Positions 1-46,796 of a stretch of DNA of 46,796 bases are shown one piece after another (position 1 is the first letter of the stretch; every line of letters begins with the position of its first letter). The DNA lies in NCBI GenBank assembly GCA_016290665.1, contig JAEEUW010000005.1:1-46796 (forward strand), given 5' to 3'. A model generated the notes under the pieces. The model saw only the letters and a list, made by a program, of their open reading frames with translations. It was not told the origin of the DNA and made no database searches. Position numbers and translations under genes: made by a program. This DNA comes from Clostridiaceae bacterium (GTDB lineage: Bacteria > Bacillota > Clostridia > Oscillospirales > Acutalibacteraceae).

Positions 1-1372
1 GCGTGCCGTCGTCCTCCAGCATCTTGTCGGCGTTGCCGTGGTCGGCGGTAATCAGCATCACGCCGCCCATCTTGTGCACGGAGTCCCAGACGCGGCCCAC
101 GCAGGTGTCCACGGCCTCCACGGCCTTGACCGCCGCTTCAAACACGCCGGTGTGGCCCACCATGTCGCAGTTGGCAAAGTTGAGGATCACGGCGTCGTAT
201 TTGCCCGACAGCACGGCTTCCTCCACCTTTTCGGTGACTTCATAGGCGCTCATCTCCGGCTGCAGGTCATAGGTCGGCACCTTGGGGGAGGCGACCAGAA
301 TACGGTCCTCGCCCGCATATTGCTTCTCTACGCCGCCGTTGAAGAAGAACGTGACGTGGGCGTACTTTTCGGTCTCGGCAATTCTGAGCTGCGTTTTGCC
401 GAGCTTTGCCATATATTCGCCGAAGGTGTTTTCCAGCGTCTGCGGCTTGAAGGCCACGTGGACGTTCGGCATGGTGGCGTCGTACTGCGTCATGCAGACG
501 TAATACAGGGGGAAGAACCCGTTGCGGCGTTCAAAGCCCTTGAAGTCGGGGTCGACGAACGTGCGGGTGATTTCGCGGGCGCGGTCGGGGCGGAAGTTGA
601 AGAACACGATGGAATCGTCGGGCTTCACGGTTGCGTGCTCTGCGCAGACCGTGGGCAGCACGAATTCGTCGGTCAGATACTTGCCGTCCGCGTCGATCGT
701 TTCATACGACGCCCGGATTGCGGCCACCGGATCGGCGTTTTGAATCCCTTCGCCGTAGACCATGGCGGCATAGGCCTTTTCCACGCGCTCCCAGCGGTTG
801 TCGCGGTCCATCGCGTAATAGCGGCCCATGACCGTGGCGATTTTGCCGACGCCGATTTCGGCGAGCTTGTCGCGGCAGGCGGCAACGTAGTCTGCGCCGG
901 AGGCGGGCGGCACGTCGCGGCCGTCAAGGAAGCAGTGGACGAACACCTTGTCGAGACCGGCGCGTTTCGCCAGCTCCACAACCGCATACAGGTGGGTGTT
1001 GTGGCTGTGGACGCCGCCGTCGCTCATGAGACCCATCAGGTGCAGGGCACTGTCGTTCTGTTTGCAGTTTTCCATCGCGCCGAGCAGCGCTTCGTTTTGG
1101 AAGAAATCGCCGTCGGAGATCGACTTGGTGATGCGGGTCAACTCCTGATAGACCACGCGGCCGGCGCCGATGTTGGTGTGGCCGACCTCGCTGTTGCCCA
1201 TCTGACCGTCGGGCAGACCGACGTCCATGCCGGAAGCGCCGATATAGGTCATCGGGCAGGTGGCCGCCAGTTCATCCAGCCGCGGCGTGTTCGCCGCAAC
1301 GATGGCGTTGCCGTAGTCGCTCGGGTTTTTGCCGAAGCCGTCCATGATGCACAGCAGGACAGGTTTTTTCAT
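1..1372 (-). CDS. gpmI: 2,3-bisphosphoglycerate-independent phosphoglycerate mutase, C-terminus cut by window edge
   Basis: Cofactor-independent phosphoglycerate mutase interconverts 3- and 2-phosphoglycerate in glycolysis and uses two Mn ions. The protein begins MKKPVLLCIMDGFG, with the metal-binding Asp near residue 10. It then shows GQMGNSEVGHTNIGAGR, which carries the catalytic Ser, and SDGGVHSH. Near the left edge is ITADHGNADKM, a metal-binding stretch of the alkaline-phosphatase fold. About 457 codons are present of the roughly 510 usual for the family, so the stop lies outside the window. A GAGG ribosome site precedes the ATG. It is the last visible gene of pgk-tpiA-gpmI. The terminator-like hairpin just upstream, after tpiA, suggests its expression is partly uncoupled. 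Family identity is clear. Confidence 0.97.
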   Translation of the reverse strand, partial: MKKPVLLCIMDGFGKNPSDYGNAIVAANTPRLDELAATCPMTYIGASGMDVGLPDGQMGNSEVGHTNIGAGRVVYQELTRITKSISDGDFFQNEALLGAMENCKQNDSALHLMGLMSDGGVHSHNTHLYAVVELAKRAGLDKVFVHCFLDGRDVPPASGADYVAACRDKLAEIGVGKIATVMGRYYAMDRDNRWERVEKAYAAMVYGEGIQNADPVAAIRASYETIDADGKYLTDEFVLPTVCAEHATVKPDDSIVFFNFRPDRAREITRTFVDPDFKGFERRNGFFPLYYVCMTQYDATMPNVHVAFKPQTLENTFGEYMAKLGKTQLRIAETEKYAHVTFFFNGGVEKQYAGEDRILVASPKVPTYDLQPEMSAYEVTEKVEEAVLSGKYDAVILNFANCDMVGHTGVFEAAVKAVEAVDTCVGRVWDSVHKMGGVMLITADHGNADKMLEDDGT

Positions 1373-1395
1373 TTTTATCAACCTCATTTCAGATT

Positions 1396-1422
1396 AAAAG
1401 GCGGAACAAACCGTTCCGCCTT
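1396..1422 (-). terminator. Hairpin terminator after tpiA
   Basis: On the minus strand an 8-bp stem (GGCGGAAC/GTTCCGCC) with a 5-nt loop is followed by TTTT. It lies between the tpiA stop and the gpmI ribosome site, so it probably causes partial termination inside the glycolytic cluster. Confidence 0.75.
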
Positions 1423-1509
1423 CTGTTGTCATTTATGGAACGCGGGGACATCCGGCAGCCGCGGCAGCGTGAATCCGGATTCCGATTCCGCATCCCGAAT
1501 CGCGAGGTC

Positions 1510-2280
1510 TCAGCCCTCGCTGGCTGCTTTGACGATGACGGAGAAGTCAGCCGCTTTCAGCGAAGCGCCGCCGATCAGGCCGCCGTCCACGTTGACCTTG
1601 GAGACCAGCTCTTCGGCGTTCTTGGCGTTCATGGAGCCGCCGTACTGTACGGTAACAGCTTCCGCAGCCTCTTCGCCGTAGGCTTCCGCGATCGCGGCGC
1701 GGACAAAGCCGTTGCCCTCGTCCGCCTGGTCGGCCGTGGCGGTCACGCCGGTGCCGATGGCCCAAACGGGTTCATAGGCGATGATGACGTTCTTGAGCTG
1801 CTCTTTGGTGACGCCCGTCAGCGCCATCTTGGTCTGATACTTCAGCAGAGTTTCAGTATAGCCGAGCTCGCGCTGCTCCAGCGTTTCGCCCACGCAGATG
1901 ATCGCCTTGAGGCCGGCGTTCAGCGCGGCAAGGGAGCGCAGGTTCACGGTCTGGTCGGTCTCGCCGAAATACTGGCGGCGTTCGCTGTGGCCGATGACGA
2001 CGTATTCCACGCCGCAGGCGACAAGCATGTCGGCGGAAACCTCGCCGGTGTAGGCGCCGCTGGCCTTGAAGTGGACGTTCTCGGCGCCGATTTTGATGTT
2101 GGAGCCCTTCGCGGCTTCCACGGCGGCGGCGATGTCGACGAACGGGACGCACAGGACCACGTCACAGTCGGCGCCCGCCACCAGCGGCTTCATCTCGTTG
2201 ATGAGCGCGGTGGTCTGCGCGGGGGTGTTGTTCATTTTCCAGTTGCCGGCGATAACGGCTCTGCGGACGGATTTTTTCAT
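1510..2280 (-). CDS. tpiA: Triosephosphate isomerase
   Basis: This enzyme interconverts dihydroxyacetone phosphate and glyceraldehyde 3-phosphate in the cytosol. The 256-residue product has the family's usual length. It opens with AGNWKMNN, which carries the active-site Asn and Lys. The catalytic His sits in IGHSERR, the catalytic Glu in AYEPVWAIGTG, and the phosphate-binding loop YGGSM is near the C-terminus with GGASL after it. It follows pgk by 82 bp and precedes gpmI. The ATG start has an AAGGTGAAAG ribosome site. No anomalies are seen. Confidence 0.98.
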   Translation of the reverse strand: MKKSVRRAVIAGNWKMNNTPAQTTALINEMKPLVAGADCDVVLCVPFVDIAAAVEAAKGSNIKIGAENVHFKASGAYTGEVSADMLVACGVEYVVIGHSERRQYFGETDQTVNLRSLAALNAGLKAIICVGETLEQRELGYTETLLKYQTKMALTGVTKEQLKNVIIAYEPVWAIGTGVTATADQADEGNGFVRAAIAEAYGEEAAEAVTVQYGGSMNAKNAEELVSKVNVDGGLIGGASLKAADFSVIVKAASEG

Positions 2281-2301
2281 AATCTTTCACCTTTCTGTTA
2301 T

Positions 2302-2340
2302 AGTGTGTAGTGTGAAATGTGAAGTGTGTAGTTGTGTACA
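2302..2340. repeat. Short GTGTG-rich imperfect direct repeat in the pgk-tpiA gap
   Basis: AGTGTGTAG occurs at 2302-2310 and again at 2323-2331, inside a GT-rich stretch with further GTG-type words. The 82-bp gap also holds a small inverted repeat (GCAAAG/CTTTGC, about 2347-2362) directly after the pgk stop. Function is unknown. Confidence 0.5.
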
Positions 2341-2362
2341 ATCACTGCAAAGCAGGCTTTGC

Positions 2363-3556
2363 TCAATCCTTGTCGTTGAGCGCCGCAACGCCCGGAAGCT
2401 CTTTGCCCTCAAGGAACTCGAGGGACGCGCCGCCGCCGGTGGAGATGTGGCTCATCTTGTCGGCAAAGCCGAGCTTCTGGATCGCAGCTGCGGAATCGCC
2501 GCCGCCGATGATCGAGATCGCGTTGCTTTCGGCAATCGCGGTGGCAACGCCGATCGTGCCGTTTGCAAAGTGTTCCCATTCGGAAACGCCCATCGGACCG
2601 TTCCAGATCACGGTGCCGGCGTCCTTCACGGCTTCGGCGAACAGCGCGGTGCTCTTCGGGCCGATGTCAAGGCCCATCCAGCCGTCGGGGATATCGTCGG
2701 AATCCACGATCATGTATTCCGTATCGGCCTTGTATTCTCTGCCGACGACGTTGTCGATGGGAATCAGGAAGTTGACGCCCTTGGCCTTTGCCTTTTCCAT
2801 CATCTCTTTGGCAAGGTCGATCTTGTCGGCTTCCAGCAGGGAGGTGCCCACGGTGTGGCCGAGCGCGGCAAAGAAGGTGTAAGCCATGCCGCCGCCGACG
2901 ATCAGGGTGTCCACCTTTTCCATCAGGTTGGTGATGACGCCGATTTTATCGGAGACCTTGGCGCCGCCGAGAATGGCGACGAGGGGACGCTTCGGGTTTT
3001 CCAGCGCGCCGCCGATGTATTCCAGCTCTTTCTGGATCAGGAAACCGCAGACGGCCGGCAGATAGTCGGCAACGCCGGTGGTGGAGGCGTGGGCGCGGTG
3101 GGCGGAGCCGAATGCGTCGTTGACGAAAACGTCAGCCAGAGAAGCAAGCTTCTTTGCAAACGCGGGGTCGTTCTTGGTCTCTTCCGCGTGGAAGCGGACG
3201 TTTTCGAGCAGCAGCACTTCGCCTTCCTTGAGGTCGGCGGCCAGAGACTGCGCGCTTTCGCCCACAACGTCCTCGGCCATCTTGACCGGGCGGCCGAGCA
3301 GCTCGGACAGGCGGGCGGCCACGGGAGCCAGCGAGAATTCGGGGTTGAATTCGCCCTTGGGTCTGCCGAGGTGGGAGCAAAGGATCAGCTTTGCGCCGTT
3401 GTCAAGCAGATACTGAATCGTGGGCAGGGAAGCGACGATGCGCTTGTCGCTGGTGATCACGCCGTTTTCCATCTTGACGTTGAAATCGCAGCGGACAAGC
3501 ACTTTCTTGCCTTTGACGTCGATGTCCTTGACGGTCTTCTTGTTGAGTACGTTCAT
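2363..3556 (-). CDS. pgk: Phosphoglycerate kinase
   Basis: Phosphoglycerate kinase transfers phosphate from 1,3-bisphosphoglycerate to ADP, an ATP-yielding step of glycolysis. The 397-residue protein begins [20 protein letters not shown] and has the substrate-binding RCDFNVKM, the hinge-region [10 protein letters not shown] and the C-terminal nucleotide loop [10 protein letters not shown] followed by [14 protein letters not shown] longer frame upstream of this ATG is ignored because AAAGGAACG is correctly spaced before it. It is first in pgk-tpiA-gpmI and has its own promoter. The gap gene usually found beside pgk is absent here. Confidence 0.98.
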
Positions 3557-3612
3557 GATTATCGTTCCTTTCGGTTTGTTTGAACTATATTTTTCAATAA
3601 CAGTCAAAGTAT

Positions 3613-3641
3613 ATTCTATAACAAACCGCTGCGTTTTTCAA
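3613..3641 (-). promoter_or_regulatory. Promoter of pgk-tpiA-gpmI
   Basis: On the minus strand TTGAAA, a 17-bp spacer and TAGAAT lie about 57 bp upstream of the pgk start. It is divergent from the ymfF promoter. Confidence 0.6.
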
Positions 3642-3679
3642 GTCTTTTCGAGAAAAATATAACCGCGTTTTTTCTTCTC

Positions 3680-3708
3680 TTGTAAACGCCGGACGGTTGT
3701 GGTATACT
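3680..3708 (+). promoter_or_regulatory. Promoter of ymfF-ymfH-topB
   Basis: TTGTAA, a 17-bp spacer and TATACT. The predicted transcript start is close to the in-frame ATG at 3721, which favours the downstream ATG at 3751 as the true start. Confidence 0.65.
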
Positions 3709-3750
3709 ATACCCGTTATCATGCCGTATAAAGGGGGAACCGAACGGAAG

Positions 3751-5025
3751 ATGAAACTGCAAAAGATCTGCAAGGGCGTCCGCCTCGCCGGCTGCGGGGC
3801 AGCACAGTTCAAGACGGCGGCGGTGTCGCTGTCGCTGCTTGCGCCGCTCGATGAAAAAACCACCGTTCGCGCGCTGCTGCCCGGGCTTTTGGCGCGCACG
3901 ACAAAGGAGTATCCCACCACGCTTTCCATGAACCGGCGGCTCGGCGCGCTCTACGGCGCTTCCATCACGCCCTCGGTGAAAAAGCAGGGCGAAATGCAGG
4001 TGCTCACGCTGACGCTGACCACGCTGGACGACCGGTTTGCGCTTGAGGGCGAAGACGTCTGCACAGAGGCGATCGGCCTTTTGTGCGACTGCCTGCTGCA
4101 GCCGGACGTGACGCAGGAAGGCTTCCGCCCGGAAAACGTCCGCCGCGAAAAAGCGCTGCTGCGCCAGCGGCTCGACAGCGAAAACGACGACAAGCGCCTG
4201 TATGCGCTGCGCCGCATGACCGAAGAGATGTGTCGGGACGAACCCTATCGCCGCAACCCCTGCGGCTGCCGCGACGAGATCGACGCGATTACCGAAAAAG
4301 ACCTGCTTGACTGCTGGATGGATCTGATGCTGCACGCAAACGTGCTGGTCGCCTATGTCGGCAGTCTGCCCGAGGAGACGGTTGCCGCGGTGCTGAAAGC
4401 GCGCTTTTCCGCGGTGCAGAAGCAGGAACTGCCCGAGCTTCGCACGGAGTTTCTGACCGAAAGCTACGGCTCCCGCACGGTCCGCGAAACGCAGGACGTA
4501 CAGCAGGGCAAGCTGGTGATCGGCTACCGCGCGGGCATGACCTATGAGATGGACAACTACGCCGCGATCCGCCTGATGACGGCAATCTTCGGCGGCGGCA
4601 CGTTCAGCAAGCTGTTTTGCAACGTGCGCGAGAAGATGAGCCTTTGCTATTACTGCAGCGCGCGGCTGGTGCGCCACAAGGGGCTCATCATCGTGGAAAG
4701 CGGCGTTGAGACCGCAAACGCCGAACAGGCGCTCGCAGCGATCCGCCGTGAGCTGGACGAGGTGCGCGCGGGCAACTTCACCGACGAAACGCTGGCGCAG
4801 GCCAAACGCGCGCTCTGCGACAGTCTGCGCTCCGTGACCGACAGCAGCTTTTCCGCGCTGTCGTGGCTGGAATCACTCGGAATGTCCGAAACGTTCCGGA
4901 CGCCGCAGGAGTTTGCCGAACTGCTGCAGAGCGTCAGCCGCGAAGAAGTGATCCTTGCGGCGAATCTCGTAACGGAAGACACGGTATTTCTGCTGCAAAG
5001 CGGCAGGAAGGAGGCGCAGGCATGA
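3751..5025 (+). CDS. ymfF: YmfF-like M16 family protein, inactive subunit
   Basis: This is a member of the M16 (pitrilysin/insulinase-like) family, about 424 residues. It lacks the HxxEH zinc motif at the expected N-terminal site, as its Bacillus YmfF relatives do, so it is probably the non-catalytic partner of the next gene. FGGGTFSKLFCNVREKMSLCYYCSA is the typical M16 C-domain substrate-binding signature (GG..S.L...R...Y). YmfF/YmfH proteins are named in the literature as associated with EF-P 5-aminopentanol modification; their exact role is not settled. The start is taken at ATG 3751 after GGGGGAA. Its stop overlaps the ymfH start (ATGA). Confidence 0.88.
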   Translation: MKLQKICKGVRLAGCGAAQFKTAAVSLSLLAPLDEKTTVRALLPGLLARTTKEYPTTLSMNRRLGALYGASITPSVKKQGEMQVLTLTLTTLDDRFALEGEDVCTEAIGLLCDCLLQPDVTQEGFRPENVRREKALLRQRLDSENDDKRLYALRRMTEEMCRDEPYRRNPCGCRDEIDAITEKDLLDCWMDLMLHANVLVAYVGSLPEETVAAVLKARFSAVQKQELPELRTEFLTESYGSRTVRETQDVQQGKLVIGYRAGMTYEMDNYAAIRLMTAIFGGGTFSKLFCNVREKMSLCYYCSARLVRHKGLIIVESGVETANAEQALAAIRRELDEVRAGNFTDETLAQAKRALCDSLRSVTDSSFSALSWLESLGMSETFRTPQEFAELLQSVSREEVILAANLVTEDTVFLLQSGRKEAQA

Positions 5026-6299
5026 CGGAACGCATCATCAGAAACGATCTGCTTGGCGAGCAGTACTATGAGATCGAACACGACAGCGGTCTGCGCGTGC
5101 TCGTGATGGAGCTGCCGCGGTATACCGGCGCGTTCGCCATGTTCGGCACGCGGTTCGGCTCGGTCGATACCTGCTTCAAACGCAGCGACGAGGCCGATTA
5201 CACCACCGTGCCCGACGGCATTGCGCATTTTCTGGAGCACAAGCTCTTTGAAAGCGAAGAGAAGGACGCCTTTGAGCGCTTCAACCAGACCGGCGCTTCG
5301 GCCAACGCCTTCACGTCGTATGACCGCACAAGCTATCTGTTCCAGTGCGCCGACCGCGTGGAAGAGAATCTGGAGATCCTGCTCGACTTTGTGACGCATC
5401 CCTATTTCACCGAAGAAACCGTGCAAAAGGAGCAGGGCATCATCGGCCAGGAGATCCGCATGTATCAGGACAATCCGGACTGGGTGCTGGTGCTGAACCT
5501 GCTGCGGGCGATCTATCACGCCAATCCGGCGCGCCTTGATATCGCCGGTTCGGTCGAATCCATTGCCGAAATCACGCCCGCGCTGCTGTATGCCTGCTAC
5601 CGGACGTTCTATAACCACTCCAACATGGTGCTCGCCGTGGCGGGCAACGTGACAAAAGAGCAGGTGCTTGCCGTCTGCGACCGGGCGCTGCAAAAAGAAG
5701 CCCCGGTGCGCTTTGAACAGATCGTGCCCGAGGAGCCCGACACGGTGGCGCAGCCGTATATTGAAGCGGTCATGCCGGTCGAGCTGCCGAAGTTCGCGCT
5801 CGGCTTCAAGCAGCCCGCGCAGCCGCTCGTGCGGTCCGACCGCGAAACGGTCGCCATGGAGATTGCGCTCGACATCGCGGCGGGCAAGCTGTCGCCGCTG
5901 TATCACGCGCTTCTGGAAAAAGGGCTGATCAATCCGAGCTTTTCCGCGTTCTATTTCACCGGCCGCGGCTTTGCCGTGCCGATGATCGTCGGCGAAAGCG
6001 CCGACCCCGCGGCGGTACGCGAGGCGGTTCTGGCGCGAATCGAAGCGCTGCAGCAAAACGGGATCAGCGACGAAGACTTTTCGCTTTCGCGCAAGCAGCT
6101 TTACGGCCGCGCCGTCCGCGGCTTCAACGACGTGGACGATCTGGCCTACCAGCTGACGGACGCCTGTTTCCGCGGCAGCACGCTGTTCGGCGAGATTGAA
6201 AGCTTCCGCGCCGTGACAAAAGAAGACGTGACGGAAATGCTCGGCCGTCTGCAAAGCGCAAACAGCAGCTTTTCCGTGGTGAAGGGGGCAAAGGCATGA
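5022..6299 (+). CDS. ymfH: YmfH-like M16 zinc peptidase
   Basis: This is the catalytic-type partner of the M16 pair, 425 residues. The zinc motif HFLEH is at residues 69-73, with KLFESEE after it and the downstream EQGIIGQEIRMYQDNP stretch expected to hold the third zinc ligand. The start at ATG 5022 overlaps the ymfF stop and has AGGAGG-like bases inside the ymfF end. A longer frame upstream is a shadow of ymfF. Translational coupling of an inactive and an active M16 subunit suggests a heterodimer, as in other M16 two-chain enzymes (inference). topB follows with another 4-bp overlap. Confidence 0.9.
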   Translation: MTERIIRNDLLGEQYYEIEHDSGLRVLVMELPRYTGAFAMFGTRFGSVDTCFKRSDEADYTTVPDGIAHFLEHKLFESEEKDAFERFNQTGASANAFTSYDRTSYLFQCADRVEENLEILLDFVTHPYFTEETVQKEQGIIGQEIRMYQDNPDWVLVLNLLRAIYHANPARLDIAGSVESIAEITPALLYACYRTFYNHSNMVLAVAGNVTKEQVLAVCDRALQKEAPVRFEQIVPEEPDTVAQPYIEAVMPVELPKFALGFKQPAQPLVRSDRETVAMEIALDIAAGKLSPLYHALLEKGLINPSFSAFYFTGRGFAVPMIVGESADPAAVREAVLARIEALQQNGISDEDFSLSRKQLYGRAVRGFNDVDDLAYQLTDACFRGSTLFGEIESFRAVTKEDVTEMLGRLQSANSSFSVVKGAKA

Positions 6300-8464
6300 A
6301 ACAGCTGATTCTGGCCGAAAAGCCCTCCGTCGCCCGCGATATCGCGCGCGTGTTGGGCGCCAACCGCAAAGCCGACGGCTTTCTGGAGGGCGGCCGCTAT
6401 GTCGTCACCTGGGCGCTCGGCCATCTGGTGACGCTGGCCGACCCCGACGCCTATGACGAAAAATACAAGGCGTGGCGGCTCGAGGATTTGCCGATGCTGC
6501 CGCAGAAGATGAAGCTCGTGGTGATTCCGCAGACTAAAAAGCAGTTCTACACGGTGCAGAAGCTGATGGCCCGCGCCGACGTGGAATCGCTGGTGATTGC
6601 CACCGACGCCGGCCGCGAGGGCGAGCTCGTGGCGCGGTGGATCATGCAGAAGGCGCACTGGAAAAAGCCGACCTTCCGCCTGTGGATCTCCTCGCAGACC
6701 GACCGCGCGATCAAAGAGGGCTTCGCCAACCTGAAGCCCGCCAGGCAATACGACAATCTCTACGCCTCCGCCCAGTCGCGCGCCGAAGCCGACTGGCTGG
6801 TGGGGCTCAACGTGACGCGCGCGCTGACCTGCCGGTTCAACGCGTCGCTTTCCGCCGGCCGCGTGCAGACGCCCACGCTCGCCCTGATCGTGGACCGCGA
6901 AAAAGAAATCGTCTCGTTCGTGCCCAAGGAATACTACACCCTCCAGGCGCAGTTTCCGGGCTTCACGGCGACCTACCGCGACGGCAAGAACAACACCCGC
7001 TTTTCCGACAAAGCCTTTGTGGAGGGCCTTGCGCAGTCGCTGCGCGGCCAGAAGGCGGTCGTCACGGCGCTGGAAAAAACATATAAGCAGACCCCTCCGC
7101 CCGCGGCCTATGACCTGACGGAGCTGCAGCGCGACGCCAACAAGCTCTACGGCTATTCCGCCAAGCAGACGCTGTCCTACATGCAGTCGCTCTATGAATT
7201 CCACAAGGTGCTGACCTATCCGCGCACCGATTCGCGCTACATCACCGACGACATCGTGCCCACGCTGCCCGAACGGCTGCGCGCCGCGGCGCAGGGCCCG
7301 TTCCAGAAGGCGGCCATGGCGCTCGCGCGGGGAAAGATCCAGACGAAGTACATCGTCAACAACGCGAAGGTCACCGACCACCACGCGATCATTCCGACCG
7401 AGCAGCCCGCCGATTTCCGCAAGATGAGCCACGAGGAGCGGATGATCTATGAGCTCGTGATCAAGCGCTTTCTGGCGGTGCTGAGCGCGCCGTTCGAATA
7501 CGACGAAGTGAAGCTGACCGTGACGATCGGCGGCAAGAACTTCTATGCCAAGGGCAAGGTCGTGCGCGCCGCCGGCTGGAAAGCCTATTACGCCGGCCTC
7601 TCGGACGACGAGGACGAGCAGGACGCGGAAATGAAAACCCAGCAGCTGCCGCCGCTCAAAAACGGCGAAACGCTGGAACTGCGCGGCACGAAGATCGTCA
7701 GCGGCAAAACGCGGCCGCCCGCGCGCTACACCGAAGCGACGCTTCTGACTGCGATGGAGCACCCCGGCAAGCAGATCGACGACCGAAGGCTCAAGCAGGT
7801 GATCGAGACCACCAGCGGTCTCGGCACGCCCGCCACCCGCGCCGACATCATCGAAAAGCTGTTCGACAACTTTTCGATCGAGCGCGTGGGCAAGGAGATC
7901 CACCCCACGGCCAAGGGCAAGCAGCTGATCGGCATCGTGCCGAATGATCTGCGCTCGGCCACGCTGACCGCCCAATGGGAAACGCAGCTGCAGGCGATCT
8001 CGCAGGGTAAGGCCGACAGCAAAAAGTTCATCGGCGAAATGCGCGACTACGCCACCTCCCTCGTGGGGCAGGTGATCGCCAGCAACGCGCAGTATCACCA
8101 CGACAACATCACCCGCGAGCGCTGCCCCGTCTGCGGCCAATATCTGTTGGAGGTCAACGGAAAAAAGGGGAAGATGCTCGTCTGTCAGGACCGCGAATGC
8201 GGCTACCGCAAGGGACTTTCCGCCGTGACGAACGCCCGCTGTCCCGACTGCCACAAGAAGCTGGAGCTGCGCGGCGAGGGCGACAAAAAGATGTTCGTCT
8301 GCGTCTGCGGCTATCGCGAAAAGCTTTCTGACTTTCAGGCCCGCCGCGCTAAGGACGGCGCCGGCAAGGCGGAAGTGATGAATTACATGCGCAGGCAGGA
8401 ACAGCAAAAGGCCAAGGAGGAAAAGAACAACCCGATGGCCGATCTGCTGAAGGATTTCTTTTAA
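6296..8464 (+). CDS. topB: DNA topoisomerase III
   Basis: Type IA topoisomerase that cuts and passes single DNA strands, in decatenation and recombination-intermediate resolution. The 722-residue protein starts MKQLILAEKPSVARDIARVLG. The Toprim domain carries ATDAGREGE (about 102-110) with metal-binding acids, and the catalytic Tyr is near residue 308 in TYPRTDSRYI. Two C-terminal zinc-ribbon-like modules are visible, CPVCG...CQDRECGY and CPDCH...CVCGY. Length and a single DNA-gate motif fit TopB better than TopA. It is coupled by ATGA overlap to ymfH, a pairing with no evident functional link. Confidence 0.95.
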   Translation: MKQLILAEKPSVARDIARVLGANRKADGFLEGGRYVVTWALGHLVTLADPDAYDEKYKAWRLEDLPMLPQKMKLVVIPQTKKQFYTVQKLMARADVESLVIATDAGREGELVARWIMQKAHWKKPTFRLWISSQTDRAIKEGFANLKPARQYDNLYASAQSRAEADWLVGLNVTRALTCRFNASLSAGRVQTPTLALIVDREKEIVSFVPKEYYTLQAQFPGFTATYRDGKNNTRFSDKAFVEGLAQSLRGQKAVVTALEKTYKQTPPPAAYDLTELQRDANKLYGYSAKQTLSYMQSLYEFHKVLTYPRTDSRYITDDIVPTLPERLRAAAQGPFQKAAMALARGKIQTKYIVNNAKVTDHHAIIPTEQPADFRKMSHEERMIYELVIKRFLAVLSAPFEYDEVKLTVTIGGKNFYAKGKVVRAAGWKAYYAGLSDDEDEQDAEMKTQQLPPLKNGETLELRGTKIVSGKTRPPARYTEATLLTAMEHPGKQIDDRRLKQVIETTSGLGTPATRADIIEKLFDNFSIERVGKEIHPTAKGKQLIGIVPNDLRSATLTAQWETQLQAISQGKADSKKFIGEMRDYATSLVGQVIASNAQYHHDNITRERCPVCGQYLLEVNGKKGKMLVCQDRECGYRKGLSAVTNARCPDCHKKLELRGEGDKKMFVCVCGYREKLSDFQARRAKDGAGKAEVMNYMRRQEQQKAKEEKNNPMADLLKDFF

Positions 8465-8470
8465 ACATAC

Positions 8471-8514
8471 AAAACAATACCCGGGAACCGATCTGCGTTC
8501 CCGGGTATTGTTTT
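8471..8514. terminator. Bidirectional terminator between topB and tatD
   Basis: A perfect 18-bp stem (AAAACAATACCCGGGAAC and its complement) with an 8-nt loop. The A/T ends give a U-run on both strands, so it serves the convergent genes topB and tatD. Confidence 0.93.
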
Positions 8515-8517
8515 GCT

Positions 8518-9285
8518 TTAATCGATGCCGAACAGTCTGTTGGCATTCTCCCTGCACTGGTCGATCAATTGCTGCACCTCCACGCCGCGCACGGCGGCAA
8601 TGGTTTCTGCCACAAAAGCGATCAGCGAGGAATCGTTGCGTTTGCCGCGGAAGGGGACCGGCGCCATATAGGGACAGTCGGTTTCGAGCAGCAGCCGGTC
8701 GGCGGGCGCCGCCGCGGCCACGGCCAGCGGCTTTTTGGCGTTCTTGAACGTCACCGCGCCGCCGAGGCCGATATAAAGCCCCAGTTTCACCGCTTCCTCC
8801 ATGGATTCCACCGAACCCGAAAAGCAGTGCAGCACGCCCTGCGGGCGGTGTTTTTTGAGCAGCGCGAGGGTGTCCGCGTGCGCCTCGCGGTCATGGACGA
8901 TCACGGGCTTGTGCAGCTCGTTCGCCAGAATCAGCTGGCGCTCAAACACGGCTTTCTGCGTTTCCTTCGGCACGGTGTCCCAGTAGTAATCCAGCCCGAT
9001 TTCGCCCACGGCAACCACCTTCGGGTCGCCGTAAAGCGGCAGCAGCGCCTCAAAATCCGCGTCCGTTGCGTCGCCGCAGTCCTCCGGGTGGAACCCGATC
9101 GCGGCGTAGACGTAATCATACTTGTGCGCCAGCGACAGCGTGGTTTTGCTCGACGCCAGATCCACGCCGCAGTTGATCACGCGGGCAACGCCCTTTTGCG
9201 GCAGACTGCAAAGCAGCGCGTCGCGGTCCTCGTCGAAGCGCGCGTCGTCATAGTGCGCGTGGGTGTCAAAGATGCCGCGATACAT
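8518..9285 (-). CDS. tatD: TatD family metal-dependent hydrolase
   Basis: TatD-type amidohydrolase-fold protein, a metal-dependent DNase in characterised members, 255 residues. The metal ligands appear as FDTHAHYDD at the N-terminus, VGEIGLDYYW in the middle, PVIVHDREAH, LHCFSG, and LLLETDCPY near the C-terminus, in the order expected for the family. The ATG at 9285 shares one base with the metG stop (TGATG), so the genes are translationally coupled. metG-tatD adjacency is common in Firmicutes. A longer in-frame extension is Arg-rich metG shadow and was rejected. Confidence 0.95.
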   Translation of the reverse strand: MYRGIFDTHAHYDDARFDEDRDALLCSLPQKGVARVINCGVDLASSKTTLSLAHKYDYVYAAIGFHPEDCGDATDADFEALLPLYGDPKVVAVGEIGLDYYWDTVPKETQKAVFERQLILANELHKPVIVHDREAHADTLALLKKHRPQGVLHCFSGSVESMEEAVKLGLYIGLGGAVTFKNAKKPLAVAAAAPADRLLLETDCPYMAPVPFRGKRNDSSLIAFVAETIAAVRGVEVQQLIDQCRENANRLFGID

Positions 9286-11225
9286 CAGCGGACCTTGCTG
9301 CCGTTGGGCACGCCCTCCACAAAGATTACCTTCACGTCGTCTTCGCCGGCGTCGGCGGCAAGGATCATGCCCTGACTTTCCACGCCGCAGAGCACGGCGG
9401 GCTTGAGGTTCGAAACAACGATCACCTGTTTGCCGATCAGGTCTTCCGGCTTGTACCACTTCGCAATGCCGGAGGCGACCGTGCGCGGCTTGCCGCTGCC
9501 GTCGTCCAGCGTGAGCTGCAGCAGCTTTTTGGCGCGCTTCACGGGCACGCAGTCCTTGATTTCGGCCACGCGCAGATCGACCTTTGCAAAATCGTCGATC
9601 GTAATCTGCGCAATCCCCTCGATCTCGGCAAAGGTCTTTTCTTTTGCCGCGGCAGCCTTTTGCTTTTCTTCGATCTCCGCCATCATCTTTTCCGCGTCGA
9701 TGCGGGCGAAGAGGGGAACGGGCGTGCCGACCGGATGGTGCAGCGGATAGGCGCCGAAGGACGCGAGCGAATCATAGGTCAGGTTGTCGCAGTTGATCTG
9801 TTCGCCGATCTTCTGCGCAGTCTCCGGCATGAACGCGCTCAGCAGCACTGCAAGGAAGCGGATGCTTTCAGTCAGGTTGTAAAGCACCGTGGAAAGGCGG
9901 CCCTTCTGCGCTTCGTCCTTGGCGAGCGCCCAGGGCATCGTCTGGTCGATATACTTGTTGCAGGCCTTGGCAAAGCTCATCACAGCGTCCACGGCGTCCG
10001 CAATGTGATAGGTCGCCATGTTCTCGTCCACTTTCCGCACGGCCGCCAGCGCGGCGTCCTTGAGCGCGGGGTCGAACGCGCTGTCACAGACGTCGTTGAC
10101 CGGCAAAACGCCGCCGAAATATTTCTGCGTCATGGCAATCGTACGGTTCACGAGGTTGCCCAGCGTGTTGGCCAGGTCGGAGTTGAACCGCTCGATGATG
10201 GTGCCGTAGGAGATGGAGCCGTCGTTGGCGTGCGGCATTTCGGCCAGCAGATAATAGCGCACCGCGTCCACGCCCAGCAGGTCGCACAGGTCGTCGGCAT
10301 AGATCACGTTGCCCTTGGACTTCGACATCTTGTCTTCGCCGAACAGCAGCCACGGGTGGCCGTAGACCTGCTTCGGGAGCGGCTCGCCGAGCGCCATCAG
10401 GATGATGGGCCAATAGATCGTGTGGAAGCGGACGATGTCCTTGCCGATGATGTGGACGTCCGCCGGCCAATACTTTTTGTAAAGTTCGCCGCTGCCGTCG
10501 GGATCAAAGCCGAGGGCGGTGATATAGTTGGAAAGCGCGTCGATCCAGACGTAGATCACGTGGTCGCCGTCAAACGGCACGGGGATGCCCCATTTGAACG
10601 AGGTGCGCGACACGCAAAGGTCCTGCAGCCCCGGCTTGATAAAGTTGTTGAGCATCTCTTTTTTGCGGCTTTCGGGATAGATGAACGTATCGTTTTGTTC
10701 AATGTAGTCTTCCAGCTGCTTCTGATACTTGGACAGGCGCAGGAAATAGGCCTCCTCCTTGGCAGGGTGGCAGTCCTGGCCGCAGGTGGGGCACTTGCCG
10801 TCCACCAGCTGCGACGGCGTCCAGAACGATTCACAGGGCGTGCAGTACATGCCCTCGTATTCGCTCTTATAGATGTCGCCCTGATCGTAGAGCTTCTGAA
10901 AGATCTTCTGCACGGCCTTTTCGTGGTAATCGTCCGTCGTGCGGATGAACTTGTCGTAGGTCGTGTTCAGCCGGTCGCAGATGGCGCGGATCTCGCCCGC
11001 CACCTTGTCGACGTATTCCTTGGGGCTGACGCCGGCAGCCTTGGCGTATTCGTCGATCTTCTGGCCGTGCTCGTCGGTGCCGGTCAAAAAGAATACGTCA
11101 TAGCCCTGCAGCCGCTTATAGCGCGCAATGGCGTCGGTCAGCACGATCTCGTAGCTGTTGCCGATATGCGGCTTGCGCGAGGTATAGGCGATCGCCGTGG
11201 TGATATAGAATTTCCCTTTTTGCAT
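9285..11225 (-). CDS. metG: Methionyl-tRNA synthetase
   Basis: Charges tRNA-Met with methionine. This 646-residue class I synthetase has the HIGN signature at about residues 20-23. The zinc knuckle Cys pairs are at about 128/131 and 145/148, and KMSKSKGN starts at about 299. The C-terminal 100 residues form a tRNA-binding (OB-fold, EMAP-like) domain, seen in DFAKVDLRVAEI and LLQLTLDDG. The start is ATG with AGGAGAGAGAT upstream. It lies 19 bp after a wall-enzyme gene and is coupled to tatD. I see no T-box leader, so it may be transcribed with upstream genes. Confidence 0.97.
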   Translation of the reverse strand: MQKGKFYITTAIAYTSRKPHIGNSYEIVLTDAIARYKRLQGYDVFFLTGTDEHGQKIDEYAKAAGVSPKEYVDKVAGEIRAICDRLNTTYDKFIRTTDDYHEKAVQKIFQKLYDQGDIYKSEYEGMYCTPCESFWTPSQLVDGKCPTCGQDCHPAKEEAYFLRLSKYQKQLEDYIEQNDTFIYPESRKKEMLNNFIKPGLQDLCVSRTSFKWGIPVPFDGDHVIYVWIDALSNYITALGFDPDGSGELYKKYWPADVHIIGKDIVRFHTIYWPIILMALGEPLPKQVYGHPWLLFGEDKMSKSKGNVIYADDLCDLLGVDAVRYYLLAEMPHANDGSISYGTIIERFNSDLANTLGNLVNRTIAMTQKYFGGVLPVNDVCDSAFDPALKDAALAAVRKVDENMATYHIADAVDAVMSFAKACNKYIDQTMPWALAKDEAQKGRLSTVLYNLTESIRFLAVLLSAFMPETAQKIGEQINCDNLTYDSLASFGAYPLHHPVGTPVPLFARIDAEKMMAEIEEKQKAAAAKEKTFAEIEGIAQITIDDFAKVDLRVAEIKDCVPVKRAKKLLQLTLDDGSGKPRTVASGIAKWYKPEDLIGKQVIVVSNLKPAVLCGVESQGMILAADAGEDDVKVIFVEGVPNGSKVR

Positions 11226-11244
11226 GGTGATCTCTCTCCTTTGC

Positions 11245-13983
11245 TCAGTTGTTGGTGACGGCGCTGCACACGGGGGACCAGCCGCCCCAGAGCACCTGTT
11301 TGTTCACACGGATATAGGCGCGCACGCGGAATTTGACCATGCTGCCGGAGGGCAGCGATTCGACGACGGCGCGCGAGTCGGAAACCGTTTTGACCTTCTT
11401 CCAGCCGGCGCCCACATAGCGGAACACGCCGTAGCCGGAAACGTTGCTCATTTCGTTCCACGAAAGCGAAACGCTGCTGGAGGTGCCGCCCGTCTGGGTC
11501 AGGCCCTTCACGGCATCGGGGCGCGTTGCGGTCAGATACTCTTCGCTCATGGTGCCGTAGTAGGTGCCGCCTTCCTTGCGGAACGCCTTGACCGCGTAAA
11601 CGTCGATCTGGCCGGGGGTGCGGCCGCTGACCGTGCAGACCGGCTTTTTCGTTTTGCATACCAGCTTGCAGGCCGAGGTCTGCGGGTCAATGCGGAACAC
11701 CTTGTAGCCCGCGGCGTTTTCCGTCGCGTCCCAGGTGAGCCTGAAGCCGGTCGCTGTCACCGCGCTTTGCCTGAGGCCCTTCACCTGCGCAGGTCCCGTG
11801 CGCGCCGTCAGGTCGTCCGTGAACGCGCCGTAAAGCGCGGAGCCGGAAAGGGCGCGGACCGCGCGCACCTGCACGCGGCAGCTCCCGTTCGGCGAGAGGC
11901 CGCCGAGGACGCAGGTCGTCTGCGCGGTGGACGCCGCTTTCTGATAGGCTTTCGCGGCTGCGTTCCAAAGGTACGCCTCATAGCCCGAAGCGCCGGCGAC
12001 CGCCTTCCAGGAAAGCGTCACACTGTCGGAAGCGGAAGCGGACTGCCGCAGCCCGGCGGGGGCGTCCGGCGTGGTGTAGGCGGTCAGCGGGTCGGGCGAT
12101 TCGCCCCAGACGTTGCCGCCGCTTGCTTTGACAAAGGCTTTCACTTTGAACTGCGCCGAACCGCCGGCGGGAATGCCGTCCACGGTGCAGCCGGGCTTGT
12201 CGGCCGTTTTGACGTAAGTGAACAGGCCTTTGGTTTTGTCATATTGATAGACCGTGTAGCCGGCCGCGTTCGCCACGGGGTTCCACTGCAGCGTGACGGA
12301 GGTCCGGGTGCCGCCGGTCTGGCAAAAGCCGGAGGGCGTTGCGGGCTTGGCAGGCTGCGTGGTTGCCGGCGGCCTGGTGGTCGTGGTCGGCTTTGTCGTC
12401 GGCTGGGCCGCGGTCGTGTCCGGCGGCGTCTGGGAGGTCGGCTGCGTCGCCCCGGTTGCCGAAATCTTATACCGCAGAATGGCAAAGCGGCCGGTGGAAT
12501 CGTAGGCCAGCACGCCCGCTTCGCCCGAGGCGAGGAAGCGCAGCTTCGTGTCGTTGACCACGGTGACCTTGTCGGGGTTCAGCGAAACGTAGCGGAACGA
12601 AAGCCCGCTGCTGCCGGACGTCTTCGGCGTGTATTCGCCGCGCGCCACCGTGACGGTCGTTTTGACTTTGATAAAGCCGCAGGGGACGTAGCCGGTATAC
12701 TTTTTGCCGTCCTGCTTGAAGCGGATCTTATACCAGTTCGGATAGCGCAGGATGCTGTCGTAATAGCCCGTGTCGGTGAAGCTGGTGCCGAGAATCGTCA
12801 CCTTCGTGCTCGGCGCAAGCGTCAAATCCAGCTTGTCATAGTTTTGCGAAGGGCCGGTGCGCACGTTGATGTTGGAGGTCACCGAAACGATGCCGGTCTG
12901 GCTTTTCGCGTCGGCAATGGTCAGCGTGCCGGTGTTGTCGTCCGCGCCGGTCATGCCCTCAAACACCGGAATCGAAAAGATGAACGTGTTATCCAGAAGG
13001 CCGTTGGAAAGATAGGTGTAATAGGCGCTGTAGCTTTGCTCCGCCGCACCGGACAGCGAGGTCATATACTGGTGCTGATAGGTCGGATAGCTGCAGTCGG
13101 GGTTCACGTTGAACCGCTGCAGATAGCCGGTGTACTGTCCCTTGCCGATATAGGTGGCGGCCAGGAATTCCGCGCCGCCCACAATGCTCTTTTTGGGCGT
13201 GATCCAGGGGCGGTGATAGGTGCCGTCTGTCTTGGAGGCCCAGGCAAGGCCGCGGGTGATGGCCCCCGCGCCGTCGGAGGCACCGATGTTATAGAAATTG
13301 TAGATGCCGGGGTAGGTGCTGTTGCGCCCGGTCACGGAGCCGGAGGGCGTGGAGCCGATCTCGTTGCGGATCTTGGAGGCCAGATAGCACGGATTGATGT
13401 TGTATTTCTTGCCGGCCGTATAGATCATTTCGGCATAGGTCTCGTCCGAGGTCTTCGTTTCGCCCGAGGAAGTATAGTAGGTCGGCTTGGTGTTATACAT
13501 GAACGTGCCGGCCAGCACAACGTCGACGGCCTGCACGTCAAAGGCTTCGTCGAAGCTCAGATCTTCAAACTGGAAAATGCCCGCGTCGTTGAAATGGTTG
13601 CGCGGGTCCATGAACCACGAAACGGCGTATTTGTTTGCGTTGCAGAAGCCGCCGTCCTTCTGATAATAATAGTCCGACGCGGCGTTGTAATCGTTCGCCT
13701 CGTGACTTTTGAAGATGTAGCTGTAGTTGTTGGAGGCCGGAACCAGAGAGCGGTTATAGCTGCTTTCGGCCTTCACGGCGTCAAAGAACGACAGCCCGGT
13801 CTGCATCGGCTTGAACACCCAGTTCGGGTGCTGCCTGTGCACCTCGCGCAGAATCACGCGATAGCTTTCGGGAAAGCCGGAAAGCGATTTTTCAAATGCG
13901 CTCGCGCCCGCTGCAGCAAAGGGCAGCGCAAAAAACGCCGTGAGCACGGCAAGCAGAAAGCACAGCAGTTTTCGTCGGTTCAA
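11245..13983 (-). CDS. Secreted glucosaminidase-like protein with SH3 and four FN3 domains
   Basis: A 912-residue exported protein. A signal peptide covers about residues 1-28 (MNRRKLLCFLLAVLTAFFALP). An N-terminal region follows with FPESYRVILREVHRQHPNW and a GH73/LytD-like central part. Next come a bacterial SH3-like domain (INVRTGPS...GYVPCGFIKV), a Thr/Pro linker and four fibronectin type III repeats, each with a GLxQ...SVTLSW...AxGYxVY pattern. The likely role is peptidoglycan remodelling at the cell surface. The start is TTG, chosen because AAAGGA lies 9 nt upstream and no in-frame ATG fits. It lies between a DivIVA-like gene and metG. Substrate is inferred. Confidence 0.85.
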   Translation of the reverse strand: MNRRKLLCFLLAVLTAFFALPFAAAGASAFEKSLSGFPESYRVILREVHRQHPNWVFKPMQTGLSFFDAVKAESSYNRSLVPASNNYSYIFKSHEANDYNAASDYYYQKDGGFCNANKYAVSWFMDPRNHFNDAGIFQFEDLSFDEAFDVQAVDVVLAGTFMYNTKPTYYTSSGETKTSDETYAEMIYTAGKKYNINPCYLASKIRNEIGSTPSGSVTGRNSTYPGIYNFYNIGASDGAGAITRGLAWASKTDGTYHRPWITPKKSIVGGAEFLAATYIGKGQYTGYLQRFNVNPDCSYPTYQHQYMTSLSGAAEQSYSAYYTYLSNGLLDNTFIFSIPVFEGMTGADDNTGTLTIADAKSQTGIVSVTSNINVRTGPSQNYDKLDLTLAPSTKVTILGTSFTDTGYYDSILRYPNWYKIRFKQDGKKYTGYVPCGFIKVKTTVTVARGEYTPKTSGSSGLSFRYVSLNPDKVTVVNDTKLRFLASGEAGVLAYDSTGRFAILRYKISATGATQPTSQTPPDTTAAQPTTKPTTTTRPPATTQPAKPATPSGFCQTGGTRTSVTLQWNPVANAAGYTVYQYDKTKGLFTYVKTADKPGCTVDGIPAGGSAQFKVKAFVKASGGNVWGESPDPLTAYTTPDAPAGLRQSASASDSVTLSWKAVAGASGYEAYLWNAAAKAYQKAASTAQTTCVLGGLSPNGSCRVQVRAVRALSGSALYGAFTDDLTARTGPAQVKGLRQSAVTATGFRLTWDATENAAGYKVFRIDPQTSACKLVCKTKKPVCTVSGRTPGQIDVYAVKAFRKEGGTYYGTMSEEYLTATRPDAVKGLTQTGGTSSSVSLSWNEMSNVSGYGVFRYVGAGWKKVKTVSDSRAVVESLPSGSMVKFRVRAYIRVNKQVLWGGWSPVCSAVTNN

Positions 13984-14015
13984 ACGATCACGTCCTTTTT
14001 TCTTCGGGAAGAAAG

Positions 14016-14048
14016 ATACCTGTCCCTGACAGATTGCAGGACAGGTAT
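14016..14048 (-). terminator. Hairpin between DivIVA-like gene and wall hydrolase gene
   Basis: A 10-bp inverted repeat (ATACCTGTCC/GGACAGGTAT) with a 13-nt loop, followed on the minus strand by CTTTCTTCCC. It may be a weak terminator or attenuator for the downstream TTG-started gene. Confidence 0.5.
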
Positions 14049-14058
14049 TTCATGTGTC

Positions 14059-14538
14059 TTATTTGCAGTAGGCCGGCAGCACGTCGTTCAGCGAAACGGC
14101 GGCTTTGGGCGCCGGAGCGGCGGCCTCTTTCGCTTCGCCCGTGAACAGATGGCTGAGCAACAGTTCCACCTTGTCCTCCGGTGTGGCCGGCGCTTCGGGC
14201 TCTGCCGTCTGCGGCGCGGCTTCCTCGGCTTCTTCGGGCCGGATCCGGCCCAGCAGGCGGTTCATCTTGTCGCAAAGCTCGTCCGCCACCTGCTTGAGAT
14301 GCGCGGTCGCTTCGTTGATCGAAGTGGCCGTGTCGGGCGCTTTTTCCGGCTGCGGCTGCGCGGCGGCGTCGGCCGGTTCGGCCAGCGCCAGCTTTTCGTT
14401 CAGGGTCCGGATGGTTTCTTCCACCTGCGCCTTGTAATCGAAAAACTCGTTTTTCATGTTCTCGATATACAGCATGACGTCTTCCTTGTTGAAGCCGCCG
14501 AAGGTCGCTTTTCTGAACATTCGATTCATCTGTTCCAT
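14059..14538 (-). CDS. DivIVA-like coiled-coil protein
   Basis: A 159-residue protein of uncertain function. Its N-terminal part, MFRKATFGGFNKEDVMLYIE, resembles the lipid-binding GYD..EVD-type start of DivIVA/GpsB proteins. A predicted helix follows (MKNEFFDYKAQVEETIRTLNEK), then an Ala/Pro/Glu-rich low-complexity segment and a helical tail. DivIVA-type proteins mark division sites and poles and recruit wall enzymes, which would suit the wall hydrolase downstream (inference). ATG 14538 is chosen over the ATG 21 bp upstream because AGAGGA precedes it and the promoter leaves almost no leader for the longer form. Confidence 0.55.
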   Translation of the reverse strand: MEQMNRMFRKATFGGFNKEDVMLYIENMKNEFFDYKAQVEETIRTLNEKLALAEPADAAAQPQPEKAPDTATSINEATAHLKQVADELCDKMNRLLGRIRPEEAEEAAPQTAEPEAPATPEDKVELLLSHLFTGEAKEAAAPAPKAAVSLNDVLPAYCK

Positions 14539-14575
14539 CCCCGCATCCTCTTTTTCCATGAAATCCTGTTTCTAA

Positions 14576-14604
14576 ATAATACCACAAATCGTTTTCCGAT
14601 GCAA
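14576..14604 (-). promoter_or_regulatory. Promoter of the DivIVA-like gene
   Basis: TTGCAT, a 17-bp spacer and TATTAT on the minus strand. It is divergent from the cca promoter only 7 bp away. Confidence 0.7.
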
Positions 14605-14610
14605 CCGGTA

Positions 14611-14638
14611 TTGCAAAATTATTTTATTTTTGTATAAT
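14611..14638 (+). promoter_or_regulatory. Promoter of cca
   Basis: TTGCAA, a 16-bp A/T-rich spacer and TATAAT, about 40 bp upstream of the cca ATG. Confidence 0.7.
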
Positions 14639-14676
14639 ATATAATACAAGATTACGGCAGAAAGGGAGGCGGCGGT

Positions 14677-15993
14677 ATGCAATCGTTACCGCGGGAAGGG
14701 CTGTTCGTGCTGGAACGGCTGGAGCAGCGCGGCTTTGAAAGCTGGTTCGTCGGCGGCGCGGTGCGCGACCTTTTGCGCGGCGCCGAGGCCCACGACAGCG
14801 ACCTTGCGTCGGCCGCGACCCCGCAGGACGTGATCGCCGCGTTTCCCGATGATCCCGTTCTGACCACGGGCGCCAGACACGGCACGGTCACGGTGGTCGT
14901 GGATCACGTGCCGGTGGAGGTGACGACCTTCCGCACCGAAACGACCTATGCGGATTCGCGCCACCCCGACGAGGTGCGCTTTGCCAGCAAGCTGGAGGAC
15001 GACCTGTCGCGCCGCGATTTCACGGTCAACGCCATGGCGCTGCACCCGACGCGCGGCCTTGTGGACCTGTTCGGCGGCCGGGAGGACCTGCGGCGGGGCG
15101 TCATCCGCTGTGTCGGCGACCCGGCAGAACGGTTCCGGGAAGACGCGCTGCGGATTCTGCGCGCGCTGCGCTTTGCTTCCAAACTCTCGTTTTGCCTGGA
15201 CGCTGCCACCGCAGACGCCGCCCGCAGGGGCAAAGACAGCCTTTCTCTGCTCTCGCGCGAACGGGTGCAAAGCGAATGCACCGGCCTTCTCTGCGGCGAA
15301 AACGCACGGCAGGTGATAGTCTCGTATTACGACATCCTGTCGCAGCCGTTTCCGTTTCTTTCCGCCATGGCGGGCTTCGACCAGCACAACGAGCACCACT
15401 GCTTCGACCTGCTGGGCCACACGGCGGCGGTTGTGGGCGCGATTGCACCCTTGCCGCGACTGCGGCTGGCGGCGCTGCTGCACGACTGTGAAAAACCGGC
15501 GTGCTTCTCACTGGACGCCGACGGCGTCGGCCATTTCTACGGCCACGCTTCGCGCGGCGCAAAGACGGCCGAAACGCTGCTGCGCAGCCTGAAATACGAC
15601 AACGCCACGCTGGCGCGCGTGCCGCTGCTGGTCAAGTGGCACGACGCCCCGCTGGAGGAAACTCCGCGCATGCTCAAACGGCGGCTCAACCAGATGGGGG
15701 ATGACGCCCTGCGCGACCTGCTGGCGCTGCAGCGGGCAGACACGCTCGGCCTTGCGCCGCGGTATCACGACCGTCTGGCGCATTTCGACCGGCTGGAAGC
15801 GATGCTCGACGAAGTGCTGGCGCAGGACGCCTGCTTTTCCGTCAAAAAGCTGGCGGTCAGCGGCAACGACCTCAAGGAACTCGGCCTGCGCGGCCGCGAG
15901 ATCGGGCAGGCGCAGCGCCGCCTGGTGGACGCTGTGATCGACGAAAAGGTGAAAAACGAAAAGGATGCGCTGCTGGCGTATCTGAAGCAATGA
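14677..15993 (+). CDS. cca: CCA tRNA nucleotidyltransferase with HD domain
   Basis: Adds or repairs the 3' CCA end of tRNAs. The 438-residue protein has the class II nucleotidyltransferase head: FVGGAVRDLLRG at about 24-35, then HDSDLAS with the catalytic Asp pair. RRDFTVNAMALHP and the nucleotide-template region EDALRILRALRFA follow. The C-terminal half holds an HD-type motif, LAALLHDCEKPACF. The ATG has GGGAGG 8 nt upstream and its own promoter. It is a single gene between two minus-strand operons and ends at a terminator shared with aroQ. Confidence 0.95.
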   Translation: MQSLPREGLFVLERLEQRGFESWFVGGAVRDLLRGAEAHDSDLASAATPQDVIAAFPDDPVLTTGARHGTVTVVVDHVPVEVTTFRTETTYADSRHPDEVRFASKLEDDLSRRDFTVNAMALHPTRGLVDLFGGREDLRRGVIRCVGDPAERFREDALRILRALRFASKLSFCLDAATADAARRGKDSLSLLSRERVQSECTGLLCGENARQVIVSYYDILSQPFPFLSAMAGFDQHNEHHCFDLLGHTAAVVGAIAPLPRLRLAALLHDCEKPACFSLDADGVGHFYGHASRGAKTAETLLRSLKYDNATLARVPLLVKWHDAPLEETPRMLKRRLNQMGDDALRDLLALQRADTLGLAPRYHDRLAHFDRLEAMLDEVLAQDACFSVKKLAVSGNDLKELGLRGREIGQAQRRLVDAVIDEKVKNEKDALLAYLKQ

Positions 15994-16006
15994 CAGGCAA
16001 AGAAAG

Positions 16007-16046
16007 AACAGTCCGGAATGAGTGTTGGTCATTCCGGACTGTTTTT
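16007..16046. terminator. Bidirectional terminator between cca and aroQ
   Basis: A long stem (AACAGTCCGGAATGA pairing with TCATTCCGGACTGTT) with a 7-nt loop and T-runs on both strands. It ends cca and the aro operon. Confidence 0.92.
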
Positions 16047-16470
16047 ACTTTTGCAGAAAATGGTCGATCGCCAGCAAATATCCCTGCAGCCCCCGGCCGA
16101 TGATGCGCTTTTCGGCATACAGCCCGACGTAGGAAATCTGCCGGAACGGCTCGCGCTTTGTCACGTCGGAGATGTGGACCTCCACCGTCGGGAGGCCGAC
16201 CGCCTGGAGCGCATCCAGAATCGCAATGCTTGTGTGGGTATAGGCGCCGGGGTTGAGAATAATCCCGTCATAGACGCCGTAGGCCGCCTGAATGAGATCA
16301 ACCAGCACGCCCTCGTGGTTCGACTGTCTGCAGTCAACCGTGAGGCCTTTTTCGTCTGCATGAGCGGCGATCATGGCGCACAGGTCGGCATAGGTTTGTT
16401 TGCCGTAGATCTCCGGCTCGCGCAGACCGAGCAGGTTGAGGTTCGGTCCGTTCAATACGAGCAGACGCAT
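16045..16470 (-). CDS. aroQ: Type II 3-dehydroquinate dehydratase
   Basis: Converts 3-dehydroquinate to 3-dehydroshikimate, the third shikimate-pathway step. The 141-residue product has the usual length of the dodecameric type II enzyme. It starts MRLLVLNGPNLNLLGLREPEIYG, including the mobile-loop Arg and Tyr. SNHEGVLVDLIQ, NPGAYTHTSIAI with the active-site Asn/His region, and EVHISDVTKREPFR follow. It is the last gene of the aro operon, and its start lies 19 bp inside the end of the aroE/K fusion. The terminator shared with cca lies immediately after. Confidence 0.96.
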   Translation of the reverse strand: MRLLVLNGPNLNLLGLREPEIYGKQTYADLCAMIAAHADEKGLTVDCRQSNHEGVLVDLIQAAYGVYDGIILNPGAYTHTSIAILDALQAVGLPTVEVHISDVTKREPFRQISYVGLYAEKRIIGRGLQGYLLAIDHFLQK

Positions 16471-17681
16471 GCAATCACCCTTTCCGTTGTGATATGCGGA
16501 TCGTCGCTGACGTCGACGACGTGATCCGCGAAGGATTCATAGATCGGCTGCCGTTCTTCCATCAGCCGGCGCACGGCCGCCTCGTCTTTCGAAAGCGGAC
16601 GTCCGTCGCGCGGCAGAGCGGAAACGTCGCGCCGCAGCCAGACCGCAACACCGTTTTGCCGCAGCGCGTCGCGGTTCTCTTTTTTGAGAATGCTGCCGCC
16701 GCCTGTTGCAATCACGCGCCGCAGCTGCTTGCCGGCTTCCAGAACCGCTTGTGCTTCGCGGTCGCGGAAGAACGCTTCGCCTTTGGCGGCAAACAGGGCC
16801 GGAATCGTGCAGCCGGCGGCCGCCTCCACCATGGCGTCGGTGTCGAGCAGGGCTTTTCCCGTCCGTTCGGCCAAAAGCCTGCCGACGGTCGATTTGCCGC
16901 AGCCGGGCATGCCGATCAGCACGATGTTCTGCTGCTGCGCTTCGATCTTTCGTATGACGGGCTCAATCAGATCGTCAGACAGCTGTCTGCCCGAGAACAG
17001 CCGCGCCGCGGGCAGCGCCTGCGCCACCAGCATGGCAAGGCCGTTGCCGTGGGGGATGCCGCGTTCCCGTGCCTGCCGCAAAAGCGCGGTCTCCATCGGG
17101 TTGTAGATCAGGTCGAGCACCGCTTCCGGCCGGTCGAAGCCGTCAAGCGAAACGGGCGACAGGCCGTTGGCGGGAAACATGCCGACCGGCGTGGCGTTGA
17201 CCAGAATCTGCGCGTCCCGGTGACGGCCGAGATTTTGATAGTTCTCTTCGCCCGTGCGGCTGACAACGATCACCTGTGCTGCGCCGTCTGCATGCAGCAC
17301 GGCCTGCACGGTGCGCGACGCGCCGCCGGAGCCGAGTACCAGAACCTTTTTGCCGGCGAACGAGACGCCGACCCGCTTTGCCAGACAGCGAAAGCCGAAC
17401 GCGTCGGTGTTGTCGCCGAACAGCGTGCCGTCCGGGCGGCGGATCACGGTGTTGACCGCGCCGACGGCCCGGGCCGTTTCGGAAAGCGCATCACAGGCAC
17501 GGAACGCGTCGATCTTATAGGGAATCGTCACGTTGAAGCCGCTGATCGTGTCGTCGGCGAAAAACGCGGGCAGCTCCTCCGGCTCGCGGGGGAACAGCGC
17601 GTAGGGATAGTCGCCGAAGCAGCGGTGGATCTGCGGCGAGAGCGAATGGGCGAGTGAGCGCCCCAACAGTCCGAATTGCAT
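16452..17681 (-). CDS. Fused shikimate dehydrogenase / shikimate kinase
   Basis: A 409-residue two-domain enzyme for consecutive shikimate-pathway steps. Residues 1 to about 248 are AroE: SLSPQIH binds shikimate, catalytic Lys56 is in NVTIPYK, Asp93 is in NTDAFG, and GSGGASR at 117-123 binds NADP. Residues from about 252 are AroK/AroL: Walker A GMPGCGKST at 257-265, DTD at 280-282, Arg in FFRDRE near 306, GGG at 327-329 and the lid Arg361 in GRPLS. All key residues of both domains are present. The linker is only a few residues. It starts 2 bp after pheA and overlaps aroQ by 19 bp. No separate aroK is seen in the operon. Confidence 0.95.
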   Translation of the reverse strand: MQFGLLGRSLAHSLSPQIHRCFGDYPYALFPREPEELPAFFADDTISGFNVTIPYKIDAFRACDALSETARAVGAVNTVIRRPDGTLFGDNTDAFGFRCLAKRVGVSFAGKKVLVLGSGGASRTVQAVLHADGAAQVIVVSRTGEENYQNLGRHRDAQILVNATPVGMFPANGLSPVSLDGFDRPEAVLDLIYNPMETALLRQARERGIPHGNGLAMLVAQALPAARLFSGRQLSDDLIEPVIRKIEAQQQNIVLIGMPGCGKSTVGRLLAERTGKALLDTDAMVEAAAGCTIPALFAAKGEAFFRDREAQAVLEAGKQLRRVIATGGGSILKKENRDALRQNGVAVWLRRDVSALPRDGRPLSKDEAAVRRLMEERQPIYESFADHVVDVSDDPHITTERVIACVCSY

Positions 17682-17683
17682 GG

Positions 17684-18820
17684 TCAGTCCTCTGTGTAGG
17701 TGCCCAGATAGGCGAATTGTTCGCCGTTGCGTTCCAGCCTTGCAATCAGTGCGCGCAGGGCGGGGGAGGAAACGGGCGCTTCAATGTCGAAATAAAACAG
17801 AAACTCAAAGTCGCTGCCCGGAATCGGGCGGCTTTCGAGCTTGGTCAGGTTCAGCCCGAGCGAGGCGAAGCGCGCAATTGCGTGATAGAGCGCGCCGGGC
17901 TTGTGCGCCAGCGTCAGCAGAAGCGACGTCTTTTTCGCGCCGGGATAGATCTCCGGCGTTTTGGAGATGCAGATGAACCGCGTATAGTTGTTCCGGTTGT
18001 TCTGCACGTCGTCGGAGAGAATCTCCAGATCATACAGCTCGGCGCAGTCCCGCGAGCCGATGGCGGCCATATCGGTTCTGCCCGATTCGGCAACCAGCTT
18101 TGCCGCCTGTGCGGTGTTCTGGCAAAGGCGGGGCTTGCAGCCGCTTTGCGTGAGGAAATCGCTGCATTGGCGCAGCGCCTGCTCGTGAGAACAGATTTCT
18201 TTGATCTCTTCAAGCTTCGTGCCGCGCGGCGCAAGCAGGGTGTGCGCAATGTGCAGCTTCATCGAATGCGTGATATAGAAGTGATAGGCGTGCAGCAGGT
18301 CGTAGACCTCGTTGACCGACCCGGCCGTGCTGTTTTCAATCGGCAGCACGCCGTAGCGGCAAAGCCCGGAATCGACCGCCTTGCAGACGTCTTTGAAGGT
18401 GGAAAAATAGAGAATGCTCGGATACTTGAACATCTTGTCGCAGGCGTGCTGCGAGTAGGCGCCCTCCGCGCCCTGACAGGCGATGACGGCGCGCGGCGGG
18501 GGCAGCTGCGGCGTTTTGGCGCAGACGGTTTCCAGCAGCGCGGAGATTTTGCCCGGCTGATTGATGACGGCGTGCTGATAGGAACGGCTGACGTCGAACA
18601 CGGTTTGATACAGCACGCCAGTATAGTCCGCCAGCTCCTCTCCGGCCAGCGCGGTCACACGGTTGAGCACGGCGCGCTCGCGTTCGGAGTCGTAGATCGG
18701 CAGCCGGTTTTCTTTTTTGAAGAGCGCAATCTCTTTTGAGAGCGCCATACGTTTTTGAAAGAGCGCAACGATCTGTTCGTCGATTTGTGAAATCTCGCTG
18801 CGGCAGGTTTGCAGATCCAT
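17684..18820 (-). CDS. pheA: P-protein: chorismate mutase / prephenate dehydratase with ACT domain
   Basis: Bifunctional enzyme that turns chorismate to prephenate and then to phenylpyruvate for phenylalanine synthesis. In 378 residues it shows an AroQ-type chorismate mutase helix domain (1 to about 85: IDEQIVALFQKRMALSKEIALFK), a prephenate dehydratase domain from about 110 (GAEGAYSQHA, LPIENSTAGSV) with NYTRF at about 278-282, and a C-terminal ACT domain with GALYHAI and the ESRP motif at about 329-332. ACT/ESRP binds phenylalanine for feedback inhibition in characterised relatives. It lies between aroC and the aroE/K fusion. Confidence 0.96.
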   Translation of the reverse strand: MDLQTCRSEISQIDEQIVALFQKRMALSKEIALFKKENRLPIYDSERERAVLNRVTALAGEELADYTGVLYQTVFDVSRSYQHAVINQPGKISALLETVCAKTPQLPPPRAVIACQGAEGAYSQHACDKMFKYPSILYFSTFKDVCKAVDSGLCRYGVLPIENSTAGSVNEVYDLLHAYHFYITHSMKLHIAHTLLAPRGTKLEEIKEICSHEQALRQCSDFLTQSGCKPRLCQNTAQAAKLVAESGRTDMAAIGSRDCAELYDLEILSDDVQNNRNNYTRFICISKTPEIYPGAKKTSLLLTLAHKPGALYHAIARFASLGLNLTKLESRPIPGSDFEFLFYFDIEAPVSSPALRALIARLERNGEQFAYLGTYTED

Positions 18821-18838
18821 GGGGCAGTCTCCTTCCGG

Positions 18839-19912
18839 TTAGAAAATCAGGTTTGCCAGCGCAAGGGCGCACGCCGCTTCCACGCAGGGGACGGCGCGCG
18901 GCACCACGCAGGGGTCGTGACGGCCGGGAATCTCCAGCGTGACCGGCTGCCCGGCGGCAAGGTCCACGCTGCGCTGCGGCAGAGCGATGGACGGCGTCGG
19001 CTTGAACGCCGCGCGGAACACGAGCGGCATGCCGGATGCAAGCCCGCCGAGGATGCCGCCGTGGCGGTTCGTTTCGGTTCGGACAACGCCGCCCTGCACG
19101 CAGAACGGGTCGTTGTTTTCGCTGCCGCGCAAAGCCGCGCCGGCAAAGCCGCTGCCGAACTCGATTCCCTTGACCGCGGGAATGGCGAACACACAGCGGG
19201 CAATCTCGTTTTCCAGCCCGCCGAACATCGGCTCGCCGAGGCCGACAGGCAGACCCGTCGCCGCGCATTCGATGACGCCTCCCAGCGAATCGCCACCGGC
19301 CTTTGCGGCCGCTATCGCTTCGCGCATCGCTTCGCCCGCGGCGTCGTTTTGCGTGCAGAACTGCTTTTCTTTCAGGGCGTCCAGTGCGGTGGCATCCAGG
19401 TTTACCGCGTCAAACGGCTCGTCCTTGACGGCGCCGATCTGCGCAATGTGCGCGCCGATGGTGATGCCCTTTTCCTTCAGCAGCTGCATGGCGACCGCGC
19501 CCGCAAACACCAGCGGCGCCGTCATGCGGCCCGAAAAGCTGCCGCCCCCGCGGCTGTCGTTTTGCCCGCCGTATTTCACGTACGCCGCAAAATCCGCGTG
19601 AGAAGGACGAGGAACCGTGCGCAGCGCGTCGTAATCGCCGCTGCGGGCGTCTTTGTTGCGGATGATCGCGCACAGGGGCGCGCCGCAGGTCACGCCGTCC
19701 GTCGCGCCGCTGACAATTTCCGGCAGATCGGGCTCTCTCCGTGCCGTCGCATACGGGGCGTTTCCAGGCGCGCGGCGGGCCAGCATGGCCCGGATGGCCG
19801 GCAGATCGAGGGCGGTTCCGGCGGGAATCCCTTCGATCACGACGCCGATCGCGTCGGCGTGGGACTGGCCGAAGACAGTGATTTTGAAGCGTTCGCCGTA
19901 GCTATTGGACAT
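18839..19912 (-). CDS. aroC: Chorismate synthase
   Basis: Final step of the common pathway: EPSP to chorismate, with reduced FMN as cofactor. The 357-residue protein starts MSNSYGERFKITVFGQSHA, with the His-bearing signature 1 (GQSHADAIGVVIEGIPAG). It continues through PRPSHADFAAYVKYG and DSRGGGSFSGRMTAPLVFAGAVA. The GTG nine bases upstream is rejected because AGGAGG overlaps it; the ATG is correctly spaced. Its start overlaps the aroA end by 11 bp, indicating coupled translation. Confidence 0.97.
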   Translation of the reverse strand: MSNSYGERFKITVFGQSHADAIGVVIEGIPAGTALDLPAIRAMLARRAPGNAPYATARREPDLPEIVSGATDGVTCGAPLCAIIRNKDARSGDYDALRTVPRPSHADFAAYVKYGGQNDSRGGGSFSGRMTAPLVFAGAVAMQLLKEKGITIGAHIAQIGAVKDEPFDAVNLDATALDALKEKQFCTQNDAAGEAMREAIAAAKAGGDSLGGVIECAATGLPVGLGEPMFGGLENEIARCVFAIPAVKGIEFGSGFAGAALRGSENNDPFCVQGGVVRTETNRHGGILGGLASGMPLVFRAAFKPTPSIALPQRSVDLAAGQPVTLEIPGRHDPCVVPRAVPCVEAACALALANLIF

Positions 19913-21134
19913 CTGCGGCACCTCCTTGCGTGCGGTACAGGTTGAAAAAGGTCGGGAATGATTTGTTGATCGCCTGCGCGTTGCGAACGATCACAGGCGC
20001 GCTGCATTTTTGCGCGGCAACCGCTGCCGCCATGACGATCCGGTGGTCGTTTGCGCTGTCCGCCGTGCCGCCCGAAAGAAGCGGCTTGCCGCGGATCAGC
20101 AGGCCGTCCGCGGTCTCCCGCACGTCTGCGCCGAGCGCGCAGAGCAGGGCCGTCGTTGCTGCCAGCCGGTCGCTTTCCTTGTGGCGCAGGTTCTGCGCGT
20201 TCGTGATGCGGCTTTCACCCGCGGCCGTTGCCAGCAGCGCCGCCAGCACCGGCACAAGATCGGGCACGTCGCCGGCGTCGATTTCTGTGCCGCGCAGGGC
20301 AGAACAGTCAAGCTGAAACGTGCCGTCTTCCTGCAGCACCCGCGCGCCGCAGGCGGCCATGATTGCAGGAAACCGGCGGTCGCCCTGCGCCGACTGCGGA
20401 TCCAATCCGCCGACCCGGAACCCGCAGGCGAGCAGCGCCGCCGCGCCCGACCAGTCGCCCTCCGCAGCGAAGGCTCCGCCCCGCAGCGCAGCAGGGGAGA
20501 TCGTGTAAACGTTGTCGCTTTGCGCAATCTGCGCGCCGAAGCGCCGCAGCACGTCAAGCGTGACGCTGAGATAGGGCGCGGATACGATGGGCGGCAGGAG
20601 CGTGAGCGTGCTCGGCTGATCCAGATGCGCCAGCGCGAGCAGCAGACCCGTGGCATACTGCGAGCTCACCGCGCCCGAAATAGCGTAATCGCCCGGCTCC
20701 AGCCTGCCGCCGATGCGGATCGGAAAGCCGGGCTCCACGGAAACGCCGTGCCTTTTCATTTCTTCCAGCAGCACGTCGTTCGGTCGCTCGGGCAATCTGC
20801 CGCGGCCGGTGAAGACCGCTTCTGCGCCGAGCGAAGCGACGACCGGCAGCAAAAAGCGCAGCGTGGAGCCGCTTTCGCCGCAGTCGAGCAAAACATTGTC
20901 GTTCCATTTGGCCGGCGGGGTCACGCTCCACGCGGCGTCCTGTTTTTCAATCGATACGCCGAGCGCCCGCAGGCACCGGACGGTCGCTTCCATATCGTCG
21001 TTTGTATCCGCAATCCGCAGCACGCTCGGCGACTTTGCCAAGGCCGCGCAGATCAGCAGCCGGTGCGCCGCCGATTTGGACGCGGGCGCCTGTACGGCGC
21101 CGTGCGGCGCACAGGGCGTCAGTCGAACGTTCAT
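19902..21134 (-). CDS. aroA: EPSP synthase (3-phosphoshikimate 1-carboxyvinyltransferase)
   Basis: Joins shikimate 3-phosphate and phosphoenolpyruvate. The 410-residue product shows APASKSAAHRLLICAAL at the N-terminus (Lys and Ser of the substrate site) and CGESGSTLRFLLPVVASLG, which corresponds to the NAGTA-type loop. It also has SSQYATGLLLAL and RHKESDRLAA near the end. The loop reads GESGS rather than the NAG[TI]A form, as in many Clostridial (class II-like) enzymes. The ATG overlaps the aroB stop (ATGA). AAGGAG lies upstream. Confidence 0.95.
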   Translation of the reverse strand: MNVRLTPCAPHGAVQAPASKSAAHRLLICAALAKSPSVLRIADTNDDMEATVRCLRALGVSIEKQDAAWSVTPPAKWNDNVLLDCGESGSTLRFLLPVVASLGAEAVFTGRGRLPERPNDVLLEEMKRHGVSVEPGFPIRIGGRLEPGDYAISGAVSSQYATGLLLALAHLDQPSTLTLLPPIVSAPYLSVTLDVLRRFGAQIAQSDNVYTISPAALRGGAFAAEGDWSGAAALLACGFRVGGLDPQSAQGDRRFPAIMAACGARVLQEDGTFQLDCSALRGTEIDAGDVPDLVPVLAALLATAAGESRITNAQNLRHKESDRLAATTALLCALGADVRETADGLLIRGKPLLSGGTADSANDHRIVMAAAVAAQKCSAPVIVRNAQAINKSFPTFFNLYRTQGGAADVQ

Positions 21135-22174
21135 TGCAGCAGCTCCTTCAATTCTTCCACAGGCATCGTCTTCGTCTCGCAAACGCCGATGCGGCGGGGC
21201 AACACCAGCGTGATGCTGCCGCCGGCGCACTTTTTGTCGGCGGTCACGGCTTCATAAAGCGCGGCGTTGGAAAACGCGCAGTCGGTCGGCAGGCCGTTTT
21301 GCAGCAGCGCCGCGGCGATCTCTTCGCGGCAGGGGACGAAGCAAAAGCCCGTCTGCTCTGCAAGCGCGGCGATACGCACCATGCCGACGGCGACGGCCTT
21401 GCCGTGCGAAAGGGAAAAGGCGGAGCCGGCTTCAATCGCGTGGCCGAGCGTGTGGCCGAAATTGAGCAGCGCGCGGCGGCCGGTGTCGAATTCATCCTCG
21501 TTCACAACGTCGCGCTTCATTTCCACGCAGCGCGTGATGACGTCCGTCATCTGCGCGCGGGGGACGCCGTTTTTTACCCGGTCAAACAGCGCTTCGTCGC
21601 CGATCACGCCGTATTTGATCACCTCGGCCATCCCGTCGCGGAAGTCTTCCTCGGAAAGCGTTGCCAGATAGTCCGTGTCGCACAGCACAAGGTCGGGCTG
21701 GCGAAACACGCCGGCGAGATTCTTTCCTTCGGGCAGATCGACCGCCGTTTTGCCGCCGACCGAGGAATCCACCATGGCGAGCAGGCTGGTCGGCATCTGA
21801 ACGAGATGCATGCCGCGCATATAGAGCGCCGACGCCAGTCCGCCGAGGTCGCCGGTCACGCCGCCGCCGAGCGCCACAAGCACGTCTTTGCGCGAAAGGC
21901 GCGCCTGCGCCAGAAACGCCAGAAGGTCAAACAGCGTTTCGGGCGTTTTGCTCTGTTCTCCGTGCGGAAAGACGTAGCTCACACAGTCAACCTCGGCTTG
22001 CCGCAGGTCGTCTTTCAGCGCGGCAAGGTGCAGCGCCGCCACGCGGTCGTCGCTGACGACGCAGACCCGCGGCGTGCCGAAGCGGGCTTTGATCTTTTCG
22101 GCCAGCAGCTTTCGCGCGCCGGAGCCGATGATGACGTCATACTGAATGGATGCAGATACGGTTACAGTTTGCAT
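21131..22174 (-). CDS. aroB: 3-Dehydroquinate synthase
   Basis: NAD- and metal-dependent cyclisation of DAHP to 3-dehydroquinate, the second pathway step. The 347-residue protein has the family markers HGEQSKT, LGGGVTGDLGGLASALYMRG, PTSLLAMVDSSVGGKTAVD with active-site Lys, FRDGMAEVIKYG, and the metal His in LNFGHTLGHAIE. An AGGAGA site precedes the ATG. It is third in the operon after tyrA, and its end overlaps aroA by 4 bp. Confidence 0.97.
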   Translation of the reverse strand: MQTVTVSASIQYDVIIGSGARKLLAEKIKARFGTPRVCVVSDDRVAALHLAALKDDLRQAEVDCVSYVFPHGEQSKTPETLFDLLAFLAQARLSRKDVLVALGGGVTGDLGGLASALYMRGMHLVQMPTSLLAMVDSSVGGKTAVDLPEGKNLAGVFRQPDLVLCDTDYLATLSEEDFRDGMAEVIKYGVIGDEALFDRVKNGVPRAQMTDVITRCVEMKRDVVNEDEFDTGRRALLNFGHTLGHAIEAGSAFSLSHGKAVAVGMVRIAALAEQTGFCFVPCREEIAAALLQNGLPTDCAFSNAALYEAVTADKKCAGGSITLVLPRRIGVCETKTMPVEELKELLQ

Positions 22175-22191
22175 GGCTTTCTCCTGCGGCG

Positions 22192-23022
22192 TCAGCCGGC
22201 CTGTCGTTTGGTTTGTCTGCCGTCCTCCAAAAGCTGCCGCAGCGCTTCTTCGTCCCCAGCGCCCAGCGCGTCGCGGTACTGCTGCAGATTGGCGATCAGC
22301 AGATCGAGTTCTTCACAAAGGTTGTCGCTGTTTTCCAAAAACAGCTCGGTCCACATGCCGACGTTCAGCTTCGCCACGCGGGTCATGTCCTTATAGCTGC
22401 CCGCAGAAAAGCCTTTGCGCTGCATGGCGGTGGGGCTTTTGACATAGGCGTTCGATACGATATGCGCCAGCTGCGAGGTGTAGGCAATGATCCGGTCGTG
22501 CTCTTCGGGCGTCGTGAAGGTCAGCGTTTCAAAGCCAATGGAAAGGAAAAACGCCTTCACGCGCTCCAGCAGCCGCACGTCGCTGACGCCTTCGGTCGTC
22601 AGAATCATCGATGCGCCGCGGAACAGCGACGCGCGCGCATGGGAAAAGCCCCAGAACTGCGTGCCCGCCATCGGATGGCCGCCCAAAAAGCAAAAGCCGT
22701 GTTCTTTTGCCAGCGTGCAAAGCGGCCGGCAGACCACGCGCTTGACGCCGCAGCAGTCGATCACGATTGTGCCGGGCCGGATAGCGCCGAGGTGGGCTTT
22801 CACATAGTCCACCGCCGCCTGCGGATAGAGCGAAAGCAGCAGCAGATCGGTTTGTTTCAGTTGTTCGTCGTCCAGCTCGCCGTCGATGGCCCCGACCAGC
22901 GCTGCGCCAAGCAGGGCGCTGCGGTCCAGATCGAAGGCGAACACCTTGTGCTCCGTCGTCTCTTTGACGGCCCGGGCCAGCGAGCCGCCGATCAGACCGA
23001 GCCCCACAATGCCGATATTCAT
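22192..23022 (-). CDS. tyrA: Prephenate dehydrogenase
   Basis: Oxidative decarboxylation of prephenate to 4-hydroxyphenylpyruvate for tyrosine. The 276-residue protein begins with an NAD-binding GLGLIGGSLARA. It has DCCGVK and the active-site His in LGGHPMAGTQFWGF, and the helical dimer domain carries AYTSQLAHIVSNAY. There is no clear C-terminal ACT domain, so feedback by tyrosine would have to act otherwise or be absent. It sits second in the operon between aroF and aroB. The symbol assumes prephenate, not arogenate, as substrate. Confidence 0.92.
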   Translation of the reverse strand: MNIGIVGLGLIGGSLARAVKETTEHKVFAFDLDRSALLGAALVGAIDGELDDEQLKQTDLLLLSLYPQAAVDYVKAHLGAIRPGTIVIDCCGVKRVVCRPLCTLAKEHGFCFLGGHPMAGTQFWGFSHARASLFRGASMILTTEGVSDVRLLERVKAFFLSIGFETLTFTTPEEHDRIIAYTSQLAHIVSNAYVKSPTAMQRKGFSAGSYKDMTRVAKLNVGMWTELFLENSDNLCEELDLLIANLQQYRDALGAGDEEALRQLLEDGRQTKRQAG

Positions 23023-23036
23023 GGCCTTCCCTCTCT

Positions 23037-24047
23037 TCAGGCGTCGCCGCGCATGACGGCGCGGATTGCTTTTGCTTCGCGCACCACCTGCGCAAACTGC
23101 GGAGGCGTGAGCGCCTGCGGACCGTCGCAGAGCGCGTGCTTCGGGTCGTTGTGAACCTCGATCATCAAACCGTCCGCGCCGGCGGCCACGGCGGCAAGCG
23201 CCAGCGGACGCACCAGCCGCGCAATGCCGGCGGCATGGCTCGGGTCGGCGATGATGGGCAGGTGGGTTTTTTCCTTGAGCAGCGCAATGGCCGAAATGTC
23301 CATCGTGTTGCGCGTATACGGCTCGAACGTGCGGATACCGCGTTCGCAGAGCATGACCCGGTTGTTGCCGCCGGCCATGATGTATTCCGCACTCATGAGA
23401 AGTTCTTCCATTGTTGCGGAAAGGCCGCGCTTGAGCAGAATCGGCTTTTGGGTTCTGCCGAGCTCCTTGAGCAGCTCAAAGTTCTGCATATTGCGCGCGC
23501 CGACCTGAATCACGTCCACGTTCTCAAACAGGTCGAGGTGCCGCAGGTCCATGATCTCGGTCACGATCGGCATGCCGGTTTCTTTCTTTGCCGTTTCCAA
23601 AAGGCGCAGGCCCTCGGCGCCCATGCCCTGAAACGCGTAGGGCGAGGTGCGGGGCTTGAACGCGCCGCCGCGCAAAAACGCCGCGCCGGCTTCGCGCACC
23701 TCCCGCGCAATCGAGGTGATCTGCGCGGGCGATTCCACCGAGCAGGGCCCTGCAATGAACGCGAGCGTGCCGTCGCCGATCTTTCGGCCGCAGACGTCGA
23801 TCACCGTGTCGTCCGGGTGGAACTTGCGGTTGGCGCTCTTATAGGGCTCCGAAATGCGCGTGACCGATTCCACGATATCCAGGCCGCTGATCAGATCGGC
23901 GTCGAGCCGCGACGTGTCGCCGATGAGGCCGAGCACGGTCTCGTACTGCCCCTCGGAATAATGCACGTCGATATCCATCGACTTCAGCCAGTCGACCAGA
24001 TAGGAAAGCTGTTGTTTGTCGGTTCCTTTTTTCACGACGACTACCAT
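23037..24047 (-). CDS. aroF: DAHP synthase with N-terminal regulatory-type domain
   Basis: Condenses phosphoenolpyruvate and erythrose 4-phosphate, the first pathway step. The 336-residue protein is closely like the Thermotoga type I-beta enzyme. Residues 1 to about 70 form a ferredoxin-like (ACT-resembling) domain, which in that relative binds Tyr/Phe and gates the barrel. From about 90 the barrel shows AGPCSVES, RGGAFKPRTSPYAFQG, QVGARNMQNF, LLKRG, LCERGIRTFE and DPSHAAG, with metal ligands among the Cys, His and Glu residues. The ATG has AGGAGG 9 nt upstream. It is the first structural gene of the operon, preceded by an attenuator-like leader. Confidence 0.97.
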   Translation of the reverse strand: MVVVVKKGTDKQQLSYLVDWLKSMDIDVHYSEGQYETVLGLIGDTSRLDADLISGLDIVESVTRISEPYKSANRKFHPDDTVIDVCGRKIGDGTLAFIAGPCSVESPAQITSIAREVREAGAAFLRGGAFKPRTSPYAFQGMGAEGLRLLETAKKETGMPIVTEIMDLRHLDLFENVDVIQVGARNMQNFELLKELGRTQKPILLKRGLSATMEELLMSAEYIMAGGNNRVMLCERGIRTFEPYTRNTMDISAIALLKEKTHLPIIADPSHAAGIARLVRPLALAAVAAGADGLMIEVHNDPKHALCDGPQALTPPQFAQVVREAKAIRAVMRGDA

Positions 24048-24070
24048 AATGACGTCCTCCTGCGGTTTGA

Positions 24071-24108
24071 TAAAAAGAGCCCCTGCAGCGGAAGTTCACT
24101 GCAGGGGC
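24071..24108 (-). terminator. Attenuator terminator before aroF
   Basis: On the minus strand GCCCCTGCAG, a 10-nt loop and CTGCAGGGGC form a perfect 10-bp stem followed by TCTTTTTA. It lies between the leader peptide stop and the aroF ribosome site. Its 3' arm and loop can alternatively pair with bases just after the leader stop (24137-24150), which fits an antiterminator. Confidence 0.9.
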
Positions 24109-24136
24109 GGGATTCTGAAATCAGAATGAACAGCAC

Positions 24137-24150
24137 AACTTACCGGCTCT
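24137..24150 (-). promoter_or_regulatory. Candidate antiterminator segment of the aro leader RNA
   Basis: In RNA sense this reads AGAGCCGGTAAGTT. AGAGCC is complementary to GGCTCT in the 3' side of the terminator (24076-24081). CGG-T-AAGTT is complementary, with one bulge, to AACTTCCG in the terminator loop (24089-24096). It starts two bases after the leader stop codon, so a ribosome at the stop would mask it. Confidence 0.6.
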
Positions 24151-24151
24151 A

Positions 24152-24211
24152 TCAACTTTTGTCAATAAAGCTAAAGTAATAATAGGCCCATGTTGCGTTT
24201 TTGCGTGTCAT
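24152..24211 (-). CDS. Aromatic amino acid leader peptide of the aro operon
   Basis: A 19-residue ORF, MTRKNATWAYYYFSFIDKS, with Trp at 8, Tyr at 10-12 and Phe at 13 and 15. Six of 19 residues are aromatic and packed into eight positions. GGGAGA lies about 9 nt upstream of the ATG, and a good promoter lies about 32 bp upstream. A rho-independent terminator follows 44 nt after the stop, and then aroF. The layout matches leader-peptide attenuation as known for pheA, trp and his operons. Here it would sense charged tRNA-Tyr, tRNA-Phe and perhaps tRNA-Trp together. Translation and regulation are inferred; the ORF, codon run and hairpin are directly visible. Confidence 0.88.
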   Translation of the reverse strand: MTRKNATWAYYYFSFIDKS

Positions 24212-24242
24212 AAGGCAATTCTCCCGTGCTGTTGTTTTGCAT

Positions 24243-24271
24243 AGTTTATCACTTTAAACCTTTAAAGTCAA
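24243..24271 (-). promoter_or_regulatory. Promoter of the aro operon
   Basis: TTGACT, a 17-bp spacer and TAAACT on the minus strand. The predicted transcript start is near 24236, giving a leader RNA of roughly 190 nt before aroF. Confidence 0.8.
24251..24268. promoter_or_regulatory. 18-bp palindrome inside the aro promoter, possible operator
   Basis: ACTTTAAACCTTTAAAGT has two 8-bp inverted half-sites around a 2-bp centre. It fills the spacer between -35 and -10 and overlaps the -35 end. The position suits a repressor site, but A/T-rich symmetry can arise by chance and the protein is unknown. Confidence 0.45.
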
Positions 24272-24298
24272 TAGTTTTTTGCAAAAAATTTGAAAAAG

Positions 24299-26089
24299 TT
24301 ACGCGATCGGCTCAAAATCGGCGGCGCCGTGCTTGCAAAGCGGACAGATGAAGTCGTCGGGCAGCTCGTCGCCCTCATAGACGTAACCGCAGATCTTGCA
24401 GACGAATCCCTTTTTGCCCTCGGTCTGCGGCTTGGGCTTCACGTTGTTCTGATAATAGGTGTAGGTCATCGTCTCCTTGTCGGAGATCACGCGCGCTTCG
24501 GTCACGGCGCAGATGAACATGCCGTGGGTGCCGAGGTCGACGTACTGCTCCACCTTGAGCGACATGAACGCGTTGATGAACATCGGCAAGAAGGCGAGGC
24601 CGTTGTCGGACCGCAGCGGTTTCCAGCCCTCGAACTTGTCCTTGTTGCGCCCGCTCTGGAAGCCGAACAGCTCAAAGATGCCGAACGGCGCATCGGTGGA
24701 AAGGCAGTTGACGTTCATGACGCCGGTCTGCTTGATGACGTGGTGGGAATAGTTGTCCTTGTTGATCGTCACGGCCACGCGGTTGGGCGTGTTGGTGACC
24801 TGCGACACGGTGTTGACGATCAGGCCGTTGTCTTTTTTGCCGTCGTTGCTCGTCACAACGTAAAGGCCGTAGCCGATCTTGAACAGGGCGGTCAGATCGT
24901 TTTTGTTGGCGGTCTCGTCGTGCTGCGCCAGATAGTCCTTGCAAAGCTCGTTGGCCAGATCGTCAAGCTGCTGCTTGTTCTGCTCGTTCATTGCGGACAG
25001 GATCTTCACGGTCGTGTCGGCGAAGGTCAGGTTCTTGCAGCCCTCGAGCATTTTCGTCATGGTCTTTGCAGCCATCGGCGCCCAGGAGCCGTTTTCGATC
25101 AGTGCAACGGTCTTGTTCTGGAAGTTGCGCTCGGTCAGATGACCGATGAACTCCCGCATGAACGGGAAGATGTCAGCGTTGTAGGTCGTGGTGGCAAGCA
25201 CGATCTTGCCGTAGCGGAAGGCGTCCTCCACGCATTCGGCCATGTCCTCACGGGCGAGGTCGTTGACGCAGACCTTCGGGCAGCCCTTGGCCTTCAGTTT
25301 TTCGGCCAGCAGCTCCACGGCTTTTTTGGTATGGCCGTAAACGGAGGTATAGAAGATGGCGATGCCCTCTGTCTCCACACCGTAGGACGACCATGTGTTA
25401 TAGAGGCCGAGGTAATAGCCGAGGTTCTCTTGGAGGATCGGTCCGTGCAGGGGGCAGATGGTCTGAATATCCAGCGCGGCTGCTTTCTTCAGCACCGCCT
25501 GCACCTGCGCGCCGTATTTGCCCACGATGCCGATGTAATAGCGGCGGGCTTCGCACGCCCAGTCTTCTTCCGCGTCCAGCGCGCCGAATTTGCCGAACGC
25601 GTCGGCCGAGAACAGCACCTTGTCCGTGCTGTCATAGGTCAGCATGACTTCCGGCCAGTGAACCATCGGCGCGGCGACAAAGTGCAGCTCGTGGTGGCCG
25701 AGTGAGAGCGTGTCGCCCTCCTTGACCACGATGCGGCGGTCCTCATAGGCGGTGCCGAAGAAGTTTTGCATCATCGTGAACGCCTTGGCGGAGGAGACGA
25801 CCACGGCGGCGGGGTAGTTCTTCATGAAGTTGTCGATATTGGCGGAATGGTCCGGCTCCATGTGCTGCACGATCAGATAATCGGGCTGCCGGCCGTCCAG
25901 CGCCGCGGCCAGATTGTCGAGCCATTCGTGGGTGAAGCTGCGGTCCACGCTGTCCATCACGGCGATCTTGTCGTCGAGGATGACGTAGGAGTTATAGGCC
26001 ATGCCGTTGGGCACGATGTACTGGCCTTCAAACAGGTCGATCTGGTGGTCGTTCACGCCGACGTAGCGGATGTCTTTGGTAATGTTCAT
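24299..26089 (-). CDS. Flavodiiron protein with flavin-reductase-like and rubredoxin domains
   Basis: A 596-residue soluble electron-transfer oxidoreductase that in relatives reduces O2 to water and/or NO to N2O, protecting anaerobes. Domain order: metallo-beta-lactamase-like diiron domain (1 to about 240) with ligands in HMEPDH (76-81), His144, Asp163 and His215; flavodoxin domain (about 243-385; FYTSVYGHTKKAVE); a flavin-reductase-like domain (about 405-540); and a C-terminal rubredoxin with CKICGYVYEG and CPLCKHG. All diiron ligands and the four rubredoxin Cys are present. GAGGTG precedes the ATG. No strong terminator lies between it and the aro promoter, so some read-through is possible. 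Confidence 0.95.
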   Translation of the reverse strand: MNITKDIRYVGVNDHQIDLFEGQYIVPNGMAYNSYVILDDKIAVMDSVDRSFTHEWLDNLAAALDGRQPDYLIVQHMEPDHSANIDNFMKNYPAAVVVSSAKAFTMMQNFFGTAYEDRRIVVKEGDTLSLGHHELHFVAAPMVHWPEVMLTYDSTDKVLFSADAFGKFGALDAEEDWACEARRYYIGIVGKYGAQVQAVLKKAAALDIQTICPLHGPILQENLGYYLGLYNTWSSYGVETEGIAIFYTSVYGHTKKAVELLAEKLKAKGCPKVCVNDLAREDMAECVEDAFRYGKIVLATTTYNADIFPFMREFIGHLTERNFQNKTVALIENGSWAPMAAKTMTKMLEGCKNLTFADTTVKILSAMNEQNKQQLDDLANELCKDYLAQHDETANKNDLTALFKIGYGLYVVTSNDGKKDNGLIVNTVSQVTNTPNRVAVTINKDNYSHHVIKQTGVMNVNCLSTDAPFGIFELFGFQSGRNKDKFEGWKPLRSDNGLAFLPMFINAFMSLKVEQYVDLGTHGMFICAVTEARVISDKETMTYTYYQNNVKPKPQTEGKKGFVCKICGYVYEGDELPDDFICPLCKHGAADFEPIA

Positions 26090-26123
26090 ACTGGCACCTC
26101 ACTGGTTCAAAATTTACCAAAAT

Positions 26124-26152
26124 ATTATAGCACAGTCTAAACGGAAATACAA
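26124..26152 (-). promoter_or_regulatory. Promoter of the flavodiiron gene
   Basis: TTGTAT, a 17-bp spacer and TATAAT on the minus strand, ending about 35 bp upstream of the start codon. Confidence 0.72.
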
Positions 26153-26164
26153 TATCAAAAGCAG

Positions 26165-26202
26165 AAAAAAGGGGACCGATGCGCTTTGCATCAGCCCCTT
26201 TT
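26165..26202 (-). terminator. Terminator after the DUF4474 gene
   Basis: The stem pairs AAAAGGGG with CCCCTTTT and GATGC with GCATC around a small internal mismatch, followed on the minus strand by a T-run. It separates the DUF4474 gene from the flavodiiron promoter. Confidence 0.8.
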
Positions 26203-26220
26203 GCATGCTTCTGTTTGTTG

Positions 26221-27441
26221 TCAGAACACCGCGTGTACGGTCAGTCCGTCCATCGTGTAGGTCACGTCGTGGGCGCCGTGGTCGTCAATCGACTTGGCGA
26301 ACGCGTCCGCCATTTCCTGATCGGGGAACGTGATGGAAAACGCCATGGTCAGATCCTTCGGCTGATAGATCACCTTGGAAAGCTTGAATGCGCTCATCCA
26401 CCAGTGCATCATCGGTCCGCAGTGGAACAGCAGCGTGTCGCCGTGATAGAGCGACGCTTCCATCAGCATCAGCTCGTCGTCTCCCGCGGCGTTGTAGTGC
26501 GTGCCGATGCTGCCCTTCGGACGGTTATAGACGCCGACCTCCACGCCGTTCGTCACAAGGCCGTAGTTGCCCTTCCAGATCTGGATCATCCATTCCTTGC
26601 CGTGCGCTTCAAAATGAAAGCGTCGGGTGCTCATGTTGAACAAGGGCGTGCTGTTGGCCAAAAGATCATACAGCCGGTCAAAGCCCAGCGCGCGTTGCCA
26701 GGCATGCACCGCGCCGTAGATCAAAACGTCTTTGATGTTGAAATCAAAGCCGACGTCAATGAGCCCCTTGTCGGTCCAGCCGCGCACGTGCCCGGTCTTC
26801 TGGTTGATGAAGATGCCGGGGTGCATGCTTTCGCCGTCGCCGTCGTCATAGACAATGTCCATCATGACTTCAACTTCATCCGGGTCGTCGGCGGGGATCG
26901 CATAGAAGTTGACCGCGCGGATGACGCTGTAATAAACGCCGAGCAGATACAGCACATAGCCGACCCAGGTCAGGTTGCTGTCATAGGCCTTGTCGCGCAG
27001 GCGAAAGAACATTTCGCGCAGCTTGGTGGTGTTGACATGCAACACTTCTGCGCCGAACTCTGCGGGCGCGTTGAGGTCCGGCACGGAGCCGATCAGCTGC
27101 ACAAGGTCAAGACCCGATTCCCGCGCCACATAGTTGCAGACCTCGGTCAGCGTGTCGTCGATCGTTGTGTTCAAAAAGCGGTTTTCCGGTTTGTAAAGCG
27201 GGCGGCCCGAAAGGGCGCGCATGGTGTCGGCCAGCGGTTTTGCCTGCTTCACAAAGGTGTCTGTGGAAAACGAGGGCGCGCCGTGTTCTTCCACATAGGC
27301 CACGTAGTCGTGCAGCGAATGCAGATTTGCGGTGTCCGCTTCGCTGAACGACTGCTCGTTGCGGTTGCCGAAGAACGCCGGCAGCATGGTCTGCAAAAAC
27401 AGAAACGGAACCAGAAGGATCGAAATCCATTTTTCCAACAT
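26221..27441 (-). CDS. DUF4474 domain protein with N-terminal membrane segment
   Basis: A 406-residue protein of unknown function. The N-terminus (MLEKWISILLVPFLFLQTML) is a hydrophobic anchor or signal segment. The middle contains a second hydrophobic stretch, WVGYVLYLLGVYYSVIRAV. The C-terminal half, from about residue 215, has GWTDKGLIDVGFDFNIKDVL and HGKEWMIQIWKGNYGLVTNG, which I recognise as the DUF4474 pattern common in gut Clostridia. ATG 27441 is chosen over the TTG six bases upstream because GGGAG is well spaced only for the ATG. It has its own promoter and terminator, so it is probably monocistronic. Confidence 0.8.
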   Translation of the reverse strand: MLEKWISILLVPFLFLQTMLPAFFGNRNEQSFSEADTANLHSLHDYVAYVEEHGAPSFSTDTFVKQAKPLADTMRALSGRPLYKPENRFLNTTIDDTLTEVCNYVARESGLDLVQLIGSVPDLNAPAEFGAEVLHVNTTKLREMFFRLRDKAYDSNLTWVGYVLYLLGVYYSVIRAVNFYAIPADDPDEVEVMMDIVYDDGDGESMHPGIFINQKTGHVRGWTDKGLIDVGFDFNIKDVLIYGAVHAWQRALGFDRLYDLLANSTPLFNMSTRRFHFEAHGKEWMIQIWKGNYGLVTNGVEVGVYNRPKGSIGTHYNAAGDDELMLMEASLYHGDTLLFHCGPMMHWWMSAFKLSKVIYQPKDLTMAFSITFPDQEMADAFAKSIDDHGAHDVTYTMDGLTVHAVF

Positions 27442-27489
27442 GATCAAAGTCTCCCTTTCTTTGTTCCGGAAGAATCAGAGTAGGACAAT

Positions 27490-27518
27490 ACTATACCGCA
27501 AAAAGATGATTCTGTCAA
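27490..27518 (-). promoter_or_regulatory. Promoter of the DUF4474 gene
   Basis: TTGACA, a 17-bp spacer and TATAGT on the minus strand, about 50 bp upstream of the start and downstream of the small ORF. Confidence 0.85.
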
Positions 27519-27542
27519 GCAGCGGCAGGCTTTGTCTTTCGG

Positions 27543-27623
27543 TTACACCGGCGGCATCACGGGCAGCCAGACAAGCAGTCTGAAATACAGCGCTCTTAAA
27601 ATGTTGAGAATGGCGTCCAGCAT
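27543..27623 (-). CDS. Small hydrophobic ORF, 26 residues, unknown
   Basis: ATG with AAGGTG 6 nt upstream. The product begins MLDAILNILRALYFRLLVWL and ends in a Pro-rich VMPPV, so it could form one short membrane helix. It lies between cdsA (upstream, same strand, 53 bp away) and the DUF4474 gene. It may be a small membrane protein or chance. The good ribosome site and hydrophobic character favour a real gene, but there is no family match I can name. Confidence 0.4.
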   Translation of the reverse strand: MLDAILNILRALYFRLLVWLPVMPPV

Positions 27624-27676
27624 GGTTTCACCTTCTTTCTGTTTGGAAATCTATAACGTGTGGGTTGCTTGTATAA

Positions 27677-28510
27677 TCAAGCGACGTGCGGGAATACCGC
27701 GGCGCACAGCGGCAGCACGAACAGCACGCTGTCGAACCGGTCCAGCGCGCCGCCGTGCTCGGGCATCAGCGTGCCGAAATCCTTGATCCCCGCGCTGCGC
27801 TTGACGGCGGAAAACGTCAGGTCGCCCAGCGCGCCGAGCACGCCGCCGGCGGCCCCGAGCGCCGCAAACAGCCACAGGCTGACCGGGCGGCCGCACGCGC
27901 GCAGAATGAGCGCGTAGATCACCATGCCGAGCGCGCCGCCCGCCACGCCGCAGAAAAAGCCCTCCCAGGTCTTGTTGGGGCTGACGCGGGGGTTGAGCTT
28001 GTGCCTGCCGAAGGCCATGCCGCCCAGCAGCGCCAGAGAATCGGCGCTCCACGCGGCCACCAGCGGAGCCAGCATGGTGTGACGCCCGTCGGGCAGACGG
28101 CAGAGCACCAGAAACAGCGACAGCACCGCCGGCACGGCAAACGAAGCGAACACCGCCGCCGCGCCCTCCTGCGCCGTTGCCGCCCGGGGCGAAAACACGG
28201 CGGGCAAAAATGCCAGCGCCAGCGCGCCGAACATCCAGAACATCCAGCCGGACGCGGGCAGCTCATAGGCGAACGCCCAGACGACGCCGGCGGCCTGCAG
28301 AACGCTCAGCGCGATCAGATAGTTTTGCCGCACAAAGCCGGTCGCCTTTGTCAGCTCAAACGCCGAAAGCCCGGCCACCAGACTCAGAAACAGACAGACG
28401 CCCCACAGCGGCGCGCCGAGCAGCACAAAGCAGACGAGCGCCGAGCCGAACACGGCGACCAGCACCTTGACCAGCAGCGCTTTTTTTCGCGCGGGCTCTT
28501 TTTTCTGCAT
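27677..28510 (-). CDS. cdsA: Phosphatidate cytidylyltransferase
   Basis: Integral membrane enzyme that makes CDP-diacylglycerol from phosphatidic acid and CTP for phospholipid synthesis. The 277-residue product has about seven hydrophobic segments. It ends with the family signature SAVKRSAGIKDFGTLMPEHGGALDRFDS. SPNKTWEGFFCGVAGG, another typical stretch, lies before it. ATG 28510 is used instead of a TTG 15 bases upstream because TGGAG is properly spaced. It stands apart from its common neighbours uppS, dxr and rseP, and is divergent from a lipid kinase gene, so two phosphatidate-related genes are back to back. Confidence 0.93.
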   Translation of the reverse strand: MQKKEPARKKALLVKVLVAVFGSALVCFVLLGAPLWGVCLFLSLVAGLSAFELTKATGFVRQNYLIALSVLQAAGVVWAFAYELPASGWMFWMFGALALAFLPAVFSPRAATAQEGAAAVFASFAVPAVLSLFLVLCRLPDGRHTMLAPLVAAWSADSLALLGGMAFGRHKLNPRVSPNKTWEGFFCGVAGGALGMVIYALILRACGRPVSLWLFAALGAAGGVLGALGDLTFSAVKRSAGIKDFGTLMPEHGGALDRFDSVLFVLPLCAAVFPHVA

Positions 28511-28548
28511 AACAATCAACTCCAAAGCAACATTTTTGTCGAAATTTG

Positions 28549-28557
28549 TGGTATAAT
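28549..28557 (+). promoter_or_regulatory. Extended -10 promoter of the lipid kinase gene
   Basis: TGGTATAAT, a TGn-extended -10 with no good -35. It lies in the cdsA/lipid kinase divergent gap. Confidence 0.5.
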
Positions 28558-28680
28558 CAACGAATGAGAATCAGCGTGTAGAAAAAGAAACGATTGAGCA
28601 AATCATTGCCCATTCTCTTTTTGCGTTTTCCGATTATGATGATATCGGAAAGAAAAACAGGTGCGAAAGGACGGATGGCC

Positions 28681-29664
28681 ATGTCACAGATCCTTGATCT
28701 TCACAACCACGGAAAAACCCTTCTGATCTATAACCCGCGCGCCGGCAGAAGCGTCAAACGGCCCCCGCTTGCCGAAATCGTTGCGCGGCTGCAGCCCACG
28801 TTCGGCGAACTGGTGGTGCAGACCACTGCCCGCCCCGGCCACGCGGCCGAGCTGGCGCGGCAGTCCGGCCGGGATTACGATACCGTGATCTGCTGCGGCG
28901 GCGACGGTACGCTCAGCGAGGTCATCAACGGCCTTCTGGCGGCGGACGCCCACCCGAAGATCGGCTATATCCCGATGGGCTCCACCAACGACCTTGCCAA
29001 AAACATCGGCCTGCCGACGTCGCTCGACCGGGTAACCGAGGTGCTTTCGCACGGCCGGACCGTGCAGTATGACATCGGCCGGTTCAACGATCGCTACTTT
29101 ACCTATTTCGCTTCGTTCGGCCCCGGCGTCTCGGTGTCCTATTCCACGCCGCAGCGCATGAAGAATATGCTGGGCTATTCCGCCTATATGATCAACGGCT
29201 TCGTGCTCGGCGTCGTCCCGGCGCTGCGCGAAGTCAAGCCCAAGCATATTCGCGTGGAATACGACGGCAAGGTGCTGGAGGACGACTTCTATTTCGGCGC
29301 CGTGTCCAACGCCTACTCCGCCGCCGGCATCATCAAGTATAACGAGGACGACGTTTGCTTCAACGACGGCAAATTCGAAGTGATGCTGGTCCGCCGGCTG
29401 CACCATCCCGCGCAGCTGTTCTCCATGCTGCACAAGATCCGCCGGCGCGATTACGACGGAGAAACGCTGCTGTATCTGCATGCGTCCAGGCTGCGCTTTA
29501 CGTTCTCGTCGCCGGTCAAGTGGACGCTGGACGGCGAATGCAGCGGCGACGTGCAGGACGTTTCCATTGAGGTGCTGCCCGGCGCGGTGCGCCTTTGCAG
29601 CGAGGGCAACAGGGGATTCCGCGTCAATTCTGCGCAACAAGATCCGGCGCAAGCACAGCGGTGA
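28681..29664 (+). CDS. Diacylglycerol/lipid kinase (DagK/YegS-type)
   Basis: A 327-residue soluble lipid kinase of the diacylglycerol kinase catalytic family. LLIYNPRAGR lies near the N-terminus, CGGDGTLSEVINGLL at about 72-86 is the nucleotide-binding signature, and GYIPMGSTNDLAKNIGLP follows. In Firmicutes such DgkB enzymes phosphorylate diacylglycerol released by lipoteichoic acid synthesis (family knowledge). The second of two in-frame ATGs is used because AAAGGA is 9 nt before it. The 3' end overlaps the convergent TetR gene by 41 bp. Confidence 0.9.
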   Translation: MSQILDLHNHGKTLLIYNPRAGRSVKRPPLAEIVARLQPTFGELVVQTTARPGHAAELARQSGRDYDTVICCGGDGTLSEVINGLLAADAHPKIGYIPMGSTNDLAKNIGLPTSLDRVTEVLSHGRTVQYDIGRFNDRYFTYFASFGPGVSVSYSTPQRMKNMLGYSAYMINGFVLGVVPALREVKPKHIRVEYDGKVLEDDFYFGAVSNAYSAAGIIKYNEDDVCFNDGKFEVMLVRRLHHPAQLFSMLHKIRRRDYDGETLLYLHASRLRFTFSSPVKWTLDGECSGDVQDVSIEVLPGAVRLCSEGNRGFRVNSAQQDPAQAQR

Positions 29665-30220
29665 CCCCGTAGAACGACAGGCGGCTCACCAGCTGCGTCA
29701 GATCCTCGATGGGCATCTGGCGGTTCGAACGGAACCAGTACTGATAAACGCTCATCAGGCCCGCAAAGATATAGTGGGCCAGAATCTCCGTTTCCTCTTC
29801 CGAAAGCGTCAGATGCAGCTGCAGCGAATCCAGCGCGTGGGCCTTGAGGGTGGAAAACAGCTTTTCCTTCAGACTGCTGTTGCCGGTCATGCAAAGCAGG
29901 CAGCCGTAAAGCTCCTGATCGTCCTGCAGCAGCTGCGTCAGCCGCTGGAAGACTGGCGCGGGGTCGCGCAGGTCGATCAGCGTTGCCGTCTGATACAGCG
30001 ATTCGTCAAACGCCTGCACCAGACTGTTTTCAATCTCGTCCATGACCTCGTGGATCCCGCGGTAGTAGTTATAGAACGTCTTGCGGTTGATGTCCGCTTT
30101 GTCGGCGATCTCCTTCACCGTGATCTGGTTGATGTCCTGCGTTGCAAGCAGCGCGGCGAACGCGTTGCGGATGGCTTTTTTGGTCTTGCGCACCCGGCGG
30201 TCTTCGGTTCCGGCAGGCAT
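29624..30220 (-). CDS. TetR-family transcriptional regulator
   Basis: A 198-residue one-component regulator. The N-terminal helix-turn-helix is clear: RKTKKAIRNAFAALLATQDINQITVKEIADKADINRKTFYNYYRGIHEVMDEIE. The remainder is the ligand-binding and dimer domain (IFAGLMSVYQYWFRSNRQMP is typical of the C-terminal family near YfiR/DhaS-type regulators). GGGGTG precedes the ATG. An A/T-rich -10-like TATAAT and the palindrome CACATGTG (about 30262-30269) lie just upstream and could be an autoregulatory site. The target is unknown; the overlapping lipid kinase is one candidate. Confidence 0.9.
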   Translation of the reverse strand: MPAGTEDRRVRKTKKAIRNAFAALLATQDINQITVKEIADKADINRKTFYNYYRGIHEVMDEIENSLVQAFDESLYQTATLIDLRDPAPVFQRLTQLLQDDQELYGCLLCMTGNSSLKEKLFSTLKAHALDSLQLHLTLSEEETEILAHYIFAGLMSVYQYWFRSNRQMPIEDLTQLVSRLSFYGVTAVLAPDLVAQN

Positions 30221-30366
30221 ACATACACCCCGTTTCGCTTTTCTTTGCCCTCATTATAATACACATGTGAGGAAAAATCTACAGATTTACCGTTGTGTCT
30301 TTGTGACGGAATTATGAATCGGCCCGTTTGTTCGGGCGGCCGCCCGCGCCCTGCGCCGCGCCGTTC

Positions 30367-30395
30367 TTGACAAGCGGGCCGGTTTTCTGTATAAT
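30367..30395 (+). promoter_or_regulatory. Promoter of rnpB
   Basis: Consensus TTGACA and TATAAT with a 17-bp spacer. The predicted start falls at about 30402, exactly at the P1 stem of RNase P RNA. Confidence 0.93.
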
Positions 30396-30401
30396 ACACC
30401 C

Positions 30402-30737
30402 AGAGTGGATCGGGCAGTCGCGGGTCGCAAGACACGAGGAAAGTCCGAGCTCCATACAGCAGGGTAACGGCTAACGGCCGCCGAGGGTGACCTTAGGGAA
30501 AGTGCAACAGAAAGAAACCGCCGCTTTTGCGGCAAGGATGGAAAGGCGAGGTAAGAGCTCACCGGCGCGCAGGAGACTGCGCGGCCATGTAAACCCTACC
30601 CGGAGCAACACCGACCGGATGCAGCAATGCGCGTTCGCTGGACGTATATCCAAAGGGTGGCTTGAGCCTGTCGGCAACGGCAGGCCTAGACAGATGATTG
30701 CCTTCAATGACAGAACTCGGCTTACAGATCCACTCTC
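30402..30737 (+). ncRNA. rnpB: RNase P RNA (class A)
   Basis: Catalytic RNA that trims the 5' leader of tRNA precursors. The conserved 5' core GAGGAAAGTCCGAGCTCC is at about 30438, and the 3' core ACAGAACTCGGCTTACAG is at about 30711. The P1 helix is formed by AGAGTGGATC (30402-30411) and GATCCACTCT (30727-30736). The internal stretch with GGTAAGAGCTCACC and GTAAACCC fits P7-P11, and the order of conserved regions is that of bacterial class A. Length is about 335 nt. It has a consensus promoter and a GC-rich terminator. Open frames across it are shadows. Confidence 0.97.
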
Positions 30738-30741
30738 TTTT

Positions 30742-30762
30742 CCGCCCGCGGGCGGTTTTTCT
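30742..30762 (+). terminator. Terminator of rnpB
   Basis: CCGCCCGCGGGCGG, a self-complementary GC-rich stem, followed by TTTTTCT. Confidence 0.85.
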
Positions 30763-30791
30763 CTGTCAAAGCGCCGTGCGGTGCATAGAAT
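30763..30791 (+). promoter_or_regulatory. Weak promoter before the small membrane protein and recD2
   Basis: CTGTCA, a 17-bp spacer and TAGAAT immediately after the rnpB terminator. The -35 match is modest. Confidence 0.4.
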
Positions 30792-30808
30792 GGCATGAGG
30801 TGAATCCC

Positions 30809-31165
30809 ATGCTGTATGCGCTTTTGCTCACGCTTTCGCTGTCGCTCGGCCTGCTGCTGCTGTCGTCGCTTTGCCGCGTGCTGCTGCACGCCCGTGCGGT
30901 GCGGCGGTTCGGGCTCGGCGCCACCGTGCTGGTCGGGCTGCCCGGCGATGCGCAGCTTCCGCAGCGGGCCGCCGCTGCGCTGGCTCAGACGCAGCTTTGC
31001 CATCTGGAGCGGACCGGCGACGTTGTCGTGCTGGACTGCGGGCTTTCGCCGCAGACGGCCGACGCCTGCCGCGCGCTGCTTTGCGGCCGCGTCCGCTTCG
31101 TGCAGCCGCAGGACCTTGCGGGCTGTCTGACGGCGTTTGAAGAAACGAAACATCAATCGAAATGA
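30809..31165 (+). CDS. Small membrane-anchored protein, unknown
   Basis: A 118-residue protein I do not recognise. Residues 1 to about 25 (MLYALLLTLSLSLGLLLLSS) form one transmembrane helix. The rest is a soluble domain with short beta-like stretches: FGLGATVLVGLPG, GDVVVLDCGLSP, RVRFVQPQDL. GAGGTG precedes the ATG with good spacing. It lies between rnpB and recD2 and ends 16 bp before recD2, so the two are probably co-transcribed. Function is unknown. Confidence 0.65.
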   Translation: MLYALLLTLSLSLGLLLLSSLCRVLLHARAVRRFGLGATVLVGLPGDAQLPQRAAAALAQTQLCHLERTGDVVVLDCGLSPQTADACRALLCGRVRFVQPQDLAGCLTAFEETKHQSK

Positions 31166-31181
31166 ATTGCAGAGGCATTCC

Positions 31182-33416
31182 ATGGAAGAATCGCAAACCA
31201 TGATCACCGGCGTTGTGGAGGGTGTCATTTACCGCAACCCGGAAAACGGCTACAGCGTGCTCGACGTCAGCAGCGAGGGGAAGCTCCTCACGGCGGTCGG
31301 GCTGCTTGCCGTGGCGGAGCCCGGCGAAGAGCTGCAGATGCGCGGCCGGTGGGTCAAGCATCCGACGTTCGGCAGCCAGTTCAAGGTGGAGGCCTTTGAG
31401 CGCAGAACGCCCAAAAGCGCCGCCGACATGCTGCGCTATCTTTCGGGCGGCACGATCAAGGGCATCGGCCCCGCAACGGCGCGCAAGATCGTGGACCGCT
31501 TCGGCGACAAAACCTTTGAGGTGCTGGAAACCCAGCCCGACCGGCTGGCAGAGATCAAGGGCATTTCCCGGGAAAAAGCAGACGAGATGAGCGACGCGTT
31601 CCGCAAGCAGTTTGCCGTGCGCGAAATCATGATCTATCTGGAAAAATACGGCATGACGCCGTCGGAGTGCCTGAACACCTACAAGGCGTTCGGCGCCGCT
31701 TGCATCGAGCGCGTGACGGAGAATCCCTACCGCCTGTGCACGGCGAAGATCGGAATCTCCTTCAACCGCGCCGACGAGATTGCGCAGCAGCTGAACCCCT
31801 CGGTGGACCCGCGCTGCCGCGCCCGCGCCGGAATTCTTCATATCATCAGCCATAACCTGCAGAACGGCCACACCTGCCTCCCGCGCGAAAAGCTTCCCGC
31901 ACCGGCCGGCGCGCTGCTCGGCCTGGAGGAAGCCGAGGTGCAAAGCGTGATCGACGACCTGCTCGAAGACAGGGAGCTGGTGCAGGAGCCGATCGGCGGC
32001 CGCGACTTTCTGTTCCTGCCGGCGCTCTATCTTGCCGAAAAGAACATTGCCGACCGGATGCGCGTCATGCTGCGGTTTCCGCCGCCGAAGGGGAGACCCG
32101 TGGAAAGCGATCTGGACGAGATCGAACAGGCGCAGGGCATCCGCTTTGAAGAAAAACAGCGTCAGGCGATCCTGACGGCGGTCAAGCAGGGCCTGCTGGT
32201 GCTGACCGGCGGCCCCGGTACCGGAAAGACCACCACGCTCAACGGCATTCTTGCGCTGTATGAAAAACGCAAACTCCGCGTGTTGCTGGCCGCGCCGACG
32301 GGCCGCGCCGCCAAGCGCATGAGCGAGGTGACGGGCCGCGAGGCCAAAACGCTCCACCGCCTGCTGGAGGTGCAGTTCGGCGACAACGACCGCCAGACCT
32401 TCGCGCGCAATATGGAGCATCCGCTGGAGGCCGACGCCGTGATCGTGGACGAGCTGTCCATGGTGGACGTGCAGCTGTTCTGGAGCCTGCTCGACGCGCT
32501 GCCGCTCGGCTGCCGGCTCATTATGGTCGGCGACAGCGACCAGCTGCCGCCCGTGGGCGCGGGCAACGTGCTGCAGGACGTCATCGCGTCCGGTCTGCTG
32601 CCCGTGGTGGCGCTGACCCAGGTGTTCCGCCAGGCCATGGAAAGCCTGATCGTGACCAACGCGCACCGCATCGTCAGCGGGGAATATCCCGTGCTGGATG
32701 CAAAAGACCGCGATTTCTTTTTCCTGCAGCGCGACACGGTGTCTGCCGCGGCGTCCACGCTCGTGGAGCTTTATGCCAACCGCCTGCCGAAGGCCTACGG
32801 CTACGACCCGATCAACGATATCCAGATCATCTGTCCCTCCCGCAAGGGCGAATCGGGCACCGTCAGCCTCAACAACGCGCTGCAAAGCATCCTGAATCCG
32901 CCGGCGGACGGCAAGGACGAGGTGCAGGCGGCCGGGCGGGTGTTCCGCGTGGGCGACAAGGTGATGCAGACCAAGAACAACTACGACATTCTCTGGACCA
33001 GGGACGGCCGGACGGGGGAGGGTGTGTTCAACGGCGACATCGGCGTGATCGAGGCCGTGAACCCGACGGCCAACCTTTGCAAGGTGCGCTTCGACGACAA
33101 AACGGCGCTCTATCCGTTTGAGCATATCCGGGAGCTGGAGCACGCCTATGCCGTGACCGTGCACAAAAGTCAGGGCTGCGAGTTCGAAGCGGTGCTGATG
33201 CCGGCCGTCGGCGTGGTGCCGCAGCTTTGCTACCGCAACCTGCTGTATACCGCGGTGACGCGGGCTAAGACGCGGATGATCGTGGTCGGGTCCCGCGCCA
33301 CGATTGAGGCGATGGTGGACAATGACAAAAAAACGCGCCGCTATTCCGCGCTGTGCCATTTTCTGACAAAGGACGACGGCGGGCCGGCGCTTGACAAATC
33401 CGAACCGGAACGATAG
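31182..33416 (+). CDS. recD2: RecD2-type ATP-dependent DNA helicase
   Basis: Superfamily 1B 5'-3' helicase found outside RecBCD, involved in DNA repair and replication fork upkeep. The 744-residue protein has an N-terminal OB-like region and helix-hairpin-helix repeats (GGTIKGIGPATARKIVDRFG, LAEIKGISREKADEM). Walker A GGPGTGKTT is at about 343-351, Walker B VIVDELSMVD, motif III VGDSDQLPPVGAG, QVFRQA, and a late YAVTVHKSQGCEF plus LLYTAVTRAKT. The start is ATG 31182 with AGAGG upstream; a longer frame overlapping the previous gene is rejected. The mreB promoter is embedded in its last codons. Confidence 0.95.
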   Translation: MEESQTMITGVVEGVIYRNPENGYSVLDVSSEGKLLTAVGLLAVAEPGEELQMRGRWVKHPTFGSQFKVEAFERRTPKSAADMLRYLSGGTIKGIGPATARKIVDRFGDKTFEVLETQPDRLAEIKGISREKADEMSDAFRKQFAVREIMIYLEKYGMTPSECLNTYKAFGAACIERVTENPYRLCTAKIGISFNRADEIAQQLNPSVDPRCRARAGILHIISHNLQNGHTCLPREKLPAPAGALLGLEEAEVQSVIDDLLEDRELVQEPIGGRDFLFLPALYLAEKNIADRMRVMLRFPPPKGRPVESDLDEIEQAQGIRFEEKQRQAILTAVKQGLLVLTGGPGTGKTTTLNGILALYEKRKLRVLLAAPTGRAAKRMSEVTGREAKTLHRLLEVQFGDNDRQTFARNMEHPLEADAVIVDELSMVDVQLFWSLLDALPLGCRLIMVGDSDQLPPVGAGNVLQDVIASGLLPVVALTQVFRQAMESLIVTNAHRIVSGEYPVLDAKDRDFFFLQRDTVSAAASTLVELYANRLPKAYGYDPINDIQIICPSRKGESGTVSLNNALQSILNPPADGKDEVQAAGRVFRVGDKVMQTKNNYDILWTRDGRTGEGVFNGDIGVIEAVNPTANLCKVRFDDKTALYPFEHIRELEHAYAVTVHKSQGCEFEAVLMPAVGVVPQLCYRNLLYTAVTRAKTRMIVVGSRATIEAMVDNDKKTRRYSALCHFLTKDDGGPALDKSEPER

Positions 33417-33419
33417 AAT
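33391..33419 (+). promoter_or_regulatory. Promoter of the mreB homologue, inside the recD2 3' end
   Basis: TTGACA, a 17-bp spacer and TAGAAT. The -35 and spacer lie within recD2 coding sequence. Confidence 0.75.
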
Positions 33420-33455
33420 AGAGCAGAAGAAACCAAAACGAACGGAGGTGCGCCT

Positions 33456-34481
33456 ATGCTCGGCATGCAGATCGGGGTCGATCTCGGCTCGTCCTGTATC
33501 ACGGCCTATGCCAGAGGCAAGGGGATTGTTCTTTGCGAAGCGAACGCGATCGCCTGCGACAGCCGCTCCGGCGACGTGCTGGCCGTGGGCAACGAAGCGT
33601 TGGCCATGCTGGACCGGACGCCGGATTCGGTCACGCTGAAAACGCCGATGCGCGGCGGCGTCATCTCCGATTTTTCCGTGCAGTGCGACATTCTGACCGC
33701 GCTGCTGGATCGCGTCTGCAAAAACGCCGTGCTGCGGCCGAATCTGATCGTCAGCGCTCCCAGCGGGCTGAGCGCGCTGGAGCGGCGCACGATCCTGCAG
33801 GCGGCCTGCGCCTGCGGCGCCGCGCGTGTCTCCGTTCTGGAAGATCCCATCGCGTCCGCGCTGGGCGCCGGCGTTTCCATTGAAGCGCCCCGCGGCGTCC
33901 TGGTGATCGACATCGGCGCGGGAACCACGGATATCGCCGTCATCACCATGGGCACCGTCGCCTACTGCAGAAGTCTGCCCCTGGCCGGCGACGACTTCGA
34001 TCAGGCAATCGTCCGCTTTCTGCGCCGTACCCGCGGCGTGGAGATCGGTCTGCCGACGGCAAAGCGGCTCAAGCACACGATCGGCTGCGCCGCGCCGCGC
34101 GAAGAGGAGTTTGAGGCGGCCGCCAACGGCAAGGACGCCGTGCGGCAGATGCCGCTGCAGTTCAGCGTGACCAGCACCGAGCTGTGCGAAGCGCTCAGGG
34201 ACGGCGTGGAGGCCATCGCCGACGCCGTGCTCGCGGTGCTCGAGGAGGTGCCGCCGGAGCTGTTTGCCGATATCTGCGAAGGCGGCGTCACACTTTGCGG
34301 CGGTTCGGCAAAGCTCTATGGGCTGGATACCGCGCTGGCCGAAAAGCTGCACCTGCCGGTGCGCGTGGCGCCCGACGGCGAGCACTGCGCCGCCAAGGGC
34401 GCGGGCTATGCGCTGCAGCACATGAAACAGCTGGAGGATCACGGCTTTTCCTTCCGGCTCAAGGAACGGAATATCAGCTGA
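33456..34481 (+). CDS. mreB: MreB-type rod shape-determining actin homologue
   Basis: A 341-residue actin-fold protein that would form membrane-associated filaments guiding sidewall synthesis. It shows the phosphate-1 loop IGVDLGSSCITAYARG, LKTPMRGGVISDF, VSAPSGLSALERRTI, the phosphate-2 loop VLVIDIGAGTTDIAVI and the adenosine site VTLCGGSAKLYGLD. Length fits MreB/Mbl. AACGGAGGTG precedes the ATG. It lacks mreC/mreD neighbours, so it may be an Mbl/MreBH-like paralogue. A hairpin terminator follows. Confidence 0.9.
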   Translation: MLGMQIGVDLGSSCITAYARGKGIVLCEANAIACDSRSGDVLAVGNEALAMLDRTPDSVTLKTPMRGGVISDFSVQCDILTALLDRVCKNAVLRPNLIVSAPSGLSALERRTILQAACACGAARVSVLEDPIASALGAGVSIEAPRGVLVIDIGAGTTDIAVITMGTVAYCRSLPLAGDDFDQAIVRFLRRTRGVEIGLPTAKRLKHTIGCAAPREEEFEAAANGKDAVRQMPLQFSVTSTELCEALRDGVEAIADAVLAVLEEVPPELFADICEGGVTLCGGSAKLYGLDTALAEKLHLPVRVAPDGEHCAAKGAGYALQHMKQLEDHGFSFRLKERNIS

Positions 34482-34492
34482 ATCGGGCTTTT

Positions 34493-34518
34493 TGCTGCGC
34501 ACTGCGCAGCATTTTTTT
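34493..34518 (+). terminator. Terminator after mreB
   Basis: TGCTGCGC, ACT loop, GCGCAGCA, then seven Ts. Confidence 0.88.
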
Positions 34519-34532
34519 GTGAAAAATGTCCT

Positions 34533-34561
34533 TTGCGCGCGCTTTTCCTTTCTGCTATAAT
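34533..34561 (+). promoter_or_regulatory. Promoter of the CarD-like gene
   Basis: TTGCGC, a 17-bp spacer and TATAAT with a TGC extension. Confidence 0.65.
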
Positions 34562-34597
34562 AGAAGCAGAAAACAAAGAGAAACGAAGGGAAAAGCA

Positions 34598-35095
34598 ATG
34601 TTTCAGGCGGGAGATACCGTCGTGCATCCTTTTGCAGGTGTTTGTCGGGTTCTGGATATTCGAAACGAGCGGTTCGGCGACCGGCCGCAGCTCTACTATG
34701 TGATCGCTTCGACGCAGGACAAGGGCGGCAATCGGATCTATGTTCCGGTCGACTGCGGGAAGATTCTTTTGCGCAGGCCGCTGTCGAAGCGGGAGGTGCA
34801 GACGGTTCTGCAGAATGTGTCGGCGTCCGAGGTGCGCTGGCCGGAAAACGAAAAGGAGCGTGCCGAACAGTTCTCCCTGCTGCTGCGCAAGGGGACGTAC
34901 GCGCAGCTTGTCAAAATGATTGCGCTGCTGCACCAGTGGAAAGACGCGCGCCGGGCGGCCGGCAAGAAAATGCCGGCCGGCGACGAACGGCTGCTGCAGG
35001 AGGCGCAGCAGATGATTCACCGCGAATTTGCCTATGCGCTCGGGCTGGACGAGGCGCAGACGATACGATACATCATGAACCACATTGCCGTGTGA
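34598..35095 (+). CDS. CarD-like transcription factor
   Basis: A 165-residue CarD/CdnL-type protein, a class that binds the RNA polymerase beta subunit and stabilises open promoters. The N-terminal RNAP-interaction Tudor-like domain shows FQAGDTVVHPFAGVCRVLDI, then YYVIASTQDKGGNRIYVPVD. The C-terminal half is helical (QTVLQNVSASEVRWPENEKERAEQF and QMIHREFAYALGLDEAQT). AAGGGA lies before ATG 34598. It has its own promoter and terminator. The regulated genes cannot be told from here. Confidence 0.88.
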   Translation: MFQAGDTVVHPFAGVCRVLDIRNERFGDRPQLYYVIASTQDKGGNRIYVPVDCGKILLRRPLSKREVQTVLQNVSASEVRWPENEKERAEQFSLLLRKGTYAQLVKMIALLHQWKDARRAAGKKMPAGDERLLQEAQQMIHREFAYALGLDEAQTIRYIMNHIAV

Positions 35096-35112
35096 CCGCC
35101 CACGGCTTTTTT
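35087..35112 (+). terminator. Terminator overlapping the CarD-like stop codon
   Basis: GCCGTG and CACGGC form a 6-bp stem, with the stop codon in the 8-nt loop, then TTTTTTA. Confidence 0.65.
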
Positions 35113-35114
35113 AT

Positions 35115-35143
35115 TTGCATTTTTATCCTTTGTATGATAGAAT
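35115..35143 (+). promoter_or_regulatory. Promoter of mnmA
   Basis: TTGCAT, a 17-bp spacer and TAGAAT. Confidence 0.72.
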
Positions 35144-35175
35144 AGGCAAAACAGAAGCGCAGGGAGGCGAGCAGC

Positions 35176-36264
35176 TTGAATCCTTTGAACGACAACCGTG
35201 TGCTGGTCGGCATGAGCGGCGGCGTGGACAGCGCCGTGTCGGCTTATCTGCTGCAGCAGGCCGGCTATGAACCCATGGGCGTCAACTGCCGGTTCTTTTC
35301 CAATGACGACGTCTTCAGCCGCGAAAAGACCTGCTGCTCGCTCGACGACGCCGAAGACGCGCGCGCCGTCGCGCTGCGCCTCGGTATCCCGTTTTATGTG
35401 TTCAACTTTTCCGACGCGTTCCGCCGGCACGTGATCGAGCCGTTCGTGCAGTCCTATGTCGACGGCGAAACGCCGAATCCCTGCATCGAATGCAACCGCC
35501 ACCTGAAATTTGACCATCTGCTGCGCCGCGCGCTGGAGCTCGGCTGCGGCCGCGTCGCCACGGGGCACTACGCCCGGGTCTCGTTTGACAGCGGAAGCGG
35601 ACGCTGGCTGCTGCAAAAGGGCGCGGACGAGACCAAGGACCAGAGCTACGTGCTCTATTGCCTGACCCAGGAGCAGCTCTCCCGCACGCTGTTCCCGCTG
35701 GGCGGCATGCAGAAGACCGAGGTGCGCGAGCTGGCGCAGTCGCTCGGCTTTGTCAACGCGAAGAAGCGTGAAAGCCAGGACATCTGCTTCGTGCCGGACG
35801 GCGACTATGCGGGCTTCATCGAGCGGCACCTCGGCCGCACGTTCCCCGCCGGCGACTTCGTTACCCGCGACGGCAGGGTGCTCGGCACGCACCGCGGCAT
35901 CATCCGCTACACGGTCGGCCAGCGGCGCGGCCTCGGGCTCGCGCTCCCGGCGCCGCTCTACGTCTGTGAAAAGGATCTCAAAAACAACCGTGTCGTGCTT
36001 TGTCCCGACGAAGAACTGTTTACGAAAACGCTGACGGCGCGCGACGCCAACTTCATCGCCGCGGAACGGCTGGATCGGCCCATGCGCGTGCAGGCCAAGG
36101 TGCGCTATAAGCAGGCGGCCCGGTGGGCGACCGTGGAGCAGACCGACGAAACGCACTTCCGGTTGGCGTTTGACGAAGGGCAGCGCGCCGTGGCAAAGGG
36201 GCAGGCCGTCGTGCTCTATGACGGAGACTTTGTGGTCGGCGGCGGAACGATCGACGGCGTTTAA
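35176..36264 (+). CDS. mnmA: tRNA-specific 2-thiouridylase
   Basis: Installs 2-thiouridine at wobble position 34 of tRNA-Lys, -Glu and -Gln, using persulfide sulfur and ATP. The 362-residue protein has the PP-loop SGGVDSAV at 14-21. The nucleophile Cys103 is in TPNPCIECN and the persulfide Cys204 in [10 protein letters not shown], both present. TGHYARV and [12 protein letters not shown] are further family marks. The start is TTG with AGGGAGG 8 nt upstream; no in-frame ATG fits. A terminator follows. No iscS/nifS neighbour is seen. Confidence 0.96.
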
Positions 36265-36316
36265 TTCTTTTGAGAAAATAAGTCCAGGAATTATTAAGTT
36301 CTATTTACAAAATCAC

Positions 36317-36354
36317 CCGTCTTTTCGTTCTAATTGAACAAAAGGCGGCTTTTT
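36317..36354 (+). terminator. Terminator after mnmA
   Basis: CCGTCTTTTcGTTC pairs with GAACaAAAGGCGG around a TAATT loop (with one G-U pair), followed by TTTTT. Confidence 0.82.
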
Positions 36355-36373
36355 CTTTTGGTCGAAAAGCAAC

Positions 36374-36402
36374 TTGACAAAGCAATTTTGATCGATTACA
36401 AT
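36374..36402 (+). promoter_or_regulatory. Promoter of the SigH-like gene
   Basis: TTGACA, a 17-bp spacer and TACAAT; a second TATAAT lies 12 bp further on. Confidence 0.75.
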
Positions 36403-36433
36403 ACATGGTATAATGGTGAGAAAGGACATTTCG

Positions 36434-37000
36434 ATGGCGGATTATCTCTCCCTTTCCGATGAATCGCTGCTGCCAAAGTGCAAGGCCGACGACGAAAAAG
36501 CGTGGAACATCCTGTTCGAACGCTATCTGCCGACGGCGCGCAAGCTGGCGTCGCGGATGCCGCAGGGCTTTCTGGAGGGGCAGGATCTTGCCGCCGAGGG
36601 AATGATCGGTCTGCTCTCTGCGGTCGACGGCTTTTCGTCGGAAACGGGCGCTTCGTTCGCAACCTACGCCTATACCTGCATGCGCAACCGGATGCGCAAC
36701 GCGGTGCGCGCGGCGCAGAACAAACGGCAGATCCCGCCGTCCAGACTGGTCTCGATCGAAGCGGGCTTCGAAGCGCCGCAGACGGCGTCTGCCGAAGACG
36801 CGCTGGTTTCCAAGCAGGAAGCGCAGCGGATCGGCCAGATCGTGGATTCCGCCCTGAGCAAGCGGGAACGCGAGGTGTTCCTGCTGTTTGCGGGCGGCGG
36901 CAGCTATCAGCAGATCTCAGCGCAGACGGGGCTTTCGGCCAAGGCCGTGGACGCCGCACTGCAGCGCGCAAGGAAAAAACTGCGTCAGCAGCTTTCATAA
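36434..37000 (+). CDS. Sigma-70 family factor, SigH-like
   Basis: A 188-residue alternative sigma factor. Region 2 is clear: ILFERYLPTARKLASRMPQGFLEGQDLAAEGMIGLLSAVDGFSSETGASFATYAYTCMRNRM. The region 4 helix-turn-helix is ALSKREREVFLLFAGGGSYQQISAQTGLSAKAVDAALQRARKKL. Both line up well with Bacillus SigH, which drives stationary-phase and early sporulation genes. Whether this organism sporulates cannot be judged from the window. The ATG has AAAGGA 8 nt upstream. No anti-sigma gene is adjacent. The zinc-ribbon gene follows after 86 bp. Confidence 0.85.
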   Translation: MADYLSLSDESLLPKCKADDEKAWNILFERYLPTARKLASRMPQGFLEGQDLAAEGMIGLLSAVDGFSSETGASFATYAYTCMRNRMRNAVRAAQNKRQIPPSRLVSIEAGFEAPQTASAEDALVSKQEAQRIGQIVDSALSKREREVFLLFAGGGSYQQISAQTGLSAKAVDAALQRARKKLRQQLS

Positions 37001-37086
37001 AAAACATGCCTGAATGCTACAGAGCGCCTATGTAAGGGGTCGGTGCAATCCCGGCGAGGGCAAAATAATCAAGTGAGGTAAAAAAC

Positions 37087-37371
37087 ATGTACGAGGACAA
37101 AACACTGGTTTGCAAAGAATGCGGACAGGAATTCATTTTCACCGCCGGTGAACAGGAATTCTACGCAGAGAAGGGGTTCCAGAATGAACCGCAGCGCTGC
37201 AAGGCTTGCCGTTACGCAAGAAAGAACGCCGGAAAGCCCGAGCGCGAAATGTTCATTGCCACCTGCGCAAGATGCGGCGGCGAAGCGAAGGTTCCCTTCC
37301 AGCCCACAGAAGGCAGAGCTGTCTATTGCAGCGAATGCTTTGCAAAGATGAAAGAAGAGCAGAACGATTAA
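37087..37371 (+). CDS. Small zinc-ribbon protein with two metal-binding modules
   Basis: A 94-residue protein with four CxxC-type pairs: CKECG (about 9-13) paired with CKACR (about 38-42), then CARCG paired with CSEC. The first module resembles the probable zinc-ribbon family found in Clostridia, and the second the CxxC-x17-CxxC type. GFQNEPQRCKACRYARK is characteristic of that family. It probably binds two zinc ions and perhaps RNA or ribosomes, but no function is established. GTGAGG lies upstream of the ATG. It may be co-transcribed with the sigma factor gene. Confidence 0.8.
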   Translation: MYEDKTLVCKECGQEFIFTAGEQEFYAEKGFQNEPQRCKACRYARKNAGKPEREMFIATCARCGGEAKVPFQPTEGRAVYCSECFAKMKEEQND

Positions 37372-37442
37372 ATCGTTTCAACGCGAATCGTCGGTCAACG
37401 TTTTTTTGACAGCTGCCGGCTTTCCGTGCACCCTTCCCCTTA

Positions 37443-37498
37443 AGCAGTTACCCTTTTGGCAGATACCCCTGGCGTGATCCCCTCAGCATGATCCCTTA
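37443..37498. repeat. Degenerate C-rich short repeats in an intergenic region
   Basis: Four loosely similar 13-16-nt units such as GGCAGATACCCCT, GGCGTGATCCCCTC and AGCATGATCCCTTA lie head to tail, bordered by CCCCTTAA words. Origin and role are unknown. Confidence 0.4.
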
Positions 37499-37517
37499 TT
37501 TTTCCCCTTAAAAAATA

Positions 37518-37550
37518 CACCGTCTGCGTAAGACCAGACGGTGCGTTTTT
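37518..37550. terminator. Terminator between zinc-ribbon and glycoside-hydrolase-like genes
   Basis: CACCGTCTG, 8-nt loop, CAGACGGTG, with T8 on the plus side and TATTTTTTAA on the minus side. It serves the convergent genes in both directions. Confidence 0.88.
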
Positions 37551-37571
37551 TTTCGTTTTGGCGGGCAATCC

Positions 37572-38756
37572 TCACGCCGCGGCTTCCTCCTGCGTGAAGG
37601 CGAAATACGCGAAGCCCTCCCGTTCCAGCGCGCGCAGATATCTGCGGCCGGCTTGTGCAAGCGGCAGATCGAGCACAAGCTTCTGCCCGGCGGTGAGGCG
37701 GCTTTCCAGCGTGGAAAAAGCGTTGACCTGCGCTTCGTAATCCTTCGGCGGGTCGTCCTCGTTCCCGGCGTCCGCGGTGTGGACGAACACGCCGTCCGCC
37801 GCCTCAAAGGACAGTCTGCCGTCGTAGCGGTCGGCGTTGCCGCCGCGCAGGTCGTCCGCGGTCATGCCGACCAGCATAAACCGGTCCGCAGGTACGGCCG
37901 CCCGCGCTTTTTGCAAAAAGCGCTCCAGCACGCCGCCGCGCGCCGCGCCGCCGCTTTCGCCCGAAAACGTGGCGGTTTCCGGGTTCTCGCCGACGGGGAA
38001 GCAGACGGATTCGAGAATGACGCCGCTGACCGCAAACGCGTTGATTTCCTGCAGCAGCTTCAGCAGATAGCCGCGCGCCTTGCCGCTGTAGGGGTTGAGC
38101 CACGCCTTGCCGCCGTCCTCCTCTTTCTTGTCGAGCCAGGGCACCTGCGTGTCCATATAGGTGACGGCGAACGCCGGATCCTGCGCGGCGATCAGCGGAT
38201 CTTCAAAGCAGAAGACCCGCGCAATGACGCCGATGTCCGCGTTGCGCAGCTGTTTGATCGCGTTGCGGACCGTCTCGTTGCTGAACAGCGAGGCCTTGGC
38301 AAGCAGGGCGGGCTGCTCCAGCGAAGCGAACAACAGCCGTCCGTCCCGCGCCTTGAAATCGAGAATCACGCCGTTGCAGTCCCTGCGGCGCAGCTGTTTG
38401 ATCACCGCCTTGACCGAAGCGCGGTCGCGGATCGATGCCGCGGGTACCGCCAGCGCGCGCAGACCGCCGTCTGTCAGCATTGTCCGCACCGCGCCGTTTT
38501 CGTCGGTGACGGCCGCGGCCGTTTCCTCCTGCGCGGGCGCACGGTTGGAAATCTTCAGCGACAGGTCGGTCCAGAAAAAGCTCAGTGCCGCGGCAGCGCA
38601 AAACAGAACGGCGCAAAGCAGGGAAAGCAGAGCCGTTCTTTTTTTGCTGCGGTGACGCCTGTGCCGCCGCCCGGTGTCAATCTGACCGGCGGGGTATTCG
38701 CGCGAAAAGGTATAATAGCTTTTGCGCACGATGACTTTGTCGGGGTTCTTTTTCAT
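37572..38756 (-). CDS. Membrane-anchored putative glycoside hydrolase (DUF4015-like)
   Basis: A 394-residue protein. A basic cytoplasmic N-terminus (RRHRRHRSKKR) is followed by one transmembrane helix at about 41-63 and an external domain. That domain fits the putative glycoside hydrolase family related to YngK: CNGVILDFKARDGRLLF, the TIM-barrel-like DIGVIARVFCFEDPLIAAQDPAFAV, WLDKKEEDGGKAWLNPYSGKARGYLLKLLQEI, and VSGVILESVCFP, where the last normally reads with Asp/Tyr. The carbohydrate target is unknown. AGAAAGG precedes the ATG. It is divergent from the MecA-like gene. Confidence 0.8.
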   Translation of the reverse strand: MKKNPDKVIVRKSYYTFSREYPAGQIDTGRRHRRHRSKKRTALLSLLCAVLFCAAAALSFFWTDLSLKISNRAPAQEETAAAVTDENGAVRTMLTDGGLRALAVPAASIRDRASVKAVIKQLRRRDCNGVILDFKARDGRLLFASLEQPALLAKASLFSNETVRNAIKQLRNADIGVIARVFCFEDPLIAAQDPAFAVTYMDTQVPWLDKKEEDGGKAWLNPYSGKARGYLLKLLQEINAFAVSGVILESVCFPVGENPETATFSGESGGAARGGVLERFLQKARAAVPADRFMLVGMTADDLRGGNADRYDGRLSFEAADGVFVHTADAGNEDDPPKDYEAQVNAFSTLESRLTAGQKLVLDLPLAQAGRRYLRALEREGFAYFAFTQEEAAA

Positions 38757-38796
38757 GAGCGACCTTTCTGTGAACCGGGTTTCCAGTAATTTTGCA

Positions 38797-38825
38797 TTGT
38801 CGTGCGTGCCGGATCACGCTATAAT
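38797..38825 (+). promoter_or_regulatory. Promoter of the MecA-like gene
   Basis: TTGTCG, a 17-bp spacer and TATAAT. Confidence 0.6.
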
Positions 38826-38861
38826 GAAAGCCGGAATACCGTGGCGAGAGGAGGAAGAGCC

Positions 38862-39392
38862 ATGAAGCTCGCCCTGGCAACGGCACATCAGATTCTGGTG
38901 GAGCTGAGCGCGCAGGAGCAGCAGCAATACGGTCTGCTTGCGGAAGACGCTGAGGCCGGAGACCTGCGCCGCACGCTGCAGCGGATTCTTGCCGGCGTTG
39001 CGGCCGTTTCCGGGCGCCGCTTCCGTCTGCAGCGACGGGTACGTGCGGAGCTGCTGCCGGACCGCGCCGGAGGCTGCATGCTGATGATTGCCGGACTGGA
39101 AGAGCAGCCTGCCGCGGAGCGGTGCTGCTTTTTTGCCGAAACGGAAAACGACCTGATCGATGCGGCGCGCGCCGCCTGCGCCGAAGCAAAGGCCGAAATC
39201 AGCGTTACGCTGCTGCGGGACGCAGCGGGCTATTATCTGCTGACGGACCCTTTGCCGGAGTCTCTGATACGGCTGCTTTCGGAATTCATGCGCTTTTCGG
39301 CGCCGGACGCGGCGGCTGAGGCCGTGCTTTCCGAACGCTGCGTGCCGCTGCTGCGGCAAAAACCGCTGTCAGTTCTGTGCGGCGGCGCGTAA
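38862..39392 (+). CDS. MecA-like ClpC adaptor protein
   Basis: A 176-residue protein that follows the MecA/NegA layout. An N-terminal substrate-binding part comes first (MKLALATAHQILVELSAQEQ and ending in PDRAGGCMLMIAG). A linker follows, then a C-terminal ClpC-binding part: CCFFAETENDLIDAARAACAEAK, ISVTLLRDAAGYYLLTDPLP, LIRLLSEFMRF and CVPLLRQKPLSVL. MecA delivers ComK and other proteins to ClpCP in Bacillus. Sequence is diverged and Ala-rich, so the call rests on pattern and length. GGAGGAAGAG precedes the ATG. The 3' end overlaps rpe by 24 bp, tail to tail. Confidence 0.6.
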   Translation: MKLALATAHQILVELSAQEQQQYGLLAEDAEAGDLRRTLQRILAGVAAVSGRRFRLQRRVRAELLPDRAGGCMLMIAGLEEQPAAERCCFFAETENDLIDAARAACAEAKAEISVTLLRDAAGYYLLTDPLPESLIRLLSEFMRFSAPDAAAEAVLSERCVPLLRQKPLSVLCGGA

Positions 39393-40025
39393 CCGGGCGA
39401 TGGTCTGCTTCGGGTCGGGCGAACCGAAGATTGCGGACCCGGCGACCAGCACGTTGGCGCCGGCTTTGCCGCAGACCGCGGCGGTTTCCAGATTGACGCC
39501 GCCGTCCACCTGAATGTCAAGCGCAAGCCCGCGGCGATCCGCTTCGGCGCGGACGGCAGCCACCTTCGGCATCATGTCCGCCATAAAGCTCTGACCGCCG
39601 AAGCCGGGCTCCACGGTCATCACGAGCACCATGCCGAGCTTGTCCAGATAGGGGAACACCGCCTCGGCGGGCGTGGCGGGCTTCAGCGCGATGGCCGGCA
39701 CGCAGCCGAGCGACCGGATCAGGTCCACGGTTGCTTCCGTCGGAGAGTCGGACTCAATATGAAAGCAGATCACGTCTGCGCCGGCTTTGGCAAAATCCGG
39801 CGCGTATTTCATCGGGTCCGAGATCATCAGGTGCACGTCGAAGACCAGATCGCTGCATTTGCGCAGACACTTGACCAGCGGCGCGCCGAGCGTGATGTTC
39901 GGCACGAAATGGCCGTCCATGACGTCGATATGCAGCCAGTCTGCGCCGCAGCGCTTCATACGTTCGAATTCTTCTCCCATTTTTGCGTAATCGCAAGACA
40001 GGATGGACGGGGAAATCTTAACCAT
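39369..40025 (-). CDS. rpe: Ribulose-phosphate 3-epimerase
   Basis: Interconverts ribulose 5-phosphate and xylulose 5-phosphate in the pentose phosphate pathway. The 218-residue TIM barrel has ISPSILSCDYAKMGEE, the metal/catalytic HIDVMDGHFVPNITLG, DVHLMISDP, MTVEPGFGGQSF and DIQVDGGVN, with all catalytic Asp and His residues present. It sits 41 bp after the AI-2E-family gene and is probably in the same transcript. Its end overlaps the convergent MecA-like gene. Confidence 0.97.
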   Translation of the reverse strand: MVKISPSILSCDYAKMGEEFERMKRCGADWLHIDVMDGHFVPNITLGAPLVKCLRKCSDLVFDVHLMISDPMKYAPDFAKAGADVICFHIESDSPTEATVDLIRSLGCVPAIALKPATPAEAVFPYLDKLGMVLVMTVEPGFGGQSFMADMMPKVAAVRAEADRRGLALDIQVDGGVNLETAAVCGKAGANVLVAGSAIFGSPDPKQTIARLRAAAQN

Positions 40026-40066
40026 AAATCATACCTCTTTTTTTCAGGCGCAAATCGGGTGAAGCT

Positions 40067-41233
40067 TTATTCTTCCGGCGGTGCGGCGGCGGCAACGGCG
40101 GCGGCCTCCCGCTGTTTCATGTCGGCGCGCAGCTCGTTGAACACGGCGGTTGCCGCCGGAACGCTCACCATCATGCCGAGAATGCCGAACAGGCTGCCGC
40201 CCACCGTGACGGCCGCAAACACGATCAGACCCGGCGCGCCCACGGATTTGCCGACCACCTTCGGGAAAATCAGGTTGCCTTCAATGACCTGCACCACCAT
40301 GAGCATGGCAAAGAAGATCAGCGCCTGCCAGGGGGAGACGGCAAGAATCATCACCGTGCCGATGACGGCGGAGATCGTTGCGCCGACAATGGGGATCAGC
40401 GCCATCAGGCAGACAAGCGCGCTGATCATGGGCGCGTAGGGCAGACGCAGAATCAGCATGCCGCAAAGGCAGAGCGAGCCGAGAATCAGCGCCTCCAGAC
40501 ACTGCGCAACGATATATTTGTGGAAGCAGTTGTTGAACACGGCCGCATAGTGGAACACTTTTTCTTTCACGGTTGGGCGCAGATAGCTGTTTGCCAGCCG
40601 CTGCACGTTGCGCTGGATCTGCCCGCGGCAGGCGAGATAATAGATCGAGAACACGATGCCGATGACGACGGCGCCGAGGGTGGACGCCGTGGAGGAAAGC
40701 GCGCTGGTGATTTTGCCGCCCGCCGTGCCGATGCCGGTTTTCAGAATGGCGGTCGCCTTGGTCACGATCTCGGACCAGAAGGCCTGGTCGGTCAGCTTTT
40801 CGCGCCAGTTCGCCAGCCAGTCATAAACGCTTTCCGGCAGATACTGCACGATCTTGTCGTTCTTGAGCAGCGCCTCCACGCCCTTGGGCGCCTGCTGCAC
40901 GATCAGCTTGACGCAGTCGATGAGCTGCGGCACGATCAGCACGATGATGCCCGCGATCACGCACAGGATCGTCAGAATCGCCAGAACAAGACAGACCGCC
41001 GTGCGCGATTTCTGCGCGAAGGGCGGATTCTTTTTTGCAAAATAGTGCCGCTCGTAAAAGCGCATGAGAATGTTGATGAGATAAGCGATCACCGCGCCGA
41101 TCAGACACGGCAGAAGCGCTTTGTAGATGTCGCCGATCCACGAAGCGATGGTCGCCCAGTAGTGGATAACGAGAAAAATGCCGATGACGGCGAGCGAAAT
41201 GGAAAGCAGAAGCTTTTTGCCTTGTCTGGTCAT
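40067..41233 (-). CDS. AI-2E family (UPF0118) membrane transporter
   Basis: A 388-residue polytopic membrane protein. Two N-terminal helices, a soluble stretch rich in Lys and Ala (about 130-170), and a set of about five C-terminal helices match the family fold. Typical marks are LIPIVGATISAVIGTV, WQALIFFAMLMVVQVIEGNLIFPKVVGKSVG and GILGMMVSVPAAT. Family members export AI-2 or act in Na/H exchange; the substrate here is unknown. The last residues are Ala/Pro-rich. A strong promoter lies just upstream; rpe follows. Confidence 0.9.
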   Translation of the reverse strand: MTRQGKKLLLSISLAVIGIFLVIHYWATIASWIGDIYKALLPCLIGAVIAYLINILMRFYERHYFAKKNPPFAQKSRTAVCLVLAILTILCVIAGIIVLIVPQLIDCVKLIVQQAPKGVEALLKNDKIVQYLPESVYDWLANWREKLTDQAFWSEIVTKATAILKTGIGTAGGKITSALSSTASTLGAVVIGIVFSIYYLACRGQIQRNVQRLANSYLRPTVKEKVFHYAAVFNNCFHKYIVAQCLEALILGSLCLCGMLILRLPYAPMISALVCLMALIPIVGATISAVIGTVMILAVSPWQALIFFAMLMVVQVIEGNLIFPKVVGKSVGAPGLIVFAAVTVGGSLFGILGMMVSVPAATAVFNELRADMKQREAAAVAAAAPPEE

Positions 41234-41259
41234 GGATGCCTCCGAAAGCGTTTTTTCTT

Positions 41260-41288
41260 ATTATATCTGCTTTTTGCGGTTTATGCAA
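41260..41288 (-). promoter_or_regulatory. Promoter of the AI-2E-family gene and rpe
   Basis: TTGCAT, a 17-bp spacer and TATAAT on the minus strand, 27 bp before the start codon. Confidence 0.8.
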
Positions 41289-41297
41289 GTCCATTTG

Positions 41298-41335
41298 CAA
41301 AAAATGGACCGCACGGGATGGTCTGCCGTGCGGCC
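41298..41335 (-). terminator. Terminator after the carboxylesterase gene
   Basis: GCCGCACGG and CCGTGCGGT pair around an 8-9-nt loop, followed on the minus strand by CCATTTTTTGC. Confidence 0.78.
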
Positions 41336-41346
41336 TTTGCTTTTGT

Positions 41347-43191
41347 TTATCGGAGCGACTGCTGGTATTTGTCGATCAGCAGGTGCAGCTCCCGGTTCGG
41401 GTCTTCCGTCATGCCGACGCGCTCGCCGAATTCATAGACCATGTCCGGCGCATCGTTGAACCTGCTCCATTGCGGATAGGCCTGATCCCCGAGCTCCTGA
41501 TAGGGGCCGTTCGGGTCGCCGCAGCGCACGAAGTTGACCCAGCAGTCCATCATGTGTTCGCTCAGCGCGTAGTCGCTGTCGTCATACTTCGTCTTGTGCG
41601 CGTCGAGGTTGCCGTAGGCATAGGGCATCTCGCCGCCGTGGGCGGAGCCGAGCGAGCCGTTGTCCTTGGTGAAATAATAGAGCCACACGGGCGTGCCGCT
41701 TGCCGCCAGCAGGTGCGACCAGTTGTAATGGCTGTAGGAGAACCAGGCCGCGGAGTAGACCTTGTTGAACGAGCCCTTGGCGTCGCCGCCCATTTCCACG
41801 ATTGCAAGCTTGTACGCGGGGTCGACCGGCGCGGGCGGGACCAGCTCGGCCGCCTCCTTTGCGTCATCGCCGAGCACCTCGCGGAGCGATTCCTCGTAGT
41901 TTTCTTTTGTTACCTTCTGCAGGAAGGTGAAGTAGTCCGCCTCGTGCACGTTGAAGCCGTTCAGCAGCGCCTTTTCGTTGTTCTTACCTTTCTCATAGGT
42001 CTTATATGGCTGCTCGGTGATCGCGTAGCCGTCCACCGTCATGGAGGCGTTGTTCTGCTTTGTGCGCACCAGCCGTTCCGCCGGAATCGCGCGCAGGGCG
42101 TCAAGATCGTCCGCGCCGAACTCCTCCTGCAGCGCAATGCCGGCCGTAACGGCGGATTTGAAGCTGCGGAAGGTGTGGTAGGGGCGCACGGCGGTGATGC
42201 CGCTGCTTTCGGCAATGGCGTAGCGGAACAGCCCTTTGGCGAGCGGAGAAACGCAGATCGCGTTGACCGAAGAGGAGCCGGCGGATTCGCCCGCAACCGT
42301 GATCTGCTTCGGATCGCCGCCGAACGCGGCGATGTTGTCGTTGACCCACTGCAGCGCGGCAATCTGATCCAGCAGACCGTAGTTGCCGGTGGTGTGGTTG
42401 GGAGATTCTTCCTCCAGCAGATCGTTGGCATAATAGCCGAACACATTCAAACGGTAGGCGCAGTTGACCACAATGATGCCGCGCTTCGCCAGCGATTCGC
42501 CGTTGTATTCGCTGTAGGACGTGTTGCCCGTGGTGAGCGAGCCGCCGTGGATGAAGAACAGCACCGGGCAGTCTTTCAGCTCGCCGGCGGGCTTCCAGAT
42601 GTTCAGATACAGCGAATCCTCGCTCATGGCTTCCACGAAGTTGTCTTTGAGGCTGATGCTGAAATTATGGTAGCCCACCATCTGCGTCAGCGTATTCATG
42701 ATGACGGAGGAATCCGGCTGCATCGAGCGCGGCGCAAACGTGTCGCAGACGCGCACGCCGTCCCAGCTTGCCGGCGGCTGCGGCTCCTTCCAGCGCAGTT
42801 CGCCCACCGGCGGGGCCGCATAGGGGATGCCTGCATAGACCTCCACGCTCTTGTCTTCGTTGAACACGCCGGTCAGCGCGCCCTGCTTGACGCGGACGAC
42901 GTCGGTCACGGCGGGATCCTTCCCGGAAACGGCGGGTATCTGCTTTTGCGGCGGGCCCGAAACGCGGAACACGACGCCGCTCAGCACCAGCAAAACGACG
43001 AACGCGAGCAGACGCAGCGGGAACTTTTTGCCCGCAAAAACGGTCTTGTGCAGCACGAAGGCGCAGACGAACAGCGCCAGCAGCACCGCCCAGCCCCAAA
43101 GCGTGTTCTTGCCCAGCTCAAACAGACAGGCGAACACAAGCAGCGCAAGGACTGCGAAGACCACGAATTTCTTTTTCATTTTCGTTTTCAT
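41347..43191 (-). CDS. Membrane-anchored type B carboxylesterase
   Basis: A 614-residue alpha/beta-hydrolase. The N-terminus carries about three hydrophobic helices (about 8-26, 33-48, 58-76), so the catalytic domain from about residue 95 is tethered to the membrane, most likely outside. Family marks: GIPYAAPPVGELRW, EDSLYLNIWKP at 191-201, oxyanion hole HGGSLTTGN, nucleophile elbow GESAGSSSV with Ser303, and the catalytic-His strand AHGGEMPYAYG. Type B esterases hydrolyse short esters; the physiological substrate is unknown. GGAGGC lies 6 nt before the ATG. Confidence 0.92.
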   Translation of the reverse strand: MKTKMKKKFVVFAVLALLVFACLFELGKNTLWGWAVLLALFVCAFVLHKTVFAGKKFPLRLLAFVVLLVLSGVVFRVSGPPQKQIPAVSGKDPAVTDVVRVKQGALTGVFNEDKSVEVYAGIPYAAPPVGELRWKEPQPPASWDGVRVCDTFAPRSMQPDSSVIMNTLTQMVGYHNFSISLKDNFVEAMSEDSLYLNIWKPAGELKDCPVLFFIHGGSLTTGNTSYSEYNGESLAKRGIIVVNCAYRLNVFGYYANDLLEEESPNHTTGNYGLLDQIAALQWVNDNIAAFGGDPKQITVAGESAGSSSVNAICVSPLAKGLFRYAIAESSGITAVRPYHTFRSFKSAVTAGIALQEEFGADDLDALRAIPAERLVRTKQNNASMTVDGYAITEQPYKTYEKGKNNEKALLNGFNVHEADYFTFLQKVTKENYEESLREVLGDDAKEAAELVPPAPVDPAYKLAIVEMGGDAKGSFNKVYSAAWFSYSHYNWSHLLAASGTPVWLYYFTKDNGSLGSAHGGEMPYAYGNLDAHKTKYDDSDYALSEHMMDCWVNFVRCGDPNGPYQELGDQAYPQWSRFNDAPDMVYEFGERVGMTEDPNRELHLLIDKYQQSLR

Positions 43192-43230
43192 ACTCTGCCT
43201 CCGGTGACAGCCGCGGACGGCTTTTTTCTT

Positions 43231-43259
43231 ATTTTACCATAACGATCCGGTGAAAGCAA
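43231..43259 (-). promoter_or_regulatory. Promoter of the carboxylesterase gene
   Basis: TTGCTT, a 17-bp spacer and TAAAAT on the minus strand. A small GC hairpin (AGCCGTCCGCGGCT) lies in the leader. Confidence 0.65.
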
Positions 43260-43363
43260 GCGAATGCGCCGCTCTTTTCCCGCTTTTGAAACGGTTCGAC
43301 AGCGCTCGACGCTTTTTTCGTCGGGGCCGTGCTATGATGTGGATGCGAAAGGGGAGAGAGCCC

Positions 43364-43528
43364 ATGGAACCGAAAACGCTGCCGGAGCCGCAGGTGGAAA
43401 CGCGCCAGGAAGCCCGGCTGATCACGCTCTACCGCGGCTTGTCCGAAGCGGAGCGGCAGGCCGTCCTGCGCTACTTTGCTTCGATAAGCAAATCAACCGA
43501 GTCAACGCCGCAAAACAGCCGTTCCTGA
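43364..43528 (+). CDS. 54-residue protein, unknown
   Basis: The ATG has GGGAGAG 4-5 nt upstream, and a TGC-extended TATGAT -10 lies about 35 bp before it. The product starts MEPKTLPEPQVETRQEAR and has one predicted amphipathic helix, LYRGLSEAERQAVLRYFAS, then a polar tail. The helix resembles the short C-terminal helices of some helix-turn-helix regulators, but there is no DNA-binding domain. It lies 54 bp before the DUF421 gene, so the two may be co-transcribed. Function is unknown. Confidence 0.5.
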   Translation: MEPKTLPEPQVETRQEARLITLYRGLSEAERQAVLRYFASISKSTESTPQNSRS

Positions 43529-43582
43529 AAGAAACTGCATAATCCGCCGTCATCCGGTCAACCCTTTTCTTGAGGTGAGACG

Positions 43583-44239
43583 ATGACGGTTTTGTTTTTG
43601 CGCTGCCTGATCCTGTACGTCACCGTGATCGTGGGCGTGCGGCTCATGGGCAAACGGCAGATCGGCGAGCTGCAGCCGGAGGAGCTCGTGGTAACCATCC
43701 TGATTTCCGACGTGGCGACCATGCCGCTGCAGGATATGCAGATTCCGCTTTTGCAGCCGCTCATGATCATTGCTGTGATTGTGGCGTGCGAGCTGCTGTT
43801 TTCCGTGCTCAGCCTGAAATCGCGCAAATTCCGCACGCTCGTGCAGGGCCACGCGATCCCGATCGTCAAAAACGGCACGCTCGACCAGTCGCTGCTGCGC
43901 AAGATCCGCTACACCGTGGACGACGTGCTGGAAGCCCTGCGGCTGAAGGACGTGTTCGACATTTCGCAGGCGGCCTACGTCTATGTGGAATCCAACGGCT
44001 CCATCAGCGTGCTGCAAAAGCCGCAGCCGCCCGCCCCGCAGCCCGCCTCTGCCGTGCTGCCGTGTCTTGTCATCAGCGACGGCAAGATCGTGCCGGAGGA
44101 GTTTGCGCTTTGCGGCCTGACGGGCGAAAAGCTGCAGACGATTCTGCAAAAAGAAAACAAGCGGCCGCAGGATGTTTTTCTGATGACCTATGCCTCCGAC
44201 GGCACCTATTTTATTGTGGAAAAGCAGGTGAAGCCATGA
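43583..44239 (+). CDS. DUF421 (YetF-type) membrane protein
   Basis: A 218-residue protein with two to three N-terminal transmembrane helices and a cytoplasmic C-terminal domain. Typical marks are LMGKRQIGELQPEELVVTILISDVATMPLQD and the second part IVKNGTLDQSLLRKIRYTVDDVLEALRLKDVFDISQAAYVYVESNGSISVL. YetF-type proteins are widespread in spore-forming Firmicutes, with unproven function. GAGGTG precedes the ATG. The stop overlaps the next start by 4 bp (ATGA), so it is coupled to the DUF4363 gene, a pairing seen in other Clostridia. Confidence 0.9.
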   Translation: MTVLFLRCLILYVTVIVGVRLMGKRQIGELQPEELVVTILISDVATMPLQDMQIPLLQPLMIIAVIVACELLFSVLSLKSRKFRTLVQGHAIPIVKNGTLDQSLLRKIRYTVDDVLEALRLKDVFDISQAAYVYVESNGSISVLQKPQPPAPQPASAVLPCLVISDGKIVPEEFALCGLTGEKLQTILQKENKRPQDVFLMTYASDGTYFIVEKQVKP

Positions 44240-44613
44240 AGCGGCTCTGGGTGTGCGCGGCGCTGCTGCTGTTTGCGGCCGGCGTCTGCGTGTGTGCGCG
44301 AATCGGCCTTGCGCGCGTGGCGGACGGAGAAATCCGGCTGCTGCAAAGCGCGCAGCAGACCGTGCGGGAAGGGGACGAAGCCGCGATCGACCGGGCGCTT
44401 GCCGGGTGCGAACATAATTGGAAGAAAACCAGCCTGCCGTTTTATCTCTTCATCGACCACAACTTCTTCAATCAATATGAATATACGCTCTTTCATCTGC
44501 GCGATTTTGCGGCGGACGATCCGGCCCTCGCCGTGCAGCAGATCGGCTATTGCATGGCGGTGCTGCAGGACCTTGCCGACAGCCAGAAGCCGGTGCTTGA
44601 AAATATTTTTTGA
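44236..44613 (+). CDS. DUF4363-like protein
   Basis: A 125-residue protein with an N-terminal membrane or signal helix (MKRLWVCAALLLFAAGVCVC) and a helical body: REGDEAAIDRALAGCEHNWKKTSLPFYLFIDHNFFNQYEYTL and DDPALAVQQIGYCMAVLQDL. The pattern and its coupling to a DUF421 gene match DUF4363 proteins. No catalytic residues are evident. It probably lies on the outer face of the membrane and partners the DUF421 protein (inference from gene pairing). Confidence 0.75.
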   Translation: MKRLWVCAALLLFAAGVCVCARIGLARVADGEIRLLQSAQQTVREGDEAAIDRALAGCEHNWKKTSLPFYLFIDHNFFNQYEYTLFHLRDFAADDPALAVQQIGYCMAVLQDLADSQKPVLENIF

Positions 44614-44620
44614 AAAGCTA

Positions 44621-44650
44621 TTGACAAACGAACCTCTTTCGTGGTATAGT
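44621..44650 (+). promoter_or_regulatory. Promoter of the NfeD-SPFH pair
   Basis: TTGACA, an 18-bp spacer and TATAGT. Confidence 0.82.
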
Positions 44651-44679
44651 GAACTCGTACAACAAAGGAGGTGAATGGC

Positions 44680-45129
44680 ATGGATCGGCTTTTGATTCTG
44701 TGGATTGCGGCGGCTGTCGTGTTCGCCGTGATCGAAGCCGCTACCGCGCAGATCCTGACGATCTGGTTCTGCATCGGCAGCATCGGGGCGATCGTCGCCC
44801 ATGCGCTGGGGGCTTCGCCCACCGTGCAGGTCGTCGTGTTCGTCGCCGTGTCGCTGCTCACGCTGGTGATTGCGCGGCCTTACCTGCGCCGATTTACCCG
44901 AACAAAGGTGCAGCCGACGAATCTGGATATGTGCATCGGCCAGCAGGCGCTTGTCACGGAGCGCATCAGCAACCTCGACGGCACGGGGCAGGCGAAGCTC
45001 CGCGGCACCGTCTGGACCGCCCGCAGCAGCGACGGCGCCGTGATTGAACCCGGCGCGCTGGTCAAGGTCCTCTCCATCGAGGGCGTCAAGCTCATCGTTG
45101 CGCCGGACGACGCCCAACCCGAAGCGTAA
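44680..45129 (+). CDS. NfeD family membrane protein
   Basis: A 149-residue NfeD-like protein: two to three transmembrane helices (LLILWIAAAVVFAVIEAAT, IWFCIGSIGAIVAHALG, VQVVVFVAVSLLTLVIARP) followed by a C-terminal OB-fold domain (CIGQQALVTERISNLDGTGQAKLRGTVWTARS). NfeD proteins work with SPFH/stomatin proteins in membrane microdomain quality control, and the next gene is the SPFH partner. ATG 44680 is preferred over GTG 44671 because AAAGGAGG is 8 nt upstream of it. Confidence 0.92.
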   Translation: MDRLLILWIAAAVVFAVIEAATAQILTIWFCIGSIGAIVAHALGASPTVQVVVFVAVSLLTLVIARPYLRRFTRTKVQPTNLDMCIGQQALVTERISNLDGTGQAKLRGTVWTARSSDGAVIEPGALVKVLSIEGVKLIVAPDDAQPEA

Positions 45130-45168
45130 CAAACCATTTTCACTTCATTTCAATCAGGAGGTATAACT

Positions 45169-46095
45169 ATGGGTCCCTTCACTTACGTACTGCTTGCAAT
45201 CGTTTTGCTCGTACTTATCATCATCGCGGCCAACATCAAAATCGTGCCGCAGTCCCGCGCCTACGTCATTGAACGCCTCGGCGCCTACAGTGCCACGTGG
45301 CAGACCGGCCTGCACATGAAGATCCCCGTCTTCGAGCGCGTGGCGAAGATCGTCTCGCTCAAGGAGCAGGTGGTCGACTTCAAGCCGCAGCCCGTGATCA
45401 CCAAGGATAACGTCACCATGCAGATCGACACGGTCGTGTTCTATCAGATCACCGACCCGAAGCTGTATACCTACGGCGTGGAGCATCCGCTGTCCGCCAT
45501 CGAGAACCTGACTGCGACCACGCTGCGTAACATCATCGGCGAGCTCGAGCTCGACCATACGCTGACCTCGCGCGACACCATCAACGCGAAGATCCGCGGC
45601 ATTCTGGACGAAGCGACCGATCCCTGGGGCATCAAGGTCAACCGCGTGGAGCTCAAGAACATCCTGCCGCCGCGTGAGATTCAGGACGCGATGGAGAAGC
45701 AGATGAAAGCCGAACGCGAACGCCGCGAAGCGATTCTGCGCGCCGAAGGCGACAAGGAGAGCAAGATCCTTGTGGCGCAGGGCCAGAAGGAGGCCAAGAT
45801 CCTTGCCGCGCAGGCGGACAAGGAAGCCGCGATCCTGCAGGCCGACGCCATCCGCGAAAAGAAGATCCGCGAAGCGGACGGCGAAGCGCAGGCCATCCTT
45901 GCCATCCAGAAGGCCGAGGCCGAATCCATCCGTCTGATCAACGAAGCGAACCCGGGCAAAGGCGTGATCGCGCTGCGTTCGCTCGAATCGCTCGAAAAAG
46001 TGGCGGACGGCCAGAGCACGAAGCTCATCATCCCGTCCGAGATCCAGTCCGTCGCCGGCCTTGCCGCCAGCGTGAAGGAACTGATCGAGAAGTAA
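45169..46095 (+). CDS. SPFH/band 7 (paraslipin/stomatin-like) protein
   Basis: A 308-residue stomatin-type membrane scaffold. One N-terminal transmembrane helix (MGPFTYVLLAIVLLVLIIIA) is followed by the SPFH domain (PQSRAYVIERLGAYSATW, VVDFKPQPVITKDNVTMQIDTVVFYQITDP) and a long coiled coil (about 180-255) of repeated KEAKILAAQADKEAAIL-like Ala/Lys/Glu heptads. The C-terminal tail follows. AGGAGG precedes the ATG. It forms an operon with the NfeD gene. Relatives are QmcA and paraslipins, which form rings or lipid-raft-like domains. Confidence 0.95.
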   Translation: MGPFTYVLLAIVLLVLIIIAANIKIVPQSRAYVIERLGAYSATWQTGLHMKIPVFERVAKIVSLKEQVVDFKPQPVITKDNVTMQIDTVVFYQITDPKLYTYGVEHPLSAIENLTATTLRNIIGELELDHTLTSRDTINAKIRGILDEATDPWGIKVNRVELKNILPPREIQDAMEKQMKAERERREAILRAEGDKESKILVAQGQKEAKILAAQADKEAAILQADAIREKKIREADGEAQAILAIQKAEAESIRLINEANPGKGVIALRSLESLEKVADGQSTKLIIPSEIQSVAGLAASVKELIEK

Positions 46096-46113
46096 ACGTT
46101 CGCATAGAAACGG

Positions 46114-46143
46114 CCCGGCTGCTTCGGCAGCCGGGTTTGTTGT
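46114..46143 (+). terminator. Terminator after the SPFH gene
   Basis: CCCGGCTGC, TTCG tetraloop, GCAGCCGGG, then TTTGTTGTT. Confidence 0.9.
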
Positions 46144-46172
46144 TAGGGAGAGGAAGGGGTTAAGGGATAGAG

Positions 46173-46252
46173 GAATTAAGGGATTAAGGGATTGAGGGAT
46201 TAAGGGATTGAGGGATTAAGGGATTAAGGGATTAAGGGATTAAGGGATTAGG
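46173..46252 (+). repeat. 8-bp tandem repeat array
   Basis: Ten head-to-tail copies of GGATTAAG on the plus strand from 46173. Copies 3 and 5 read GGATTGAG, and the first and last are degenerate (GAATTAAG and GGATTAGG). It is intergenic, just after the SPFH terminator. The bases from 46253 to the next promoter at 46402 hold no gene I can support, only small inverted repeats such as GTCGGC/GCCGAC near 46300. Confidence 0.9.
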
Positions 46253-46401
46253 ATTGTAGCGGCAGTCCCGTGGGCTGCTGTGAATCAGCGCTATTTCCAG
46301 TCGGCCATGAGCCGACCGCTGCGAGGTTCTTTCCGCGGTGAAAGATGGATGCGCGATCCTGAGACAGGCAAGGACGTCGTTTCTTTTTCGTGCCCTGCGC
46401 A

Positions 46402-46430
46402 TTGACAACCCCTTTTCAAAGGTATATAAT
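46402..46430 (+). promoter_or_regulatory. Promoter of the AhpD-like gene
   Basis: Consensus TTGACA and TATAAT with a 17-bp spacer, 32 bp upstream of the ATG. Confidence 0.88.
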
Positions 46431-46462
46431 CATTGCAAAGTATCTGAACAGGAGGGCTCTTT

Positions 46463-46796
46463 ATGAATCCGCTGATTCCCATGACGGACTATGAAACCGC
46501 GAGCGAAGAGGTCAAACGCGAATATGACGACCAGATCGCAAAGCACGGCCGCATCACTAACATGAAGCGCACCATGCTCCACGACGTGCAGACGTTCAAG
46601 ACCTACATGGACTGGTACACGCTTTATGACGAGCTGAAGCCCGTTTTCGGTGACCGCGCGCTGTCGATCTTCTCCTATGCCATCTCCACCGGCAACGACT
46701 GCTTGATCTGCGGCACGTTCTTCCGCAAGATCCTGATCGACAACGGCGAAGACCCGGCGCATCTGGAGCTGAACGAGACCGAACAGCTACTGATCG
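46463..46796 (+). CDS. AhpD/carboxymuconolactone decarboxylase-like protein, 5' part only
   Basis: The first 111 codons of a gene cut by the right edge. The protein begins MNPLIPMTDYETASEEVKREYDD, and a helix-rich stretch carries SYAISTGNDCLICGTFFRKIL, a CxxC like the redox pair of AhpD-type proteins. AhpD normally reads CxxCxxxH, and here the His position is Phe/Arg-like, so peroxidase activity is uncertain. AGGAGGG precedes the ATG. A strong promoter lies upstream. The full family assignment needs the missing C-terminus. Confidence 0.7.
   Translation, partial: MNPLIPMTDYETASEEVKREYDDQIAKHGRITNMKRTMLHDVQTFKTYMDWYTLYDELKPVFGDRALSIFSYAISTGNDCLICGTFFRKILIDNGEDPAHLELNETEQLLI

Follow-up and report, generated by a model that had tools for sequence, protein, structure and literature searches.

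A predicted Phe/Tyr-reading leader-peptide attenuator upstream of the aroF operon in Clostridia

Upstream of aroF in a Clostridiaceae bacterium (assembly GCA_016290665.1, contig JAEEUW010000005.1), a short ORF with a run of aromatic codons is followed by a terminator hairpin, which raises the question of whether the operon is switched by a translating ribosome and, if so, which amino acids that ribosome reads. The stretch analyzed here, called the window throughout, is 46,796 nucleotides long and belongs to a genome of 2.34 Mb in 156 contigs that is 85% complete. Leader-peptide attenuators with regions pairing as 1:2, 2:3 and 3:4 and an intrinsic terminator are known from trp and pheA (pheL) of E. 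coli, and by the usual division Firmicutes rely on T-boxes and Proteobacteria on leader peptides. We consider it highly probable that a classical ribosome-mediated transcription attenuator reading Phe and Tyr codons precedes this aroF operon. The case is built from sequence and comparison, namely a promoter-like site, an ORF and its codons, three pairings, the gene order and a match between codons and pathway; judged on these grounds, the element is real and very probably functional. The core of the original prediction, a leader-peptide attenuator reading aromatic codons before a shikimate/Phe/Tyr operon, is thereby supported.

Organization of the leader and its operon

aroF and seven further aromatic-pathway genes all lie on the minus strand (Table 1); aroE and aroK are fused in a single 409-aa ORF (16452-17681), and the true start of aroA is probably further in than the listed GTG. 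The gene upstream of the leader, at 24299-26089, encodes a beta-lactamase-fold/flavodoxin/flavin-reductase/rubredoxin fusion, and a bacterial RNase P class A RNA is found on the plus strand of the window at 30402-30740. This aroF was present in 8 of 34 genomes of the genus, one copy being split over two contigs, and a ninth match was poor and partial. Because only 8 of the 34 genomes carry it, the aromatic pathway looks patchy in the genus.

Table 1. Features of the leader and the aroF operon, in window positions
Feature	Position	Strand	Remarks
Promoter, sigma-70-type TTGACT-17-TAAACT, TG before -10	24243..24271	(-)	transcription start predicted near 24236
AACAGCAC	24226..24233	(-)	complementary to GTGCTGTT (24136-24129) when 5' leader is free; pairing not conserved
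Shine-Dalgarno-like GGGAG	24221..24225	(-)	9 nt 5' of ATG
Leader ORF MTRKNATWAYYYFSFIDKS, 19 codons	24152..24211	(-)	stop TGA 24154-24152; aromatic run in 69/86 aroF loci
Proposed sensing codons Tyr10-Tyr11-Tyr12-Phe13-Ser14-Phe15	24167..24184	(-)
Region 1, Trp8 codon to GAC	24161..24190	(-)	partner of region 2 (protector hairpin)
Region 2, GTTGATAGAGCCGGTAAGTTGTGCTGTT	24129..24156	(-)	antiterminator 5' strand 24145-24129
Small hairpin ATTCTG/CAGAAT	24112..24127	(-)	between regions 2 and 3
Region 3, GCAGTGAACTTCCG	24089..24102	(-)	terminator 5'-arm end and loop; antiterminator 3' strand
Intrinsic terminator stem-loop (3:4), GCCCCTGCAG/CTGCAGGGGC	24079..24108	(-)	U-run 24076-24072
aroF, DAHP synthase (3-deoxy-7-phosphoheptulonate synthase)	23037..24047	(-)	ATG at 24047
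tyrA, prephenate dehydrogenase	22192..23022	(-)
aroB, 3-dehydroquinate synthase	21131..22174	(-)
aroA, EPSP synthase	19902..21230	(-)	listed GTG start overlaps aroB
aroC, chorismate synthase	18839..19921	(-)
pheA, chorismate mutase/prephenate dehydratase	17684..18820	(-)
aroE-aroK fusion, shikimate dehydrogenase and shikimate kinase	16452..17681	(-)
aroQ, type II dehydroquinase	16045..16470	(-)
Terminator-like hairpin after aroQ	16043-16007

The landmarks on which the original prediction was built are all present in the sequence: a promoter-like site, a 19-codon ORF with Trp8, Tyr10-12, Phe13 and Phe15, and a terminator with a U-run followed by aroF. In order to see whether the ORF recurs, 88 aroF loci were gathered by aroF alone, the leader sequence being left unused: 80 from a contig scan (the best 80 of 592 candidates, with gut Clostridia and Oscillospiraceae bins as the nearest named relatives) and another 8 within the genus, window included. 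Two loci with less than 300 nt upstream were excluded from the ORF count, and of the remaining 86, 69 had an ORF with at least five Phe, Tyr or Trp in nine residues, compared to 6.1 expected from shuffles. At least six of nine were aromatic in 60 loci (0.8 expected) and at least seven of nine in 40 (0 of 2,580 shuffles), while 17 had no aromatic ORF. The aromatic run thus recurs among relatives. Such leaders had been called unusual in front of aroF, which does not hold for the window's own clade. The ORF and a terminator occurred together in 65 of the 88 loci, and these were used for the pairing tests (16 were dropped for want of an ORF and 7 of a terminator). Examples of the leader peptides are MKRNIFAAEYFYFYFINKS (L019) and MRNVLFTASYYFYFYFYWDEVRAI... 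(L071), translation being a prediction. Among cultured bacteria, the element is carried for example by Sporobacter termitidis (L071) and Angelakisella massiliensis (L028). The other genus members have a Shine-Dalgarno sequence of the AGGAG type.

The promoter-like site of the window has 9 of 12 matches, which by itself is not above chance (2 such sites in 11 kb compared to 2.1 expected). A promoter upstream of the ORF nevertheless recurs, with at least 10 of 12 matches in 56 of the 65 loci against 2.6% of block shuffles, and is lacking altogether in 3. The fold of the 171-nt leader gave z = -5.9 against shuffles, and z = -2.5 when the leader was cut before most of the terminator 3' arm. A chance origin of the leader was rejected on the fold of the whole leader together with the excess of ORFs given above. 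The hairpin might instead be a mere 3' terminator of the flavoprotein gene with the ORF incidental, as that gene ends at 24299, about 190 nt before the hairpin and on the same strand. This has next to no chance of being correct, since the promoter recurs, and the ORF and the mutually exclusive pairings are conserved where aroF lies downstream.

A T-box, a TRAP-type element or a metabolite-binding leader would be a familiar solution in this genus, where T-boxes are common: at E <= 1e-3 the window's genome has ten of them, and genomes of the genus have 5-12 each. However, no Rfam 15 family reached its cut-off at the window leader or in 20 related loci. T-box identity was rejected for lack of a match to RF00230 in these same sequences. 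A TRAP-regulated leader has about 11 GAG/UAG repeats spaced 2-3 nt apart, whereas only four scattered GAG/TAG triplets were seen by eye between the predicted start and region 2, and TRAP identity was rejected as well. We therefore regard this whole group of alternatives as extremely improbable. T-boxes and leader attenuators coexist in the genus, as both were found in the window's genome and in genus genomes.

Pairings and ribosome position

Region 2, the segment past the aromatic run, carries a GCUG anchor, and region 3, made of the end of the terminator 5' arm and the loop, carries a CAG anchor. The antiterminator helix of the window pairs CGG(U)AAGUU(GU)GCUGU (24145-24129) with GCAGU(G)AACUUCCG (24102-24089), and it excludes the terminator. 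Compared to dinucleotide shuffles, the 2:3 pairing reached p <= 0.05 in 41 of 65 loci, the window among them (p = 0.035), and fell short in 24. When partners were swapped among 64 loci (L031 was excluded as a near-copy of L028), native pairs had a mean of -17.8 kcal/mol and swapped pairs -12.9 (z = -13.5), and none of 20,000 permutations was as low. These pooled values overstate the significance, because related loci are not independent and shared base composition can inflate swap tests. The window's own pair stood mid-table among swapped partners, with rank 0.47 by column and 0.33 by row, so that the antiterminator is weak in the window itself.

For column support, a MAFFT alignment was made of 37 of the 65 loci, picked for visible GCTG/CAG anchors, and its figures therefore lean towards the scaffold; the 2:3 structure counted on it came from one of the 37 (L022). 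In these chosen loci 81.5% of 2:3 cells were paired, compared to 33-53% for slid partners, with a covariation of 0.269 compared to 0.035-0.118 and two-sided changes in 30 cells. Column pairs with a two-sided change numbered 7, compared to 6.2 in shuffles (203 of 500 were as high). The 3:4 terminator, the intrinsic terminator before the first structural gene, had 91.6% of cells paired and 79 cells with two-sided changes. Within the genus, 7-13 of 13 column pairs of 2:3 were formed, L102-L104 reaching only 7-8 unless the register is shifted. A further set of loci was found with a covariance model that lacked the 2:3 pairs but included conserved letters. In this set 2:3 reached p <= 0.05 in 43 of the 58 loci of the aroF group, with 15 falling short, and in 7 of the 13 remaining loci, with 6 falling short; the swap test gave z = -14.4. 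The set is only partly independent, as some species overlap and the leader of L097 is found again in L132, L133 and L135. Its three ilvB loci all fail the test; in these the cut was probably placed too far along for region 2 to be included.

The protector 1:2, which overlaps the sensing codons, is the weakest of the three pairings. It reached p <= 0.05 against shuffles in 27 of 65 loci (window, p = 0.02), and each of the 8 genus members can form 10 or 11 of the 11 pairs of its apical helix. Its column support in the 37 chosen loci was modest, with 65.7% of cells paired compared to 42-53% when slid, and its 31 two-sided cells were no excess over slid versions (21-35).

The original prediction had placed antitermination elsewhere, in a pairing of the sequence after the stop codon with the terminator 3' arm (AGAGCC at 24150-24145 with GGCTCT at 24081-24076) and loop (AAGTT at 24141-24137 with AACTT at 24096-24092), and had hinted at a further fold between AACAGCAC (24233-24226) and GTGCTGTT (24136-24129). 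All these complementarities are present in the window. The AAGTT/AACTT half stands, as it lies inside the conserved 2:3 helix, whereas the 3' arm is not the conserved partner: region 2 is matched by the loop and the end of the 5' arm. In the genus AGAGCC forms 6 of 6 pairs with the 3' arm in three members, 5 in four and 4 in one, kept largely by G-U pairs against the pyrimidine tail, and this pairing may add to the switch. The additional 5' fold was not borne out, as the other seven members of the genus form only 3-5 of its 8 pairs. When the whole part upstream of the aromatic run was allowed to pair with the region after it, the best pairing had p = 0.53 in the window, and 16 of 65 loci passed. 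Thus, of the exclusive pairings, the terminator and 2:3 are conserved, and the one with the 5' leader is not.

Folding was then made to depend on the ribosome, with stall folds scored on the RNA below the ribosome at a point where region 4 does not yet exist. Once all RNA on the upstream side of the ribosome had been removed, at least five expected 2:3 pairs formed in 64-65 of 65 loci for a stall in the aromatic run and in 37 for a ribosome at the stop; the stall exceeded the stop by at least three pairs in 55 loci, and the stop exceeded the stall in one. Under this treatment the window yielded one and the same antiterminator for every stall from codon 9 to codon 15. At the stop, 9.8 of 13.5 expected pairs were still kept in the truncated fold, because the stop codon of the window precedes region 2. 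Masking, which had been suggested as a check on the switch, gave a divided answer: 2:3 forms once the upstream RNA is removed, but loses in the window under a ribosome mask with the 5' leader free, where the expected pairs number 1.2 for codon 8, 2.7 for codon 10 and 0-0.3 for codons 11, 12, 13 and 15. According to the folding model, the antiterminator of the window is thermodynamically weak. Since the terminator wins in every fold of its full-length RNA, the switch must be kinetic if it operates.

We propose that RNA polymerase would start near 24236 and a ribosome would begin the leader peptide. With charged Phe- and Tyr-tRNA plentiful, the ribosome would reach the stop. Region 2 would then lie under the ribosome or be paired with region 1, and the terminator would form, ending transcription near 24072. 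A shortage of Phe- or Tyr-tRNA would make the ribosome stall on Tyr10-Phe15, masking region 1 and freeing region 2, which would pair with region 3 before region 4 is made. Read-through would then carry the polymerase into aroF-tyrA-aroB-aroA-aroC-pheA-aroEK-aroQ, presumably as one transcript. Termination would be the default, because without translation region 2 would be held by region 1 and the 5' leader.

Amino acids read by the leader

The original prediction had the peptide sense Trp, Tyr and Phe together. Leaders of the genus have WAYYYFSF in three members, while Phe, Tyr or another residue replaces Trp in the other five, and Trp occurs in 3 of 58 leaders of the aroF group. None of the 8 genus genomes that carry this aroF (74-90% complete) yielded an N-terminal domain of TrpE, nor did a search of the window's genome turn up trpE. 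Among order relatives, 15 trpE loci were compared, a set that leaves out three further matches (L206-L208); a T-box reached the Rfam cut-off in 5 of them, and the T-box core motif was present in 13. Trp is thus rare in the leaders, the TrpE domain is absent from the 8 genomes and trpE of order relatives mostly carries T-boxes, and for these reasons Phe and Tyr are the likely signals read by the window leader, and that part of the claim stands. Trp sensing was rejected on the same evidence; Trp8 most likely arose where a Phe codon was replaced in this lineage, and is probably no sensor of Trp.

The original prediction in full, with three amino acids sensed, antitermination through the 3' arm and a further switch at the 5' end, is hence very unlikely, even though each of its complementarities exists and AGAGCC/GGCTCT keeps 4-6 of 6 pairs in the genus; the distribution of Trp, the T-boxes at trpE and the conserved partner of region 2 all count against it. 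Short ORFs with two Trp in nine residues were seen at 5 of the 15 trpE loci. In one of them (L200), an ORF MLYTKRWWRPKRR... lies behind AGGAGG about 193 nt upstream of trpE, 3' of a T-box-like motif, and is a possible Trp leader beside a T-box.

Spread of the element, codon exchange and known systems

A covariance model (R1) detected the element in 80 of 295 genomes of the order at E <= 1e-3, and at E <= 1e-4 in 34 of 392 genomes of the class and 5 of 299 of the phylum, the window's genome being included each time; as only 8-10 candidates per genome were scored, the true numbers may be higher, while some weak matches are false. We examined 78 matches, comprising 58 loci from the order and class scans and 20 picked mainly from genomes with two matches, a choice that favours genes other than aroF; the phylum matches L187-L190 lie outside the 78. 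The downstream gene was aroF in 57 (one weak, L126), tyrA in 3, pheA-like in 5, tyrS in 1, leuA in 1 and ilvB in 3. One further gene was cut off (L124, counted as aroF), and 7 matches had no such biosynthetic gene and were dropped (L172, L174, L177, L181, L182, L183 and L185), several of which look like chance.

The codons of the leader change with the gene behind it. Leaders before pheA had a mean of 8.0 Phe and 0.2 Tyr (n = 4; for example, MNKFAFTSVNFFFFAFTFEDI), the fifth pheA-like gene (L152) being an exception with a mixed Phe/Tyr leader, and leaders before tyrA had 7.0 Tyr and 2.3 Phe (n = 3; MVTRLSAAAYYYLSLVYYYYYYDK...), L184 having 5 Tyr and 4 Phe. The single tyrS leader contains YYY (MTTFLRNRSHKQAYYYLFS), the single leuA leader has 7 Leu (MKSQFSAQLNLLNLALLLQG), and those before ilvB had a mean of 14.7 Ile, Leu or Val (n = 3; ..IIIVVVVSLSVI..). 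The ORF picker favours aromatic and branched clusters, which biases these absolute counts upwards, though not towards one gene's own amino acid. With the one mixed exception, the sensing codons match the downstream pathway.

This match also bears on a nascent-peptide arrest leader of the TnaC or SecM type, in which the peptide itself would stall the ribosome on free Phe or Tyr. FAAEY-like residues do recur before the aromatic run. However, no fixed arrest motif is visible, the peptides differ in length, order and end, and codons that change with the pathway fit the sensing of charged tRNA; in addition, the GCAGC of the FAAE codons can, in examples, pair with GCUGC in region 2. Peptide arrest is accordingly highly improbable, and attenuation by charged tRNA is retained. 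We give an even chance to a broader reading, in which Clostridia use one modular scaffold (GCUG region 2, CAG region 3 and a terminator) whose leader codons are exchanged per operon: Phe and Tyr at aroF, Tyr at tyrA and tyrS, Phe at pheA, Leu at leuA, and Ile, Val and Leu at ilvB. The scaffold would work beside T-boxes, which appear to keep trpE, and some of its leader ORFs would seemingly sit at the RNA 5' end without a Shine-Dalgarno sequence.

The mechanism itself is an old one, and earlier publications have sketched Phe/Tyr uORFs at shikimate genes; the present additions are the group and its range, the antiterminator and the exchange of codons. Like the E. coli trp and pheA leaders, the window has a short ORF with runs of regulated codons, the 1:2, 2:3 and 3:4 pairings and a terminator before a biosynthetic gene. 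It differs in clade, in the predicted joint reading of Phe and Tyr, and in an operon that spans the whole shikimate-to-Phe/Tyr path. A leucine-rich attenuator peptide has reportedly been studied in Staphylococcus aureus, again leader-peptide attenuation in a Firmicute, but for a branched-chain pathway and in Bacilli. In the Bacillus cereus group, Eubacteriales and Erysipelotrichales, histidine leader attenuators (PMC9413887, PMC2965389) likewise act where T-boxes serve elsewhere, but at histidine genes and through His codons. By its description, the uORFC-13-1 motif (PMC8632094) is a predicted uORF with at least one Phe codon and a terminator alongside, upstream of Acholeplasma aroF, with 24 representatives only from Acholeplasma and environmental sequences. 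It shares aroF, the uORF and the terminator with the window, whereas the accessible description gives no Phe/Tyr run and names no antiterminator, though another base-paired substructure is mentioned. At genes of shikimate metabolism, two uORFs containing Phe and Tyr have been predicted from a set of five genomes including Clostridium novyi (PMC6429828), and these may be the same element; the legend of Fig. 6 does not name the genome, and the accessible text describes no switch, distribution or pathway swapping. No aroF leader was found in the accessible parts of PMC4833913 or PMC11109978, and we recognized no clostridial aroF, tyrA or pheA attenuator of this form in the literature outside subscription journals and supplements.

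The predicted attenuator of the aroF type is widespread in Clostridia and absent from Rfam 15, and since no family exists there, genome annotation overlooks the element. Across a large set of gut Clostridia, most of them uncultured, leader-peptide attenuation looks like the usual control of the first shikimate enzyme. Given the match between codons and pathway, some 60 bases are enough to tell to which amino acid an operon responds, and the element offers a natural case for comparing how sensing codons and RNA pairing are adjusted jointly during evolution.

Two loci from bins labelled Treponema and Treponemataceae (L034 and L049) have an aroF 67% identical to that of the window, Tyr/Phe-rich leaders and a 2:3 pairing with p = 0.005 and 0.025. 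Four other spirochaete-labelled loci (L040, L042, L088 and L091) had no such ORF. The two may reflect transfer of gene and attenuator together, or mis-binning. In eight leaders, four before aroF (L025, L045, L059 and L065) and four before pheA (L155, L161, L164 and L166), the -10 element ends 6-7 nt before the ATG and no good Shine-Dalgarno site was seen, so that these ORFs look leaderless.
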